A stretch of 64,000 nucleotides of DNA from Fusobacterium ulcerans ATCC 49185 (GTDB taxonomy: Bacteria > Fusobacteriota > Fusobacteriia > Fusobacteriales > Fusobacteriaceae): NCBI RefSeq assembly GCF_900683735.1, contig NZ_LR215979.1, forward strand, positions 3,410,001 through 3,474,000, in the 5' to 3' direction. The notes under the pieces were generated by a model. That model was not told where the DNA came from. It saw only the letters and a program-made list of their open reading frames with translations, and did not search any database. A program made the position numbers and the translations under genes. How positions within the stretch are numbered: the stretch's first letter is position 1; every line of letters starts with the position of its first letter. Of the stretch, positions 1 to 64,000 are shown piece by piece.

Positions 1-518
1 TAAAAGGGTTTGGGATGAAAGTTATAGCTTATGATCCATATCCTAATTATGAAAAAGCAAAAGAATTAGGATTTGAATTTACTGATTTGGATACTCTATA
101 TAAAGAAGCTGATATAATATCTTTGAATTGTCCTTTAACTAAGGAAACCAGATATATGATAAATAGAAATTCTATGAATAAGATGAAAGATGGAGTAATG
201 ATAGTAAATACAGGTAGAGGAATGCTGATTGATACAGTAGATTTGATAGAGGCATTGAAAGATAAAAAAATAGGAGCTGCTGCATTAGATGTATATGAAG
301 AAGAGGCAGATTATTTCTTTGAAGATTATTCAAATATGGTAATAGAGGATGATATTTTAGGAAGACTGCTCTCATTCAATAATGTGCTTGTAACATCACA
401 TCAGGCTTTTTTTACTAAAGAAGCAGTGGAAGAAATAACTAGAGTAACTATGGAAAATATAAAGAGATTTCAGGAAGGAAAACCTTTAGAAAATGAAGTA
501 AAATATATAGAAAAATAA
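1..518 (+). CDS. ldhA: D-lactate dehydrogenase (D-2-hydroxyacid dehydrogenase family), 5' end outside window
   Basis: NAD-dependent reduction of pyruvate to D-lactate in the cytoplasm is the likely reaction. The reading frame is open from base 3 and runs into the window edge, so the N-terminal substrate domain and the GxGxxG loop are missing; the ATG at 15 is internal. Visible family marks are the catalytic Arg in NTGRG, the Glu in DVYEEE and the His in TSHQAFFT, in the expected order. The stretch FFEDYSN...DDILGRLLSF between Glu and His is typical of LdhA-type D-lactate dehydrogenases rather than phosphoglycerate dehydrogenases. A strong hairpin terminator follows 52 bases after the stop, so this is the last gene of its transcript. 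Confidence 0.85.
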   Translation, partial: KGFGMKVIAYDPYPNYEKAKELGFEFTDLDTLYKEADIISLNCPLTKETRYMINRNSMNKMKDGVMIVNTGRGMLIDTVDLIEALKDKKIGAAALDVYEEEADYFFEDYSNMVIEDDILGRLLSFNNVLVTSHQAFFTKEAVEEITRVTMENIKRFQEGKPLENEVKYIEK

Positions 519-570
519 AATATAGATTAGGAATAGTTAAAAATTTACATAATATTTATCTTTTAATGAA

Positions 571-606
571 ACTCTGACAACCTAAATTAGTTGTCAGAGT
601 CTTTTT
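571..606. terminator. Bidirectional intrinsic terminator
   Basis: An 11-bp perfect stem (ACTCTGACAAC paired with GTTGTCAGAGT) with an 8-base loop, followed by CTTTTTT. It lies between two convergent genes and can serve both the dehydrogenase gene and the Fur-family gene. Confidence 0.85.
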
Positions 607-613
607 TATTAAA

Positions 614-994
614 TTATATTTTTTTATTATTACAGTTAGGGCAGGTACCATATAAAATTAAATCGAAATGCTTTATTTCTATATTTTTATCTGTTATTGC
701 ATTTTCTAACAATGTTATATCAAAATTATCAATATCAGTAATTGTTTTACAACTATTGCAAATTAAATGTATATGTGATTTCAAATTTCTATCAAATCTA
801 TCATTTTGATTGGGAAAACTCACTTTTTTTATTAAGTTCATTTCTACAAGTTTAGCTAAATTTCTATATACCGTTCCTAGACTTAGTTCTGGATTATTGG
901 CTTTTAAAGAGATATAAATATCATCAGCAGTAGAATGCTTATCATCATTTAGTACATAATTTAATATTAATTCCCTTTGTCTAGAAAATTTCAT
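614..994 (-). CDS. Fur/PerR-family metal-dependent transcriptional regulator
   Basis: A 126-residue DNA-binding repressor of the Fur superfamily. The N-terminal winged helix carries the usual helix around SLGTVYRNLAKL, followed by a dimerisation domain with RFD...SHIHLIC, a metal-site pattern resembling PerR. Two CxxC pairs (CNSC and CPNC) form the structural zinc site. The start is placed at the ATG at 994 because AAAGGAGT lies just upstream; an in-frame ATG 18 bases earlier lacks a ribosome binding site. It is divergent from the QueD-like gene, whose promoter contains a Fur/PerR-like palindrome. Whether it senses iron, zinc, manganese or peroxide cannot be decided from sequence alone. Confidence 0.85.
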   Translation of the reverse strand: MKFSRQRELILNYVLNDDKHSTADDIYISLKANNPELSLGTVYRNLAKLVEMNLIKKVSFPNQNDRFDRNLKSHIHLICNSCKTITDIDNFDITLLENAITDKNIEIKHFDLILYGTCPNCNNKKI

Positions 995-1087
995 AATATT
1001 AACTCCTTTCAAATAAAGTTCTATTATTATATAATAATATATTTTTCAAGATTTAGGAATATATTTTTTAATATTTTTGATTTATTA

Positions 1088-1164
1088 TTGACATTAGGTA
1101 ATAAAAAGGTTATACTCTCTATATAATAATAATAATCATTACTGTTATTATATAGAGAGTATAA
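1088..1164 (+). promoter_or_regulatory. Promoter with 20-bp inverted repeat and Fur-like operator
   Basis: A TTGACA (1088-1093), 17-bp spacer and TATACT (1111-1116) form a near-perfect vegetative promoter. The -10 box lies in the left arm of a perfect 20-bp inverted repeat (1110-1129 and 1145-1164). The 15-base centre between the arms, TAATAATCATTACTG, matches the 7-1-7 PerR/Fur palindrome at about 10 of 14 positions. The right arm ends at the ribosome binding site (GGGAGG, 1165-1170). Both a DNA operator and an RNA hairpin that would mask the ribosome binding site are possible. Confidence 0.6.
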
Positions 1165-1176
1165 GGGAGGAAATAT

Positions 1177-1653
1177 ATGAGATCAGTAACTAAGTTAAAT
1201 ATTCAATATGCACATCGTTTTTTAGGATATGAGGGAGAGGCAGAATATCTTCATGGACATTCTGGGTTTTTGACAATTGAAGTAGAAGGAGATGTAGATA
1301 AAAGAACAGGTTTTGTTTATCCTTGTAATGGAATAAAGTCTATAGCATGGGATTATTTAAAGAATTTTGATCATGCATTAATTATGCAAGAAAATGATCC
1401 ATTACTGCCAAAAATTTTAGAAGTATATGAAAAGCAAGGAATAAAAGAAGGAACAAAAACAAATACTAATATGGGGTTACCAATAGAGAATGAATTAGCA
1501 AAAGCCTATCCAGAATGTAGATTAGTAGTTGTAAAAAAAGTGGCTACATGTGAAAATTTAATAGAAGTATTCTATTCTTTATTAAAGGATAAACTTAATA
1601 TTAAAAAAATGGTATTTGCATCAGGAGATAATTGTGCATCAACTGAATTTTAA
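1177..1653 (+). CDS. QueD-like / 6-pyruvoyl-tetrahydropterin synthase family protein
   Basis: A 158-residue member of the PTPS/QueD family, whose usual role is forming 6-carboxytetrahydropterin for queuosine or related deazapurines. The three zinc-ligand histidines are visible (His13, His26 and His28 in HGH), as are the FDH motif and the CENL motif with its Glu. The catalytic Cys expected four residues before HGH is missing: Ala22 stands there, flanked by Glu21 and Glu23. PTPS-III enzymes use Glu at this place, so altered chemistry is possible. The gene stands alone, with no queC, queE or folE nearby, and lies divergent from a Fur-family regulator. Assignment to the family is firm; the reaction is not. 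Confidence 0.75.
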   Translation: MRSVTKLNIQYAHRFLGYEGEAEYLHGHSGFLTIEVEGDVDKRTGFVYPCNGIKSIAWDYLKNFDHALIMQENDPLLPKILEVYEKQGIKEGTKTNTNMGLPIENELAKAYPECRLVVVKKVATCENLIEVFYSLLKDKLNIKKMVFASGDNCASTEF

Positions 1654-1716
1654 TATTGTAATATAAAATTAAATTCATAAATAATTTTATATAGTTAATT
1701 ATTTGTAAAACAAATG

Positions 1717-1752
1717 AGATTGAAAGAGTTAAAATTCTTTCAGTCTTTTTTT
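1717..1752. terminator. Intrinsic terminator between convergent genes
   Basis: An 11-bp stem with one G-U pair (AGATTGAAAGA paired with TCTTTCAGTCT) and an 8-base loop, followed by a T run. It follows the QueD-like gene and faces the YcxB-like gene. The rest of the gap, 1654-1789, shows nothing else. Confidence 0.75.
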
Positions 1753-1789
1753 ATTTATCAAGAGGATGAATGGATAATATCAGCAGTAT

Positions 1790-2296
1790 TTATTTAAATT
1801 TTTTATATATCTTCTTATCATTGTACTTCATAAATAAATTTTTGAATTCTATTATTTCCATCTCATTATTAAAAACTCTTTTTGGAATTAAAGTATACAT
1901 CTCTTTTGAATGAATTATGTAAAAGAAATTATCATTTTCCCATAGAGCTTCATAAAAATTCCAATCCAACTCAGAATTGATACCATTAGTTTTAAATAGT
2001 ATCCTATTATCTCTAAATTCGAGATGATACTGTTGATTAAATTTATTAATTTTGTTATAAAATATCCCAGGCTGAAAAACGTATAATACTGCAAAGATAA
2101 TAGAAACAATAAAAAGGAGTATAATAAGGATAATAGGCATTATAGAAACCCCATTGTTTATAAATAAGTATATAGTAAAAATTATAAGGAGTCCAATTAG
2201 GGTTAAATCAAGTTTTTTAATTGTTTTATTCATAAAAAGATAATTCCTTCTAGATTTTACATATTCATCTCGAGCATATTTAAAGTTAAGTATCAT
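1790..2296 (-). CDS. YcxB-like membrane protein
   Basis: A 168-residue protein with two hydrophobic segments at about residues 30-47 and 52-73, followed by a soluble domain. The C-terminal pattern LEFRDNRILFKTNG...LDWNFYEALWEND...IPKRVF is characteristic of the YcxB-like domain, a PH-like fold found after two membrane helices. No function is established for the family. It starts at an ATG preceded by AAAGGAGGT and is transcribed away from 2438-2917, which may share its intergenic control region. Confidence 0.65.
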   Translation of the reverse strand: MILNFKYARDEYVKSRRNYLFMNKTIKKLDLTLIGLLIIFTIYLFINNGVSIMPIILIILLFIVSIIFAVLYVFQPGIFYNKINKFNQQYHLEFRDNRILFKTNGINSELDWNFYEALWENDNFFYIIHSKEMYTLIPKRVFNNEMEIIEFKNLFMKYNDKKIYKKFK

Positions 2297-2437
2297 AATT
2301 TACCTCCTTTTATAATTATATTTATATGCTATCATATTATGAAAAATATGTATATGGGCAATAATAAAAATATGGAAGATTGAATTTATAAGGGAATTAC
2401 TATATAATTTTAGAAGAAAACAAAAAAAGGAGAGATT

Positions 2438-2917
2438 ATGGAAAATAAGCAAGAAATAAGAAGTTGTATAAATAGGTTTAGATTTTTCTGGACAATGTGC
2501 CTAGGTATGTGTTCTTTAATGCTTTTAATTTTTGGAATAAAAAGTAGAATATGGGAGAGTGAAATTTCAATAGTAACTAAGATTTTATTTGTGATATTGG
2601 TAATATGGTGGATGGTTCCATTGATAAAATATTTAGAAAAATATCAGCAGATAACTATTGATGAAGAGAGTATAAGAGCTGATAAAGTATTTAAAAGAAA
2701 GAAAGTTATCATAAAAAAAGACAGAATTTCTTCTGTAGTTATTGGAAAGCTCACTATAGGAAAGAAAATTTATAATATATTCACAATAAAAAGTAAGGAT
2801 GGGGAAGAAATAGTAATGTCTGGATTTGAAATTAAAAATATTGGAGAATTAGCAAGAGCTATTGGAAAAAAGCTGCCATTATCAAAAATAGAAAAAGCTG
2901 AAAGAGATATAATATAA
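2438..2917 (+). CDS. Small membrane protein of unknown function, possible bacterial PH-like domain
   Basis: A 159-residue protein with two predicted membrane helices (about residues 15-33 and 43-62) followed by a mixed strand-rich domain (ITIDEESIRADKV...ISSVVIGKLTIGKK...FTIKSKDG). This layout resembles bacterial PH-domain membrane proteins and echoes the YcxB-like product encoded divergently at 1790-2296. An AAAGGAGAG ribosome binding site lies just ahead of the ATG. I do not recognise a specific family, so the PH-like reading is inference. Confidence 0.55.
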   Translation: MENKQEIRSCINRFRFFWTMCLGMCSLMLLIFGIKSRIWESEISIVTKILFVILVIWWMVPLIKYLEKYQQITIDEESIRADKVFKRKKVIIKKDRISSVVIGKLTIGKKIYNIFTIKSKDGEEIVMSGFEIKNIGELARAIGKKLPLSKIEKAERDII

Positions 2918-3066
2918 AAATTGAAGATAGTGAACAGAAAAAATAGAATATTTTAGTTATGCAATACAAAGAAAATGAAGTATCTACTTCATAAAATAGT
3001 GCATTTTTTGCTTAATTATTGTATAATAATAAGGTAATAAAAAAATATTTTAAGGAGATGTTGTAT

Positions 3067-3708
3067 ATGAATATTATGTTATTTGGAGCACCAGGTGCAG
3101 GAAAAGGAACACAGGCTAAATTCCTTATTGAAAAATATGGAATTCCTCAAATTTCTACTGGAGATATATTGAGAGCTGCTATAAAAGAAGGAACTACTAT
3201 GGGGCTTGAAGCAAAAAAATTCATGGATGATGGAAAATTAGTTCCAGATTCAACAATCATTGGTATTATTAAAGACAGATTATCAGAAGATGACTGTAAA
3301 AAAGGGTTTATACTTGATGGATTTCCAAGAACATTAGCTCAAGCTGAAGCTTTAGAAGTTCTAATGAAAGAAATGAATATCAAATTAGATAAAGTTATTT
3401 CTTTAAATGTACCAGATGAACTTATACTTGGAAGAATTGTTGGAAGAAAAGTATGTCCAGTATGTGGAGCTTCATTCCATGTTAAATTCAATCCACCAAA
3501 AATAGAAGGGAAATGTGATCTTTGTGGAGCAGATTTAATTACAAGAAAAGATGATAATGCAGAAACTGTAACAAAAAGATTGAATGAATATCATTCTCAG
3601 ACAGCTCCATTATTTGATTTCTATCAATCAAGAGGGATACTTGTTGATATAGATGGAACTAAAAAAATGGAAGATATAACAAAAGAGATATTTGATATTC
3701 TAGGATAG
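3067..3708 (+). CDS. adk: Adenylate kinase
   Basis: Interconverts AMP, ADP and ATP (AMP + ATP to 2 ADP) in the cytoplasm. The 213-residue product starts MNIMLFGAPGAGKG; the P-loop is at residues 7-14, and the DGFPRT motif and the long LID domain follow. The LID contains four cysteines in two CxxC pairs (CPVC and CDLC), so this is the zinc-binding form common in Gram-positive-like lineages. The ATG at 3067 is chosen because AAGGAG lies 9 bases upstream; an in-frame codon at 3019 would add 16 residues without support. It is followed 30 bases later by map, the usual neighbour at the end of the ribosomal-protein region. Confidence 0.97.
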   Translation: MNIMLFGAPGAGKGTQAKFLIEKYGIPQISTGDILRAAIKEGTTMGLEAKKFMDDGKLVPDSTIIGIIKDRLSEDDCKKGFILDGFPRTLAQAEALEVLMKEMNIKLDKVISLNVPDELILGRIVGRKVCPVCGASFHVKFNPPKIEGKCDLCGADLITRKDDNAETVTKRLNEYHSQTAPLFDFYQSRGILVDIDGTKKMEDITKEIFDILG

Positions 3709-3738
3709 TATTTATTTTATTTTCGAAAGGAAGTTGAG

Positions 3739-4503
3739 ATGTCGCTTATAAAAAGTTTAGAAGATATAGAGCAGATAAAAAAATCTAATCAGATTATAGC
3801 AAGACTGTATAGAGATGTTCTGCCCAAATATATCAAAGCAGGTATATCTACTAAAGAGATAAATGAAATAGTAGAAGATTACATAAGATCACAGGGAGCT
3901 AGACCTGCATGTATTGGAGTAGAAGGATTATATGCTCCCTTTCCAGCAGGAACTTGTATATCTGTCAATGAAGAGGTTGTTCATGGAATACCAGGAGATA
4001 GAATTCTTCAAGAGGGAGATATAGTAAGTATAGATACAGTTACTGAGTTGAATGGATTTTATGGGGATTCAGCAATAACATTTCCAGTGGGAGAAATAGA
4101 CGAAGAATCTAGAAGACTTTTGGAGGTTACTGAAAAATCAAGAGAGATAGGAATTGAAATGGCTGTAGCTGGTAATAGAATAGGAGATATCGGGCATGCT
4201 GTTCAGAGTTATGTAGAAAAAAATGGTTTCACAGTAGTGAAAGATTTTGCTGGACATGGAGTGGGACATGATATACATGAAGATCCTATAATTGCCAACT
4301 TTGGAAGAAAAGGTAGAGGAATCAAAATTGAAAATGGAATGGTTCTTGCAATAGAGCCAATGGTCAATGTAGGTACATACAAAATCAATGTAAAAGAGGA
4401 TGGATGGACAATAGTAACTAAAGATGGAAAAAGGTCTGCGCATTTCGAACACTCAGTAGCAATCGTTGATGGAAAACCGATTATATTAAGTGAGATAGAT
4501 TAA
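3739..4503 (+). CDS. map: Methionine aminopeptidase, type I
   Basis: Removes the initiator methionine from nascent proteins. At 254 residues it is the usual type I length without an N-terminal zinc extension. The five metal ligands are in place: the two Asp in SIDTVTELNGFYGDS, the His in GHGVGHDIHE, the Glu in AIEPM and the Glu in FEHSVAI. The gene begins 30 bases after adk behind GAAAGGAAG, and the pair are probably cotranscribed. A separate promoter before infA follows. Confidence 0.97.
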   Translation: MSLIKSLEDIEQIKKSNQIIARLYRDVLPKYIKAGISTKEINEIVEDYIRSQGARPACIGVEGLYAPFPAGTCISVNEEVVHGIPGDRILQEGDIVSIDTVTELNGFYGDSAITFPVGEIDEESRRLLEVTEKSREIGIEMAVAGNRIGDIGHAVQSYVEKNGFTVVKDFAGHGVGHDIHEDPIIANFGRKGRGIKIENGMVLAIEPMVNVGTYKINVKEDGWTIVTKDGKRSAHFEHSVAIVDGKPIILSEID

Positions 4504-4524
4504 GAAAAAAAGCTAAGAAAATAC

Positions 4525-4553
4525 TAGACTTTTTATATTTTTAGTGATATAAT
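4525..4553 (+). promoter_or_regulatory. Promoter of the infA/alpha operon
   Basis: TAGACT (4525-4530), a 17-bp spacer and a perfect TATAAT (4548-4553) lie 31 bases ahead of the infA start. This suggests infA-rpmJ-rpsM and the following genes can be transcribed independently of adk-map. Confidence 0.6.
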
Positions 4554-4583
4554 AATTTGAAGTTCTGTTCGATAGGAGGAATT

Positions 4584-4805
4584 ATGTCGAAAAAAGATGT
4601 TATCGAATTAGAAGGTACTATTTTAGAGGCCCTTCCAAATGCAATGTTTAAAGTTGAATTAGAAAATGGGCATACTATTTTAGGCCACATTTCTGGTAAG
4701 ATGAGAATGAATTATATTAAAATTTTACCTGGAGATGGAGTAACTGTACAAATCTCTCCTTATGACTTGTCAAGGGGTAGAATCGTATACAGGAAAAAAA
4801 ATTAA
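4584..4805 (+). CDS. infA: Translation initiation factor IF-1
   Basis: A 73-residue OB-fold protein that binds the 30S A site during initiation. The sequence from [20 protein letters not shown] through the C-terminal GRIVYRKK is near the family consensus over its whole length. The ATG at 4584 follows AGGAGGA at the right distance; the upstream in-frame codon at 4557 lies before this ribosome binding site. Gene order infA-rpmJ-rpsM is the conserved bacterial arrangement. Confidence 0.97.
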
Positions 4806-4829
4806 TTAATCACGAAAGGAGGCAGATTA

Positions 4830-4943
4830 ATGAAAGTAAGAGTATCAGTTAAACCTATTTGTGACAAGTGCAAAGTTATCAAAAGACATGGAAAAGTAAG
4901 AGTGATTTGTGACAATCCTAAACACAAACAAGTTCAAGGGTAA
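4830..4943 (+). CDS. rpmJ: Ribosomal protein L36 (bL36)
   Basis: A 37-residue large-subunit protein, [15 protein letters not shown] to the end KHKQVQG. The zinc-ribbon ligands are complete (CDKC, then C and H in CDNPKH), so this is the zinc-binding type of L36. A strong AAAGGAGG ribosome binding site precedes the ATG, and the gene lies 24 bases after infA. Confidence 0.97.
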
Positions 4944-5116
4944 TTTTGTAATTTAAGAGAGTTTGTTTAAAAAAAGTACTGATAATGGAGTGCTGTAAAG
5001 ATATGGTGAGCTGTAGAGCCATCCCCAAAATAGGAATTGGGACATATCGAGGAAAGTATTTAGTTGGTTAATATACCAGCAAAATATATAAATTTTCGAA
5101 AGAGGAGGAAATAATT
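4944..5116 (+). promoter_or_regulatory. Leader of the alpha operon (rpsM-rpsK-rpsD-rpoA-rplQ), possible S4-responsive element
   Basis: A 173-base non-coding gap separates rpmJ from rpsM inside an otherwise tightly packed operon. It contains local hairpins, including CCCAA/TTGGG around 5020-5042 and ATGG/CCAT around 5003-5022, close to the rpsM ribosome binding site (GAGGAGGAA). In other bacteria S4, encoded by rpsD in this same operon, binds a structured leader at this location. The structure here was not matched to a known model. Confidence 0.4.
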
Positions 5117-5473
5117 TTGGCTAGAATAGCAGGAGTAGATATCCCAAGAAATAAGAGAGTTGAGATAGCTTTAACTTACATTTACGGAATTGGAAAACCA
5201 ACTTCACAAAGAATATTGACTGAAGCTGGAGTTAACTTTGACACAAGAGTGAAAGATTTAACTGAAGAAGAAGTAAATAAGATCAGAGCCATTATAGAAA
5301 CTGTTAAGGTAGAGGGAGATCTTAGAAAAGATGTAAGACTTTCTATTAAAAGACTTATGGATATCAAATGTTACAGAGGATTAAGACACAAAATGAATCT
5401 ACCTGTAAGAGGACAAAGTTCAAAAACTAATGCAAGAACTGTTAAAGGTCCTAAAAAACCAATCAAAAGATAA
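5117..5473 (+). CDS. rpsM: Ribosomal protein S13 (uS13)
   Basis: A 118-residue protein of the 30S head that contacts P-site tRNA and 23S rRNA through bridge B1. The sequence [20 protein letters not shown] through the basic C-terminal tail GPKKPIKR is standard. Translation begins at TTG (5117) behind AGAGGAGGA. This is the first gene of the alpha operon, with a structured leader upstream. Confidence 0.97.
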
Positions 5474-5536
5474 TTAGAGCGTTTTAGAAATTTATAGATT
5501 AAGTTTATGATCTATTAGCAAGGGAGGTAGCTTAAG

Positions 5537-5926
5537 TTGGCTAAAAAGAAAGTAGCTAAGATTAAAAAGAAATTGAAAAATATTCCTAACGGAGTTGCCC
5601 ATATACATTCAACTTTTAACAACACAATAGTTGCTATTACTGATGCAGAAGGGAAAGTTGTAAGTTGGAGATCAGGAGGAACTTCTGGTTTCAAAGGAAC
5701 TAAGAAAGGAACTCCATTTGCAGCTCAAATTGCAGCTGAACAAGCAGCAAACATAGCTATGGAAAATGGGATGAAAAAAGTAGAAGTTAAAGTGAAAGGT
5801 CCAGGTTCTGGAAGAGAAGCTTGTATCAGATCTTTACAAGCAGCTGGATTAGAAGTAACAAAAATTACTGATGTTACTCCAGTTCCACACAATGGTTGTA
5901 GACCACCAAAAAGAAGAAGAGTGTAG
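5537..5926 (+). CDS. rpsK: Ribosomal protein S11 (uS11)
   Basis: A 129-residue protein of the 30S platform near the mRNA exit. It shows the family's [18 protein letters not shown] and the C-terminal [13 protein letters not shown]. It starts at TTG (5537) behind AAGGGAGG; in this operon both S13 and S11 use TTG, with strong ribosome binding sites that compensate. It sits 63 bases after rpsM. Confidence 0.97.
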
Positions 5927-5990
5927 TCTCACTTTATTTTGAAAAAAAAGTATTGTGGCAAATTGAATACAAAGGAGGAATATTTAAAAA

Positions 5991-6578
5991 ATGGCAAGAA
6001 ATAGACAGCCTGTATTGAAGAAATGTAGAGCTCTAGGAATTGATCCAGTAGTTTTAGGAGTGAATAAATCTTCTAAAAGAGGGCCAAGACCAAACGCTAA
6101 CAAAAAACCTACAGAGTACGCAATTCAATTAAGAGAAAAACAAAAAGCTAAATTTATATATAACGTAATGGAAAAACAATTTAGAAAAATATACGAGGAA
6201 GCAGCTAGAAAACTTGGAGTTACTGGTTTGACTTTAATCGAATACTTAGAAAGAAGACTTGAAAATGTAGTTTACAGACTTGGATTTGCAAAAACTAGAA
6301 GACAAGCTAGACAAGTTGTGTCTCATGGACATGTAGCTGTAAACGGAAGAAGAGTTAACATTGCTTCTTACAGAGTAAAAGTAGGAGATGTTGTATCTGT
6401 TATAGAAAATTCTAAAAACTTAGACATCATCAAAACTGCTGTTGAAGATTCAAGAGTTCCAGCTTGGCTAGAACTTGATAAAGCAGCATTCTCTGGTAAA
6501 GTTATTCAAAATCCAACTAAAGATGATTTAGATTTTGATCTAAATGAATCATTAATAGTTGAATTCTACTCTAGATAA
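5991..6578 (+). CDS. rpsD: Ribosomal protein S4 (uS4)
   Basis: A 195-residue 30S assembly protein, and in many bacteria the autoregulator of this operon. The S4 RNA-binding domain is visible at about residues 85-150 (RLENVVYRLGFAKTRRQARQ, then HGHVAVNGRR). The N-terminus (MARNRQPVLKKCRALGIDP) differs from the zinc-binding form and lacks the four-cysteine knuckle, so this is a zinc-independent S4. It starts at ATG behind AAGGAGGA. Confidence 0.96.
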   Translation: MARNRQPVLKKCRALGIDPVVLGVNKSSKRGPRPNANKKPTEYAIQLREKQKAKFIYNVMEKQFRKIYEEAARKLGVTGLTLIEYLERRLENVVYRLGFAKTRRQARQVVSHGHVAVNGRRVNIASYRVKVGDVVSVIENSKNLDIIKTAVEDSRVPAWLELDKAAFSGKVIQNPTKDDLDFDLNESLIVEFYSR

Positions 6579-6605
6579 TAAGCCCTTTTAATAGGAGTTG
6601 ATTTA

Positions 6606-7583
6606 ATGTTAAAAATTGAAAAACATGCAAGGGGTATTAATATTACCGAAGTAAAAGAGAGTGAATTTAAAGGACAATATATTGTTGAACCTTTATATAG
6701 AGGCTATGGGCATACTGTTGGTAATGCTTTGAGAAGAGTTTTACTTTCTTCTATCCCAGGAGCTGCTATTAAAGGAGTAAGAATTGATGGTGTTTTAAGC
6801 GAATTTTCTGTTATGGATGGAATAAAAGAAGCTGTAACTGAAATAATCCTTAATATCAAGGAAATCGTTGTTAAAGCCGAGAGTACTGGAGAGAGAAAAA
6901 TGACTCTTTCTGTTAAAGGACCAAAAATAGTAACAGCCGCTGATATAATACCTGATGTAGGAATAGAAATAGTAAATCCTGAGCAAGTTATTTGTACAAT
7001 AACTACAGATAGAGAACTTGACATGGAATTTTTAGTTGATACTGGAGAAGGATTTGTAGTATCAGAAGAAATAGAAAGAAAAGACTGGGCTGTAGATTAT
7101 ATAGCAGTTGATGCTATCTATACTCCAATCAGAAAAGTTTCTTACACTGTACAAGATACAATGGTAGGAAGAATGACTGATTTTGATAAGCTTACTTTAG
7201 AAATTGAAAGTGATGGAAGTATTGAAATCAGAGATGCACTATCTTATGCAGTAGAATTATTAAAATTGCATTTTGATCCATTCTTAGAATTAGGAAACAA
7301 AATGGAAAATCTAAGAGTAGAAGCTGAAGAGGAAGAAGAAAATCCTGTAAGCCATGCAAAAGATGACAATATTCTTAATACAAAGATAGAAGAACTTGAT
7401 TTAACAGTTAGATCTTTCAACTGTTTAAAGAAAGCTGGAATAGAGGAAGTTAGTCAATTGGCTAAATTGTCACTTAATGAACTTCTAAAAATTAAAAATC
7501 TGGGAAGAAAATCTTTAGATGAGATCCTAGAAAAAATGAAAGAATTAGGATATGATCTATCTCAGAATGGATCTCCTGAGTAA
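6606..7583 (+). CDS. rpoA: RNA polymerase alpha subunit
   Basis: A 325-residue scaffold subunit of RNA polymerase. The N-terminal assembly domain (about residues 1-230) includes YGHTVGNALRRVLLSS. An acidic linker (EAEEEEEN) leads to the C-terminal helix-hairpin-helix domain at about residues 255-320 (SFNCLKKAGIEEVSQLAKLS and NLGRKSLDEI), which contacts UP elements and activators. It lies between rpsD and rplQ in the conserved alpha operon order. Confidence 0.97.
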   Translation: MLKIEKHARGINITEVKESEFKGQYIVEPLYRGYGHTVGNALRRVLLSSIPGAAIKGVRIDGVLSEFSVMDGIKEAVTEIILNIKEIVVKAESTGERKMTLSVKGPKIVTAADIIPDVGIEIVNPEQVICTITTDRELDMEFLVDTGEGFVVSEEIERKDWAVDYIAVDAIYTPIRKVSYTVQDTMVGRMTDFDKLTLEIESDGSIEIRDALSYAVELLKLHFDPFLELGNKMENLRVEAEEEEENPVSHAKDDNILNTKIEELDLTVRSFNCLKKAGIEEVSQLAKLSLNELLKIKNLGRKSLDEILEKMKELGYDLSQNGSPE

Positions 7584-7608
7584 TTAAGATAAGGAGGATA
7601 GCTAACTA

Positions 7609-7959
7609 ATGAATCACAATAAGTCATATAGAAAGTTAGGAAGAAGAGCTGACCACAGAAAAGCTATGCTAAAAAACTTAACTATATCTTTACTAAGTGC
7701 TGAAAAGATAGAAACTACTGTTACTAGAGCAAAAGAATTAAGAAAATTTGCTGAAAGAATGATAACTTTTGGTAAGAAAAATACTTTGGCTTCTAGAAGA
7801 AATGCTTTTGCTTTCCTAAGAAATGAAGAAGTTGTTGCTAAAATATTCAATGAACTAGCTCCAAAATATGCTGAGAGAAATGGTGGATACACTAGAATCA
7901 TCAAAACATCTGTTAGAAAAGGTGACTCAGCTGAAATGGCTATAATTGAATTAGTTTAA
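7609..7959 (+). CDS. rplQ: Ribosomal protein L17 (bL17)
   Basis: A 116-residue large-subunit protein near the exit tunnel. It shows the family N-terminus [18 protein letters not shown] and the C-terminal [10 protein letters not shown]...[13 protein letters not shown]. An AAGGAGGA ribosome binding site precedes the ATG, 25 bases after rpoA. It is the last gene of the operon, followed by a clear terminator. Confidence 0.97.
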
Positions 7960-7986
7960 TAAGCAATTTATTAGATTAATAGAAAT

Positions 7987-8016
7987 AAGAGGAACTGTTT
8001 GGTGTTCCTCTTTTTT
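7987..8016 (+). terminator. Intrinsic terminator of the alpha operon
   Basis: A 9-bp perfect stem (AAGAGGAAC paired with GTTCCTCTT), an 8-base loop and a T run, 28 bases after the rplQ stop. Confidence 0.85.
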
Positions 8017-8035
8017 GCTTATGAGTAAAAAGTTC

Positions 8036-8174
8036 TTGATAATATTGGATGTGTGGGGTATAATCTAATTAATTGTTCAAGGTTACTGATTGTTTAAAAA
8101 TTGTAGAGCCTTCTCTATAGTTTTCATATCTTCAACGCTGAACGAGAATTTTTTGATTTTTTGGAGGTTATAAA
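8036..8174 (+). promoter_or_regulatory. Promoter and long 5' leader of the cold-shock gene
   Basis: TTGATA (8036-8041), a 17-bp spacer and TATAAT (8059-8064) give a start near 8071. This leaves an untranslated leader of about 100 bases before the TTGGAGG ribosome binding site. Cold-shock mRNAs often carry such leaders as temperature-responsive structures; this role is inferred from position and length only. Confidence 0.55.
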
Positions 8175-8375
8175 ATGCTAAAAGGTACAGTTAAATGGTT
8201 TAACAAAGAAAAAGGATTTGGATTTTTAACAAGTGAAGATGGAGCAGATTACTTTGTACACTTCACTGGAATCGTTGGAGAAGGATTCAGAACTTTAGAA
8301 GAAGGTCAAGAAGTAACTTTTGAAGTATCAGAAGGAAAGAAAGGACCTATGGCAGTAGAAGTTTCTGCTAAATAG
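8175..8375 (+). CDS. Cold-shock protein, CspA family
   Basis: A 66-residue single OB-fold RNA/DNA chaperone. [18 protein letters not shown] contains the RNP1 motif (KGFGFL) and YFVHF is RNP2. The length is that of a standalone bacterial CSP. It is monocistronic, with its own promoter, a roughly 100-base leader and a terminator 21 bases downstream. Such proteins melt RNA secondary structure in the cytoplasm; which paralogue it is cannot be told from one copy. Confidence 0.95.
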
Positions 8376-8395
8376 GTTATATCAATATTGATCTG

Positions 8396-8430
8396 AAAAA
8401 AAGAGGTCTTTTAAAAAGGCCTCTTTTTCT
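8396..8430. terminator. Intrinsic terminator after the cold-shock gene
   Basis: A long stem around GAGGTCTTTT/AAAAGGCCTC flanked by A and T runs, ending CTTTTTCT. The symmetric A/T flanks allow it to work for the convergent minus-strand gene as well. Confidence 0.8.
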
Positions 8431-8464
8431 TGGTTAAACAATATGTATATAGATAATAATAAAA

Positions 8465-9337
8465 CTAGAATATATCATTATATTCTGCAAGAATCTCTCT
8501 TGCTGTTACAGCTATATGGAGTTTATTTCCATTTTCTGCTGTATAGGCAAGGGATTTTTTCATATTTTCCATATCTCCAAGTTCTTCATACCATACTGCT
8601 TGATAGTATCTGCAATATGATCTTATATATTTGTTATCAGTTCTATTAAATTTTCTTTCATATAATTCAATAGCTTCTTGATATTTTTTATCTTTTAATC
8701 TTAAAAGAGTAGTGAGTTCATCCAGCATAGTATTTACTTCATCTATATTTTTTACTGGGAAATATTCAGGCTGTTTTTTTTCTGGAAGATACATCATTAT
8801 ATTTTTTCCATTTTTGCTAACAGGAGAATTTTTAAGAAGCACAGTATAATTTTGAAGTTTGTTGATAAAAACTTCTGCTGTATTCCAATGCTCTTCACTT
8901 ATATAGAATGTGGCCATATTATATAAGTAGACAATTTTTAGGTAATGGTTTTTTTCTATTTCATTTTCAGGTATTTCTCTTGCTGTTTCCACTGCTTTAT
9001 TCACATTTCCCTGTGCAAAGTATCCAACAGCCATATTAAGAACAACAAATGAATATTCATTTGTATTTTTTAAAAAAGGCTTCATTAACAGAGCAGCAGA
9101 CTTTTCTAAAAATAGATGAGGGTCACACTGTTCATTTAATATAGGAAGCATATTTTTTATGATATTAGCTGTATATACAGGTCTCCATAATTTTATTAAA
9201 AGTAAAAATGATGTCAAGATTACTATTATATATATGAGAGTTTCCAAAGGAATTTTGAAAACACTATAAGCAATAATTGCTGATAAAACTCCAAGTATAC
9301 TTGGGAAGATTTTAAAAATAACTTTATCTTTTTTCAT
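8465..9337 (-). CDS. Membrane-anchored TPR-like protein of unknown function
   Basis: A 290-residue protein with two N-terminal membrane helices (about residues 9-25 and 30-48), followed by a helical region with degenerate TPR-like repeats (NMAVGYFAQGNVNKAVETAREIPENE; YNMATFYISEEHWNTAEVFINKL; YYQAVWYEELGDMENMKKSLAYTAENG). It probably presents a helical scaffold on the cytoplasmic face. Its ATG overlaps the stop of the nicotinamidase gene (ATGA), so the two are translationally coupled. No specific function is recognised. Confidence 0.6.
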   Translation of the reverse strand: MKKDKVIFKIFPSILGVLSAIIAYSVFKIPLETLIYIIVILTSFLLLIKLWRPVYTANIIKNMLPILNEQCDPHLFLEKSAALLMKPFLKNTNEYSFVVLNMAVGYFAQGNVNKAVETAREIPENEIEKNHYLKIVYLYNMATFYISEEHWNTAEVFINKLQNYTVLLKNSPVSKNGKNIMMYLPEKKQPEYFPVKNIDEVNTMLDELTTLLRLKDKKYQEAIELYERKFNRTDNKYIRSYCRYYQAVWYEELGDMENMKKSLAYTAENGNKLHIAVTAREILAEYNDIF

Positions 9338-9948
9338 ATATCTTTACTGTTAATTATAACAGCACCTCTGTCTTTCATTTCATTTACAGCTTTTTCAGAG
9401 TCATCAGGATATATATTTACTCCTCTGCATCCATCTTCTATTAAATATACTTTATATCCTAGTTCAAGAGCATCTAATACTGTAAATTTTACGCAGTAAT
9501 CAGTAGCAAGTCCCATTATATATAGAGTATCTATATTGTTTTTCTTTAAAAGTTCATCAAGAGATGTCTTATATTTTTTACCATTGTCAAAAAAGGCACT
9601 ATATGAATCAACTTCAGGATTTTCCCCCTTATATATTATGTTTTCTATTGGATGAAGTTCAGCATGAAATTTAGAACCATTTTCATTTTGAACACAATGA
9701 ACAGGCCACCATACTTGAGGAAGTCCATTTAATTCTCCAACTTCACCTATTTTTCCATTTGAATTTACAGCAAAACTTTTGTGAGAAGAAGGGTGCCAAT
9801 CTTTTGTTCCAATTATCATATCTCTACTTTCTTTGAAAGAGTCAATAAGTTTATTTGCAACAGGAACTACCATATCTCCATTTTTTACTTCCAAGGCCCC
9901 ATTTTTACAAAAATCTTTTTGTATATCTACTAAAATTAAAGCTTTCAT
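9334..9948 (-). CDS. pncA: Nicotinamidase (isochorismatase-like hydrolase)
   Basis: Hydrolyses nicotinamide to nicotinate for NAD salvage. The catalytic Asp is at residue 8 (LILVDIQKDF), the Lys in IYKGENPEVDSYSAF and the nucleophile Cys in GLATDYCVKFT. The metal-binding residues are in DWHPSSHKSF, with HCVQ also conserved. The start is the ATG at 9948, with GGGGTGAGA just before it; an ATG 15 bases upstream precedes that site. About 204 residues is normal for the family. The last bases overlap the following TPR-like gene. Confidence 0.93.
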   Translation of the reverse strand: MKALILVDIQKDFCKNGALEVKNGDMVVPVANKLIDSFKESRDMIIGTKDWHPSSHKSFAVNSNGKIGEVGELNGLPQVWWPVHCVQNENGSKFHAELHPIENIIYKGENPEVDSYSAFFDNGKKYKTSLDELLKKNNIDTLYIMGLATDYCVKFTVLDALELGYKVYLIEDGCRGVNIYPDDSEKAVNEMKDRGAVIINSKDI

Positions 9949-10064
9949 CGTCTCACCCCACATGATATCCTTTTGTATATTATATTATAAAGAAGAAGAT
10001 AAATAAACATAAAAATATTTTAATAGAAAAAAGGTTATTTCATCTCTTAATCGCCTTGAAAATA

Positions 10065-10201
10065 TTGACATTTATTAAGAAGTGTGCTAGAATAAACTGT
10101 TGTTTAAATACACACACCAGTTATTTCTAGGCAGGGTGTCTTTCGAGATGGCTTAGTTTTAAGGCTGGTGGAAGAAAAAAACCAAAATTTAGGAGGAAAA
10201 A
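10065..10201 (+). promoter_or_regulatory. rpsB promoter and structured leader
   Basis: TTGACA (10065-10070), 17 bp and TAGAAT (10088-10093) form a strong promoter. About 100 bases of leader follow before rpsB. An outer pairing CACCAG/CTGGTG encloses most of the leader just ahead of AGGAGGAAA. This suggests a ribosomal-protein autoregulatory element (S2-responsive leaders are known in other bacteria), but no consensus was matched. The rest of the gap, 9949-10064, shows nothing recognisable. Confidence 0.5.
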
Positions 10202-10945
10202 ATGGCAGTAATAACAATGAAACAATTATTAGAAGCTGGAGTTCACTTTGGACACCAAGCAAAAAGATGGAATCCAAAGATGGCTAAATACATCTTTACT
10301 GAAAGAAACGGAATCCATGTAATCGATTTACACAAATCTTTAAAGAAAATTGAGGAAGCTTACGCAGTTATCAGAGAAATCGCTGAAAATGGTGGAAAAG
10401 TTCTATTCGTAGGAACTAAAAAACAAGCTCAAGAAGCTGTAAAAGAACAAGCTGAAAGATCTGGAATGTACTATGTAAACAACAGATGGCTTGGAGGAAT
10501 GTTAACTAACTTCTCTACTATCAAAACAAGAATAGAAAGATTAAAAGAATTAGAAAAAATGGAAGCAGATGGAACTTTAGATACTGCTTATACTAAAAAA
10601 GAAGCAGCTAACTTCAGAAAAGAATTAGTTAAACTTTCTAAAAACCTTTCTGGAATCAAAGATATGAAAGATGTTCCACAAGCTATATTTATCGTAGATT
10701 GTAAAAAAGAAACTTTAGCAATCGTTGAAGCAGCTAACTTAGGAATCCCTGTATTCGCTATGATCGATACAAACGTAGATCCTGATTTAGTAACTTATCC
10801 AATTCCAGCTAACGATGACGCTATAAGATCAGTAAAACTTATTTCTTCAGTTATTGCTAATGCAATTATTGAAGGAAACCAAGGTAAAGAAGTTAAAGAA
10901 GTAGCTTCTGAAGAAATCAATGTAGAAGAAGGATCAGCTGAGTAA
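10202..10945 (+). CDS. rpsB: Ribosomal protein S2 (uS2)
   Basis: A 247-residue 30S protein that helps recruit S1. It shows the family's [34 protein letters not shown] and [20 protein letters not shown]. It leads the operon rpsB-tsf, and probably pyrH-frr, behind a strong promoter and structured leader. The last residues are acidic (VEEGSAE), a common S2 tail. Confidence 0.97.
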
Positions 10946-11009
10946 TTACAATCAACTGAGATACAATTATAGAAGATTTAATAAAAACTATTTTTATTAG
11001 GAGGAAGAC

Positions 11010-11903
11010 ATGGCAGAAATAACAGCTAGCTTAGTTAAGGAACTAAGAGAGAGAACTGGTGCTGGAATGATGGATTGTAAGAAAGCACTTATGGAAATGA
11101 ATGGGGATATGGATAAAGCCATAGACTATTTAAGAGAAAAAGGAATTGCAAAAGCAGTTAAAAAAGCAGGAAGAATTGCAGCAGAAGGATTAGTATTTGA
11201 TGGTGTATCAGCTGACCATAAAATGGCAGTATTAATTGAATTCAACTCTGAAACTGACTTTGTTGCTAAAAACGTAGAATTCAAAGAATTTGGTAAAAAA
11301 TTAGCTCAAATAGCTATAGATAATAAAGCAACTACTGTAGATGCTTTAAATGCTGCTGAATTTGCACCAGGAAAAACTGTTGCTGTAGCAGTAACTGATT
11401 TAATTGCTAAAATTGGAGAAAATATGAACATCAGAAGAATCCATGAAACTATTGCTAAAGATGGATTTGTTGCAACATATAGCCACCTAGGAGGAAAACT
11501 AGGAGTTATTGTTGAAATGACTGGTGAACCTACTGAAGAAAATCTAAATAAAGCTAAAGATATAGCTATGCATGCAGCAGCTATGGATCCAAAATATTTA
11601 GATTCATCTGAAGTTACAACTACAGATTTAGAGCATGAAAAAGAAATTGCTAGAAAGCAATTGGAAGCTGAAGGAAAACCAGCTCAAATCATAGAAAAAA
11701 TATTAATTGGAAAAATGAATAAATTCTATGAAGAAAACTGTTTAGTAGATCAAATCTATGTAAGAGCAGAAAATAAAGAAACTGTTGCTAAATTTGCAGC
11801 ACCTCTTAAAGTTGTATCTTTTGCTAGATATAAAGTTGGAGATGGAATCGAGAAAAAAGAAGAAGATTTCGCAGCAGAAGTTGCAGCTCAAATCAAAGGA
11901 TAA
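11010..11903 (+). CDS. tsf: Elongation factor Ts
   Basis: A 297-residue nucleotide-exchange factor for EF-Tu. The N-terminal UBA-like domain ([19 protein letters not shown]) and the catalytic core with TDFVAKN are present, along with the second subdomain ending in [16 protein letters not shown]. It starts behind TTAGGAGGAAG. A hairpin terminator 17 bases downstream separates it from pyrH, so readthrough would set pyrH-frr levels. Confidence 0.97.
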
Positions 11904-11920
11904 TATCAACAAAAGCATAA

Positions 11921-11947
11921 GGGGATGCATCAGCATCCCCATTTTTT
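11921..11947 (+). terminator. Terminator or attenuator between tsf and pyrH
   Basis: A GC-rich 8-bp stem (GGGGATGC paired with GCATCCCC) with loop ATCA, followed by ATTTTTTT. It is only 28 bases ahead of pyrH, so partial readthrough is likely. Confidence 0.85.
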
Positions 11948-11960
11948 TAAAAAATCATAA

Positions 11961-12695
<735 letters not shown>

Positions 12696-12712
12696 ATCAG
12701 GAGGGAAAAGAT

Positions 12713-13279
12713 ATGACAGGACAAGATGTAGTTAAATCATGTAATGAAAAAATGGGAAAAGCAATAGAAGCAACAAAACATAAATTTACTTCAATCAGGG
12801 CTGGAAGAGCTAGTGTTTCTATGCTTGATAGTGTAAAAGTAGAACAATATGGATCTGAAATGCCTTTAAATCAAGTGGGATCAGTTTCTGCTCCAGAAGC
12901 TAGATTATTAGTTATTGATCCATGGGATAAAACTCTTATCTCTAAAATAGAAAAAGCTATTATGGCTGCAAATCTAGGACTTACACCAAACAATGATGGA
13001 AAAGTTATCAGACTTGTAATGCCTGAACTTACTGCTGAAAGAAGAAAAGAATATGTTAAAATGGCTAAAACAGAAGCTGAAAATGGAAAAGTAGCAGTAA
13101 GAAACATCAGAAAAGATGGAAATAATGATCTTAAAAAACTTACTAAAGATAAAGAAAATCCAATTTCTGAAGATGAAGTAAAAACTTTAGAGGCTGAAAT
13201 TCAAAAATTGACAGATGCTCATATCAAAGCAATAGATGAGCTTTTTGCTAAAAAAGAAAAAGAAATTACAACTGTTTAA
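12713..13279 (+). CDS. frr: Ribosome recycling factor
   Basis: Splits post-termination ribosomes with EF-G. The 188-residue product has the three-helix-bundle signatures FTSIRAGRASVSMLD and RLVMPELTAERRKEYVKMAK, and the C-terminal helix of domain I. It starts behind AGGAGGG, 17 bases after pyrH, and ends at a terminator 24 bases downstream. Confidence 0.97.
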   Translation: MTGQDVVKSCNEKMGKAIEATKHKFTSIRAGRASVSMLDSVKVEQYGSEMPLNQVGSVSAPEARLLVIDPWDKTLISKIEKAIMAANLGLTPNNDGKVIRLVMPELTAERRKEYVKMAKTEAENGKVAVRNIRKDGNNDLKKLTKDKENPISEDEVKTLEAEIQKLTDAHIKAIDELFAKKEKEITTV

Positions 13280-13303
13280 TAAAACAAATAATTTTGAAAA
13301 TTG

Positions 13304-13335
13304 AAGAATGAGGGGGCTTTCCTTCATTCTTTTTT
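13304..13335 (+). terminator. Intrinsic terminator after frr
   Basis: An 11-bp stem with one G-U pair (starting AAGAATGA, paired with TCATTCTT) followed by a T run. Confidence 0.8.
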
Positions 13336-13402
13336 ATATTATATAGAAAAATTTCAATAAATATGGTAAAATTTACTGAATATATCAATGAGGTGATAGA
13401 TA

Positions 13403-14095
13403 GTGGAGTCAAGAATTCCAAGTCATATAGCAATAATCATGGATGGAAATGGTAGATGGGCTGAAAGAAGAGGATTGCCAAGAACATTGGGACATAAAGA
13501 AGGAGCTGTTGCTTTAAGGAAAATAATAACCTATGCAGGAGAAATTGGGATTAAGTACCTTACTGTGTATGCTTTCTCAACTGAAAACTGGAGGAGAAGC
13601 AAAGATGAAGTTGATGCCTTGATGTTTCTCTTTAAAACATATTTAAAAAATGAAGAAAAAAATATAATGAAGAATAATGTAAGATTTTTGGTATCAGGAA
13701 GGAAAGATGGGGTGAGTCTTCCACTCTTGAAAGCTATAAAGAATCTTGAAGATAAAAGTAAGGATAATACAGGTCTCACATTAAATATAGCATTTAACTA
13801 TGGAGGTAGAGCTGAAATAATAGATGCTGTAAATTCCATCTTAAAATTAAAGAAAGATCATATAGATGAAGAAAATTTTTCTAAATATTTATATAGTGAT
13901 ATGCCTGATCCTGAACTATTAATAAGAACAAGTGGGGAGTTGAGAATATCAAATTTCCTACTGTGGCAGATAGCTTATTCAGAAATATATATTACTGAGG
14001 CTTTATGGCCAGACTTTGATGAAAAAGAGCTGGATAAAGCTATAGAAAGTTATAATGGAAGAGACAGAAGATTTGGAGGAGTAAAAAATGCTTAG
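13403..14095 (+). CDS. uppS: Undecaprenyl diphosphate synthase
   Basis: Adds isopentenyl units in cis to make C55 diphosphate, the lipid carrier for peptidoglycan and other wall glycans. The 230-residue product shows IAIIMDGNGRWAERRGLPR with the catalytic Asp, TVYAFSTENWRR, and the C-terminal LLIRTSGELRISNFLLWQ. It begins at GTG (13403) after GAGGTGATA. Its end overlaps cdsA by 8 bases, indicating translational coupling in the usual uppS-cdsA-dxr-rseP group. Confidence 0.96.
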   Translation: MESRIPSHIAIIMDGNGRWAERRGLPRTLGHKEGAVALRKIITYAGEIGIKYLTVYAFSTENWRRSKDEVDALMFLFKTYLKNEEKNIMKNNVRFLVSGRKDGVSLPLLKAIKNLEDKSKDNTGLTLNIAFNYGGRAEIIDAVNSILKLKKDHIDEENFSKYLYSDMPDPELLIRTSGELRISNFLLWQIAYSEIYITEALWPDFDEKELDKAIESYNGRDRRFGGVKNA

Positions 14096-14912
14096 TAGAA
14101 TAATGGTAGCCATAGTGGGTATACCACTGCTTATCTACATATTATACCATGGAGGATTTCCCTTACTTCTCTTTGTAAATGTAATTGTAGGTATTGGGGC
14201 TTATGAGTTTTATAATATGGCAGAAATGGGAGGAAAAAAACCTCACAAAGCAGCAGGGATAATTGGGGCTTTACTTATTCCTAATGTATTATTTTTTAAT
14301 GAATTAGGAACTTTATCAATAGATATAGCTGGAGTATTAGCTTTTTTTGTTATATTCCTCATAGGGTATAGAGTATTAGAAAATAAAGTGGAAAATGCAA
14401 GTGTTGATATAGGAGAAACTATATTAGGGGCATTATATATTTCAGTGCTTTTTTCCCATGTGATACTGATAAGTTTTCTTCCAAATGGAGGAAAATGGCT
14501 TTTAACAGCTCAAATAATGGTTTGGGTATGTGATAGTTTTGCATATTTTACAGGAATGGCTATAGGAAGAAAAATATTTAATAGAGGTTTCAGCAGTATA
14601 AGCCCAAAAAAATCTATTGAAGGATCAATAGGGGGAACAGTATTTACAATAATTTCTTTATATTTTCTTGAAAAATATTTCCATCTTCTTGATAATGGAG
14701 AACTTGGAATGACTAATATAATAATAATAGGAATATTTATCAGTATAATAGCTCAACTTGGTGATTTGGGTGAATCTATGTTCAAAAGGGAATTCAAGGT
14801 AAAGGATTCAGGGACTCTCCTTAAAGGACATGGAGGGATATTAGACAGATTTGACAGTATGCTTTTTGTTGCACCTACTGTTTATTATCTCTTGAAATTT
14901 ATAGTATTGTAA
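14088..14912 (+). CDS. cdsA: Phosphatidate cytidylyltransferase
   Basis: Makes CDP-diacylglycerol from phosphatidate and CTP in the inner membrane, the branch point of phospholipid synthesis. The 274-residue product has about eight hydrophobic segments. The C-terminal CDS signature is clear (GDLGESMFKREFKVKDS, then GHGGILDRFDS). It overlaps uppS by 8 bases. A hairpin with a T run lies 9 bases after the stop, before dxr. Confidence 0.95.
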   Translation: MLSRIMVAIVGIPLLIYILYHGGFPLLLFVNVIVGIGAYEFYNMAEMGGKKPHKAAGIIGALLIPNVLFFNELGTLSIDIAGVLAFFVIFLIGYRVLENKVENASVDIGETILGALYISVLFSHVILISFLPNGGKWLLTAQIMVWVCDSFAYFTGMAIGRKIFNRGFSSISPKKSIEGSIGGTVFTIISLYFLEKYFHLLDNGELGMTNIIIIGIFISIIAQLGDLGESMFKREFKVKDSGTLLKGHGGILDRFDSMLFVAPTVYYLLKFIVL

Positions 14913-14921
14913 TATAATATC

Positions 14922-14959
14922 ATTGGGTGAAAGGATATTTCTATTCGCCCAATTTTTTT
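14922..14959 (+). terminator. Terminator or attenuator between cdsA and dxr
   Basis: A 10-bp stem with G-U pairing (ATTGGGTGAA paired with TTCGCCCAAT) and a 12-base loop, followed by seven T. The dxr ribosome binding site lies immediately after, so dxr either has low readthrough or an unrecognised start. Confidence 0.75.
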
Positions 14960-14978
14960 CATAGGAGGAATTTAAAAA

Positions 14979-16130
14979 GTGAAAAGAATAGTTGTGTTAG
15001 GGTCTACTGGGAGTATAGGGACTAATGCTTTAGAAGTAATAAGAAATGCAAATGATAAGTTTAAAGTAACAGCTCTGAGTGGTCATAGAAATTACAAGCT
15101 TCTTTTGGAGCAAATAAGAGAATTTACACCTGAGTGTGTAGCTGTAGGAACAGAAGAAGGATATAAAGAAATTAAAGCTGAGTTCCCTAATATAAAAATA
15201 TTTTTAGGAGATGAAGGATTAAAAGAACTTGCTATGTTGAAAGACTATGATATACTTCTTACTGCTGTCAGTGGAGCTGTAGGGATAGAAGCAACTATTG
15301 AGGGAATAAAGAATAGCAAAAGAATAGCCCTTGCTAATAAAGAAACTATGGTAGCTGCTGGATCATATATAAATCGCCTTTTGGCAGAATATCCAAAATC
15401 GGAAATAATACCTGTAGATAGTGAACATTCAGCTATATTTCAATCTTTATTAGGTGGAAAGAAAAAAGAGGTTGAAAAGATAATAATAACTGCCAGTGGG
15501 GGAACTTTCAGAGGAAAGAAAAAAGAGGAACTGGAAAATGTAAAAGTGGAAGATGCTCTAAAGCATCCCAATTGGTCTATGGGAAAAAAAATAACTATAG
15601 ATTCATCTTCACTTGTAAATAAAGGACTTGAAGTAATAGAAGCTCATGAACTTTTTGGAGTGGATTATGATCATATAGATGTTTTAGTACATCCTCAAAG
15701 TGTGATACACTCAATGGTACAGTTTAAGGATAAAGCAGTAATAGCTCAACTTGGAGCACCAGATATGAAGCTACCTATTCAATATGCCTTTACATACCCA
15801 AAGAGAGAGGCAAATCCTGTATTTGAAACTCTTGATTTTATGAAAATGTCTACTCTTACTTTTGAAAAGGTGGACAATGAAACTTTCAGAGGGGTAGAGC
15901 TTGCCTATAGAGCTGGAAGAACTGGAAAGTCCATGCCAGCTGTATTCAATGCAGCAAATGAAGTAGCTGTAGAATTATTCATGAAGGGGAAAATCAGATT
16001 TCTTACTATATATGAGATAATAGAAGGAGCTATGAACAGACATGAACCAGTGGAAATCAACAGTATAGAAATAGTCAAAACTGTAGATAGAGAAACAAGA
16101 AACTGGGTATATACAAAGTATGAAAAATAA
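14979..16130 (+). CDS. dxr: 1-deoxy-D-xylulose-5-phosphate reductoisomerase
   Basis: Second step of the MEP isoprenoid pathway, making 2-C-methylerythritol 4-phosphate with NADPH. The 383-residue product has the NADPH loop [16 protein letters not shown] and [11 protein letters not shown]. The metal and substrate residues appear in [40 protein letters not shown] and EVIEAHELF. It starts at GTG (14979) behind TAGGAGGAA. Its product feeds the isoprenoid chain used by uppS two genes upstream. Confidence 0.96.
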
Positions 16131-16144
16131 GAAGGAGAATTAAA

Positions 16145-16816
16145 ATGGGAAAACTTATAGTTATTGAGGGAACAGATTCCAGTGGGAAAGAAACACAAAC
16201 AAAAAAACTGTTTGAAAGACTTCTGGCAGAAAAATATAATGTGAAAAAAATATCATTTCCAAACTATGACAGTCCTGCTTGTGAACCTGTAAAAATGTAT
16301 CTAGCAGGAAAATTTGGAGAAGATGCAATGAAAGTAAATCCTTATCCTATATCAATGATGTATGCTATAGATAGGTATGCTTCATATAAAATGGACTGGG
16401 AAAAATTCTATAAAGAAGAGGGAATAATAGTAACAGACAGATATGTTACTTCTAATATGGTACATCAGGCTTCTAAAATAATAGATGAAAATAAAAAGTC
16501 TATATATCTGGATTGGCTTGATGAATTGGAATATGACAAGATGGATATTCCAAGACCTGATCTTATTATATTTTTGAATATGCCTACAAAAATGGCTTTG
16601 AAACTTATGGAAGAAAGAAATAATAAAATAACTGGTGAACAAAAAAAAGATATTCATGAAAGAGATGCTGCGTATTTAGAGAAATCACATGCAAATGCCT
16701 GTAGTATAGCTGAGAAATATGATTGGAAAGAGATAAAATGTACAGATGGAGACAGACTGAAAACTATTGATGAAATTGGAGAAGAGGTATATAAATTAGT
16801 CAGAAATATCATTTGA
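16145..16816 (+). CDS. tmk: Thymidylate kinase family protein (dTMP kinase)
   Basis: Likely phosphorylates dTMP to dTDP. The 223-residue product has a P-loop at residues 8-15 (IEGTDSSGKETQT), PNYDSPACEPVKMYLAG, the DRY motif twice (AIDRYAS and VTDRYVTSNMVHQ) and a LID-like segment (EERNNKITGEQKKDIHE). The P-loop and LID differ somewhat from canonical Tmk, so another deoxynucleoside monophosphate specificity is possible. Its insertion between dxr and rseP is unusual compared with the standard envelope cluster. Confidence 0.85.
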   Translation: MGKLIVIEGTDSSGKETQTKKLFERLLAEKYNVKKISFPNYDSPACEPVKMYLAGKFGEDAMKVNPYPISMMYAIDRYASYKMDWEKFYKEEGIIVTDRYVTSNMVHQASKIIDENKKSIYLDWLDELEYDKMDIPRPDLIIFLNMPTKMALKLMEERNNKITGEQKKDIHERDAAYLEKSHANACSIAEKYDWKEIKCTDGDRLKTIDEIGEEVYKLVRNII

Positions 16817-16838
16817 TATCTGATAGATGGAGGAAATA

Positions 16839-17858
16839 ATGAACATACTAATAGCTATTCTGGTCTTGGGGATAATAATATTTATACATGAACTTGGACA
16901 TTTTCTTACAGCTAAATTTTTTAAAATGCCTGTAAGTGAATTTTCAATTGGAATGGGACCACAGGTATACTCATATGAAACAATGAAAACAACATATTCT
17001 TTTAGAGCTATTCCTCTTGGAGGATTTGTAAATATAGAGGGAATGGAAGTAGGGAGTGAAGTTGAAGATGGTTTTAACAGCAAACCACCTTTAGCGAGAT
17101 TTGTAGTACTTTTTGCTGGAGTATTTATGAACTTTCTTCTTGCTTTTATACTTATTTTTACTATGATTTATTCAAATGGAAAATATATTCAGAACAAAGA
17201 AGCTGTAATAGGAAGCGTACTTCCAGAAAGCAAAGGAAGTAAGGTTATCTTTCCAAAGGACAAAATATTAAAGATAGATGGAATAGATATAAAAGAATGG
17301 AATGATATAGGAAAGATACTTACAGAAAAAGACCCTAAAATTCCTATACAAGTAGAACTGGAAAGAGCAGGAAAAATAGAAAATGTAAATCTTGAACTTA
17401 CAGAAGAGCCAGAGAGTAAAAGATATATAGTGGGAATACTTCCAGAATACACTGTAGAAAAATATGGAGCAGGAGAAGCAGCAAAGATAAGTCTTTTAAG
17501 TTTTGAGAAAATATTTGCTGATACTTTAGGTGGACTTAAACTTATTGTAAGTGGTAAAGTGAAATCAGAGGAAATAAGTGGTCCTATTGGTATAATAAAA
17601 GTGGTAGGAGATGCTTCAAAAGAAGGTGTTGGGATTCTTGTATGGCTGACTGCACTTTTGTCAGTAAATGTAGGAATTTTAAACCTTATGCCCATACCAG
17701 CTTTGGATGGTGGAAGAATACTTTTTGTGATTTTAGAACTAATAGGAATAAAAGTAAATAAAAAGTTTGAAGAAAGACTGCACACTGCTGGAATGTTAAT
17801 TCTTTTTGCATTTATTTTTTACATAACAGCCAATGATATTTTTAATTTAACAAGATAG
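16839..17858 (+). CDS. rseP: RseP-family site-2 membrane metalloprotease
   Basis: A 339-residue intramembrane zinc protease (M50). The HExxH motif is HELGH in the first membrane helix (residues 17-21). A PDZ domain follows at about residues 125-185 (SKGSKVIFPKDKILKIDGIDIKEW, in part), then the NLMPIPALDGGRI motif that supplies the third zinc ligand. The last helix ends near the C-terminus. The start is the ATG at 16839 because the GGAGG at 16829-16833 overlaps an earlier in-frame ATG. No anti-sigma factor gene is nearby, so its substrate is unknown. Confidence 0.93.
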   Translation: MNILIAILVLGIIIFIHELGHFLTAKFFKMPVSEFSIGMGPQVYSYETMKTTYSFRAIPLGGFVNIEGMEVGSEVEDGFNSKPPLARFVVLFAGVFMNFLLAFILIFTMIYSNGKYIQNKEAVIGSVLPESKGSKVIFPKDKILKIDGIDIKEWNDIGKILTEKDPKIPIQVELERAGKIENVNLELTEEPESKRYIVGILPEYTVEKYGAGEAAKISLLSFEKIFADTLGGLKLIVSGKVKSEEISGPIGIIKVVGDASKEGVGILVWLTALLSVNVGILNLMPIPALDGGRILFVILELIGIKVNKKFEERLHTAGMLILFAFIFYITANDIFNLTR

Positions 17859-17908
17859 CTGTAATTCAGGGGTCTAACACAACATAACATAAATTATAAA
17901 AAATAGTC

Positions 17909-17937
17909 TTGAAAAAATACAGATTATCTATTATAAT
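17909..17937 (+). promoter_or_regulatory. Promoter of the sigma-54-type regulator gene
   Basis: TTGAAA (17909-17914), a 17-bp spacer and TATAAT (17932-17937), about 70 bases ahead of the start codon. Confidence 0.6.
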
Positions 17938-18006
17938 ACATTATAATAGAAAATGATAAATTGTGAATTATTTTTGAAAGATATATAAAAATAGGGAGGC
18001 CAAAAT

Positions 18007-19392
18007 ATGAAGAATGCTATATTAGCTATTTCAGAAAGAAAAGAAACTTTAAAACAAATAAGAAAAGAACTTTCAGAACAATATGAGATCATAACATTCA
18101 ATAATCTTCTAGATGCTCTAGATATGCTTAGAGAGAGTGACTTTGATATTGTTTTATTGGACGAATATCTAACATGGTTCAATTTTGCAGAAGCAAAAAG
18201 AAAATTGAATGGAATTGGAAAAGATTTTGTTGTTGTAGGATTATTAGATGATGAAACTGAAGAAGTACTTCAAGAGTTAAGAAATGCAGATATTTATAAT
18301 TATTTAATGAAACCGGTAGAGTTAAGAGAAATGAATAGAATCATAATGCCAGCTCTTAAAAATCTAGAAATATTAAAAGAAAAAAGAAAACTTGAAGAAA
18401 AACTATTAAGTACAGAAGAAGAAAGTGAGATAGTAGGACAATCTTCAAGAATTAAAGATGTAAAAAATCTTATAGAAAAAGTGGCTGAAAGTGATCTTAC
18501 AGTTCTTATCACAGGAGAGAATGGAATTGGAAAAGAGCTTGTAGCTAAAGAAATATATAAAAAAAGTGACAGAAGAAAAAATAACTACATAGTAGTAAGC
18601 TGCGCATCTATGCCAGAAGAAACTATGGAAAGAGAACTTTTCGGATTTGAAAGAGGAGCATTTACAGGAGCTAACTCTAGTAGAAAAGGATTATTGGAAG
18701 AAGCTGATGGAGGAACTATGTTCCTTGATGATATTTCAGCTATGGATATCAAAACTCAAGCTAAACTTTTAAGAGTTATTGAATATGGAGAATTAAGAAG
18801 AGTTGGAGGAAATAAGACTAGAAGAGTAGATGTAAGATTTATTGTAGCTAGTGATAAAGATCTTAAAGATGAAACTGAAAAAGGAAAATTCAGAAAAGAT
18901 TTATACCATAGATTAACTGTATTCCCAATTGAAGTTCCACCTTTAAGAGATAGAAAAGAAGATGTACCTCTTCTTGCTAACTACTTCTTAAATAAAATAG
19001 TAAGAGAACTTCATAGAGATACTCCAGTTATTTCTGGAGAAGCTATGAAATATCTAATGGAATACTCATATCCTGGAAATATCAGAGAACTTAGAAATAT
19101 GATAGAAAGAATGGTAATCCTTTCTACTGATAAAATAATAGGTGTAGAAGATCTTCCTCTTGAAATCAAAATGAAGTCTGATACTGTTGAAAATAAAACT
19201 GTAGTAGGAGTAGGACCATTGAAAGATATTCTTGAGCAAGAAATATACAGCCTTGCAGATGTGGAGAAAGTAGTTATAGCTATAGCTCTGCAAAAAACTA
19301 GATGGAATAAACAGGAAACTTCTAAACTTCTTGGAATTGGAAGAACTACTCTTTATGAAAAAATTAGAAAATATGGTTTAGATTTTAAATAG
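18007..19392 (+). CDS. Sigma-54-interacting response regulator (NtrC family) with atypical receiver
   Basis: A 461-residue transcriptional activator in three parts. Residues 1-115 form a receiver-like domain with a phosphoacceptor-type Asp (DIVLLDEYL) and a KP motif (YLMKPVEL). The acidic pair that binds Mg2+ is replaced (ILAISERKE where ILVVDDE is usual). Residues about 140-375 are the AAA+ domain: Walker A GENGIGKE, the sigma-54 contact loop GAFTGA at about 216-221, and [10 protein letters not shown] Fis-type helix-turn-helix ends the protein ([24 protein letters not shown]). No histidine kinase gene is adjacent. Activation by a means other than standard phosphorylation is inferred. Confidence 0.9.
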
Positions 19393-19452
19393 AGAGAAGT
19401 GAAATAGACAGCAGTAAAGAACTAACTAAAAGAAGGGGGAAATTTATCAGTT

Positions 19453-21207
19453 TTGACTGATAATACATTGATTATGGCAATTAGAAAATTTCGTAAACAA
19501 ATGAAACCTATTATCTGGCTGGTAACTATTCTTATGGTATTGGGTGGAGGATATGCTACTTTATCAAGTATTGTAGGAAGTATGAGTAATGGTCACTCAA
19601 ACTATGCTTTTAAGTTGAATGGAAATAAAATATCTAAATTCGAGGTAGAAAAAACAAAGGCTACAATGATTGATGGATACTCAAGATATCTTGGAGATAA
19701 AGTAGACAGAAGTCTTATAGATATTTTAGCCTTTGATGAAGTTGTAAATAAAAATCTTACATTAGAAATGGCTGAAAAATTAAAAGTTAAAGTTTCTAAT
19801 AGTGATGTAAATGAACAATTTGATAAAATAGAAAACTCTATAGGAAATAAAGACCAATTTAAAAGAATGCTTCAAGTACAGGGGTATACTAAGAATACTT
19901 TTAAGAAAGAGTTGAAAGATAATCTTACAGTAGAACAAACTCTTGCTAAAATACAAGAGGGAATCAATCCTACTGATGATGAAATTAATAATTATTATGA
20001 AGATAATTTATATATCAGATTCTCTGGAAAACCTTTAGCAGAAGTAAGAAATGAAGTAATAACTGATTTAAAACAAACTAAAGGAATAGAAGAATATGTT
20101 CTTCTTCTTAATAAAGCTAGAAAAGATATGAAGCTGGAAAATGTTTCACAAGAATACAAAGCATATGTAGAAAGAAGTGAGATGGAAGAGGATGGATTTG
20201 CAGTGTCTAATATAGAAATGGCAAAAAGAACTCTCAATAATCTTTTTATTACTAATGGAGACAGAGAAAAAGCCAGAGAATTATCTAAAGAATATTACAG
20301 AGCTCAAATAAAATTAGCTAAGATAGCTATTGAAAGAGGAATAAAGGTAGATGAAACACTTCCTCTTGATTATAAATTTGAAGAGTATAAAAAAGGACTT
20401 TTTGAAAATATAAAAAATTCATTGAATCCTACTGAGGTTCAATTAAAAGAATATTTTGAAAAAAATAAGCTTGTATATGATACTTTTCCAAGCTCTGATG
20501 CATACATAGCTATTTTAAAAGTTGATCCTTCAGCAGAAGATAAAGCAGCAGCAAAAATAAAAGCAGAAGAATTACTGAAAACTCTTACTCCTGAAAATTT
20601 TGCTGAGATGGCTAAAAAGAATTCAAATGGACCAAGTTCACCAAATGGTGGAGATTTAGGATGGTTTTCTAAAAAAGATATGGTTGAACCTTTCCAAAAG
20701 GCTGTATTTGCAGGAGAAATTGGGAAAATATATCCTGAGCCTGTAGAAACTATTTTTGGACAGCATTTAATATATATAGAAGATAGAAAAGATGATGAGG
20801 AAAGAGCAAAAGCAAGTCATATACTTGTTGTTCCTAAAATATCAGAAGCAACTCTTGATGTTAAAAAAGCTGAAATAGAAGCAGTAAAAGAAAAGTTAGC
20901 AAATGGTACAGTGAACTTTGAAACTCTTTCTAAAGAAAATAAAGATGTTCTTCAAAGTAATTTATTCTCTAAAATAGATGATGCTGGATATATCCCTGGA
21001 TTAGGATATAATGAATCACTTACAAAGTTAATATTTGATGCTCCTTTAAATAAAGTTCAAACAGCTCTTATTGAAGATAAGTTTTATATCTTCAAAAAAA
21101 TAAATGAGGTTAAGTATAAATCAGCTGATTTCAATGAATTGAAAGATAGAGTTAAAGATGATTATCTGAATTCAAAAACTCAAGAAGAGCTTAAAAAGCT
21201 TATTTAG
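19453..21207 (+). CDS. Membrane-anchored peptidyl-prolyl isomerase (PpiC/SurA/PpiD type)
   Basis: A 584-residue periplasmic foldase anchored by one N-terminal helix (PIIWLVTILMVLGGGYATL). The SurA-like N-domain follows at about residues 50-180. A parvulin domain lies at about 345-450 (FAEMAKKNSNGPSSPNGGDL, then PVETIFGQHLIYIEDR), and a second, degenerate parvulin-like copy starts at KASHILVV. This layout matches PpiD. The start is taken as TTG at 19453, 12 bases after GGGGGA; an ATG at 19474 has no ribosome binding site. It may help fold outer-membrane and secreted proteins such as those encoded at 48419-53862. Confidence 0.85.
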   Translation: MTDNTLIMAIRKFRKQMKPIIWLVTILMVLGGGYATLSSIVGSMSNGHSNYAFKLNGNKISKFEVEKTKATMIDGYSRYLGDKVDRSLIDILAFDEVVNKNLTLEMAEKLKVKVSNSDVNEQFDKIENSIGNKDQFKRMLQVQGYTKNTFKKELKDNLTVEQTLAKIQEGINPTDDEINNYYEDNLYIRFSGKPLAEVRNEVITDLKQTKGIEEYVLLLNKARKDMKLENVSQEYKAYVERSEMEEDGFAVSNIEMAKRTLNNLFITNGDREKARELSKEYYRAQIKLAKIAIERGIKVDETLPLDYKFEEYKKGLFENIKNSLNPTEVQLKEYFEKNKLVYDTFPSSDAYIAILKVDPSAEDKAAAKIKAEELLKTLTPENFAEMAKKNSNGPSSPNGGDLGWFSKKDMVEPFQKAVFAGEIGKIYPEPVETIFGQHLIYIEDRKDDEERAKASHILVVPKISEATLDVKKAEIEAVKEKLANGTVNFETLSKENKDVLQSNLFSKIDDAGYIPGLGYNESLTKLIFDAPLNKVQTALIEDKFYIFKKINEVKYKSADFNELKDRVKDDYLNSKTQEELKKLI

Positions 21208-21220
21208 GTAATTGGTATAC

Positions 21221-21266
21221 AAAAAGAGAATGACCTAAAATTTTATTTTGGGTTACTCTCTTTTTT
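21221..21266 (+). terminator. Intrinsic terminator after the foldase gene
   Basis: A long, slightly imperfect stem (beginning AAAAAGAGA, closing TCTCTTTTTT) with a short A/T loop, right after the PpiD-like gene. Confidence 0.85.
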
Positions 21267-21286
21267 ATATTCTGAAGGAAAAAAAT

Positions 21287-21315
21287 TTGATTATTTCTAA
21301 AAAATGTATTATACT
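21287..21315 (+). promoter_or_regulatory. Promoter of the dnaG-rpoD operon
   Basis: TTGATT (21287-21292), 17 bp and TATACT (21310-21315). The predicted start near 21322 leaves about 85 bases of leader before the short upstream ORF at 21406. Confidence 0.55.
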
Positions 21316-21405
21316 AAAGAATAACGGAAAAATATTTTCTGTATTTTTAATGAATATACAACTTTTTATTTTCAGAATAGGGATATATAAAAAAGGGAGA
21401 TTACC

Positions 21406-21468
21406 ATGAGGAAATTGAAAACTGAGCATAAGAATGAAAATGAAACAGTGATTACAAGTGAGATATAA
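21406..21468 (+). CDS. Short upstream ORF overlapping the dnaG start (20 codons)
   Basis: An ATG preceded by AAAAGGGAGA opens a 20-residue reading frame (MRKLKTEHKNENETVITSEI) ending at TAA 21466-21468. The dnaG GTG at 21458 lies inside it in another frame and has no good ribosome binding site of its own. The geometry is that of a leader ORF whose translation delivers ribosomes to dnaG by re-initiation. It may encode no functional peptide. No homologue is recognised. Confidence 0.45.
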   Translation: MRKLKTEHKNENETVITSEI

Positions 21469-23233
21469 GTCTGAAGATATAGATATGCTGGTGGAAAGCC
21501 TCAGAATAGAAGAGGTAGTCGGCGAATTTGTAGAACTGAAAAAATCAGGCTCAAGTTATAAAGGATTATGTCCTTTTCATCAAGATACTTCCCCTTCTTT
21601 TATGGTTAGTCCAAGCAAAAATATATGTAAATGTTTTGTTTGTGGGGCTGGCGGAAATCCTATAAAATTTTATTCTGAATATAAAAAGATAAGTTTTATA
21701 GAAGCTGTTGAAGAACTTTCTAAAAAATATGGAATACCTATAAAAGGTATCAGAAGCAGCAAAAAAAGTGATGAAAATTATGATAAATATTATAAAATAA
21801 TGGAAGATGCTCACAGCTTTTTTAAAGATTATATCTTTTCCAATGGTGGAAGAGAAGCTATGGAATATCTGGCAGCAAGAAAACTTAATCCAAAGATTAT
21901 AAAAGATAATGAACTGGGGTTTGCTCCGAATAAATGGAATGAACTTAATGATCATCTTATCAGCAAAGGATATGAATTAAAAGATCTTATTGCTCTTGGA
22001 CTTGTAAAAGAGAGTGAAAATGGGCAGTATGATATATTCAGAAATAGGATTATATTTCCAATTTACTCTCCAACAGGGAAAATAATAGCTTTTGGGGGAA
22101 GAACACTTGAAAATAATAAAGAGGTTCCTAAATATATAAACTCACCAGATACACCTATCTTTAAAAAAGGAAAAAATCTATATGGATTGGAACGAGGCAG
22201 CATGATTAAGAAAAAAAATTATGCTATGCTTATGGAAGGTTATATGGATGTACTTTCAGGATATTTATATGGATTTGATGTAGCTCTGGCCCCTTTAGGA
22301 ACAGCATTAACTGAAGAACAGGGGAAACTTCTAAAAAGATATACCTCTAATATAATACTTTCTTTTGACTCAGATGCAGCAGGGCAGTCAGCAACAGAAA
22401 GATCTGGAATGATACTAAAAGCATTAGGTTTTAATATCAGAGTTCTGGTTCTTGAAGGAGCAAAGGATCCTGATGAATATTTAAAACTGTATGGAAAAGA
22501 AAGCTTTTTAAAGTGTGTAAAAAACTCTGTTGAGATATTTGATTTTTTATTTAAGTATTATTCTAAAGAATATGATCTTAGTAATATGATGTCTAAGCAG
22601 AATTTTATAAATAGATTCAAGGAATTTTTTCAAAGTGTGGATACTGATCTTGAAAAAAGTTTGTATCTAGATAAATTATCTAAACAACTGAACATTGAAA
22701 AGGATATACTTAAAGAGACTTTAATAGATAAAAATAGGAAAAAATCAAGGAAAATAGAAGAAGTTTTAGAAAATATAAGTATATCAAGAGAAGAGGCAGC
22801 AAGTAAACTGGAAGAACTCACACTTGGACTTATACTGTCTAAAAATGAGTATTTTGAATATTTTAAAAATAAAAATGTAAAAGGATCTCTGACTAGAAAG
22901 GTTTTTCAATATCTTAAAGAGAGAGAGGAAGATTCAGATATAGTAAGAGAACTTAAAGATCATGTGGAATTGACAAAAGCTGAAACAGATGAATGGGAAA
23001 TTGTAATCTGTATGGCTATAAATGATTTCTCTACAGAGGAGAGAACAAATAAATTATTAGAAGAGATATTTATCTCTTGGTTCAGGATAGAACTGAAAGA
23101 GAAGCAGAAGAACAGAGAAAATATTAGTAAAACAATAGGACTTAAAAGCATAGAATTGAAATTGAATGCAGCTGATGGTTTCTCAAAAATATTGGATATA
23201 TATAAGGAATATGAAGAAATAGTTAATCTATAA
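21458..23233 (+). CDS. dnaG: DNA primase
   Basis: Makes RNA primers at the replication fork. The 591-residue product opens with a CHC2 zinc ribbon (LCPFHQDTSPSF...CKCFVCGAGGN), then the RNA polymerase domain with LGFAPNKWN and FGGRTLENNKEVPKYINSPD. The TOPRIM core follows at about residues 260-330 (LMEGYMDVLSG, LGTALT, FDSDAAGQ), and a divergent helicase-binding C-terminus ends it. The start is GTG 21458: an in-frame TGA at 21449-21451 limits the frame upstream, and homology begins right after. It overlaps a short leader ORF. The gene precedes rpoD as in the classical macromolecular-synthesis operon. Confidence 0.95.
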   Translation: MRYKSEDIDMLVESLRIEEVVGEFVELKKSGSSYKGLCPFHQDTSPSFMVSPSKNICKCFVCGAGGNPIKFYSEYKKISFIEAVEELSKKYGIPIKGIRSSKKSDENYDKYYKIMEDAHSFFKDYIFSNGGREAMEYLAARKLNPKIIKDNELGFAPNKWNELNDHLISKGYELKDLIALGLVKESENGQYDIFRNRIIFPIYSPTGKIIAFGGRTLENNKEVPKYINSPDTPIFKKGKNLYGLERGSMIKKKNYAMLMEGYMDVLSGYLYGFDVALAPLGTALTEEQGKLLKRYTSNIILSFDSDAAGQSATERSGMILKALGFNIRVLVLEGAKDPDEYLKLYGKESFLKCVKNSVEIFDFLFKYYSKEYDLSNMMSKQNFINRFKEFFQSVDTDLEKSLYLDKLSKQLNIEKDILKETLIDKNRKKSRKIEEVLENISISREEAASKLEELTLGLILSKNEYFEYFKNKNVKGSLTRKVFQYLKEREEDSDIVRELKDHVELTKAETDEWEIVICMAINDFSTEERTNKLLEEIFISWFRIELKEKQKNRENISKTIGLKSIELKLNAADGFSKILDIYKEYEEIVNL

Positions 23234-23257
23234 TTTTTTTAGAGGAGGCTTCAAATA

Positions 23258-24502
23258 ATGAGAGAGTTTATAAAAAATGAGAAGGTTCTTTCTTTAGTCA
23301 GAAAAGCGATGGAAAATAAGTTTATAACTTATGAAGAGATAAATGAGGAATTAAAAAGTGATTTTCCAGTAGAAAAAATCGAACAGCTGATAACAGGAAT
23401 GATGGAACAAGGGATCGAAATTGTAAGGCAGGAAGATCTGGAAAAAGAAAAGAAACTTATGGCATCTTTGAAAAAAGGTAAGGATAAAGAAGAAGAACCT
23501 ATTTCAAAAACTCAAGATAAAGAAGAGTTTCCTGATGAAGACGAAATAGATGACCTTTTAGATGACAGGGTAGAGGACATAGATGACTTTGAACATTTCA
23601 ATCCAGAAGAATTGGAAGAGATAAATGAAGATGAACTTGTAAGTGATGATTTGTTTAATCTTTCAGGTGATATGAAAGTGGATGAGCCTATTAAAATGTA
23701 TCTTCGTGAAATAGGGCAGATACCATTGCTTAGCCATGATGAGGAACTGGAATATGCTAAGAGAGCATTGGAAGGGGATGATTGGGCAAGTAAACAGCTT
23801 ATAGAGGCTAACCTTAGACTAGTTGTAAGTATAGCTAAAAAACATACTAACAGAGGACTTAAACTTCTTGATCTTATTCAAGAGGGAAATATTGGTCTGA
23901 TGAAAGCAGTTGAAAAATTTGAGTACAGTAAAGGATATAAATTTTCTACATATGCTACTTGGTGGATAAGACAAGCTATAACAAGAGCTATTGCTGACCA
24001 AGGCAGAACAATAAGAATACCAGTACACATGATAGAAACTATTAATAAAATAAAGAAAGAAGCAAGAATTTATCTACAGGAAACAGGTAAAGATGCTACT
24101 CCTGAAGTTTTAGGTGAAAGACTGGGAATGGAAGTAGATAAAGTAAAAGCTATTCAGGAAATGAATCAGGATCCTATCTCTCTTGAAACTCCAGTAGGAA
24201 GTGAAGAAGATAGTGAATTAGGGAATTTTGTTGAAGATCATAAAATGCTTAATCCGTATGAACTTACAAATAGATCTCTTCTTAGAGAGCAGCTTAATGG
24301 AGTGTTGAATACACTTAGCAGCAGAGAAGAGAGAGTATTGAGATATAGATATGGTTTGGATGATGGATCACCTAAGACTCTGGAAGAAGTGGGAAAAATA
24401 TTTAAGGTAACAAGAGAAAGAATAAGACAGATAGAAGTCAAAGCTTTGAGAAAACTTAGACATCCAAGCAGAAGAAAAAAACTGGAAGACTTTAAAGTGT
24501 AA
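23258..24502 (+). CDS. rpoD: Primary RNA polymerase sigma factor (sigma-70)
   Basis: The housekeeping sigma factor. The 414-residue product has a region 1.1-like N-terminus and an acidic stretch (about residues 90-130). Region 1.2 includes [18 protein letters not shown], and region 2 has [19 protein letters not shown] and [12 protein letters not shown] with the aromatic melting residues. Region 3 follows, then region 4 with a helix-turn-helix ([20 protein letters not shown]). It matches the TTGACA/TATAAT promoters seen through this window. It sits 24 bases after dnaG behind GAGGAGG and is followed by a strong hairpin. Confidence 0.97.
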
Positions 24503-24508
24503 TAATTT

Positions 24509-24560
24509 GAGGGAGCCCCAAAGGATAAAATAAGGTTTATTTGGGGATTCCCTCATTTTT
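24509..24560 (+). terminator. Strong hairpin between rpoD and the sigma-like gene
   Basis: A 14-15-bp stem (GAGGGAGCCCCAAA paired with TTTGGGGATTCCCTC, one bulge) closing before CATTTTTG. It lies 24 bases ahead of the next start codon, so it may act as an attenuator that lowers the sigma-like gene relative to rpoD. Confidence 0.75.
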
Positions 24561-24584
24561 GCCTGCAAATATTATGGAGGGAAC

Positions 24585-25445
24585 ATGCAGAAATTAAGTA
24601 TCAAAGAATTGGAAAAAGAAATAATAGTTAATTATAAAGATGATGATGATTTTAGAGAGTTTCTAGATGATAATATAGATAAAGAATTAATTTTTGATAA
24701 TCATTATACTGGATCAAAAGAATTTGAAGATATAGATGAATTTGCAGAAGAAACTGTTATTGATTATCTTGAAGAGCTTTCTAATATGGAAGTAATAAGT
24801 GATGAAGAAGAAAATAATTATTTAAAAGATATAAACGAGTCTGTTAAAGAGAAAATAATAGTAAAAAATCTTAATGAGGTAGCTTCAATAGCTTTTAATT
24901 ATGTAAAAACTGGAATAGCATATATGGATGTGGTACAGGAAGGAACAGTAGGGCTTATAAAGGCTGTTGACTATTATGATTCTGATAAGAATGGAGATTT
25001 TAAAAATTATTCTAAATATTGGATATCAAGAGAAATAGTGCTGTATATTGAAAGTAAAGTGGCAGATATCAGAAATGAGTTTAAAAATTTCTTCAAAAAT
25101 AAAAAAGAAAATTTTGGAAAAGAACACCATCATAACCATGATCATGATGAAGAACATCAACATAATGAAGTATATTTAAAAGAAGAAGATATTCTTCCTA
25201 CTATTGAGTCTATTGAAAAGAGAGAAAAAATGGTGGAGAAAAGAATTGATTTCTTTACTTTGGAAAATAGATTAAGTGAAAGACAGATGGAAGTATTAAA
25301 TTATTATTTTGGTTTTGGAAAAAATAAAAGATTCTCTATCTTTGAAATAGAAGATGTGTTAAAATTAGAGAGCGGACAGGGAGAAGAATTGTTTCAAAGC
25401 GCTCTTTTAATTCTTTCAACAGTAGAAGGGAAGATGTTTTTATGA
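24585..25445 (+). CDS. Divergent sigma-70-like protein with a histidine-rich insert
   Basis: A 286-residue protein resembling a sigma factor. MDVVQEGTVGLIKAVDYYD and NYSKYWISREI align with region 2 of the RpoD encoded just upstream. SERQMEVLNYYFGFG aligns with the start of region 4. The recognition helix that reads [10 protein letters not shown] in RpoD is replaced by LESGQGEELF, losing its basic DNA-binding residues. Residues 181-195 (HHHNHDHDEEHQHNE) hold seven histidines, a likely metal-binding linker between the regions. The acidic N-terminus lacks region 1.2. It could be an alternative sigma, an RNA polymerase-binding regulator or a decayed paralogue. It overlaps the next gene by 4 bases. 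Confidence 0.75.
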   Translation: MQKLSIKELEKEIIVNYKDDDDFREFLDDNIDKELIFDNHYTGSKEFEDIDEFAEETVIDYLEELSNMEVISDEEENNYLKDINESVKEKIIVKNLNEVASIAFNYVKTGIAYMDVVQEGTVGLIKAVDYYDSDKNGDFKNYSKYWISREIVLYIESKVADIRNEFKNFFKNKKENFGKEHHHNHDHDEEHQHNEVYLKEEDILPTIESIEKREKMVEKRIDFFTLENRLSERQMEVLNYYFGFGKNKRFSIFEIEDVLKLESGQGEELFQSALLILSTVEGKMFL

Positions 25446-26221
25446 TTACTAAAGATATAATCAATTTTTTGGAAGAAAAGTATCCTAAAAGCAATGCAGA
25501 AGACTGGGATAATGTAGGACTGCTGGTAGGAAATAATAAGAAAGAGATAAAGAAAGTACAGCTATCCATAGATGCTACAGAAAATGCAATAAATTATGCA
25601 ACTGATAATGATATAGATATGATAATAACTCATCATCCTCTTATATTTAAGCCATTAAAGTCTATTGTCATGTCTGAAGTTTCAGGAAGAAAAATTATTA
25701 AGCTTATAGAAAATAGAATAAATTTATATTCTATGCATACTAATCTTGATTCTTCAAAAGATGGGTTAAATGATTATATTCTTGAACTGTTGGAAGTGAA
25801 GAAATATAAGATAATAGATATGAATGAAAAAGATGAAACAGTTGGAATTGGAAGAATATATTCTCTGGAAGAAAGAGTAAGTATTTCTCAATATGCTGAT
25901 TTTATAAAAGAAAAAATGAAAATAAAAAATGTAAGAATAATAAGTAGTGATATAAAGTCAGAAGTTAAAAAAATAGCCTTGATCAATGGTTCAGGAATGA
26001 GTTATTGGAGAAAGATTAAATCTCTTGGAGCAGATCTTTTTGTAACAGGGGATATAAGCTATCATGATGCTTTAGATGCTAAAGAAAGTGGACTGCATTT
26101 GATCGATATAGGACACTTTGAAAGTGAGAATTGTTTTTCAGAACTTTTGAAAAGGAATTTAAAAGAGATGGGATTAGAAGTGGAAGTGTTTAATGATGGT
26201 CCTGTTTTTGAAAATTATTAA
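25442..26221 (+). CDS. Nif3-like dinuclear metal centre protein
   Basis: A 259-residue member of the Nif3/YbgI family, which forms toroidal hexamers with a two-metal site. The ligands are visible in IITHHPLIFKPLKS (His-His), MHTNLDSSKDGLN (His, Asp) and DIGHFESE (His, Glu). YbgI-like proteins were linked to GTP cyclohydrolase-like folds, but their function is unsettled. It overlaps the sigma-like gene (ATGA), an arrangement that suggests coordinated translation. Confidence 0.9.
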   Translation: MITKDIINFLEEKYPKSNAEDWDNVGLLVGNNKKEIKKVQLSIDATENAINYATDNDIDMIITHHPLIFKPLKSIVMSEVSGRKIIKLIENRINLYSMHTNLDSSKDGLNDYILELLEVKKYKIIDMNEKDETVGIGRIYSLEERVSISQYADFIKEKMKIKNVRIISSDIKSEVKKIALINGSGMSYWRKIKSLGADLFVTGDISYHDALDAKESGLHLIDIGHFESENCFSELLKRNLKEMGLEVEVFNDGPVFENY

Positions 26222-26231
26222 GGAGAAAATC

Positions 26232-26801
26232 GTGAAAAAGACTTTTTTTATAATAGGACTATTAGCAGTATTCAACGTTTCTTTTGCTAAGTTAAACGAC
26301 AATTTAAAGATTTTTTCTCAAGATGAAAAAATAAAAGTAGAAAGTAAAATAACTGAATTGGAAGATAAAAGAAAACTTCACATATATGTGAATACTCTTC
26401 CAACTGATGAAGGGTTTAGTGTGGAAGATCCAGAAAAGATTATTATATTAAATATAAAAAAAGATGATTCTGGAAAAGGAAAGATTGAATTAAGTTTTTC
26501 AAAAGATATAAATGTAGAAGAATGCCAGGATGGAATAAATCTTGTTCTAGAAAATGCTGAGAACACCTTATCAAAGGGTGAAGCTGGAAATTATGCTATA
26601 GAGGTTTTAGATGGAATAGATGGAGTTTTAGATAAAGTTAATGTAGAAGAACCAATAGTTATAGAGGAAGAAATAGTTGATAGTGAAAAAAATACATTTT
26701 TTATAGGAATGGGTATTGCATTTTTTATAATATTTGCTATTATATTAAGAGTGCTTTTTGTAAAGAAGAAAAGAGAAAATCAAAAAGAAAAATCAGAATA
26801 G
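26232..26801 (+). CDS. Secreted membrane-anchored protein, possible TPM domain
   Basis: A 189-residue protein with a signal peptide (KKTFFIIGLLAVFNVSFA) and a domain resembling TPM/YgcG proteins (FSQDEKIKVESKITELEDKR...HIYVNTLP, then IEVLDGIDGVLDK). A C-terminal membrane helix (about residues 158-177) ends in a basic tail. It starts at GTG 26232 behind AAGGAGAA; an upstream in-frame ATG at 26193 overlaps the Nif3-like gene and would bury the signal peptide. The TPM assignment is tentative, since the domain is shorter than usual. The gene ends 13 bases before rnpB. Confidence 0.6.
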   Translation: MKKTFFIIGLLAVFNVSFAKLNDNLKIFSQDEKIKVESKITELEDKRKLHIYVNTLPTDEGFSVEDPEKIIILNIKKDDSGKGKIELSFSKDINVEECQDGINLVLENAENTLSKGEAGNYAIEVLDGIDGVLDKVNVEEPIVIEEEIVDSEKNTFFIGMGIAFFIIFAIILRVLFVKKKRENQKEKSE

Positions 26802-26814
26802 AAAATAATTTTTT

Positions 26815-27153
26815 AAGGTATTAGAGTTGATCGCTGCTTGAGTAATCAAGGAGAGGAAAGTCCGGGCTCCACAGAGCAAGAGGGCAGCTAACGGCTGCTA
26901 AAGGTAACTTTAAGGAAAGTGCCACAGAAAATAAACCGCCATATTTATATGGTAAGGGTGAAAAGGCGGTGTAAGAGACCACCAGTTCTTTAGGAGACTA
27001 AAGAAGCTAGGTAAACCCCCTCTGGAGCAAGGCTAAATAGGAAAGTATAAAGGGCTGCTCGTCCTCTTTCAGGGTAAGTTGCTTGATACCATAAGCAATT
27101 ATGGGGCTAGATAAATGATCATCAAATACAAAACCCGGCTTATTTAATGCCTT
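26815..27153 (+). ncRNA. rnpB: RNase P RNA (type A)
   Basis: The catalytic RNA that trims tRNA 5' ends. The universally conserved core is clear: GAGGAAAGTCCGGGCTCC near the 5' end, CAGAAAATAAACCGCC, GGTAAGGGTGAAAAGG, and a distal ATACAAAACCCGGCTTA. The P1 helix pairs AAGGTATTA (26815-26823) with TAATGCCTT (27145-27153), which sets the ends. The length of about 339 bases fits the ancestral bacterial type. It may be cotranscribed with the upstream gene; no separate promoter was found. Confidence 0.96.
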
Positions 27154-27185
27154 AAAAATTTTTTAAAAAAAAAGTAAAAAAGATA

Positions 27186-27241
27186 TTGACGGAATCTAAA
27201 AATTATGGTATTATAATTCTTGTCCACGAGAAAAGAGGACA
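27186..27241 (+). promoter_or_regulatory. rRNA operon promoter with +1 hairpin
   Basis: TTGACG (27186-27191), 17 bp and TATTAT (27209-27214), preceded by an A-rich tract that could act as an UP element. A short hairpin TGTCC/GGACA (27221-27241) begins at the predicted transcript start. The leader to 27351 otherwise holds one arm of the 16S processing stem (27276-27285). Confidence 0.65.
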
Positions 27242-27351
27242 GAAAATAAAAGTAATAAAAAAGGACATTAACAACAGAATAGAGAGAGAAGAAAAAATCA
27301 ACAAACAATAAATAGGTGTAAACAATCAGTTAAAAAACTGAGTAAATAGAT

Positions 27352-28859
<1,508 letters not shown>

Positions 28860-29032
28860 CTAAGGAGATCATTTCTCTTTCTCTATTCTATTGATAATGT
28901 TCTTGCAGCGTATTAAGCGCTGGATAACTTATCAAATGGACATTGGAAACTATATAGTAGATAAAATACAATTTTAACTCTTGTTTATATAAACAGAGTT
29001 AGCTGTCAATCAAATTAAACAAAAACAAAATA
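28860..29032 (+). other. 16S-23S spacer without tRNA genes
   Basis: A 173-base spacer carrying no tRNA. It holds two RNase III-type processing arms. TCTCTATTCT (28880-28889) pairs with 27276-27285 before 16S. The 15-base GAAACTATATAGTAG (28946-28960) pairs perfectly with 31969-31983 after 23S. Confidence 0.75.
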
Positions 29033-31943
<2,911 letters not shown>

Positions 31944-32012
31944 AAGATTGAAAGCGCGAAAGCGTATGCTACTATATAGTTTCAAGTGTCTATTAGAAAA
32001 AATAAAGACACA

Positions 32013-32130
32013 GCTTGGTAAGAATAGCTGCGGGGGTACACCTGGTCCCATTCCGAACCCAGAAGTTAAGCCCGTAAACGCTGAAAGTACTTGGAGGGAA
32101 GCCTCCTGGGAGGATAGGAACTTGCCAAGC
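32013..32130 (+). rRNA. rrf: 5S ribosomal RNA
   Basis: About 118 bases, with terminal helix GCTTGG/CCAAGC. The conserved internal CCCATTCCGAACCCAGAAGT and the loop AAGCCC are present. It lies 69 bases after the 23S 3' end. Confidence 0.95.
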
Positions 32131-32140
32131 TCAAATGAGT

Positions 32141-32216
32141 GCTTCCTTAGCTCAGTCGGTAGAGCATGCGGCTGTTAACCGCAGTGTCAATGGTTCAAGT
32201 CCATTAGGAAGCGCCA
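32141..32216 (+). tRNA. tRNA-Asn (GTT)
   Basis: A full cloverleaf of 76 bases with encoded CCA. The acceptor stem is GCTTCCT/AGGAAGC, the D arm GCTC...GAGC, the anticodon stem TGCGG/CCGCA with loop CTGTTAA (anticodon GTT), and the T arm AATGG/CCATT with TTCAAGT. It directly follows 5S and ends the rRNA operon; a T-rich stretch follows. Confidence 0.97.
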
Positions 32217-32353
32217 TTTTTTTATTTTTTGGAAAATTTTTTATAAAAAACTATAATTTTAAAGAGTTTATATACATTTCTCTATAATAATCTATTCGAT
32301 TTAATATGATATAATATAAAATATTGAAAAAATTTCATGGAGGAGGAATAGGA

Positions 32354-32914
32354 ATGAGTGTAATCTCTTGTATTAATGAAAGAAGAAGTATTCGTTCATA
32401 TAAAGATGAGCCAATATCTGAAAAAATAATAAATGAGCTTTTAGAATTAGGAACAAAAGCAGCTACAGGATCTGCTATGGAACCTTGGGGTTTTGTTGTT
32501 ATACAAGACAGAGAAGAGTTGAATAAATTATCAGATGAAATAAAGAAACATTTAATTGCCAATTTTGATAAATTTCCATATTTGAAACAGTATAAGAACT
32601 GGGTAGAAAATCCTAAATATAATGTATTTTATGATGCAGGAACTTTGGTTATAATATATGGAAATACAGATTCTCATTGGAATATTTATGATTGTTCTCT
32701 TGTGGCAGGAAACATAATGCTGGGAGCTTATGAGATGGGGATAGGGAGCTGTTGGATAGGGTTTGGTGAGTATATATTCAATACAAAAGAATTTAAAGAA
32801 AAATATGGAGTACCAGAAAATTTTCAAGGGATTTGTCCTTTGACATTAGGGTATATGAAAATAAAACCAAAACCTCCTGTGAGGAAAGCACCTGTAATAT
32901 TCAATAAAAGATAA
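32354..32914 (+). CDS. Nitroreductase-family flavoprotein
   Basis: A 186-residue FMN-dependent oxidoreductase fold. CINERRSIRSYKDEPIS is the N-terminal FMN phosphate motif. AATGSAMEPWGFVVIQ and the C-terminal GSCWIGFGEYI and PEDF-like loop (VPENFQGICPLTLGYMK) are family-typical. The start at 32354 follows AGGAGGAATAGGA; an earlier in-frame codon at 32324 is before that site. The natural substrate cannot be told. It is monocistronic, between the rRNA operon and a convergent gene. Confidence 0.9.
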   Translation: MSVISCINERRSIRSYKDEPISEKIINELLELGTKAATGSAMEPWGFVVIQDREELNKLSDEIKKHLIANFDKFPYLKQYKNWVENPKYNVFYDAGTLVIIYGNTDSHWNIYDCSLVAGNIMLGAYEMGIGSCWIGFGEYIFNTKEFKEKYGVPENFQGICPLTLGYMKIKPKPPVRKAPVIFNKR

Positions 32915-32919
32915 ATTAA

Positions 32920-32957
32920 AAGAAGCTGTCTAAATTCTTAGACAGCTTCTTTTTTTG
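32920..32957. terminator. Bidirectional intrinsic terminator
   Basis: A 14-bp perfect stem (AAGAAGCTGTCTAA paired with TTAGACAGCTTCTT) with loop ATTC and a T run, between two convergent genes. Confidence 0.9.
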
Positions 32958-32958
32958 T

Positions 32959-33654
32959 TTAATTATATTCTATAGAAATTAAGATCATACTTTTTGGATA
33001 ATATGTAACTTTTACATCTGGAATATCTTGAATATCAAGTTCAGAAGGATAAATGGATATATTAGGATCCTCTTTATATGAAGCTATTATTTTGTTTGTA
33101 TCCCATACTGTATTATCTATTACAAATTTTTTAGTTAAAGGGTCTATCATTTGAGAGTTTCTGTTTTCTATTTTCAGCATAATACATTTTGCAGAAGAAT
33201 CAGTTTTCAGCATCCATAAATAAAAATATGGCTGTGTATGAATAATGCTTCTGTAACTTTCCTGATAATGTAATGAGCTAAAAGAAAGAGTTTCAGTAAC
33301 AGGGCCTTCTATGAGATCTTGTATAGCATGAACAGGGCCTTCTTCTCGAGTAAAGATCATTAGACTCCATGGGATGCAGCACATGCACCCTAATAAAGTT
33401 ATAATTTTTTGATGGAGAGAGATTCTTCCATTTTTTTCTTTTTCCTGCTGTAGAAATTCATATAATCCTAAAGCTATGAATAAAGCAGGAAATAATGCCA
33501 TTTCAAAAGGAAGAATTATTTTATTCCAAATTAATCCTACTATTCCAGAATGGAGAGAAAAGAAAAACGTAGTAATAAAAACTATTCCTATAGTTAAAAA
33601 TAGCAGCAACCATAATATAGTATAAATACTTTTTTTTCTATTATTTTTTAACAT
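32959..33654 (-). CDS. Membrane protein of unknown function (third gene of 34650-32959 operon)
   Basis: A 231-residue protein with three hydrophobic segments near the N-terminus (about residues 11-33, 45-63 and 83-100). A soluble C-terminal domain of about 120 residues follows (ending YYPKSMILISIEYN), probably outside the cytoplasm. The start is ATG 33654 with GGTGAT just upstream; a TTG 12 bases earlier overlaps that site. No family is recognised. It is the last of three minus-strand genes of similar build. Confidence 0.55.
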   Translation of the reverse strand: MLKNNRKKSIYTILWLLLFLTIGIVFITTFFFSLHSGIVGLIWNKIILPFEMALFPALFIALGLYEFLQQEKEKNGRISLHQKIITLLGCMCCIPWSLMIFTREEGPVHAIQDLIEGPVTETLSFSSLHYQESYRSIIHTQPYFYLWMLKTDSSAKCIMLKIENRNSQMIDPLTKKFVIDNTVWDTNKIIASYKEDPNISIYPSELDIQDIPDVKVTYYPKSMILISIEYN

Positions 33655-33682
33655 ATGTATCACCAAGGCTTTTTTATTTTTC

Positions 33683-34144
33683 TTATTCTTCTATAAATTC
33701 TTCGAAAATAAAGCTGTTTTCCTCTGTATCATATTTTAATGCATAAATTTTTTCCGCCTCTGCTTCTACTTCAATTTTAGTAGGACCAGTAGTAGTTGTA
33801 GTAGTTTTCATAAGACCTTTTCTTGTCCAAGAAGCTTCAGCTTCTATAATATTTTTTCCTGGACGAAGAAAATATCCTAATTTTCTTTTTTCATAAAAGT
33901 GAACTGGAGCCTCATTATTAATGTAGATGATAATCAAAGCATCAGAAAGATTACCAAATGCCAATCGTGTACTTATCATCATCTTGGCTGAACTCGGATT
34001 TTCTTCCAGATAGGATTTTGCTTTTGCCTTATTTTTTTTTAAATATAACATTGTTAATGGAAGACCTATCAAAAGATATGCCACACATATGATAATGATG
34101 TATCTTCCAGGTCCAGTCAAAAATGTAGAAAAAGAACTTTCCAT
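33683..34144 (-). CDS. Membrane-anchored protein of unknown function (second gene of the operon)
   Basis: A 153-residue protein with one helix near the N-terminus (about residues 14-33) and a strand-rich domain (SDALIIIYINNEAPVHFYEK, then YFLRPGKNIIEAEASWTRK). The phrase about a ligand-like loop is only structural impression: a small beta domain beside the membrane is what can be supported. ATG 34144 has AAGGCAGG upstream. Five consecutive Thr appear around GLMKTTTTTTGPTKIEVEAE. Function unknown. Confidence 0.55.
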   Translation of the reverse strand: MESSFSTFLTGPGRYIIIICVAYLLIGLPLTMLYLKKNKAKAKSYLEENPSSAKMMISTRLAFGNLSDALIIIYINNEAPVHFYEKRKLGYFLRPGKNIIEAEASWTRKGLMKTTTTTTGPTKIEVEAEAEKIYALKYDTEENSFIFEEFIEE

Positions 34145-34191
34145 ATAAACCTGCCTTTCATTATTTAATAGTAAAGTTGAATTAACAAATA

Positions 34192-34650
34192 TCAATTTTT
34201 TTTATTTGCTTTTTTTGTTGTGGATATATTTACTGGCTCTTGATTATTAAACCCAAGTGCATCTAATAGTTGCAGATAACGTCCTCTTCCTAACATACTG
34301 CAGTCAATAGTTGTTCCATAATCATTTTCATGAGTCTTAATGGTAAGATCACATGAACTGTCTCCAGTAGTAGAAGTTATCAGAGAATGAAATGAACATT
34401 CACTTATTATAAAACTATGAGTTTCTTTCTTTCCGCGATAGAAAGTAAGTTTGTCACCATCTATAATTATTCTGATATTATCAAGAACTACTGCAAAATA
34501 TGCTCCCCCAAGAAAAGTTAATGTACCAAGAACTTTAGAAATAGTTGGAGAAAGGAAAAAATTTGCTATGATTGCTAAAACAAAACCTGCACATGCAACA
34601 AAGAAAACATTCTTCAAAATAACTAAAGGATTACTTTTAAATTCTTTCAT
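34192..34650 (-). CDS. Membrane protein of unknown function, possible PH-like domain (first gene of the operon)
   Basis: A 152-residue protein with two membrane helices (about residues 13-32 and 38-55), followed by a domain starting VLDNIRIIIDGDKLTFYRGKKE. This resembles bacterial PH-like proteins. GGAGGTGCT precedes the ATG. It shares the layout of two helices plus a strand-rich domain with 1790-2296 and 2438-2917. Its stop lies 47 bases before the next start. Function unknown. Confidence 0.55.
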   Translation of the reverse strand: MKEFKSNPLVILKNVFFVACAGFVLAIIANFFLSPTISKVLGTLTFLGGAYFAVVLDNIRIIIDGDKLTFYRGKKETHSFIISECSFHSLITSTTGDSSCDLTIKTHENDYGTTIDCSMLGRGRYLQLLDALGFNNQEPVNISTTKKANKKN

Positions 34651-34858
34651 ACAGCACCTCCATATTTAGTATACCTTAGATAGTAGCCATTTTAGCATAA
34701 AAAAAATTCTAAAACCACAAAAAAAATTCAAAAAGCATACATTAATTTGTTAACTTTATAATCTTAAAGAATTTTATTATAGTCTAAATTTTTTTTTACT
34801 GAATATAAATTCTTGATATAATGATTATTTATTTATTTTCAAAAATTAAGAATTTGGA

Positions 34859-34955
34859 TTGACATTATCCTGCTAATATGATAAACTATCTAAGTTAAAA
34901 TGGATATTCCGCTTTAATCAAAATTATTAAATGAATATCTCAAGGAGGAGAAACA
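34859..34955 (+). promoter_or_regulatory. rplS promoter and leader hairpin
   Basis: TTGACA (34859-34864), 17 bp and TAAACT (34882-34887). The leader contains a perfect GATATTC/GAATATC pairing (34903-34909 with 34933-34939), extendable by a G-U pair, ending just before AAGGAGGAG. An L19-responsive leader is known in other bacteria and would sit here. The remaining upstream gap, 34651-34858, is A/T-rich and shows no other feature. Confidence 0.5.
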
Positions 34956-35306
34956 ATGAAAGAAAAATTAATCCAATTAGTAGAACAAAACTACTTAAGA
35001 ACTGACATCCCTTCATTTAAAGCTGGAGATACTATTGCAGTATACTACAAAGTAAAAGAAGGAAACAAAGAAAGAGTTCAGTTATTTGAAGGTGTAGTTA
35101 TCAGAGTAAATGGTGGGGGAATTGCAAAAACTTTCACAGTTAGAAAAGTAACTTCAGGAATAGGAATAGAAAGAATAATTCCTATGAACTCTCCAATGAT
35201 TGACAAGATTGAAGTATTGAAAGTTGGTAGAGTTAGAAGATCTAAACTTTATTACCTTAGAGGACTTTCTGGTAAAAAAGCTAGAATCAAAGAAATCAGA
35301 AAATAA
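34956..35306 (+). CDS. rplS: Ribosomal protein L19 (bL19)
   Basis: A 116-residue large-subunit protein at the 30S-50S interface. Family features are [49 protein letters not shown] and the C-terminal [16 protein letters not shown]. It is monocistronic, with its own promoter, leader hairpin and terminator; the frequent rimM-trmD-rplS neighbours are absent here. Confidence 0.97.
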
Positions 35307-35311
35307 TAACA

Positions 35312-35341
35312 AAAGCCAAGGATTTATCCTTGGCTTTTTTC
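35312..35341 (+). terminator. Intrinsic terminator after rplS
   Basis: A 12-bp perfect stem (AAAGCCAAGGAT paired with ATCCTTGGCTTT) with a minimal loop and a T run. Confidence 0.9.
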
Positions 35342-35418
35342 TTTATTTGGGTATTTTTTTTTTTAGATTTATGATAAAATGATTGTATTGGGGAAAAATA
35401 AAATTGGAGTGATTGTAG

Positions 35419-36345
35419 ATGGAAAAAAGTAAAATAATACTGAATGGTATTTTCTATGTGATACTTACAGCAGTGTTTGTATATATCTTTGTTAAAGAAA
35501 AAGCTTTGACAGATACTATAAAAATATACAGAGATAAATTTGCTGATAAGGTCATCATGGTACTTAATATAAAAGGAAAAGTACTGAGTAAAGGAATAAG
35601 AACAACTATAAATTTAGTAGAAACATTAGGAACTGCCCTTATTTTAGTTCTTGTAATACAAAAATTTTATCTTGGAAACTTTTTGGTACCTACAGGATCA
35701 ATGATACCAACAATAATGCCAAAAGATAGACTTTTTGGAAATATGTTGATTTATAAATTCAGAAAACCTCAAAGAGAAGAAATTATAGTTTTTAAAGAAC
35801 CTATTCAAAATAAAGTACTTTATACTAAAAGGGTAATGGGACTTCCTGGGGAAACAGTAAATATAAAAAATAATCATCTTTTTGTAAATGGAGAAGAGAT
35901 AATAACTAGAGAATATACTAATATCGGTGAAATTGGAAATGAAAAATGGATAGTTCCTAAAAAAGGAGATACTGTTGAGATAATTCCTGGAAAGGATTAT
36001 TCAAAATTATTTAGAGAAAATTTGATAAATGTTGGAGAAGTACAGAAATATCTTGTAGATAATCCTGGAGCAGTTGGAGAAATACTTCCTGATCTTGAAT
36101 TTAGAGTGAATGGAGAAAAGACAGGAATGCTTTTAGATTTAATACATGATCCTAAATATGTAAACAGAATACTTAAAGGTGAAAATGTAGCATTGATATC
36201 TGAGAAAGATTATTATCTTGCTCTTGGGGATAACACAAATGGAAGTTATGATTCAAGAATGTGGGGATTTGTAAGTGAAGACAGAATAAAAGGAGAAGCT
36301 TTTATAAGATTCTGGCCTTTGAACAGAATAAAGCTTTTGAAATAG
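35419..36345 (+). CDS. lepB: Signal peptidase I
   Basis: Cleaves signal peptides on the outer face of the inner membrane. The 308-residue product has N-terminal hydrophobic segments at about residues 9-26 and 70-86. The catalytic Ser is near residue 94 (VPTGSMIPT) and the catalytic Lys near 137 (YTKRVMGLPGE). The C-terminal box is LGDNTNGSYDSRMWGFV. About 85 residues are inserted between the Lys box and the final box, longer than in minimal Gram-positive SipS. It would process the secreted proteins of the fimbria-like operon. Confidence 0.93.
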   Translation: MEKSKIILNGIFYVILTAVFVYIFVKEKALTDTIKIYRDKFADKVIMVLNIKGKVLSKGIRTTINLVETLGTALILVLVIQKFYLGNFLVPTGSMIPTIMPKDRLFGNMLIYKFRKPQREEIIVFKEPIQNKVLYTKRVMGLPGETVNIKNNHLFVNGEEIITREYTNIGEIGNEKWIVPKKGDTVEIIPGKDYSKLFRENLINVGEVQKYLVDNPGAVGEILPDLEFRVNGEKTGMLLDLIHDPKYVNRILKGENVALISEKDYYLALGDNTNGSYDSRMWGFVSEDRIKGEAFIRFWPLNRIKLLK

Positions 36346-36354
36346 GAGTAGAAA

Positions 36355-36777
36355 TTGGTAGAGGAATTAATTGATAAAAAAAATCTTTTAGAAGTGGCTG
36401 AAATGGAAGAAGAGATATTTCATAATACAGCATTTTCAATAAAACAGCTAGAAGAGATGAAAAAAATAGATAGATACAGCTTTCTTATTATAAAAGCTGA
36501 AGAAAAAACAGCAGGTTATGTGATACTTTATGACAGTGTTGATGTATGGGAAATCATGAAAATAGCAGTAAAAAAGGAGCATAGAAGAAAGGGAATAGGA
36601 GAGGAACTTTTGAAGTATATTTCTTCTCTTATTCAAATGCCTATAATGCTTGAAGTCAGAGAAAATAATATAGGAGCTATAGAATTTTACAAGAAAAATG
36701 GGTTTGAGAAGATAGCTACCAGAAAAAACTATTATACTGATACAGGAGAAGCAGCTTATATAATGGTCAAAAATTAA
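36355..36777 (+). CDS. rimI: RimI-like ribosomal protein alanine N-acetyltransferase (GNAT)
   Basis: A 140-residue GNAT acetyltransferase. The acetyl-CoA loop is KKEHRRKGIGEELLKYI, followed by MLEVRENNIGAIEFYKKNGFE and RKNYY, a pattern typical of RimI, which acetylates the N-terminus of S18. It starts at TTG 36355 behind TAGGAGTA, 9 bases after lepB. The tsaB/tsaD neighbours common for rimI are absent, so another protein substrate is possible. Confidence 0.8.
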   Translation: MVEELIDKKNLLEVAEMEEEIFHNTAFSIKQLEEMKKIDRYSFLIIKAEEKTAGYVILYDSVDVWEIMKIAVKKEHRRKGIGEELLKYISSLIQMPIMLEVRENNIGAIEFYKKNGFEKIATRKNYYTDTGEAAYIMVKN

Positions 36778-36858
36778 TTGAGGGATAAAATAGTTTTGTA
36801 TTATCAAAAAGCTGACAATAAAAACCTATAAATATATAAAAAGGATGGTAAACAAAAG

Positions 36859-38292
36859 ATGAATATGAATATTTATTCAAACCCTTTAGCAGAAAGATAT
36901 AGTTCAAAGGAGATGCTTGAAAATTTTTCACCTGACAAGAAATTTTCTACTTGGAGAAAACTTTGGATAGCTTTGGCTGAATCTGAAAAAGAACTAGGAC
37001 TGCATATAACTGATGAACAGATAGAAGAGATGAAAGCTAATATTTATAATATCGATTACGAGCTTGCAGCAAAAAAAGAGTCTGAATTTAGACATGATGT
37101 AATGGCACATGTACATACATTTGGGACACAAGCTCCAAAAGCTATGCCTATTATCCATCTTGGTGCTACAAGCGCATTTGTAGGAGATAACACAGACCTT
37201 ATTCAGATAAAAGATGGACTTGATATAGTTAAAACTAAGCTTGTAAACGTAATATCTGAAATGTCAAAATTTGCTATGGAATATAGAAATCTTCCAACAT
37301 TGGGATTTACTCATTTTCAGGCAGCTCAATTAACTACAGTAGGTAAAAGAGCTACTCTGTGGCTTCAAAGTCTTCTGCTTGATCTAGAAGAACTTGAATT
37401 CAGAGAGAAAACTTTAAGATTCAGAGGAGTTAAAGGTACAACTGGAACACAAGCAAGTTTTAAAGAACTATTTAATGATGATTTTTCTAAAGTAAAAGCT
37501 TTAGACGAGAAAATAACGGAAAAAATGGGATTTAATAAAAGATTCCTTGTTACAGGACAGACTTATGATAGAAAAGTTGATTCAGAAGTGATGAATCTTC
37601 TTGCCAATATAGCTCAGTCAGCTCATAAATTTACAAATGATTTAAGACTTTTACAACATCTGAAAGAAGTAGAAGAACCATTTGAAAAAAGTCAAATTGG
37701 GTCATCAGCTATGGCTTATAAAAGAAATCCAATGAGAAGTGAGAGAATATCTTCTCTTGCAAAATTTGTAATAGCTCTTCAGCAAAGTACAGCTATGACA
37801 GCAGCTACTCAATGGTTTGAAAGAACTCTTGATGATTCAGCTAATAAAAGATTATCCCTGCCTCAAGCTTTCTTGGCAATAGATGCTATATTGATAATCT
37901 GGAAAAATGTTCTGGATGGATTAGTAGTTTATCCAAAAATGATAGAAAAACGTATAATGTCTGAACTTCCATTTATGTCTACAGAATATATTATAATGGA
38001 ATGTGTAAAAAATGGAGGAGACAGACAGGAACTTCATGAAAGAATAAGAGTTCATTCTATGGAAGCAGGAAAAATGGTAAAAATAGAAGGTAAAGAAAAT
38101 GATCTTATAGAGAGAATATTAAATGATAAATATTTCAATTTAGATAAAGATAGATTGCTGGAAATTTTATCTCCTAAGAATTTTATAGGTTTTGCACCTG
38201 AACAGACAGAAGAATTTATAAATATAGAAGTAAAACCAATCTTAGAAAGATATAGTGATAAACTAGGAATGGAAGCAGCACTAAGGGTATAG
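36859..38292 (+). CDS. purB: Adenylosuccinate lyase
   Basis: Acts twice in purine synthesis, releasing fumarate from SAICAR and adenylosuccinate. The 477-residue product shows the fumarase/aspartase superfamily signature GSSAMAYKRNPMRSE (flexible loop Ser), THFQAAQLTTVGKR and HLGATSAFVGDN. The length and sequence fit the longer, animal-type PurB variant also seen in some anaerobes. ATG 36859 or 36865 may be the start. It leads a short run of genes ending in 40885. Confidence 0.93.
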   Translation: MNMNIYSNPLAERYSSKEMLENFSPDKKFSTWRKLWIALAESEKELGLHITDEQIEEMKANIYNIDYELAAKKESEFRHDVMAHVHTFGTQAPKAMPIIHLGATSAFVGDNTDLIQIKDGLDIVKTKLVNVISEMSKFAMEYRNLPTLGFTHFQAAQLTTVGKRATLWLQSLLLDLEELEFREKTLRFRGVKGTTGTQASFKELFNDDFSKVKALDEKITEKMGFNKRFLVTGQTYDRKVDSEVMNLLANIAQSAHKFTNDLRLLQHLKEVEEPFEKSQIGSSAMAYKRNPMRSERISSLAKFVIALQQSTAMTAATQWFERTLDDSANKRLSLPQAFLAIDAILIIWKNVLDGLVVYPKMIEKRIMSELPFMSTEYIIMECVKNGGDRQELHERIRVHSMEAGKMVKIEGKENDLIERILNDKYFNLDKDRLLEILSPKNFIGFAPEQTEEFINIEVKPILERYSDKLGMEAALRV

Positions 38293-38294
38293 GT

Positions 38295-38810
38295 ATGAAG
38301 GAAAACAGACGAGAGATATATTTAACCGCCTTAGTTTTACTTGCATTGTATCTTTCTCTGGCAGAAAATTTTATTCCAAAACCTTTTCCTTGGATGAAAA
38401 TAGGATTATCCAATATAGCTGTTTTGATAGCTCTTGAAAAATTTGATTCTAAGCTTGCGATTGAGGTCGTACTGCTTAGAATCTTTATTCAGGCTCTTAT
38501 GCTAGGAACTCTTTTCACCCCCGGTTTTATAATAAGTTTATCAGCTGGAGGAGCAACTACTTTATTTATGGTTGGACTTTATAAATTCAGGAAATACCTT
38601 TCTCTTTTGGCAATCAGTTCTCTTTCCGCCTTTCTTCACAATATGATTCAACTTATAGTCGTATATTTTCTTATCTTTAGGAATATTACCCTGTATTCAA
38701 AATCTATAATGATGTTTGTATGGGGCTTTTTGGCTATAGGTGTAGGGGCAGGAATTGTAACAGGCTTTATTGGAGAAAAATTAAATTTAAGAAGAGGTAA
38801 TAAATTATGA
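38295..38810 (+). CDS. Gx transporter-family membrane protein (heptaprenyl diphosphate synthase component I-like)
   Basis: A 171-residue integral membrane protein with about five helices. LYLSLAENFIPKPFPWMKIGLSNIAVL at the N-terminus, in shorter pieces LAENFIPKP and GLSNIAVL, is the family hallmark. The Gx family resembles the S components of ECF vitamin transporters; the old isoprenoid name rests on weak grounds. The start lies 2 bases after purB and the end overlaps glmM by 4 bases, so all three are translationally linked. Confidence 0.8.
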   Translation: MKENRREIYLTALVLLALYLSLAENFIPKPFPWMKIGLSNIAVLIALEKFDSKLAIEVVLLRIFIQALMLGTLFTPGFIISLSAGGATTLFMVGLYKFRKYLSLLAISSLSAFLHNMIQLIVVYFLIFRNITLYSKSIMMFVWGFLAIGVGAGIVTGFIGEKLNLRRGNKL

Positions 38811-40162
38811 GAAAATATTTTGGAACAGATGGTATCAGAGGAGAAGCAAACAGAGAACTTACAGTAGATATAGCACTCAGATTAGGGTATGCACTAGGAT
38901 ATTATCTTAAACAGAAAAAAAATAATGGAAAAATAAAAGTTATAATGGGAAGCGATACAAGAAGATCAGGATATATGCTGAGATCAGCTCTTACAGCAGG
39001 TTTAAACTCTATGGGAGTGGATATAGATTTCGTAGGAGTTATATCAACACCAGCAGTGGCTCATATAACTAAAACTAAAGGGGCAGATGCAGGAATAATG
39101 ATATCAGCTTCTCATAATCCAGCAAAGGATAATGGACTTAAAGTATTCGGACCAAATGGATATAAACTTCCAGATGAAACAGAAGCAGAAATTGAAAGAT
39201 TAATGGACAATTATGCTGAAATAACTAAAGATGCCATAGCTGGAGATGAAGTAGGAAGATTTAAATATGCAGAAGATGAATATTTCCTATATAGAGATCA
39301 TCTTCTTTCATGTGTAAAAGGTGATTTTACTGGAATGAAAATAATAGTTGATACAGCTAATGGATCAGCATACAGAATAGCAAGAGATGTATTTTTAGCA
39401 TTGGGAGCAGAGGTAGTAGTAATAAATGATGCGCCTAATGGAAGGAATATTAATGTAAAATGTGGTTCTACTCATCCAGAAATTCTTGCTAAAGTAGTTA
39501 TAGGTTATGAGGCAGATTTAGGATTGGCATATGATGGTGATGCTGATAGACTTATGGCTGTTGACAGAAATGGAAACATAATAGATGGAGATAAGATAAT
39601 AGCTGTTCTGGCCCTTTTAATGAAGAAAAAAGGACATTTAAAAGGAAATAAAGTAGTTACAACAGTAATGAGCAATATGGGACTTGAAAATTATCTAAAA
39701 GAAAATGGAATAGAATTATTAAGAGCAAATGTAGGAGACAGATATGTTTTGGAAAAGATGATAGGAAGTGAAGCTGCTATTGGTGGAGAACAGTCTGGAC
39801 ATATTATACTTTTAGAACATGCAACAACTGGAGATGGAGTACTTACATCACTTAAACTGGTTGAAGCATTGAGAGATGAAAAAAAATATATTGATGAGAT
39901 GGTAAAAGATATAAAGGACTGGCCTCAAAAACTTATCAATGTAACAGTGGACAATAAAAAGAAAAATATCTGGAATCAGAATAAAAATATAACAGACTTT
40001 ATAGCTCTGAAAGAAAAAGAGATGGAAGGACTGGGAAGAGTATTAGTAAGAACATCTGGAACTGAGCCATTGGTAAGAGTTATGGTAGAAGGGAAAGATA
40101 TGTCTATGGTGGAAAAAGTAGTTAATGAAATTGCTGAAATAGTAAAAAAAGAATTAGCATAA
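38807..40162 (+). CDS. glmM: Phosphoglucosamine mutase
   Basis: Converts glucosamine-6-phosphate to glucosamine-1-phosphate for UDP-GlcNAc, peptidoglycan and lipopolysaccharide. The 451-residue product shows KYFGTDGIRGEAN at the start, the phosphorylated Ser in MISASHNPAKDNG, the Mg2+ loop YDGDADRLM, the sugar loop GGEQSGHII and the phosphate loop RTSGTEPLVRVM. It overlaps the preceding membrane-protein gene by 4 bases. Confidence 0.97.
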   Translation: MRKYFGTDGIRGEANRELTVDIALRLGYALGYYLKQKKNNGKIKVIMGSDTRRSGYMLRSALTAGLNSMGVDIDFVGVISTPAVAHITKTKGADAGIMISASHNPAKDNGLKVFGPNGYKLPDETEAEIERLMDNYAEITKDAIAGDEVGRFKYAEDEYFLYRDHLLSCVKGDFTGMKIIVDTANGSAYRIARDVFLALGAEVVVINDAPNGRNINVKCGSTHPEILAKVVIGYEADLGLAYDGDADRLMAVDRNGNIIDGDKIIAVLALLMKKKGHLKGNKVVTTVMSNMGLENYLKENGIELLRANVGDRYVLEKMIGSEAAIGGEQSGHIILLEHATTGDGVLTSLKLVEALRDEKKYIDEMVKDIKDWPQKLINVTVDNKKKNIWNQNKNITDFIALKEKEMEGLGRVLVRTSGTEPLVRVMVEGKDMSMVEKVVNEIAEIVKKELA

Positions 40163-40177
40163 ATAGGGTGAATATAT

Positions 40178-40885
40178 ATGTATAAATATTTTTCAAAAAT
40201 CTATGATAAGTTTATGGAATATTCAGATTATGGAGCATGGGAAAAGGTAGTAGAAGGGCTTATCGCTGAAGGAAATCCTCAAGGAAGGGATTTGCTGGAT
40301 ATAGGGTGTGGGACTGGCGAGCTTCTTTTAAGAATGGCTAAAAAGTATAAATGCCACGGTCTGGATTTATCTGAAGGAATGCTTAAAGTAGCAGACAGAA
40401 AATTAAAACATAGAGAAGTCAGATTATTCCTTGGGGACATGGTAGATTTTAATACTGGTTTTCAATATGATATAATGATTGCTCTTTTTGATACAGTGAA
40501 TCATATTTTATCTACAGAAGAACTTACAAGTCACTTTATAAGTGTAAGAAATTCTTTGAAAGATGAAGGGGTATATATTTTTGATGTTGTAGACAGAGAG
40601 TTTATGGAAATGATGTTTCCCAATGATATCTTTGTTGACAATAGAAAAGATTTAACTTGTATCTGGGAACATGAAATAGAAGAAGGAATAGACTACATAG
40701 ATGCTACATATTTTGTAAAAAATTCTAAAGGAACTTTTGACAAAGTAACTGAAAGTTACAGCAAAATGATATTTACAGAAAAAGAGATTGAAGATTCAAT
40801 AAAAGAATCTGGGCTTAAATTAATCAGAATTATAGAAAATGATGAGATTGCAGGCAGACGAAATGTTTATTTGTTAAAAAAATAA
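40178..40885 (+). CDS. Class I SAM-dependent methyltransferase
   Basis: A 235-residue methyltransferase with motif I LLDIGCGTGELLLRMA at about residues 39-54, an acidic residue after strand 2 (HGLDLSEGML) and motif IV IMIALFDTVNHIL. The family often methylates small molecules. The N-terminal YKYFSKIYDKFMEYSDY is shared by many unassigned bacterial methyltransferases. It lies 15 bases after glmM; substrate unknown. Confidence 0.85.
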   Translation: MYKYFSKIYDKFMEYSDYGAWEKVVEGLIAEGNPQGRDLLDIGCGTGELLLRMAKKYKCHGLDLSEGMLKVADRKLKHREVRLFLGDMVDFNTGFQYDIMIALFDTVNHILSTEELTSHFISVRNSLKDEGVYIFDVVDREFMEMMFPNDIFVDNRKDLTCIWEHEIEEGIDYIDATYFVKNSKGTFDKVTESYSKMIFTEKEIEDSIKESGLKLIRIIENDEIAGRRNVYLLKK

Positions 40886-40936
40886 TACCAAAATGGTAAA
40901 AGAATGATAAATTATTTTCAGAATAGAAATAAAACA

Positions 40937-40965
40937 TTGACTAAAAGTGATAAACATTATAAAAT
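40937..40965 (+). promoter_or_regulatory. ATP synthase operon promoter
   Basis: TTGACT (40937-40942), 17 bp and TAAAAT (40960-40965), with a predicted start about 20 bases ahead of the first operon gene. Confidence 0.6.
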
Positions 40966-40991
40966 TATACAGTATAGATGGTGAATTATTC

Positions 40992-41201
40992 ATGAAATGG
41001 ATAACTAAAGAATTAATTAAGAATTTCTCATTACTAGGGTATCTTGGCTTTTTAATAGCTGGAAATATCCTACTTTATATATTTATATATAAAATGATTG
41101 AGAAGTATTTTTTTAAAAGCACGATATTATTTATTCTACTGCTTTTAATAGGTATAGTAAGCGGCTTTTACAGTGCATATAAGCTGATAATGAAAAAGTA
41201 G
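40992..41201 (+). CDS. atpZ: AtpZ/AtpI-type small membrane protein
   Basis: A 69-residue protein with two membrane helices (about residues 15-33 and 42-62). The GYLGFLIAGNILL and GFYSAYKLI motifs resemble AtpZ-type products found at the start of ATP synthase operons. These small proteins are implicated in c-ring assembly or ion supply. The start is the ATG at 40992 with GGTGA seven bases upstream; an in-frame codon at 40947 would begin near the promoter -10. It is the first operon gene. Confidence 0.7.
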   Translation: MKWITKELIKNFSLLGYLGFLIAGNILLYIFIYKMIEKYFFKSTILFILLLLIGIVSGFYSAYKLIMKK

Positions 41202-41214
41202 AAAAGGTGATGGA

Positions 41215-41592
41215 ATGAATGATATAAAAAGAATTTTTAAAAGAGCAGCAGTGACAACAGTCATTATTCTTATATATGGAGTATTAGTAAAAAGTGAATA
41301 TGTTTATCTGGGAATGTTTTCAGGTAGTGTGATGTCTATTTTTGTATTCTATTTGCTTTGTCTTGATATAAAATCCATAGCTGCTTCTGAAAGTGTTTCG
41401 AGAAAAAGGGGTTTTATAGGTTATGCAAAAAGATATGCCATTTATGGAGTATATCTTGGTGTGATGGCTCATTTTTTTGGGCTGCCCATGTTATTAGGTT
41501 CAGCAATAGGGTTATTGAATGTGAAGGCAAATATTCTTTTAATAATTCTTTCTGAAAATATATTGAAGCTTAGAGATAAATATCTAAGATGA
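41215..41592 (+). CDS. atpI: ATP synthase subunit I
   Basis: A 125-residue membrane protein with about four helices. It occupies the usual atpI place directly before atpB. AtpI acts as a chaperone for c-ring assembly in related Na+ ATP synthases. It is poorly conserved, and the call rests on position, size and topology as much as on sequence. It lies 13 bases after the AtpZ-like gene. Confidence 0.75.
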   Translation: MNDIKRIFKRAAVTTVIILIYGVLVKSEYVYLGMFSGSVMSIFVFYLLCLDIKSIAASESVSRKRGFIGYAKRYAIYGVYLGVMAHFFGLPMLLGSAIGLLNVKANILLIILSENILKLRDKYLR

Positions 41593-41617
41593 CGCAATGA
41601 AAGGAGGGTTTTAACAG

Positions 41618-42424
41618 ATGAGATTAGGAGCAATAGAGTTCGTAACACCCCCTTTGGTGGAAGGACCAAGAATTGTATTTTTTCTCCCTCTTCCTGAATT
41701 TCTTCATAAAATGCCATTTGCAATGGAAATGGCTAATGGAGGTTATGGTTTGCCAGTGACAATAACAGTTGTGACCACTTGGTTTATTATTTTGGTACTG
41801 TTTATTTTATTTAAGCTGGGAACTAAAAAATTGGAAATGATACCAGGAAAGGCTCAAATAATGCTGGAAAGTGTATATGACTTTTTAGATGCTATAATTG
41901 AGCAGATGCTGGGATCATGGAAGAAAAAGTATTTTTCCTACATATCAACACTTTTTTTATTTATATTTACATCTAACATAGTGACATTCTTTCCTATACC
42001 ATGGTATTCAGTAGAGAATGGAGTATTTCAGTTAGCACCAGCTTTTAGATCACCTACAGCTGACTTGAATACTACAGTAGGATTGGCACTACTTACAACA
42101 TTTGCTTTCCTAAAAGCAAATATATCAACAAATGGTTTTGGCGGATATCTGAAAGGATTTATTGAACCAATACCAGTTATGCTTCCTCTGAATATAGTTG
42201 GAGAGTTTGCAAAACCAGTTAATATTTCTGTCAGACTTTTCGGAAACATGTTCGCAGGTGGAGTTATCATGGGGCTTCTATATATGGCAGCACCAGCAAT
42301 AGTTCCAGCACCTTTGCATTTGTACTTTGACTTATTTATGGGGTTGGTACAAAGTTTCGTATTCATCATGCTGAGTATGGTATATATCCAAGGCTCTTTG
42401 GGAGATGCGGAGTATACAGACTAG
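41618..42424 (+). CDS. atpB: ATP synthase subunit a
   Basis: The 268-residue stator subunit forming the ion half-channels against the c-ring. The essential Arg is in the helix VNISVRLFGNMFAGG, preceded by NIVGEFAKP, a segment shared with Na+-translocating enzymes. About five to six helices are visible. It begins behind AAAGGAGGG, 25 bases after atpI. Confidence 0.95.
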   Translation: MRLGAIEFVTPPLVEGPRIVFFLPLPEFLHKMPFAMEMANGGYGLPVTITVVTTWFIILVLFILFKLGTKKLEMIPGKAQIMLESVYDFLDAIIEQMLGSWKKKYFSYISTLFLFIFTSNIVTFFPIPWYSVENGVFQLAPAFRSPTADLNTTVGLALLTTFAFLKANISTNGFGGYLKGFIEPIPVMLPLNIVGEFAKPVNISVRLFGNMFAGGVIMGLLYMAAPAIVPAPLHLYFDLFMGLVQSFVFIMLSMVYIQGSLGDAEYTD

Positions 42425-42456
42425 ATAAAAAACAATAGAACTTTAGGAGGTAATAA

Positions 42457-42732
<276 letters not shown>

Positions 42733-42786
42733 TTTCTTTAAAATAAAAAGAGAAATTTATCATCATCTGGAAAGGAGGTAGAGAAT

Positions 42787-43293
42787 TTGGCGACAACAAT
42801 TATGCCAGCAGTATCGATAGATGTCAATATGTTCTGGCAGATAATCAACTTTTTTATACTTGTCTTTGTATTTAATAAATATTTCAAGAAACCTTTGGGA
42901 AAAATGCTTGAGACAAGAAAAGCAAAAATAACAAGCGATTTAAATGATGCTAATGCAAATAAAGAAGCAGCAATGAAACTTCAAAAAGAAGCAGAAGAAT
43001 TACTGAAAAAAGCTAAATTTCAAGCAAATGAAATCCTGAAAACAGCTGAACATAAAGCTGATGAAAGAAGAGAATACATCTTGAGCGAAGCTAAAGATCA
43101 AAGAGATAAGATCATAAAAAATGCTGAACTTGAAGCTGTTAAAATGAAATCAGATGTAAGAAAAGAACTTCAGGATGAGGTAAAAGATTTAGCTGTGAGA
43201 TTAGCTGAAAAGCTGATTGAAGAAAAAATAAATCCTAAACTTGAGTCTACCTTAATAGATGAGTTTATAGAAGAGGTAGGGGAAGAAAGATGA
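42787..43293 (+). CDS. atpF: ATP synthase subunit b
   Basis: The 168-residue peripheral-stalk subunit. One N-terminal helix (MFWQIINFFILVFVFNKY) is followed by a long charged coiled coil rich in Ala, Lys and Glu. It starts at TTG 42787 behind AAAGGAGGTAG. A single b gene is present, implying a homodimer. It overlaps atpH by 4 bases. Confidence 0.94.
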   Translation: MATTIMPAVSIDVNMFWQIINFFILVFVFNKYFKKPLGKMLETRKAKITSDLNDANANKEAAMKLQKEAEELLKKAKFQANEILKTAEHKADERREYILSEAKDQRDKIIKNAELEAVKMKSDVRKELQDEVKDLAVRLAEKLIEEKINPKLESTLIDEFIEEVGEER

Positions 43294-43814
43294 TTGATAA
43301 TCAAGTAGGAAGAAGATATGCAGAAGCTATCTATGAAATCGCTGAATCTACTGACAAAGTAAAACCCATTTATGAAAAGCTAAATGCTCTTATGGAATTA
43401 TATAAAAATGATAATGAATTTAAAACTTTTATTACACATCCTCTTATTGAAGAAGATGAAAAGAAAAAAGTATTAAGTTCTATTTTTAAGGATTCTGATG
43501 AGGGGACTTTAAATATAATGTTCTATATTCTTGATAAAAAAAGAATGGAAAACATAAGAAACATTGTGGCAGAATATCTGAAAATATACTATGAAAAAAA
43601 TCAGATACTTGATGTTGAAGCAACCTTTGCTGTTGAACCAAGTGAGCTGCAAAAAGAAAAATTAATAGAAAAATTAATGAAAAAAACAGGGAAAAAAATC
43701 AATCTTGAAGTTAAAATTGATAAATCTATCATAGGTGGAGGTATCATAAAAATAGGAGATCAGGTAACTGATGGATCTATACGTAAAGAATTGAATTCCC
43801 TAAGAAAAAAATAG
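43290..43814 (+). CDS. atpH: ATP synthase subunit delta
   Basis: The 174-residue protein that joins the b stalk to the alpha3beta3 head. The N-terminal helical domain has GRRYAEAIYEIAES. The C-terminal GGGIIKIGDQVTDGSIRKEL is the family signature. Its ATG overlaps the atpF stop (ATGA). Confidence 0.95.
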   Translation: MIDNQVGRRYAEAIYEIAESTDKVKPIYEKLNALMELYKNDNEFKTFITHPLIEEDEKKKVLSSIFKDSDEGTLNIMFYILDKKRMENIRNIVAEYLKIYYEKNQILDVEATFAVEPSELQKEKLIEKLMKKTGKKINLEVKIDKSIIGGGIIKIGDQVTDGSIRKELNSLRKK

Positions 43815-43844
43815 AAAGGCTTGGAAAGCAGGAGGTGTAATCAG

Positions 43845-45347
43845 TTGAAAATTAGGCCAGAAGAAGTAAGCAGCATAATCAAAAATGAGATTGAGAACTA
43901 TAAAAAAAGTCTTGATATAAAAACTTCAGGATCTGTTTTAGAAGTAGGAGATGGTATAGCTAGAGTCTATGGATTGAGCAGTGCAATGTCAGGAGAGCTA
44001 TTGGAATTTCCACATGGTGTTATGGGAATGGCATTGAACCTTGAAGAGGATAATGTAGGAGCAGTTATACTTGGAGACTTCTCTTTGATAAAAGAGGGAG
44101 ATGAAGTAAGAGCAACTGGAAGAGTTGTTTCTGTTCCAGCTGGAGAATCTTTACTAGGAAGAGTAGTAAATGCTCTTGGAGAACCAATTGATGGAAAAGG
44201 TGAAATTAAAGCTGAAAAATACATGGAGATAGAGAGAAAAGCATCAGGTATTATCTCTAGAAAACCAGTATTTGAACCATTACAAACAGGAATTAAATCT
44301 ATTGATGGTATGGTACCTATTGGTAGAGGACAAAGAGAACTTATAATTGGAGATAGACAAACAGGAAAAACAGCTATTGCTATTGATGCTATCCTTAACC
44401 AAAAGGGAACAGGAGTAAAATGTATCTATGTTGCAATTGGACAAAAAAGATCTACTGTTGCTCAAATCTATAAAAAACTGGAAGATGCAGGAGCTATGGA
44501 ATATACAACTATAGTTGCAGCTACAGCATCTGAAGCGGCTCCATTACAATATATGGCTCCATATTCAGGAGTATCTATGGGAGAATATTTCCTAGATAAA
44601 GGGGAACATGTACTTATAGTATATGATGACCTATCAAAACATGCAGTAGCCTACAGAGAAATGTCACTACTGCTTAAAAGACCACCTGGAAGAGAAGCTT
44701 ATCCAGGAGATGTATTCTATCTGCACTCAAGATTACTTGAAAGAGCAGCTAAATTATCTGATAAATTAGGTGGAGGATCTATAACAGCTCTTCCAATAAT
44801 AGAAACACAGGCAGGAGATGTATCAGCATATATTCCTACAAACGTTATTTCTATAACTGATGGGCAGATATTTCTAGACTCTCAATTGTTCAACTCTGGA
44901 TTCAGACCAGCTATAAATGCTGGTATATCTGTATCAAGGGTTGGAGGTTCTGCACAAATAAAAGCTATGAAACAGGTTGCTTCTAAAGTTAAACTTGAAC
45001 TAGCTCAATATACAGAACTATTGACATTTGCACAATTTGGATCAGACCTTGATAAATCTACAAAGGCTCAGTTGGAAAGAGGTAACAGAATTATGGAAGT
45101 TCTAAAACAACCACAATATAGACCTTTCCCAGTTGAAGAACAGGTAGTTGCATTCTTTGCGGTTATCAATGGATATCTTGATTCTGTAGATGTTGATAAA
45201 GTAAGAAGATTTGAAGATGAACTTCTGACAGAGCTTAGAAATACTACAGATATCTTAGCTGAGATAAAAGATAAAAAAGCCCTGAGTAAAGAGATGGAAA
45301 CAAAATTGGGAGAAGCTATCAACGCTTTCAAAAAAAACTTTAACTAG
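43845..45347 (+). CDS. atpA: ATP synthase subunit alpha
   Basis: A 500-residue noncatalytic nucleotide-binding subunit. The P-loop is GDRQTGKTA, with the conserved QTGI and [15 protein letters not shown] segments. The start is TTG 43845 ([12 protein letters not shown]), because AGGAGGTG lies just before it; an in-frame TTG at 43821 would place that ribosome binding site inside the gene. It follows atpH by 30 bases. Confidence 0.96.
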
Positions 45348-45361
45348 AAAGAGGTGGGATA

Positions 45362-46213
45362 ATGGCTGGAGCTAAAGAGATAAAAAGCAGAATTAAAAGT
45401 GTTCAGTCTACTCACCAGATCACTAAAGCCATGGAAATTGTTTCTACTACAAAATTCAAAAGATTTTCAGCATTAGTAACTAAATCAAGACCTTATGCTG
45501 AAAGTATCCATAACATCTTGTCTAATATAGCAGCAGGAGTTAAGAGTGAAAAACACCCTCTTTTTGATGGAAGAGAAGAAGTCAGGAAGATAGGAGTAAT
45601 AGTTATGACATCTGACAGAGGACTTTGTGGAGGATTTAATAACAACACTCTTAGAGAAATGGAAAAAATCATGAGAAATAATAGTGGAAAAGAGGTTTCA
45701 GTGATTGCTATAGGGAGAAAAGGAAGAGAGTACTGTTCTAAGAGAAAGTATGACCTGAAAGCAAGCTATATCCAACTTATTCCTGAAACAATGGGAGATA
45801 AGGCAAAAGAGATAAGTGAAAATATAGTTGAATATTACTATAATGGAATCTTTGATGAAGTGTATATGATCTATAATAAATTTGTATCAGCTTTGAGAAG
45901 TGACCTTTTAGTAAGAAAACTTATTCCTATAGAAAGAGTAGAAGCTACAGAAAATACAGCATATATTTTTGAACCAGATGCAGAAACTATTTTATCTGCA
46001 CTTCTTCCTAAATATTTGAATGTTGAAATATATCAGGCTCTTTTGAATAATACTGCCAGTGAACATTCAGCAAGAAAAAATTCGATGAAGAGTGCTACAG
46101 ATAATGCAGAAGAGATGATAAAAGATCTTAATCTGAAATATAATAGAGAGAGACAATCAGCTATTACTCAAGAAATAACTGAAATAGTTGGTGGAGCAGC
46201 AGCTCTAAATTAA
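45362..46213 (+). CDS. atpG: ATP synthase subunit gamma
   Basis: The 283-residue central rotor shaft. The N-terminal helix has [20 protein letters not shown] and the C-terminal helix has [20 protein letters not shown], both highly typical. [15 protein letters not shown] lies in the central globular domain. It begins 14 bases after atpA behind AAAGAGGTG. Confidence 0.97.
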
Positions 46214-46219
46214 AGATAA

Positions 46220-47632
<1,413 letters not shown>

Positions 47633-47634
47633 TT

Positions 47635-48039
47635 ATGGCTACTTTTAAAGTTAAAGTTGTAAATTATCAAGAAAAAGTTTTGGAACAGGAAGCAGAGTTT
47701 CTTTTGGTAAGAACTACTGAAGGAGAAATGGGAATCCTTCCCAATCATTCACCTTTTGTTGCAGGGCTTGCTATTGGTGAAATGAAAATCAGACTCAATG
47801 GTGAAGAAAAATGTTACTTTGTTTCAGGAGGATTTCTAGAAATATCTAATAATATTGTAACTGTGCTAGCTGATGAAGCTATGCCGTGTGAAATGATAGA
47901 CTTAGAAAGAGCTAGAAAAGAGGCTGAAGAAGCTAAGGCTAAATTAGATAAATTAAAAGAAGATAAAGATATTCTTCTAACTGAAAAGAATTTAAATGAA
48001 GCTTTAGTAAAAGTTCGTTTAGCTGAAAAATTATTATAA
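47635..48039 (+). CDS. atpC: ATP synthase subunit epsilon
   Basis: The 134-residue stalk subunit that regulates ATP hydrolysis. The N-terminal beta-sandwich includes GEMGILPNHSPFVAGLAIGEM and CYFVSGGFLEISNN. A C-terminal helix hairpin (RARKEAEEAKAKLDKL) follows. It ends the operon before two successive hairpin terminators. Confidence 0.95.
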   Translation: MATFKVKVVNYQEKVLEQEAEFLLVRTTEGEMGILPNHSPFVAGLAIGEMKIRLNGEEKCYFVSGGFLEISNNIVTVLADEAMPCEMIDLERARKEAEEAKAKLDKLKEDKDILLTEKNLNEALVKVRLAEKLL

Positions 48040-48052
48040 TTTTTAAAATAGG

Positions 48053-48084
48053 AAAACAGGTGTATTATATGCCTGTTTTTTTGT
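48053..48084 (+). terminator. ATP synthase operon terminator
   Basis: An 8-bp stem (AAAACAGG paired with CCTGTTTT) with an 11-base loop, running into a T run. Confidence 0.75.
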
Positions 48085-48120
48085 TTTTGAGAGTTAAGTT
48101 GATTTTCTTAAAACATCTTT

Positions 48121-48159
48121 AAATCTATTTTACTTATAGATAAAATAGATTTTTTTTAT
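48121..48159. terminator. Second hairpin with T run in the 48040-48418 gap
   Basis: A perfect 12-bp stem (AAATCTATTTTA paired with TAAAATAGATTT) with an 8-base loop and eight T. It backs up the first terminator and isolates the next operon. The rest of the 379-base gap is A/T-rich and holds only the promoter at 48317-48345. Confidence 0.7.
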
Positions 48160-48316
48160 GTTATTTATTTCAATTAAATTTTACTTTGTTTACACTTTAG
48201 CTTTGAAAATTTAAATAAAAGAAGTTTATTAATTGAAATTTTGAACCTTAACGAAAAAAGCATATTAGTATATATAATTAGTTATTTTATCTCAAAATAA
48301 GGAATAAAGATATTTA

Positions 48317-48345
48317 TTGAACTTATATATTTTGTATGCTATAAT
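48317..48345 (+). promoter_or_regulatory. Promoter of the fimbria-like operon
   Basis: TTGAAC (48317-48322), 17 bp and a perfect TATAAT (48340-48345), about 74 bases ahead of the first gene. No inverted repeat or recombinase site that would suggest phase variation was seen around it. Confidence 0.65.
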
Positions 48346-48418
48346 TCGATTAAAGATATAATTGTTCAAAAAAATACCAAATAAAGATGGAAATAAACAA
48401 AACAGGGATGATAAGCTT

Positions 48419-48835
48419 ATGATAAAAAAAATTTTTTGGTTTTTGTTAATAAGTTTAAATTTGTATTCAGGGGAGTTTCAACAAGTTTCTACTGTAATAA
48501 AGATAACAGGGAAAGTTGTTGCCAATGCTTCATTAGTTGTAAAAGTAGATGGAGTAGAAACAAATGAAATAGTAATGGAAAACTATATCAAGGGATCAAA
48601 TAATAAAAGTATGAAAACGCTTACATTTGGCTTGAAAGAAGAGTATACAAATGGGTCTATAAATTTAAAAGATGTAGATTATAGTGGAAATGAAAAAAAT
48701 CTCTATAAGATAGAGAAAGTATCTGATGGAGAAGAGAAAAAATTTAAAATATCATATAATACAGAAATTTTAAATAAAATGAATCATGGAGATGAAGTAG
48801 AGGACACTATAGTTTTTACTGCTACCTATGATTAA
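48419..48835 (+). CDS. Small secreted fimbrial-subunit-like protein (operon gene 1)
   Basis: A 138-residue protein with a signal peptide (KKIFWFLLISLNLYSG) and a strand-rich mature part. It starts with STVIKITGKVVANASLVVKV and ends in DTIVFTATYD. The final strand, alternating hydrophobics with an aromatic near the end, matches the last strand of other small proteins in this operon. Such a strand is what pilin chaperones clasp. The ATG at 48419 is preferred; an upstream in-frame TTG at 48362 would hide the signal peptide. No cysteine is present. Identity as a pilin is inferred. Confidence 0.6.
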   Translation: MIKKIFWFLLISLNLYSGEFQQVSTVIKITGKVVANASLVVKVDGVETNEIVMENYIKGSNNKSMKTLTFGLKEEYTNGSINLKDVDYSGNEKNLYKIEKVSDGEEKKFKISYNTEILNKMNHGDEVEDTIVFTATYD

Positions 48836-48848
48836 ATGAGGAGTGAAT

Positions 48849-49559
48849 ATGAAAAAATTAATGAGTATTGTATTTATGTTTTTGATGGTAACTGTAAGTA
48901 GTTTTGCATTCTTCAGAACTTCGGTAGCACCAGGAATATTTGAAATGAATCTGGATAGATCAGCTACTGAGGAAATAATACTTGTAAATAATTCAAATGA
49001 ACCTATCAGAGTAAAAGTTTATCCAGGAAAAGATGAAAATATTAAAGATGAAGAGTATCTTGGAGACTGGCTGAGAATATATCCAAGAACTATGACTCTG
49101 GAAGGAAATTCAGAAAGAAGAATAAAGTTTTCTGTAAGAGCTCCTAAAGAAAAACCAGATGGAGAATACAGAGGACTGATATATATAGAGGAACTGCCTG
49201 AAGTGGTGGAGGGGCAAAGTACATTGACTTTAGCTGGAAGACATGGGCTTACAGTGTATGGGACTAAAGGAAAAGTAGAATATGATATAGTTGTTTCAAA
49301 TGTAAAAGTTGTAGATAATGAACTTACAATGAATATTAAAAATAACGGGAAATACAGCTTAAGACCAGAGGTTAAAATAAACGATCTTTCTGCTAAAGGG
49401 AAAAAGATAGGAGAAATGGAAGAAAAAACTGGAAGAATTTTAAAAGGAAATACAGCATCAATAAAAATAGAACTTAAAGATTTAAAAGGTGAAGCTGCAG
49501 AAATAAATGTAGCTGGAAAAGGTAAGGTACTTTATAGTGAGACTGTAAAGTTAAAATAA
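48849..49559 (+). CDS. Periplasmic fimbrial chaperone, PapD-like
   Basis: A 236-residue protein with a signal peptide (KKLMSIVFMFLMVTVSSFAF) and two immunoglobulin-like domains. Conserved chaperone features include VAPGIFEMNL...EIILVNNSNEPIRVKVY in the first strands (with an Arg just before, as in PapD Arg8), WLRIYPRTMTLEGNSERRI, and DGEYRGLIYIEE closing domain 1. Domain 2 is shorter and divergent. It carries no cysteine. The likely role is to hold subunits from this operon in the periplasm by donating a strand. ATG 48849 follows GAGGAG; a GTG at 48843 overlaps that site. Confidence 0.8.
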   Translation: MKKLMSIVFMFLMVTVSSFAFFRTSVAPGIFEMNLDRSATEEIILVNNSNEPIRVKVYPGKDENIKDEEYLGDWLRIYPRTMTLEGNSERRIKFSVRAPKEKPDGEYRGLIYIEELPEVVEGQSTLTLAGRHGLTVYGTKGKVEYDIVVSNVKVVDNELTMNIKNNGKYSLRPEVKINDLSAKGKKIGEMEEKTGRILKGNTASIKIELKDLKGEAAEINVAGKGKVLYSETVKLK

Positions 49560-49577
49560 AAAAGGAGATGACGTATC

Positions 49578-50009
49578 ATGAAAAAAACGTTTTTTATGGT
49601 AGGAATATTGGCAGCATTATCTATAACAGCATTTGGAGCAGATTCAGATGGAACAACAACAATAAATCTTAAAGGAACAGCAGTAGCAGCAATAAATATA
49701 GTTCCTCAAGGTGGAGACACAATAGACTTTGGAAGAGTTATGGCTACAAAAACTTCAAATCAAAGTAAAATATTAGATATTACTGGTACTAAAGAACAAA
49801 AAGTTAAAATAAAAGCGGATTTAGGTAGTGCAGGAAGCTTTATAACAATAGCAAGTGATAGTGGAATAACAGCTGATTATGGGACTGTTATTGATTTAAC
49901 TTCAACAGGAAAGGCAACAGCTACATTGAAATTAACATATGCCCCATTGGCAGATACAGACAGTCTGACTAATGAGACAGTAATAGTAACAGCAACATAT
50001 AGTGATTAA
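49578..50009 (+). CDS. Probable major fimbrial subunit (operon gene 3)
   Basis: A 143-residue secreted protein: signal peptide KKTFFMVGILAALSITAFGA, then a Thr/Ala/Gly-rich beta domain. It contains GTAVAAINIVPQGGDTIDFG and ends ETVIVTATYSD. The composition, size and last strand resemble major pilins of the CS1/alpha and spore-coat-U-like families. The strong AAAGGAGAT site and Ala-rich composition suggest it is the most abundant subunit. IDFG recurs in gene 7. A purification-type search against pilin families would be decisive; no match was run. Confidence 0.65.
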   Translation: MKKTFFMVGILAALSITAFGADSDGTTTINLKGTAVAAINIVPQGGDTIDFGRVMATKTSNQSKILDITGTKEQKVKIKADLGSAGSFITIASDSGITADYGTVIDLTSTGKATATLKLTYAPLADTDSLTNETVIVTATYSD

Positions 50010-50063
50010 ATCTAAATAACTAAATCAGGAGGAGGAATCCTCCTTTTTTATAAAGGGGAAAAT

Positions 50064-50462
50064 ATGAAATTGAAACTACTATGTATTTTCTTGATGATAA
50101 CAGCAATAAATTTTTCTCAAGAATTAAAACCACTTATAATAACTGAAAAGCAGGGATTTTATTTTGGAACTATTATAAAGAATTCTTCATCTAAGAAAGT
50201 AGCTCCACTTAGAAATCTTATACTCAATATAAAAGGCAGTCCATTTGAGGAAATAGAAGTAGAAATGGATAATTATTTTGAATTAGGTGACAATATATAT
50301 ATTACAGATATAATTTTATTGAATAATGAGGCTTTAATTTTAGACAAAAATGGGGAAATTGATTTAGAAATAAAAGGTAATTTATATGTTAATTCAAAAG
50401 TAAAAGCAAAGACAGCTAGAGAAAAAGTTGGAAATCCTGTCTATGTGGAGTATAAAAAGTGA
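50064..50462 (+). CDS. Small secreted subunit-like protein (operon gene 4)
   Basis: A 132-residue secreted protein with signal peptide KLKLLCIFLMITAINFSQ. Its mature region opens PLIITEKQGFYFGTIIKNS, where YFG echoes the DFG of genes 3 and 7, and ends NPVYVEYKK. The last strand again alternates and ends in an aromatic pair. It overlaps the usher-like gene by 4 bases, and a short hairpin-like GGAGGAGGAATCC lies between gene 3 and it, which may reduce expression relative to gene 3. Confidence 0.55.
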   Translation: MKLKLLCIFLMITAINFSQELKPLIITEKQGFYFGTIIKNSSSKKVAPLRNLILNIKGSPFEEIEVEMDNYFELGDNIYITDIILLNNEALILDKNGEIDLEIKGNLYVNSKVKAKTAREKVGNPVYVEYKK

Positions 50463-53023
50463 AAAAAATAATTTTGATATGCATATTGATATTTTTCAGC
50501 AGTTTTACCTATTCTGTTGATATGGAAAATATTGTAGATGGAAATATGGATATTCAAATAAACAGAGTAAAAGAAGAATTTTTTCCTTTATATATTGATG
50601 AAGTAAAGGAAATAGGGTATATACCTTTAAATGAATTTTTATATGTTGCAGAACTTAATGATATTGAGATAAATTTTGAAAAAAAACAGGTAAATGGAGT
50701 TATTCCAAATGGACAAAGGATAAAATGGGAATTTGATCCAGATATTTCTTTTGTAAAAGCTCAAGAATTATATATTGATGTAAGCAAATTAAGTGCTGTT
50801 ATGCCAGTAGAAAAATTAGTATTTGATTTGCCAATGCTGAATATAAATATAAAGCTTCCTTTTAAACTGCCCTCTGATATGAGATATGAACAGGAGCAGA
50901 AAAGAAGAGGTATGGGAAGTGAAAGAGAAAAAGATGCTCATGATGTTATAGGAAATAAGAAGATGTTTTCTCCTGGAGTAGTTGAAATAGAGTATGAAAA
51001 AACTAATTTAAATGAAGGAAAAGGAAAGTCTTTAGATATCAATTACTCAACACAGTTAATGTATGGAGAACTTGATAGTGAATTCAGCATTTATGATGAC
51101 AGCCAAAAAAATAAAAGTAAACCTGAGATAGATTCAATTTCATTAACATACGAAAATGTAATGGATAAAAAAGATGTTGTTTTAGGAAGTTTTTATATGC
51201 GGACACCATCTTTTTATGATGTAGATAATAATATAAATGGAATAAGTATTTTAGATTCATCAGAAAGATTTGATGTAACAGAAAAAGATGGAAATATTTT
51301 TGAAGGTTACGCACCAACAGGGTCAGTAGTTGAATTATACAGAAATGGAATATTAATAGATTATCAAAATGCGGAAAACCAAAGATACAGATTTGAAAAT
51401 ATAAATACACAGTCATTAACAGATAAGTATTATATAAGAATATATAAAACAGATGGAACATATATTCAAAAAGATCTTTCTCTATGGTTAAACAATAAGA
51501 ATTTAAGCAAAAATACATGGAATTACAGTATACAGAGTGGAAAAGTTGATAGAAAAGGGGATAATGATTTTATTGGAACTTTAAAATATGGACTTAATAA
51601 TTTTATGACTGCAGAAGTAGGATATTATAATCTGGCTGGAAAGTCAGAAGAAAGAAAAAAATATGATGAAATGTCCTATGGAATGTACATAAATTCTCCT
51701 CCTGTTAAATTTCCTTTCTGGGCGAATATCATATGGTATCAAGATAGAGAAGAAGGAGATGGAACTCTTACTTGGGAATATAGACAGAATTTTTATGATT
51801 TTATAATTGAAGGTATTGGAGAAAAATATAGCAGAAGAATAAGTGAAGAAGAAAAGAAAGATGAAAAATATAGAGCTAATATCAGAAAAAGTTTTGGAAG
51901 ACTGAATATTGGAACTGGATATGAGGTTGAAACATATCAGGGGAATCATTATACAGATTATATAGGAAGTGTAGGATATAATCAGAGATATTTGAGCAAT
52001 ACTTTAGAATATAGATTTCAGGAATATTCAGATGATGTTAAAAGAAATAGGCATATTACAAGATTTCAAACAGGAATATCATATTTTGATAATATTAATA
52101 TAGTAACTGAAGTAGAACTAAAATATGATAATAATTGGGAAGTGCTTGAAGATAAGTATTCAGTGAAGTTTATAAGAAGAAATAATGGATACTACAGCAA
52201 AAAATATTTTGATTTGTCACTAGGAGTTACTTATTCTACTAAAGATGATGACCGTTTAAAAATGGAAATGAATGGAACTGTTTATTTGGAAGATTTTGGA
52301 GTGCCATTTGTAGATACTGAAATTTCTTTTGATGCAAGTGATGAAAAGGGAAGTACTAAAAAAGTGGGAACTAAGTTTAGAAAAATTCTCATTTTGGAAG
52401 ATATAGAGAGAAACAGTAGATTAAAAAATAAATCTAACTCATGGGTAAGTGGAAAAGTATATATAGATAACAATGCAAATTCTAGGTTTGATGTAGAAGA
52501 TGAAGTATTACCAGATATAAAGGTAAGTATCTTAGGAAAAAGTATAGAAACAGATGCTGATGGAAATTATCTGATAGAAGATATATCATCTAATGCTGAA
52601 TTTAATGTGAGAGTTGATAGAACATACATTGATCCACTGCTGTATTATGATGAAGAAAAATATTATAAATTGATGCCATCTACTGGAATGAAAATAGATA
52701 TACCATTTCAAAATACTATCTCTCTAAGTGGGAATGTAATTGTACATGGAGAAAATATTGATGTGGAAAGTCTTCCATATATATTTAATAAAATTAAAAT
52801 AGTTATAAAGAATGGAGATAAAGAAGTAAAAAGTTTAAAACCTGAATTTGATGGTTATTTTATAGTAGATGGTTTAATAGAAGGAAATTATACTGTTGAA
52901 TTGTCTTCAAGAGATGAACTGTATAAACCTATGAAAAATAAAATTGAAATTACTATAAAGCCAGATGAAATAGAAAATGGTATTTTTGAAATGGGAAAAT
53001 TAATTTTTACAGAGGAGATTTAA
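50459..53023 (+). CDS. Usher-like outer-membrane protein with C-terminal carboxypeptidase-regulatory-like domain
   Basis: An 854-residue secreted protein (signal peptide KKIILICILIFFSSFTYS). Residues about 20-150 form an N-terminal domain (PLYIDEVKEIGYIPLNEFLY). An outer-membrane beta-barrel-like region with many alternating aromatic strands spans about 165-645. A plug-like insert is at about 284-345 (YAPTGSVVELYRNGILIDYQ). Residues about 661-730 form a prealbumin-like fold (SGKVYIDNNANSRFDVEDE, then ETDADGNYLIEDI). This order matches alpha/CS1-type ushers. It would export and assemble the small subunits. It starts at GTG 50459. Confidence 0.75.
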   Translation: MKKIILICILIFFSSFTYSVDMENIVDGNMDIQINRVKEEFFPLYIDEVKEIGYIPLNEFLYVAELNDIEINFEKKQVNGVIPNGQRIKWEFDPDISFVKAQELYIDVSKLSAVMPVEKLVFDLPMLNINIKLPFKLPSDMRYEQEQKRRGMGSEREKDAHDVIGNKKMFSPGVVEIEYEKTNLNEGKGKSLDINYSTQLMYGELDSEFSIYDDSQKNKSKPEIDSISLTYENVMDKKDVVLGSFYMRTPSFYDVDNNINGISILDSSERFDVTEKDGNIFEGYAPTGSVVELYRNGILIDYQNAENQRYRFENINTQSLTDKYYIRIYKTDGTYIQKDLSLWLNNKNLSKNTWNYSIQSGKVDRKGDNDFIGTLKYGLNNFMTAEVGYYNLAGKSEERKKYDEMSYGMYINSPPVKFPFWANIIWYQDREEGDGTLTWEYRQNFYDFIIEGIGEKYSRRISEEEKKDEKYRANIRKSFGRLNIGTGYEVETYQGNHYTDYIGSVGYNQRYLSNTLEYRFQEYSDDVKRNRHITRFQTGISYFDNINIVTEVELKYDNNWEVLEDKYSVKFIRRNNGYYSKKYFDLSLGVTYSTKDDDRLKMEMNGTVYLEDFGVPFVDTEISFDASDEKGSTKKVGTKFRKILILEDIERNSRLKNKSNSWVSGKVYIDNNANSRFDVEDEVLPDIKVSILGKSIETDADGNYLIEDISSNAEFNVRVDRTYIDPLLYYDEEKYYKLMPSTGMKIDIPFQNTISLSGNVIVHGENIDVESLPYIFNKIKIVIKNGDKEVKSLKPEFDGYFIVDGLIEGNYTVELSSRDELYKPMKNKIEITIKPDEIENGIFEMGKLIFTEEI

Positions 53024-53024
53024 A

Positions 53025-53459
53025 ATGAAAGCAATCACCTTTCCTTTATTGTTTATTTTTTTCTTTGAATATTCCTATAGTATTTATCAAAATACTAATT
53101 TTAGTAAAATGGTAGCAAAATCTGAAATGTCAATGAAAGGAAAAATAATAGATATAAAGGGTTTAGAAGAAAAAGCACCTCTAAAAATTGAAATAATAAA
53201 TCTTGCTGCTGATGGAAATATAACTCTTGTCTTTAACCATGAAAATATGGAATTATTTAGTGATAAAAATGATTTAGTAGATATAGACATTTCAAAAATC
53301 AGTGCAGAAAAATCTCAAACTGGATTTAATATAAAAGTAAAAAGCAGCATTTTAAATCAAGATTTAATAGAAGTTTTAAAAACTAAGCAGTTTATTGAAT
53401 TAGATACTCCAGAAAAAGAAAAAATGAAAGTAATAAAATTAACAGCTATATATAGGTAG
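53025..53459 (+). CDS. Small secreted subunit-like protein (operon gene 6)
   Basis: A 144-residue protein with signal peptide KAITFPLLFIFFFEYSYS and a strand-rich mature part (MKGKIIDIKGLEEKAPLKIE) ending MKVIKLTAIYR. The ending matches the TATY/TASY ends of genes 1, 3 and 7 with one change. GAGGAG lies before the ATG. It starts 2 bases after the usher-like gene. No cysteine and no recognised family. Confidence 0.55.
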   Translation: MKAITFPLLFIFFFEYSYSIYQNTNFSKMVAKSEMSMKGKIIDIKGLEEKAPLKIEIINLAADGNITLVFNHENMELFSDKNDLVDIDISKISAEKSQTGFNIKVKSSILNQDLIEVLKTKQFIELDTPEKEKMKVIKLTAIYR

Positions 53460-53466
53460 GAGAAAA

Positions 53467-53862
53467 ATGAAAAAAATAATTTTTATATTGAATATATTTT
53501 TATCAATAATAGTGTATTCAAGTGAAAGGGCATATTTTAGACCAACAGCAGTATATGAAGTAAAAGACCCTATTACAATAACTTCTGACAGAAATGAGAT
53601 TGATTTTGGAATTCTTTTGGATGGGCAGGTAGGAAGAGTATCAGGACATACTTTGACACTGACTGGAACAGGAAATATGAATGTAGAATACAGTTTAAAT
53701 GTTTCTCAGGAAGATGCTGGACTTGAAATAAGAGAGGCAAGCAAAACAATACAAAGTAATGGAGCAGTATATAAGTATAATTACATATGGGATACTTCAG
53801 AGAGTAAGATAAAAAATTTAAAAGGTACTGTGATAAGATTTACAGCTTCATATACAGAATAA
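53467..53862 (+). CDS. Small secreted subunit-like protein (operon gene 7, candidate tip or minor subunit)
   Basis: A 131-residue protein with signal peptide KKIIFILNIFLSIIVYSS. NEIDFGILLDGQVGRVSGHT parallels the IDFGRVMATKTSNQSK of gene 3, and LTLTGTGNMNVEYSLNV parallels LDITGTKEQKVKIKADL, so the two are related pilin-like domains. It ends GTVIRFTASYTE. It is the last gene before the operon terminator. Confidence 0.6.
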   Translation: MKKIIFILNIFLSIIVYSSERAYFRPTAVYEVKDPITITSDRNEIDFGILLDGQVGRVSGHTLTLTGTGNMNVEYSLNVSQEDAGLEIREASKTIQSNGAVYKYNYIWDTSESKIKNLKGTVIRFTASYTE

Positions 53863-53902
53863 AATAATCAGTCTAGCAGAAAATCTATTATAATGATAAA
53901 AT

Positions 53903-53936
53903 AAAGAGGAAGGTTCAAAGGCCGACCTCTTTTTAT
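53903..53936 (+). terminator. Terminator of the fimbria-like operon
   Basis: A 7-bp stem (AAAGAGG paired with CCTCTTT) with a 16-base loop, running into T. It closes a unit that began with the promoter at 48317. Confidence 0.7.
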
Positions 53937-53971
53937 TTTTAGAAGAGGAATACTTAATGTAAGGGGGAGAA

Positions 53972-54451
53972 ATGGATATAATAATAAGAACAGTAAAATT
54001 AGATGATATAGAGAGTATTAATACTTTGTATAGAGAAGTTGATGAACTTCATTTGGAAAAATATCCAGAGCTTTTTAAGAAGCCAGAAGAGGAAGGAAGA
54101 TCTCTAGAGTACATAAAAAGCATTATAGCAACCCCATATAGAGAGATATTTGTAGCTGAACGTGGGGGAGAGATAGTAGGAATAGCAGAAGTGATGGTTA
54201 CTAAAAATCAGCCTTTTCCAGTAAAAATAGATATGAAATGGGTAGCATTAGATAATCTTGTAGTAAGTGAAAAATTTAAAGGACATGGAATAGGAAGTAT
54301 GCTTGTAGATTGTGTTATAGATTGGGCGAGAGATTGGAATATAAACAGAATAGAATTAAAAGTTTATGAACAGAATTTTGAAGCTCTATCTTTTTATGAA
54401 GCAAAGGGATTTGAAACACTTAACAGGACAATGTTTTTAAACATAGAATAA
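53972..54451 (+). CDS. GNAT-family N-acetyltransferase
   Basis: A 159-residue acetyltransferase. The acetyl-CoA site is LVVSEKFKGHGIGSMLVDC, followed by NINRIELKVYEQNFEALSFY and YEAKGFE. The substrate is unknown. GGGGGAGAA precedes the ATG, and the following TPR gene starts 9 bases after it, so the two are likely cotranscribed. Confidence 0.9.
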   Translation: MDIIIRTVKLDDIESINTLYREVDELHLEKYPELFKKPEEEGRSLEYIKSIIATPYREIFVAERGGEIVGIAEVMVTKNQPFPVKIDMKWVALDNLVVSEKFKGHGIGSMLVDCVIDWARDWNINRIELKVYEQNFEALSFYEAKGFETLNRTMFLNIE

Positions 54452-54460
54452 GGAGGAAAA

Positions 54461-56560
54461 ATGGAAGATTTAAAAAACAGGGTAGATGAACTTTTAGAAA
54501 ATCAGGAATACGACAAAGCTCTAGAGCTCCTTACTGAGAATGAAATAAATGGGAAAGCAGATACATGGACTAATTCAACAACAGGATGGATACTTGGAAA
54601 ATTAGGGAGAAAAGAGGAAGCTTTAGAATATTTAAGAAAAGTAGAGGGAGAAGAGGAAGAAAATACATGGTTATGCTGTGAAATAGGTTGGAATCTTGGA
54701 GCTCTAGGAAAGAGTAAAGAAGCAGTATATTATTTGAATAGAGCTAAGGAACTAGGAAGAGATGATGTATGGATTAATAGTGAATTAGGTTGGAATATGG
54801 GAAGATTAGATAGAAATGAAGAAGCAGTATACTATCTGAATAGAGCTAAAGAATTGGGAAGAGATGATACATGGATATTTGAGGAGCTAGGCTGGAATTT
54901 AGGTATATTAAAAAAATATGAAGAAGCTCTTGAAAATCTAATAATATCAGAGAAAATGAAAGAACCAGATGCATGGACAAATTCACAGATAGGTTGGAAT
55001 CTTGGAAAAATGGGTAGAGATGAGGAAGCAGTGGCTTATCTGAAAAAAGCTGTAGAACAGGGAAGAGATGACACATGGGTTTTTTCTACTCTTGCATGGA
55101 ATTTAGGAAAATTAGATAGAAGCGAGGAAGCTTTAAAATATCTTTTAAAAGCAAGTGAACTAGGAAGAGATGATGAGTGGATTAATAGTGAGATAGGGTG
55201 GAATTATGATAGATTAGATCAATATGAGAAGGCCTATGAATATTTGAAAAAAGTTGAAGATATGGGAAGAGATGATGCATGGTTTTTCAGAGAATATGGA
55301 TGGTGTATAGGGAGATTAGAAGGGGATAGAGAAGAGGAAGCTCTGAAATATTTAAGAAAAGCTGAAGAGATTGAGGGAGCTGACTCATGGCTGAATACTG
55401 AAATAGGCTGGAATCTAGGAAAATTAGGAAAATATGAAGAAGCTCTTGAGAAATTAAAAAAAGCAGAGGAACAGGGAGACAGCAGTAGATGGTTATACCG
55501 CGAGATTGCATGGAACCTTGGAAGAGTTAAAAATCCAAAAGAAGCTTTAGAATACTTAAAGAAAGCTGAAGACAAAGATAATTTAACTCCTTGGATTTGT
55601 ACAGAATTTGCATGGAATTTAGGGAAGTTAGGAGAAGTAGAAGAGGCTATATTCTATTTGAGAAAAGCTAAAGAATTAGGAAGAGATGATGCTTGGGTAA
55701 ATAGAGAACTTGGATGGAATTTAGGAAAAATGGATAAATACAAGGAAGCTTTAGAATGTCTGAGAAAGGCGGAAAAAATGGAAGAGGATCCAGATGCATG
55801 GCTGTACAGAGAAATAGGCTGGAATCTAGGTATGCTTGATGAATTTGAAGAAGCTTTAGGATATTTAAGAAAAGCTGAAGAAATGGAAGAAGCAGATGAT
55901 TGGTTAAATTCACAAATAGGTTGGAATCTTGGAGAGCAGGATAAGTATGTAGAAGCTATGGTGTACATAGAAAGAGCCATGAAGCAGGGAAGAGATGACT
56001 CTTGGATAAATGGAGAATATGGATGGCTTTTAACTAAGATGGAGAAACATGAAGAAGCTTTAGATTATTTTAAGAAGGCAGAAGCAGAAAAAGAACCATC
56101 TAACTGGCTTTTAGGACAACTTGGAGATGTATATAAAGTGCTTGGAAAATATGAATCAGCTTTAGAATACTACAAAAGACTTGAAGAAGCAGATCCAGAA
56201 GATTCAAATAATTTTTCAAACATAGCTGATGTTCTTACAAAACTTGATAGAAGAGAAGAAGCAGCGGAATATTATAAGAAAAGTGAAAAAAAAAATGGTA
56301 AAGTAGAAAATTATAGTATAGCTGCTAATTATGAGAAGATAGGCGACTATGAAAATGCAGCAAAGTATTATTATAAGGTAATTACAGAAGAAAATAGAAG
56401 AGATACATGGATATATAAAAAAGCAGGAGCAGTTTTTAAAAAGATAGGAAAATATGCAGAAGCTTTAGATTGCTATAGAAAAGCTAAAGAATACAATGGA
56501 AAAAATAGTTCTAAAGATATAGATGCAGAAATAACATGGCTTGAAAGAAAAGTAAAATAA
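54461..56560 (+). CDS. Tetratricopeptide-like protein with Trp-rich GWNLG repeats
   Basis: A 699-residue soluble helical-repeat protein without signal peptide or membrane segment. About fifteen tandem 34-residue units share the form xxGWNLGKLGKYEEALEYL then KAxELGRDDxW (for example units starting EIGWNLGALGKSKEAVYYL). Four ordinary TPR units end the protein (GKYESALEYYKRLEEADPE). Each unit has an extra Trp at both the A helix and the loop, unlike consensus TPR. It is probably a protein-interaction scaffold. Partner unknown; it follows an acetyltransferase gene by 9 bases. Confidence 0.9.
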   Translation: MEDLKNRVDELLENQEYDKALELLTENEINGKADTWTNSTTGWILGKLGRKEEALEYLRKVEGEEEENTWLCCEIGWNLGALGKSKEAVYYLNRAKELGRDDVWINSELGWNMGRLDRNEEAVYYLNRAKELGRDDTWIFEELGWNLGILKKYEEALENLIISEKMKEPDAWTNSQIGWNLGKMGRDEEAVAYLKKAVEQGRDDTWVFSTLAWNLGKLDRSEEALKYLLKASELGRDDEWINSEIGWNYDRLDQYEKAYEYLKKVEDMGRDDAWFFREYGWCIGRLEGDREEEALKYLRKAEEIEGADSWLNTEIGWNLGKLGKYEEALEKLKKAEEQGDSSRWLYREIAWNLGRVKNPKEALEYLKKAEDKDNLTPWICTEFAWNLGKLGEVEEAIFYLRKAKELGRDDAWVNRELGWNLGKMDKYKEALECLRKAEKMEEDPDAWLYREIGWNLGMLDEFEEALGYLRKAEEMEEADDWLNSQIGWNLGEQDKYVEAMVYIERAMKQGRDDSWINGEYGWLLTKMEKHEEALDYFKKAEAEKEPSNWLLGQLGDVYKVLGKYESALEYYKRLEEADPEDSNNFSNIADVLTKLDRREEAAEYYKKSEKKNGKVENYSIAANYEKIGDYENAAKYYYKVITEENRRDTWIYKKAGAVFKKIGKYAEALDCYRKAKEYNGKNSSKDIDAEITWLERKVK
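54560..56112 (+). repeat. Tandem 102-bp coding repeats (about 15 copies)
   Basis: The DNA of the TPR-like gene repeats in units of about 102 bp, with recurring GGAAGAGATGATG and GGTTGGAATCTTGGAA blocks. Unit length is occasionally shifted by 1-2 codons (105-108 bp). The copies differ by many silent changes, so they are old rather than recently expanded. Confidence 0.8.
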
Positions 56561-56584
56561 ATTTGACTTATATGCATAAAAGTA

Positions 56585-56718
56585 TTGTAAAAATGCTATA
56601 AAAAAGATAAAATAGTTTTGAATATATTTAAAATATACTTATTATATAAAAAAGGCTGAACAGATTCATGTCTTGGGGAGAGATGACATGATTTTGGCTG
56701 AGTAATCTAAGGAGAACT
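56585..56718 (+). promoter_or_regulatory. Promoter and hairpin leader ahead of the FUSC gene
   Basis: TTGTAA (56585-56590), 17 bp and TAAAAT (56608-56613) form a candidate promoter. In the leader, ATCATGTC-type pairing (CATGTC with GACATG, about 56667-56690) can form a hairpin. An alternative AGATT/AATCT pairing (about 56662 with 56705) would reach AAGGAGAA, the ribosome binding site. GGCTGA occurs on both sides. Mutually exclusive structures are possible; no known riboswitch was recognised. Confidence 0.4.
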
Positions 56719-57753
56719 ATGGTAGAAAAAAATGTCAAAATACTAAAGAGAGCATTTTTAGTATCTATAGCAGTTGCCATATCCATATGGGTGTGTAATT
56801 ATTTTAACCTTTCTCATTTTTATGCAGGGATAGGAGCTTTGAATGTATCAGATTTAAATGATTCAAAAACAAGAAAACAAGCCTATGAAAGAGTCATGAC
56901 AACTATATTTGGAGGAGTAATAGCAGTTATTATATGCTATATGGGATTTCAGGAAAATCTTGTTATGTATATATTAGGACTGTGTGTTGTATGCTGCTTC
57001 AATGAAATTGTAATGAGAATTCCATCTTCTGTAGGATGTATAGCTTTTACTTATATTATGCTGAATGTTGATCCTGAAAGAACTCCAGTTGCCTATCTTA
57101 TGGAAAGAGTAATAGGGACTTTTGCTGGAGTTGCTGCAATATCTCTTGTAATTACGCTGTATAACGCATTTTTTGATAAAGAAGAAATGAAAAATAAAGT
57201 ACCACCAACGCCAAAAGCTGACTTGAAGAAGCAGATAATGAGAGGATTAGAACCAGGAATGGCTGTTATTTTAGGATTGGCAGCAATAAAGTTTATCAAT
57301 CACTTTTTTGATCCTGTGTATATAACAAATTATACTCTGTATTATTGTGCTCTTGCTATTGTAGTACCTTTTAGACTCGAATGGGATGAACTTCTTTTGC
57401 GGACAAAAGAAAGATTTCTCAGCACAGTGTTTGGAGGATTTGTAGCATTTGCTTTATATTTTTCAGGCTTTACAGGTACTTTTTGGTGTTCGGTTGGAAT
57501 AATACTTGTAATAATAATAACAGAAATATTTGTAAAAGTTCCTGCTTCTTTAGGGGGAATAGTTTTTATGTTTATAATGGTTAACATGAAAAAGCCTGGA
57601 TTGACACCTATGCTTTATTATACTAACAGAGTATACGGAACAGCTGTTGGAGTTATAACAATAATCATATTTTCATATATATTTAATAAAGTTGCTGAAA
57701 AATACAAGAAACCAAAAAGAAATAGTAAAGTATTTAAGGGAGATGTAAAATGA
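56719..57753 (+). CDS. FUSC-family (aromatic acid exporter-like) membrane protein
   Basis: A 344-residue inner-membrane protein made of two similar halves. RVMTTIFGGVIAVIICYMGF and EIVMRIPSSVGCIAFTYIML in the first recur as RFLSTVFGGFVAFALYFSGF and EIFVKVPASLGGIVFMFIMV in the second. About five to six helices lie in each half. FUSC/ArAE proteins export aromatic acids or related compounds. The usual large cytoplasmic domain is absent. It overlaps the YhcH/YiaL-like gene by 4 bases. Confidence 0.8.
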   Translation: MVEKNVKILKRAFLVSIAVAISIWVCNYFNLSHFYAGIGALNVSDLNDSKTRKQAYERVMTTIFGGVIAVIICYMGFQENLVMYILGLCVVCCFNEIVMRIPSSVGCIAFTYIMLNVDPERTPVAYLMERVIGTFAGVAAISLVITLYNAFFDKEEMKNKVPPTPKADLKKQIMRGLEPGMAVILGLAAIKFINHFFDPVYITNYTLYYCALAIVVPFRLEWDELLLRTKERFLSTVFGGFVAFALYFSGFTGTFWCSVGIILVIIITEIFVKVPASLGGIVFMFIMVNMKKPGLTPMLYYTNRVYGTAVGVITIIIFSYIFNKVAEKYKKPKRNSKVFKGDVK

Positions 57754-58205
57754 TATTTGATACTTTAGAAAATTTAAAAAATTATAAGGGAATATCTGCT
57801 AATTTTGATAGAGCTGTTGAAAGTATAATGGCTGGAGATTATTTGAATGCTTCTGAAGGAAGGCATGATGTAGATGGAGATAACATATATTTTAATGTAC
57901 AGGAAAACTTATTAACAAGAGAAGTATCTGAAACTTGTTTTGAAAGCCATCAAAAATATATAGATATTCAATTAATAGTTGATGGAGAAGAAAATTTTGG
58001 ATATTCAGCAAGAGAAGTGCTGAAAGAGAGAAATAACTATGATTCAGAAAAAGACTATGATCATTTAGATGGAGAAATAGAAGTGATGTGTAAAATGTCA
58101 AAAGATAGATTTATTCTTTTTCTTCCACTGGAACCTCATATGCCATGTTTAAAAGTTGGAGAAAAGAAAAAAATAAAAAAAGCTGTATATAAAATAAAAA
58201 TTTAA
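57750..58205 (+). CDS. YhcH/YjgK/YiaL-family protein
   Basis: A 151-residue cupin-like protein of the YhcH/YiaL/EbgC family. FESHQKYIDIQLIVDGEENFGYS contains the conserved HxxYxDIQ segment, and FLPLEPHMPCLKVGE holds the second metal-site histidine. Family members act on anomeric or sialic-type sugars; the substrate is unknown here. Translational overlap with a FUSC exporter is an unusual pairing that hints at export or handling of a sugar acid. A terminator follows. Confidence 0.88.
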   Translation: MIFDTLENLKNYKGISANFDRAVESIMAGDYLNASEGRHDVDGDNIYFNVQENLLTREVSETCFESHQKYIDIQLIVDGEENFGYSAREVLKERNNYDSEKDYDHLDGEIEVMCKMSKDRFILFLPLEPHMPCLKVGEKKKIKKAVYKIKI

Positions 58206-58220
58206 TCAACTGAACAATGA

Positions 58221-58252
58221 AAGCTGTCTGAGTAAAATCAGGCAGTTTTTTT
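58221..58252 (+). terminator. Intrinsic terminator after the YhcH/YiaL-like gene
   Basis: A stem with G-U pairs (AGCTGTCTGA paired with TCAGGCAGTT) and a short loop, running into eight T. Confidence 0.8.
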
Positions 58253-58320
58253 ATTGCTTTTAAGTTTCTCTTTTTTTCTTTAAATGAGTTATTTTCATAT
58301 TATATGTTTTTAAATAATAT

Positions 58321-58388
58321 CAAAAAACAACAAAAAACAACAAAAATACAAAAAATAACTTGAAAAAACATTTTTGATGTGATATATT
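58321..58388 (+). promoter_or_regulatory. Candidate DeoR-type operator and promoter of the MFS operon
   Basis: Three direct copies of a 10-bp unit, CAAAAAACAA twice and CAAAAATACA once, lie at 58321-58350. A promoter TTGAAA (58360-58365), 17 bp, TATATT (58383-58388) starts 10 bases later. A 24-bp tract (58323-58346) is identical to one at 61739-61762 before the AGCS gene, which is followed by a DeoR-family regulator gene. DeoR-family proteins commonly bind direct repeats of this type. Confidence 0.6.
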
Positions 58389-58434
58389 TACAAATATAAG
58401 AGAAAATAAAAAATATTAAGGAGAGAGATGAAAA

Positions 58435-59703
58435 ATGACAAAAAGTGCAAATTTTAAAAAATGGTTTACATTTGTAGTCTTGGTAATTGGGGGAGGAACA
58501 ATATTTAAACTTTCTTCATTAAAAGATGCTTTTTATGTACCTATGCAGGAATTTATGGGATTAACACATACACAAATAGGAGCAGCTCTTTCTGTATATG
58601 GACTAGTACAGACAATAGGTAACTTTGCTTCTATATATATATCAGACAGATTTTCAAAGAGAATAATGATATCTTTTTCTCTTGTATGTATTGGGCTGAT
58701 TGGAATATATATATCAACATTTCCGGGGTATGGAGGAATCTTACTAGCATGGGGATTACTTTCTTTCTTTGGGGAAGTGGTATACTGGCCAGTTCTTTTA
58801 AAAGCAATAAGACTGCTTGGAGATGAAACAGAACAGGGAAGATTATTTGGATTTTTAGAAGCTGGAAGAGGAGTTGTAGATACAATAGTTGCATTTTCAG
58901 CATTAGGAATATTTGCACTATTAGGAAAAGGGTCAGTAGCTTTAAGAGGATCAATACTTTTTTATTCAGGAGCAGTTATATTAACAGGAATAATATCATA
59001 TATCCTTGTTGAAGATGATAAAATAGTTGTAGCTGATGGAGAAAAGATAAATAAGAATAAACTGGCATGGCAGGGAGTAATTCAAGCAGTAAAAACTCCT
59101 GAAATATGGGTAGTATCATTGACAATAGCATCTATATACTCAGTTTACTGTGGTTTGACATACTTTATTCCATTCTTGAAAGATATTTATGGAATGCCAG
59201 TGACATTGATTGGTGCCTATGGAATAGTAAATCAATATGGTTTGAAAATGGTTGGTGGCCCTGTTGGAGGAATGCTTGTTGATAAGAAGTTTAAATCAGC
59301 AACTAAATTCTTAAGAGTAGCTTTGATAGCAGCAGCAATAGCAATGTTTGGATTTACACTTCTGCCTCATGAAACTATGAATGTATATGTTGGTATGGCT
59401 TGTACTTTAGGGTTTGGTGCTATTATTTTCTCTATGAGAGCAGTATTCTTTGCTCCGATTGATGAGATAAAAGTTCCTAGACATATAAGTGGAGCAGCAA
59501 TGTCAATAGCTTGTATTTTTGGATATTCTCCACAAATGTTTGCCTTTGCACTTTATGGAAATATGCTTGACAGACATCCAGGAATGGCAGGATATAGAAT
59601 GGTATTTATGACAATGATAGGATTTGCAATAGTGGGAGTAGTTATTACAACAATCTTATTAGGAATGATAAAGAAGAAAAAGAATCAAGAAATAGCAGAT
59701 TAA
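58435..59703 (+). CDS. Major facilitator superfamily transporter
   Basis: A 422-residue transporter with twelve predicted helices. The loop 2-3 motif is SDRFSKRIMISF, and a related VDKKFKSATKF appears at the start of the second half. It is expressed with the following isomerase-like gene (24-base gap) and both lie behind the repeat operator. The substrate is probably a sugar, sugar acid or polyol, judged from the downstream gene only. GGAGAGAG precedes the ATG. Confidence 0.9.
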   Translation: MTKSANFKKWFTFVVLVIGGGTIFKLSSLKDAFYVPMQEFMGLTHTQIGAALSVYGLVQTIGNFASIYISDRFSKRIMISFSLVCIGLIGIYISTFPGYGGILLAWGLLSFFGEVVYWPVLLKAIRLLGDETEQGRLFGFLEAGRGVVDTIVAFSALGIFALLGKGSVALRGSILFYSGAVILTGIISYILVEDDKIVVADGEKINKNKLAWQGVIQAVKTPEIWVVSLTIASIYSVYCGLTYFIPFLKDIYGMPVTLIGAYGIVNQYGLKMVGGPVGGMLVDKKFKSATKFLRVALIAAAIAMFGFTLLPHETMNVYVGMACTLGFGAIIFSMRAVFFAPIDEIKVPRHISGAAMSIACIFGYSPQMFAFALYGNMLDRHPGMAGYRMVFMTMIGFAIVGVVITTILLGMIKKKKNQEIAD

Positions 59704-59727
59704 TAAAAATATACTCAGGAGGAAAAA

Positions 59728-60768
59728 ATGTTGAAATTGGGATTGGAAACAGAAAGTCTTCATTTATGGCTGCAGCATAAGAGAATGGATATATTTGGAT
59801 TTATAGAGAAAGCTCATGAACTTGGATTGGATGGAGTTCAGATAAATGTTATAAAAGATTATAATCTTGATGAAAATTGGGGGGCTTTAGAAAGCAACTC
59901 AGATGAACATTTGAGAAAAATAAAAGAGTTATTGAATAAATATGGAATGTATGTAGAGCTGGATATGAGAAATCTTGACTATGAACGTTTGGTAGAGGTG
60001 TTGGAAGTTGCAAATAAATTAGGTGCAGATGTAATCAGATCATATATACCAATCAAACCTCTTGAAAGGAAAGAAAATACTTCTGGAGCAGAGGGAGCTT
60101 ATGATTTTGCTAAAGTACGTTATGATTTTGATATGAAGTCATATGATGAAGGAATAGAGAAAGTAAAAAGAATTATTCCATTATTAGAAAAATATAGAAT
60201 AAAGCTTGCATTGGAAAATCACGAATATGAAACGTCAGAAGAACTAGTAAATGTAATAAAAAAGATAGATTCTAAATGGGTAGGATTTTTATTTGACTTT
60301 GGAAACTCTATGATGGCTTGGGAAGAACCAGTAAAAGCTGCAGAAAATATGGCACCATATACTTATACTACTCATTTTAAAGATCATATAATAATAGAAG
60401 AACCAGAAGATAAATATGGATATGTAGTTTGTGGAGTTCCAGCTGGAAGAGGAAATATTGATTTAGAAAAATGTTTTAATATTTTGATGGAAAAATCATC
60501 TCTTACTAGAATAAATGTAGAAAGCTGTCATCCATATTGTGCTCAGTTTAAAAGAACACCAGGAACTGGGGGAGTAGAAAAAGTAGGAGAAGGAACTTTT
60601 AAAGTTGAAAAACATCCTTATGACTATAATATTATAAAGCCAGCTCAATATTATTATCCACATGAAGTATCTGAGGAAATGCTGGAAAAACTGATAGAAG
60701 ATCAATTAAATGGATTGATTGAAACTGTAGATTATTTAAAAAAATTAAGAGATAATTATTCGAAGTAA
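59728..60768 (+). CDS. Sugar phosphate isomerase/epimerase-like TIM-barrel protein
   Basis: A 346-residue AP-endonuclease-2/xylose-isomerase-like barrel. Metal ligands can be picked out: the Glu in LALENHEYE, the Asp in FLFDFGNSM, the His in TTHFKDH and the Glu in INVESCHPY. Family members isomerise or epimerise keto-sugars or cleave related acids. A long C-terminal extension of about 60 residues follows the core. It follows an MFS transporter gene by 24 bases behind AGGAGGAAA. The specific substrate is unknown. Confidence 0.82.
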   Translation: MLKLGLETESLHLWLQHKRMDIFGFIEKAHELGLDGVQINVIKDYNLDENWGALESNSDEHLRKIKELLNKYGMYVELDMRNLDYERLVEVLEVANKLGADVIRSYIPIKPLERKENTSGAEGAYDFAKVRYDFDMKSYDEGIEKVKRIIPLLEKYRIKLALENHEYETSEELVNVIKKIDSKWVGFLFDFGNSMMAWEEPVKAAENMAPYTYTTHFKDHIIIEEPEDKYGYVVCGVPAGRGNIDLEKCFNILMEKSSLTRINVESCHPYCAQFKRTPGTGGVEKVGEGTFKVEKHPYDYNIIKPAQYYYPHEVSEEMLEKLIEDQLNGLIETVDYLKKLRDNYSK

Positions 60769-60791
60769 TAAGAATAAATGTAGGAGATGTG

Positions 60792-61667
60792 ATGTATTCA
60801 ATGAATAAAAAAATAACAGATTATATCATTGTATATATAGGTTGCATAATTCAAGCATTTTCAATTGTTTGTATTTTAAAACCTAATAATCTAGTCACTG
60901 GAGGAATAACAGGGTTATCTCTTACTATTGGAAAAGTAATAAATATGAATTATACATATATTTATTATGGAATTTGTATTTTAATATTAATAGGTGCAAA
61001 AATAATATTAGGGATCAAAGAAGTAAAAAAAATAATATTATTATCTACAACATATCCATTGATACTTATATTGGTGAATAATATAAAATTTAATTTTTTA
61101 CAGGATACCTCTGACAAGATATTGATATGTATCTATTATGGTATATTTATGGGAATAGGAACAGGACTGGTTCTGAAAAAAGGATTTTCTCAAGGAAGTT
61201 CTGATACTGTAGCAAAAATCCTCCACAAAAAACTGCTTTCCTTTATGGGAATCAGTCAGGTCCTACTCTGTATAGATATAACTATTCTTATAATATCAGG
61301 ATTTGTTTTTGGAAAAAAAGCTGTCCTCTATGCGATTATTATGCAAATGATATACAGTAAAACCATAAGTGTAGTACTATTTGGATTCGGTTCTTCATTG
61401 GTAAAAGTAGTCGTAATAAGCGACCAGCTGGAAAAAATATCTGATTTTATGAAGAATACAATAAATAGAGGATATAGTATAGGTTATGTCTATGGAGGAT
61501 ATAATCATGTTAAAAGAGAAAAAATAATATCTGTATGTTCATTGAGAGAGGCTATGCTTATAAAAGATTTTATAACAAAGATAGATGAAAATGCTTTTAT
61601 AAATATTGTTCCAACAATATCAGCATGGGGAAAAGAAGATGGACTGCAAAGTCTTAAGGAAAGTTAA
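60792..61667 (+). CDS. YitT-family membrane protein (DUF2179)
   Basis: A 291-residue protein with about five helices (IIVYIGCIIQAFSIVCILKP, then NNLVTGGITGLSL). A C-terminal soluble DUF2179 domain ends it (YSIGYVYGGYNHVKREKI...EAMLIKDFITKIDENAFINI). The family's transport role is not established. ATG 60792 follows TAGGAG by five bases; GTG 60789 and ATG 60801 are alternatives. It follows the isomerase-like gene by 23 bases and ends before a terminator, so it belongs to the MFS operon. Confidence 0.88.
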   Translation: MYSMNKKITDYIIVYIGCIIQAFSIVCILKPNNLVTGGITGLSLTIGKVINMNYTYIYYGICILILIGAKIILGIKEVKKIILLSTTYPLILILVNNIKFNFLQDTSDKILICIYYGIFMGIGTGLVLKKGFSQGSSDTVAKILHKKLLSFMGISQVLLCIDITILIISGFVFGKKAVLYAIIMQMIYSKTISVVLFGFGSSLVKVVVISDQLEKISDFMKNTINRGYSIGYVYGGYNHVKREKIISVCSLREAMLIKDFITKIDENAFINIVPTISAWGKEDGLQSLKES

Positions 61668-61681
61668 GAAAGTAAATATAT

Positions 61682-61728
61682 ACCCATAAAATTCTAGGCG
61701 GAACCTTTAGTTTTATGGGTTTTATTTT
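61682..61728 (+). terminator. Intrinsic terminator after the YitT-family gene
   Basis: A perfect 10-bp stem (ACCCATAAAA paired with TTTTATGGGT) with a 19-base loop, followed by TTTATTTT. Confidence 0.8.
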
Positions 61729-61738
61729 AATAAAGTTT

Positions 61739-61802
61739 AAAAACAACAAAAAACAACAAAAAACATAAAAAGTTTTATAAAATCACAAAAATGTGGTAAT
61801 AT
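61739..61802 (+). promoter_or_regulatory. Second copy of the candidate DeoR-type operator, before the AGCS operon
   Basis: Two exact copies of AAACAACAAA and a third close one (AAACATAAAA) at 61741-61770 repeat with 10-bp period. The 24-bp tract 61739-61762 is identical to 58323-58346. A weak -35 (TTTATA, 61774-61779) and TAATAT (61797-61802), 17 bp apart, follow, placing the repeats just upstream of the promoter as in the first copy. Confidence 0.6.
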
Positions 61803-61844
61803 TTAATTAAGTAACTAGGGGTTTTGACTAGGAGGGATTATAAT

Positions 61845-63215
61845 ATGAATGGAATTGAAATAATGCTGGAAAGGATATCAGAAATTATATGGGGAAACTA
61901 TCTTATAGTCACTCTTATAGGAGTGGGAATCTTTTTTACTATTATAACAAAAGGGATACAGATAAAAGGATTTCCATTGGCTATGAAAGAACTCATAAAG
62001 TCTTTAAAAGGAAAGAATGAAATAAAGGGAGAGGGAACATTATCAGCAGTTCAGGCTCTGTGTACAGCATTGAGCAGCTGTGTTGGAAATGGAAATATAG
62101 TTGGGGTGGCTACTGCCATAGCCAGTGGAGGGCCAGGAGCAGTATTCTGGATGTGGGCAGCTGGAATAGTTGGAATGGCAACAAAGTATGCTGAGATAGT
62201 ATTAGGTATAATCTATAGAGAAAAATCTGATGATGGAACTTATGTGGGAGGGCCCATGTATTATTTGTCAAAAGGATTGGGATGGAAAAAAATAGCTGTT
62301 CTTTTTTCTATATTTATGTTTCTTCAAATAAGTGGAGGAGCACTTATACAATCTAATGCAGTAGCAATAGTAATAAAAGATATGTTTGGAATAAAACCTG
62401 TATTTTCTGGACTTATGATGGCAGGAATAATTACAATAGTTGTTATTGGTGGTGTAAGAAGACTTGGAAAAGTAGCAGAAAGAATAATTCCTGTTATGAC
62501 TATTATGTATTTTGTAGGGGGATTAGTAATAATAATTTCTAACTTTAATCATATAAGTTATGCTATAATAAGTATAATAACTTCTGCCTTTAATACACAA
62601 GCAGTAGGGGGAGGAGTTTTAGGCTATACAATAAAAGAAGCAATGAGGTTTGGAGTAGCAAGAGGATTGTATTCCAATGAAGCTGGAGAAGGAAGTGCAC
62701 CAGTGCTTCACTCTGCTGCTATTACAGATCATCCAGCAAGACAGGGACTTTATGGGATACTTGAGGTCTTTATTGATACTGTTGTCATCTGTTCACTGAC
62801 AGCCTTTATTGTTTTAACTTCAGGAGTAGTAGAAATGGAAATATCACCAGCAGTTTATGTCATTACAGCTTTTGGAACTATACATTATATGTTTAGATAT
62901 CTTATAGGGGCAAGTATGGTATTGTTTGCATTTTCTACTATATTATCTCAATGGTATTTTGGAAATGTGACATTGACTTATATTTTTAATTCCAAAGTAG
63001 CATCATATTTTAAATATGTATTTGTATGTCTTGCAGTAATAGGTTCTCTGAGCAGTTTAAAAATAGTGTGGCTTATACAAGATATAGTTCTGGGGTTGAT
63101 GATAATCCCAAATCTTATAGGACTTGTTCTTTTAAATAAAAAAGTTAAAGATGCAACTGAAGATTTTATGAGTATGATAAATAGAGGGGAGATAAAAAAA
63201 TATGTTGGCAAGTGA
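61845..63215 (+). CDS. Alanine/glycine:cation symporter (AGCS family)
   Basis: A 456-residue secondary transporter with about eleven helices, importing alanine or glycine with Na+ or H+. Family features include CTALSSCVGNGNIVGVATAI, GGPGAVFWMWAAGIVGM, KYAEIVLGI..YVGGPMYY and LYSNEAGEGSAPVLHSAA. The start ATG at 61845 follows GGAGGGA; an in-frame codon at 61824 precedes that site. The last 14 bases overlap the DeoR gene. Na+ coupling would fit a cell with a Na+-type ATP synthase, which is inference. Confidence 0.93.
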   Translation: MNGIEIMLERISEIIWGNYLIVTLIGVGIFFTIITKGIQIKGFPLAMKELIKSLKGKNEIKGEGTLSAVQALCTALSSCVGNGNIVGVATAIASGGPGAVFWMWAAGIVGMATKYAEIVLGIIYREKSDDGTYVGGPMYYLSKGLGWKKIAVLFSIFMFLQISGGALIQSNAVAIVIKDMFGIKPVFSGLMMAGIITIVVIGGVRRLGKVAERIIPVMTIMYFVGGLVIIISNFNHISYAIISIITSAFNTQAVGGGVLGYTIKEAMRFGVARGLYSNEAGEGSAPVLHSAAITDHPARQGLYGILEVFIDTVVICSLTAFIVLTSGVVEMEISPAVYVITAFGTIHYMFRYLIGASMVLFAFSTILSQWYFGNVTLTYIFNSKVASYFKYVFVCLAVIGSLSSLKIVWLIQDIVLGLMIIPNLIGLVLLNKKVKDATEDFMSMINRGEIKKYVGK

Positions 63216-63966
63216 TAGACAGGATAGAATATTAGAATTGTTAGAGCGAGATGGAAGTGTAAAAACTTCTAATCTTGTTAATATTATGGATGTTTCTCTT
63301 GAAACAATTCGTAGAGATTTGGATTTTTTAGAAAAACAGGGATATCTTCAAAAAGTATATGGAGGGGCTATTCTTAAAAATAAAGAGGGAAAAAATCTTA
63401 CTTATTCTTTAAGAGAATCAAAAAATACAGAAGAAAAAAGAGAAGTTGCTGTTTTAGCCTTAAAGTATATAAATGAAGGAGATACAATAGCTCTCAATGG
63501 AAGTACAACAAATATAGAAATAGCAAGACTGATAAAGGATAAATATTCTTCTTTGACAGTTGTTACCAATTCTCTCCTCATAGCAAATGAACTAGCAGAC
63601 ACAAAGGGAATAAATCTTATTTTGGCAGCTGGAATATATAATAAAACTGAGTTTGCATTTTTAGGAGAGATAACAGAACAATTTCTTCATAACTTTTCTG
63701 TTGATAAATCTTTCATATGTGTAGGAGGAATATCTCTAAAAAGAGGGGTAACAGATTTTCTTATTGAAGAGGTACTTGTAGAAAGAAAGATGGCAGAAAT
63801 AGCTGAAGAAGTATTTATTTTGGCAGATTCAACAAAGATAGAAAATAACTCACTCATAAAAATATGTGGTATAGAAAATTTAGATTTGATAATAACAGAT
63901 TCAAAGCTGGATGAAAATATTTTAAAAAAGTATCTTGAAAATGGAATTAAGATTATAAATAAATAG
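63202..63966 (+). CDS. DeoR/GlpR-family transcriptional regulator
   Basis: A 254-residue regulator. The N-terminal helix-turn-helix is typical (RILELLERDGSVKTSNLVNI, then DVSLETIRRDLDFLEKQGYL and KVYGGAIL). The C-terminal sensor domain of the DeoR type includes ALNGSTTNIEIARLI, TNSLLIANELAD, CVGGISLKRGVTDF and LADSTKIENNSLIKI, where sugar phosphates usually bind. It overlaps the AGCS gene by 14 bases. It is the likely reader of the 10-bp direct repeats at 58321-58350 and 61741-61770, controlling its own operon and the MFS operon. The last 34 bases of the window after it show nothing recognisable. Confidence 0.92.
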   Translation: MLASDRQDRILELLERDGSVKTSNLVNIMDVSLETIRRDLDFLEKQGYLQKVYGGAILKNKEGKNLTYSLRESKNTEEKREVAVLALKYINEGDTIALNGSTTNIEIARLIKDKYSSLTVVTNSLLIANELADTKGINLILAAGIYNKTEFAFLGEITEQFLHNFSVDKSFICVGGISLKRGVTDFLIEEVLVERKMAEIAEEVFILADSTKIENNSLIKICGIENLDLIITDSKLDENILKKYLENGIKIINK

Positions 63967-64000
63967 ATTAAAAAATATGGGTAGACAGAAAACTGTAAAA

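Follow-up and report, generated by a model that had tools for sequence, protein, structure and literature searches.

Fusobacteria are a phylum known for autotransporter adhesins. The question raised by the locus described here is whether a chromosome of this phylum also encodes the machinery for building a pilus by the chaperone-usher (CU) pathway and, if so, how this machinery is related to the classical, alternative and archaic CU classes. The window analysed is a stretch of 64,000 nucleotides from Fusobacterium ulcerans ATCC 49185. A first-pass annotation, made from the letters of the window alone, had described a complete but divergent CU-like fimbrial operon in a Fusobacterium-like chromosome and had read it as the parts list of alpha/CS1-type fimbriae. 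The host was correctly recognized (the kin genus, g4, includes Cetobacterium), and the completeness and divergence of the operon are borne out by the results presented below; the class assignment is not.

Layout of the operon

Seven co-directional open reading frames, separated by short gaps or overlapping, lie on the plus strand between positions 48419 and 53862, in the order S1, chaperone, S2, S3, usher, S4, S5 (Table 1). The same operon, with the same gene order, is kept in three related genomes (G001, G002 and G003), and the seven frames are, therefore, not a product of chance. The operon is located directly after the ATP-synthase operon; the gene upstream, atpC, stops at 48039 and is followed by a strong hairpin of its own (z −5.2), and the next gene downstream encodes a GNAT acetyltransferase. 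The earlier description of seven genes between a promoter and a terminator was confirmed, in that the frames were recovered, the promoter is conserved and a hairpin followed by a T-run closes the operon. An Rfam scan of the operon found no RNA family. For S1, the likely start is the ATG at 48419 rather than the TTG at 48362 that opens the longest frame, and for the chaperone it is the ATG at 48849 rather than the GTG at 48843. The signal peptides of the small proteins were called by eye, from a basic start followed by a hydrophobic stretch.

Table 1. Features of the operon, in window coordinates, and the basis on which each was assigned.
Feature	Position	Strand	Basis
Predicted promoter, TTGAAC-17-TATAAT, with TG extended -10	48317..48345	+	Consensus match; kept in four orthologous operons
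S1, candidate small secreted subunit, 138 aa, C-terminus DTIVFTATYD	48419..48835	+	86-94% identity in three relatives; C-terminal alternating strand motif
Chaperone, periplasmic, 236 aa, two Ig-like domains	48849..49559	+	AF2; Foldseek; PapD_N in family; CsuC by profile
S2, likely major pilin, 143 aa, hypervariable	49578..50009	+	Identity pattern against G002; partial beta-sandwich model
Hairpin 3' of S2, AGGAGGAGGAATCCTCCT then T-run; likely partial terminator or mRNA stabiliser	50027..50044	+	Kept in relatives
S3, candidate small secreted subunit, 132 aa	50064..50462	+	76-98% conserved in orthologs; without the C-terminal motif used here
Usher, 854 aa	50459..53023	+	AF2 fold; PDB matches FimD/PapC; relatives above Usher cut-off
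S4, candidate small secreted subunit, 144 aa, C-terminus VIKLTAIYR	53025..53459	+	Reading frame; C-terminal motif
S5, candidate small secreted subunit, 131 aa, C-terminus VIRFTASYTE	53467..53862	+	Reading frame; C-terminal motif
Operon terminator, hairpin then T-rich run	about 53904-53932	+	MFE structure; stretch z −1.9; absent from strict consensus terminator scan

Chaperone and usher

The 854-residue protein was modelled with AF2 from a 25-sequence family alignment (pLDDT 78.7, pTM 0.60). The model has all the parts expected of an usher: an N-terminal domain (NTD; residues ~25-132), a barrel (~163-645) with a plug insert (~271-340) and two C-terminal beta domains (~661-740 and ~750-852). The barrel, the plug-like insert and the prealbumin-like C-terminal domains noted in the first-pass annotation are thus recovered in the AF2 strands, and CarboxypepD_reg and SdrD_B matches occur across the family. 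In a Foldseek search of the PDB, the top 18 matches were all to FimD or PapC (best E 5.8e-25), with low TM-scores (~0.38), in keeping with a model of moderate quality. When scanned as a single sequence against Pfam and NCBIfam, the window usher matched no usher model, PapC_N, Usher and PapC_C included, whereas FimD, the positive control, matched these three. The curated cut-off of Pfam Usher (PF00577) was, nevertheless, passed by family members in three genomes (G015, G080 and G083). A non-usher barrel, the outcome that would have told against the original proposal, was not obtained, and the 854-residue protein is an usher by its predicted fold.

The chaperone model shows both of the Ig domains that had been anticipated, with a pLDDT of ~95 over the two. 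Its Foldseek matches include CfaA, FimC, Caf1M and CsuC over ~225 residues (E 8e-11 to 1e-9), as well as WxLIP structures and ciliary proteins with tandem Ig domains, so the fold alone is not specific for a CU chaperone; specificity is supplied by sequence and partnership. With phmmer, single window proteins found no CU match in the PDB, and profiles were therefore needed. When the chaperone family profile was compared with all PDB sequences, the sole CU protein found was the archaic CsuC (E 2.1e-4), and PapD_N was matched by 14 of the 28 family members (best 4.4e-8).

The chaperone carries a GEY[RK] motif that aligns with the strand-F Tyr-Arg of archaic and alternative chaperones and is absent from FimC; a basic residue follows GEY in 23/28 family members and is the arginine at residue 108 in the window chaperone. 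In CsuC, Arg89 on strand F anchors the C-terminus of the subunit (PMC4654587), and, given this aligned residue, a non-classical mode of action is probable for the chaperone. For the second-domain anchor of CsuC (Tyr196/Arg174), the alignment shows that the tyrosine column is not conserved in Fusobacteriaceae and that a basic residue lies nearby.

The partnership of the two genes is universal among the 61 relatives searched. An usher hit was accompanied by a chaperone in 19 of 19 genomes, ushers were found by profile in the two genomes with a chaperone only, and at every intact locus examined the two genes are near neighbours. The identity of the operon as CU machinery is, thus, well supported by fold, by the extension of both families and by this partnership.

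Subunits and the hypervariable S2 gene

None of the five small proteins of the window passed a family threshold in Pfam, and scans of the window proteins with NCBIfam and PHROGs gave nothing useful. The claim that the subunits match no family holds for these five proteins but not for their counterparts elsewhere: in sister operons, the pilins have DUF4402 matches that fall narrowly short of the cut-off (5.9e-5 to 1.2e-3), whereas the pilins of one marine relative exceed it (to 1e-9). Of 80 operon subunits, 51 carry at the C-terminus an alternating strand motif that closes with an aromatic residue, as do 13 of 151 background reading frames; the p value (1e-18) is indicative, the motif having been defined after inspection.

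S2 is the only hypervariable gene of the operon. Its product is 41% identical to that of G002, as compared with 95% for the chaperone, 98% for S3 and for the usher, 94% for S4, 92% for S5 and 90% for S1. At the DNA level, the divergence from G002 is confined to ~49620-50000 (52-70%), and the adjoining chaperone, S3 and usher stretches are at 94-100%. This pattern fits a surface-exposed major pilin that has been replaced or has strongly diversified. S2 is likely to be the major pilin, given that it is the sole hypervariable gene and is followed by a conserved hairpin, and it provides a concrete target for studies of surface variation and adhesion. The AF2 model of S2 is a partial beta-sandwich (pLDDT ~75). 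In a chaperone-S2 read-through fusion model (pTM 0.55), made after several distant pilins that misaligned onto the chaperone had been left out of the alignment, the arrangement of the partners was not confident.

The hairpin after S2 is kept in G001, G002, G003 and Cetobacterium, and a hairpin of −8 kcal/mol or below stands behind 17 of 23 major-like pilins, as against 17% of random 80-mers. In the CS6 CU operon, expression drops sharply when a stem-loop located between the genes for subunit and chaperone is removed (PMC8923064). By analogy with this stem-loop, the S2 hairpin likely acts as a partial terminator or mRNA stabiliser.

Assembly of a pilus by the CU pathway is the most likely role of the operon. 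Its subunits would enter the periplasm via Sec, where a beta-strand of the chaperone would cap each unfinished Ig-like subunit; the subunit C-terminus would probably be anchored by the basic residue of GEY[RK], as the alignment with the archaic and alternative arginine suggests. By homology, the NTD of the usher would take in the complexes, the plug would open, and donor-strand exchange would join the subunits as they are pushed through the barrel. S2 would be the major pilin, overproduced with the help of the hairpin and diversified between strains, and S1, S3, S4 and S5 would serve as tip, adaptor or anchor subunits.

Relationship to the known classes and distribution

Classical and alternative CU pili are reported only from beta- and gammaproteobacteria, and the archaic class is reported to be more widespread (PMC4654587, PMC9452303); a 2015 paper lists proteobacteria, Cyanobacteria and Deinococcus-Thermus as its range, and Fusobacteria are not named (PMC4654587). 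Known ushers were recognized by their class domains: EcpC and two other alpha ushers matched TcfC and CooC_C, three archaic ushers matched Usher at 1e-24 to 1e-27, and the domains found in FimD were given above. Comparison of the ushers by hhalign with single references, archaic ones included, was uninformative, and size-matched three-sequence profiles were therefore used. The references sampled comprised 3 archaic systems, none of them from Cyanobacteria or Deinococcus, together with 7-8 alternative and 5 classical ones. The Fusobacteriaceae usher profile aligned with that of marine relatives at 1.4e-46 over 754 columns. It aligned with the classical profile at 6e-8 over 144 columns (in the plug region), with the archaic profile at 9e-8 over 204 columns and with the alternative profile at 2e-6 over 558 columns, whereas the known classes matched one another at 5e-12 to 2e-32. 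For the chaperone profiles, the values were 2e-22 against marine relatives, 1.5e-11 against alternative, 4e-10 against archaic and 1.4e-5 against classical chaperones. In a maximum-likelihood tree of chaperones with long branches and thin reference sampling, one branch (99/97) sets Fusobacteriaceae together with the marine group apart from the archaic, alternative and classical classes.

In view of these results, the operon very probably encodes a CU pilus system whose lineage stands apart from the three known classes. It shares with classical systems (type 1, P, F1) the usher fold and the domain order of FimD and PapC, but its usher has none of their domain matches and its chaperone profile is the most distant from theirs. 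An ordinary archaic (sigma) member that has merely diverged along with an AT-rich genome seems unlikely. CsuC is the only CU protein of the PDB that the chaperone profile finds by sequence, the usher profiles match, the archaic class is reported outside proteobacteria (PMC4654587), and the CsuA/B-CsuC-CsuD system has the anchor-arginine column and the usher anatomy in common with the operon; however, SCPU (PF05229) pilins and the Usher (PF00577) match, typical of archaic systems, are lacking from the window proteins, classical and archaic ushers match each other at 2e-32, better than either matches the Fusobacteriaceae family, and the chaperone tree joins the archaic class with the classical and alternative ones.

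That the operon encodes an alternative (alpha, CS1-like) fimbria, as originally proposed, is very improbable. CFA/I, CS1 and ECP share with the operon the non-classical chaperone features and the structural match to CfaA, the chaperone profile scores best with this class among the known ones, the C-terminal domain of the usher is prealbumin-like, and the alpha usher profile aligns over many columns. The window usher, however, has no match to CooC_C (PF15976) and a match to TcfC (PF16967) at the plug that lies far below the cut-off (E 0.26), whereas alpha references reach 1e-18 to 1e-19 for TcfC (in three ushers) and up to 7e-21 for CooC_C, and the size-matched alpha usher profiles gave the worst score of all classes; in this comparison, alpha ushers are no nearer to the usher of the operon than classical or archaic ones are. 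Of the profiles suggested in the first-pass annotation, PapD_N and Usher were found in relatives, and TcfC, CooC_C and SCPU gave no match above the cut-off in the window proteins. That the barrel and the two-Ig protein form an export or surface-anchoring system (WxL/WxLIP-like), or an unrelated outer-membrane protein with its chaperone, is extremely improbable. The chaperone matches WxLIP_PGBD (PF06030) at 7e-5, below the cut-off (23.3 bits against 27.3), and WxLIP structures appear among its Foldseek matches; but the best structural matches of the barrel are all ushers, relatives pass the Usher cut-off and half of the chaperone family matches PapD_N. An usher is present at the locus, and WxLIP systems are not known to have one.

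The separate CU lineage favoured here extends to marine bacteria. Operons of marine gamma- and alphaproteobacteria, such as those of Thalassomonas (L065) and Paraglaciecola (L068), have the same gene set as that of Fusobacteriaceae, with ushers that align over their full length and pilins that are clear DUF4402 proteins, but the marine ushers are longer (~1000 aa, against 854 aa in the window), with SdrD_B and additional sequence at the N-terminus, and some of them end in a SPOR domain. The balance leans slightly towards a broader reading, in which the operons for DUF4402 pili in Fusobacteriaceae and marine proteobacteria would constitute a fourth major CU class, as old as the three-class split and with a pilin family of its own, and would encode the principal type of pilus in gut and aquatic Fusobacteriaceae. 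Among 5.4 million open-access papers, none describing CU pili in Fusobacterium, Fusobacteria or Cetobacterium was found, and an earlier mention may exist elsewhere; nor did the open-access literature yield a paper on DUF4402, which gains a probable function here, or a published description of the marine DUF4402/usher operons.

Substantial usher matches were obtained in 40 of 61 Fusobacteriaceae genomes, a tally reduced from 44 by setting aside short weak matches in G026, G029, G031 and G038; there were none in the 33 genomes of a related family (f4) or in four other genomes. The system is often present in multiple copies (the window genome, of 3.84 Mb, has three usher loci), and it would represent a new class of adhesin for the phylum. 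A scan of GTDB genomes with close usher orthologs revealed loci in Cetobacterium, Thalassomonas, Paraglaciecola, Opacimonas, Neptunomonas and alphaproteobacteria. At most of the loci examined outside Cetobacterium, the usher gene is flanked by a chaperone gene recognized by the family profile and by one or two genes for pilin-like proteins; in the two loci scanned with Pfam, the pilins matched DUF4402, the chaperone PapD_N and the usher SdrD_B. Full-length or near-full-length ushers of this marine/Fusobacteriaceae kind are encoded by 11 of 369 gammaproteobacterial genomes.

Pilins, chaperones and candidate adhesins

The alternation of chaperone and pilin genes in the usher locus L036 suggests that each pilin may have its own dedicated chaperone. 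Genes for 270–285-aa proteins similar to the two-domain protein of L036 are also present in four other usher loci (L042, L048, L053 and L055), and the products of all these genes, which immediately precede the usher, are candidate tip adhesins. The window operon has no gene for a two-domain DUF4402-like candidate adhesin. Equivalents of the recurrent secreted protein, the L036 copy of which contains MORN_2 repeats, adjoin the ushers in L042, L048, L049, L051, L052 and L053.

Features of the compared usher loci and of the window
Feature	Coordinates	Position
700-aa protein with a periplasmic SBP_bac_3 domain and an HD_5 (HD-GYP-type) domain, and SBP_bac_5 protein	L036:177-3754; also L042, L049	5' of adhesin and usher genes
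Two-domain protein, C-terminal DUF4402-like pilin domain, N-terminal domain of no known kind	L036:3803-4642	immediately 5' of usher
Recurrent secreted protein, 290-307 aa	L036:7280-8191	directly 3' of usher
Four chaperone genes interleaved with pilin genes (chaperone-pilin repeats)	L036:8207-14115	single operon
RNase P RNA, then complete 16S-23S-5S-tRNA cluster	window 26814-32213	
699-aa repeat protein, many near-identical TPR units (RDDTWI/NLGKLGR type)	window 54461-56560	

Possible sensory genes of a second operon type

The 700-aa protein is possibly a ligand-sensing c-di-GMP phosphodiesterase controlling the pilus. The second operon type, seen at L036, L042 and L049, also encodes an SBP_bac_5 protein accompanying it.

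Decayed usher loci and the 3' neighbour

The window's genome has a third usher locus (L037, G000:C1:3194925-3197102), the reading frame of which is broken by stops, and an intact counterpart (856 aa) is present in the related genome G002. Another relative, G010, has the window usher's ortholog divided between two ORFs (L041:3192-5701), and the chaperone, S1, S2 and S3 are missing from this operon copy. Both loci are, from their sequences, decayed copies. The gene encoding the TPR repeat protein has a conserved position 3' of the window operon.
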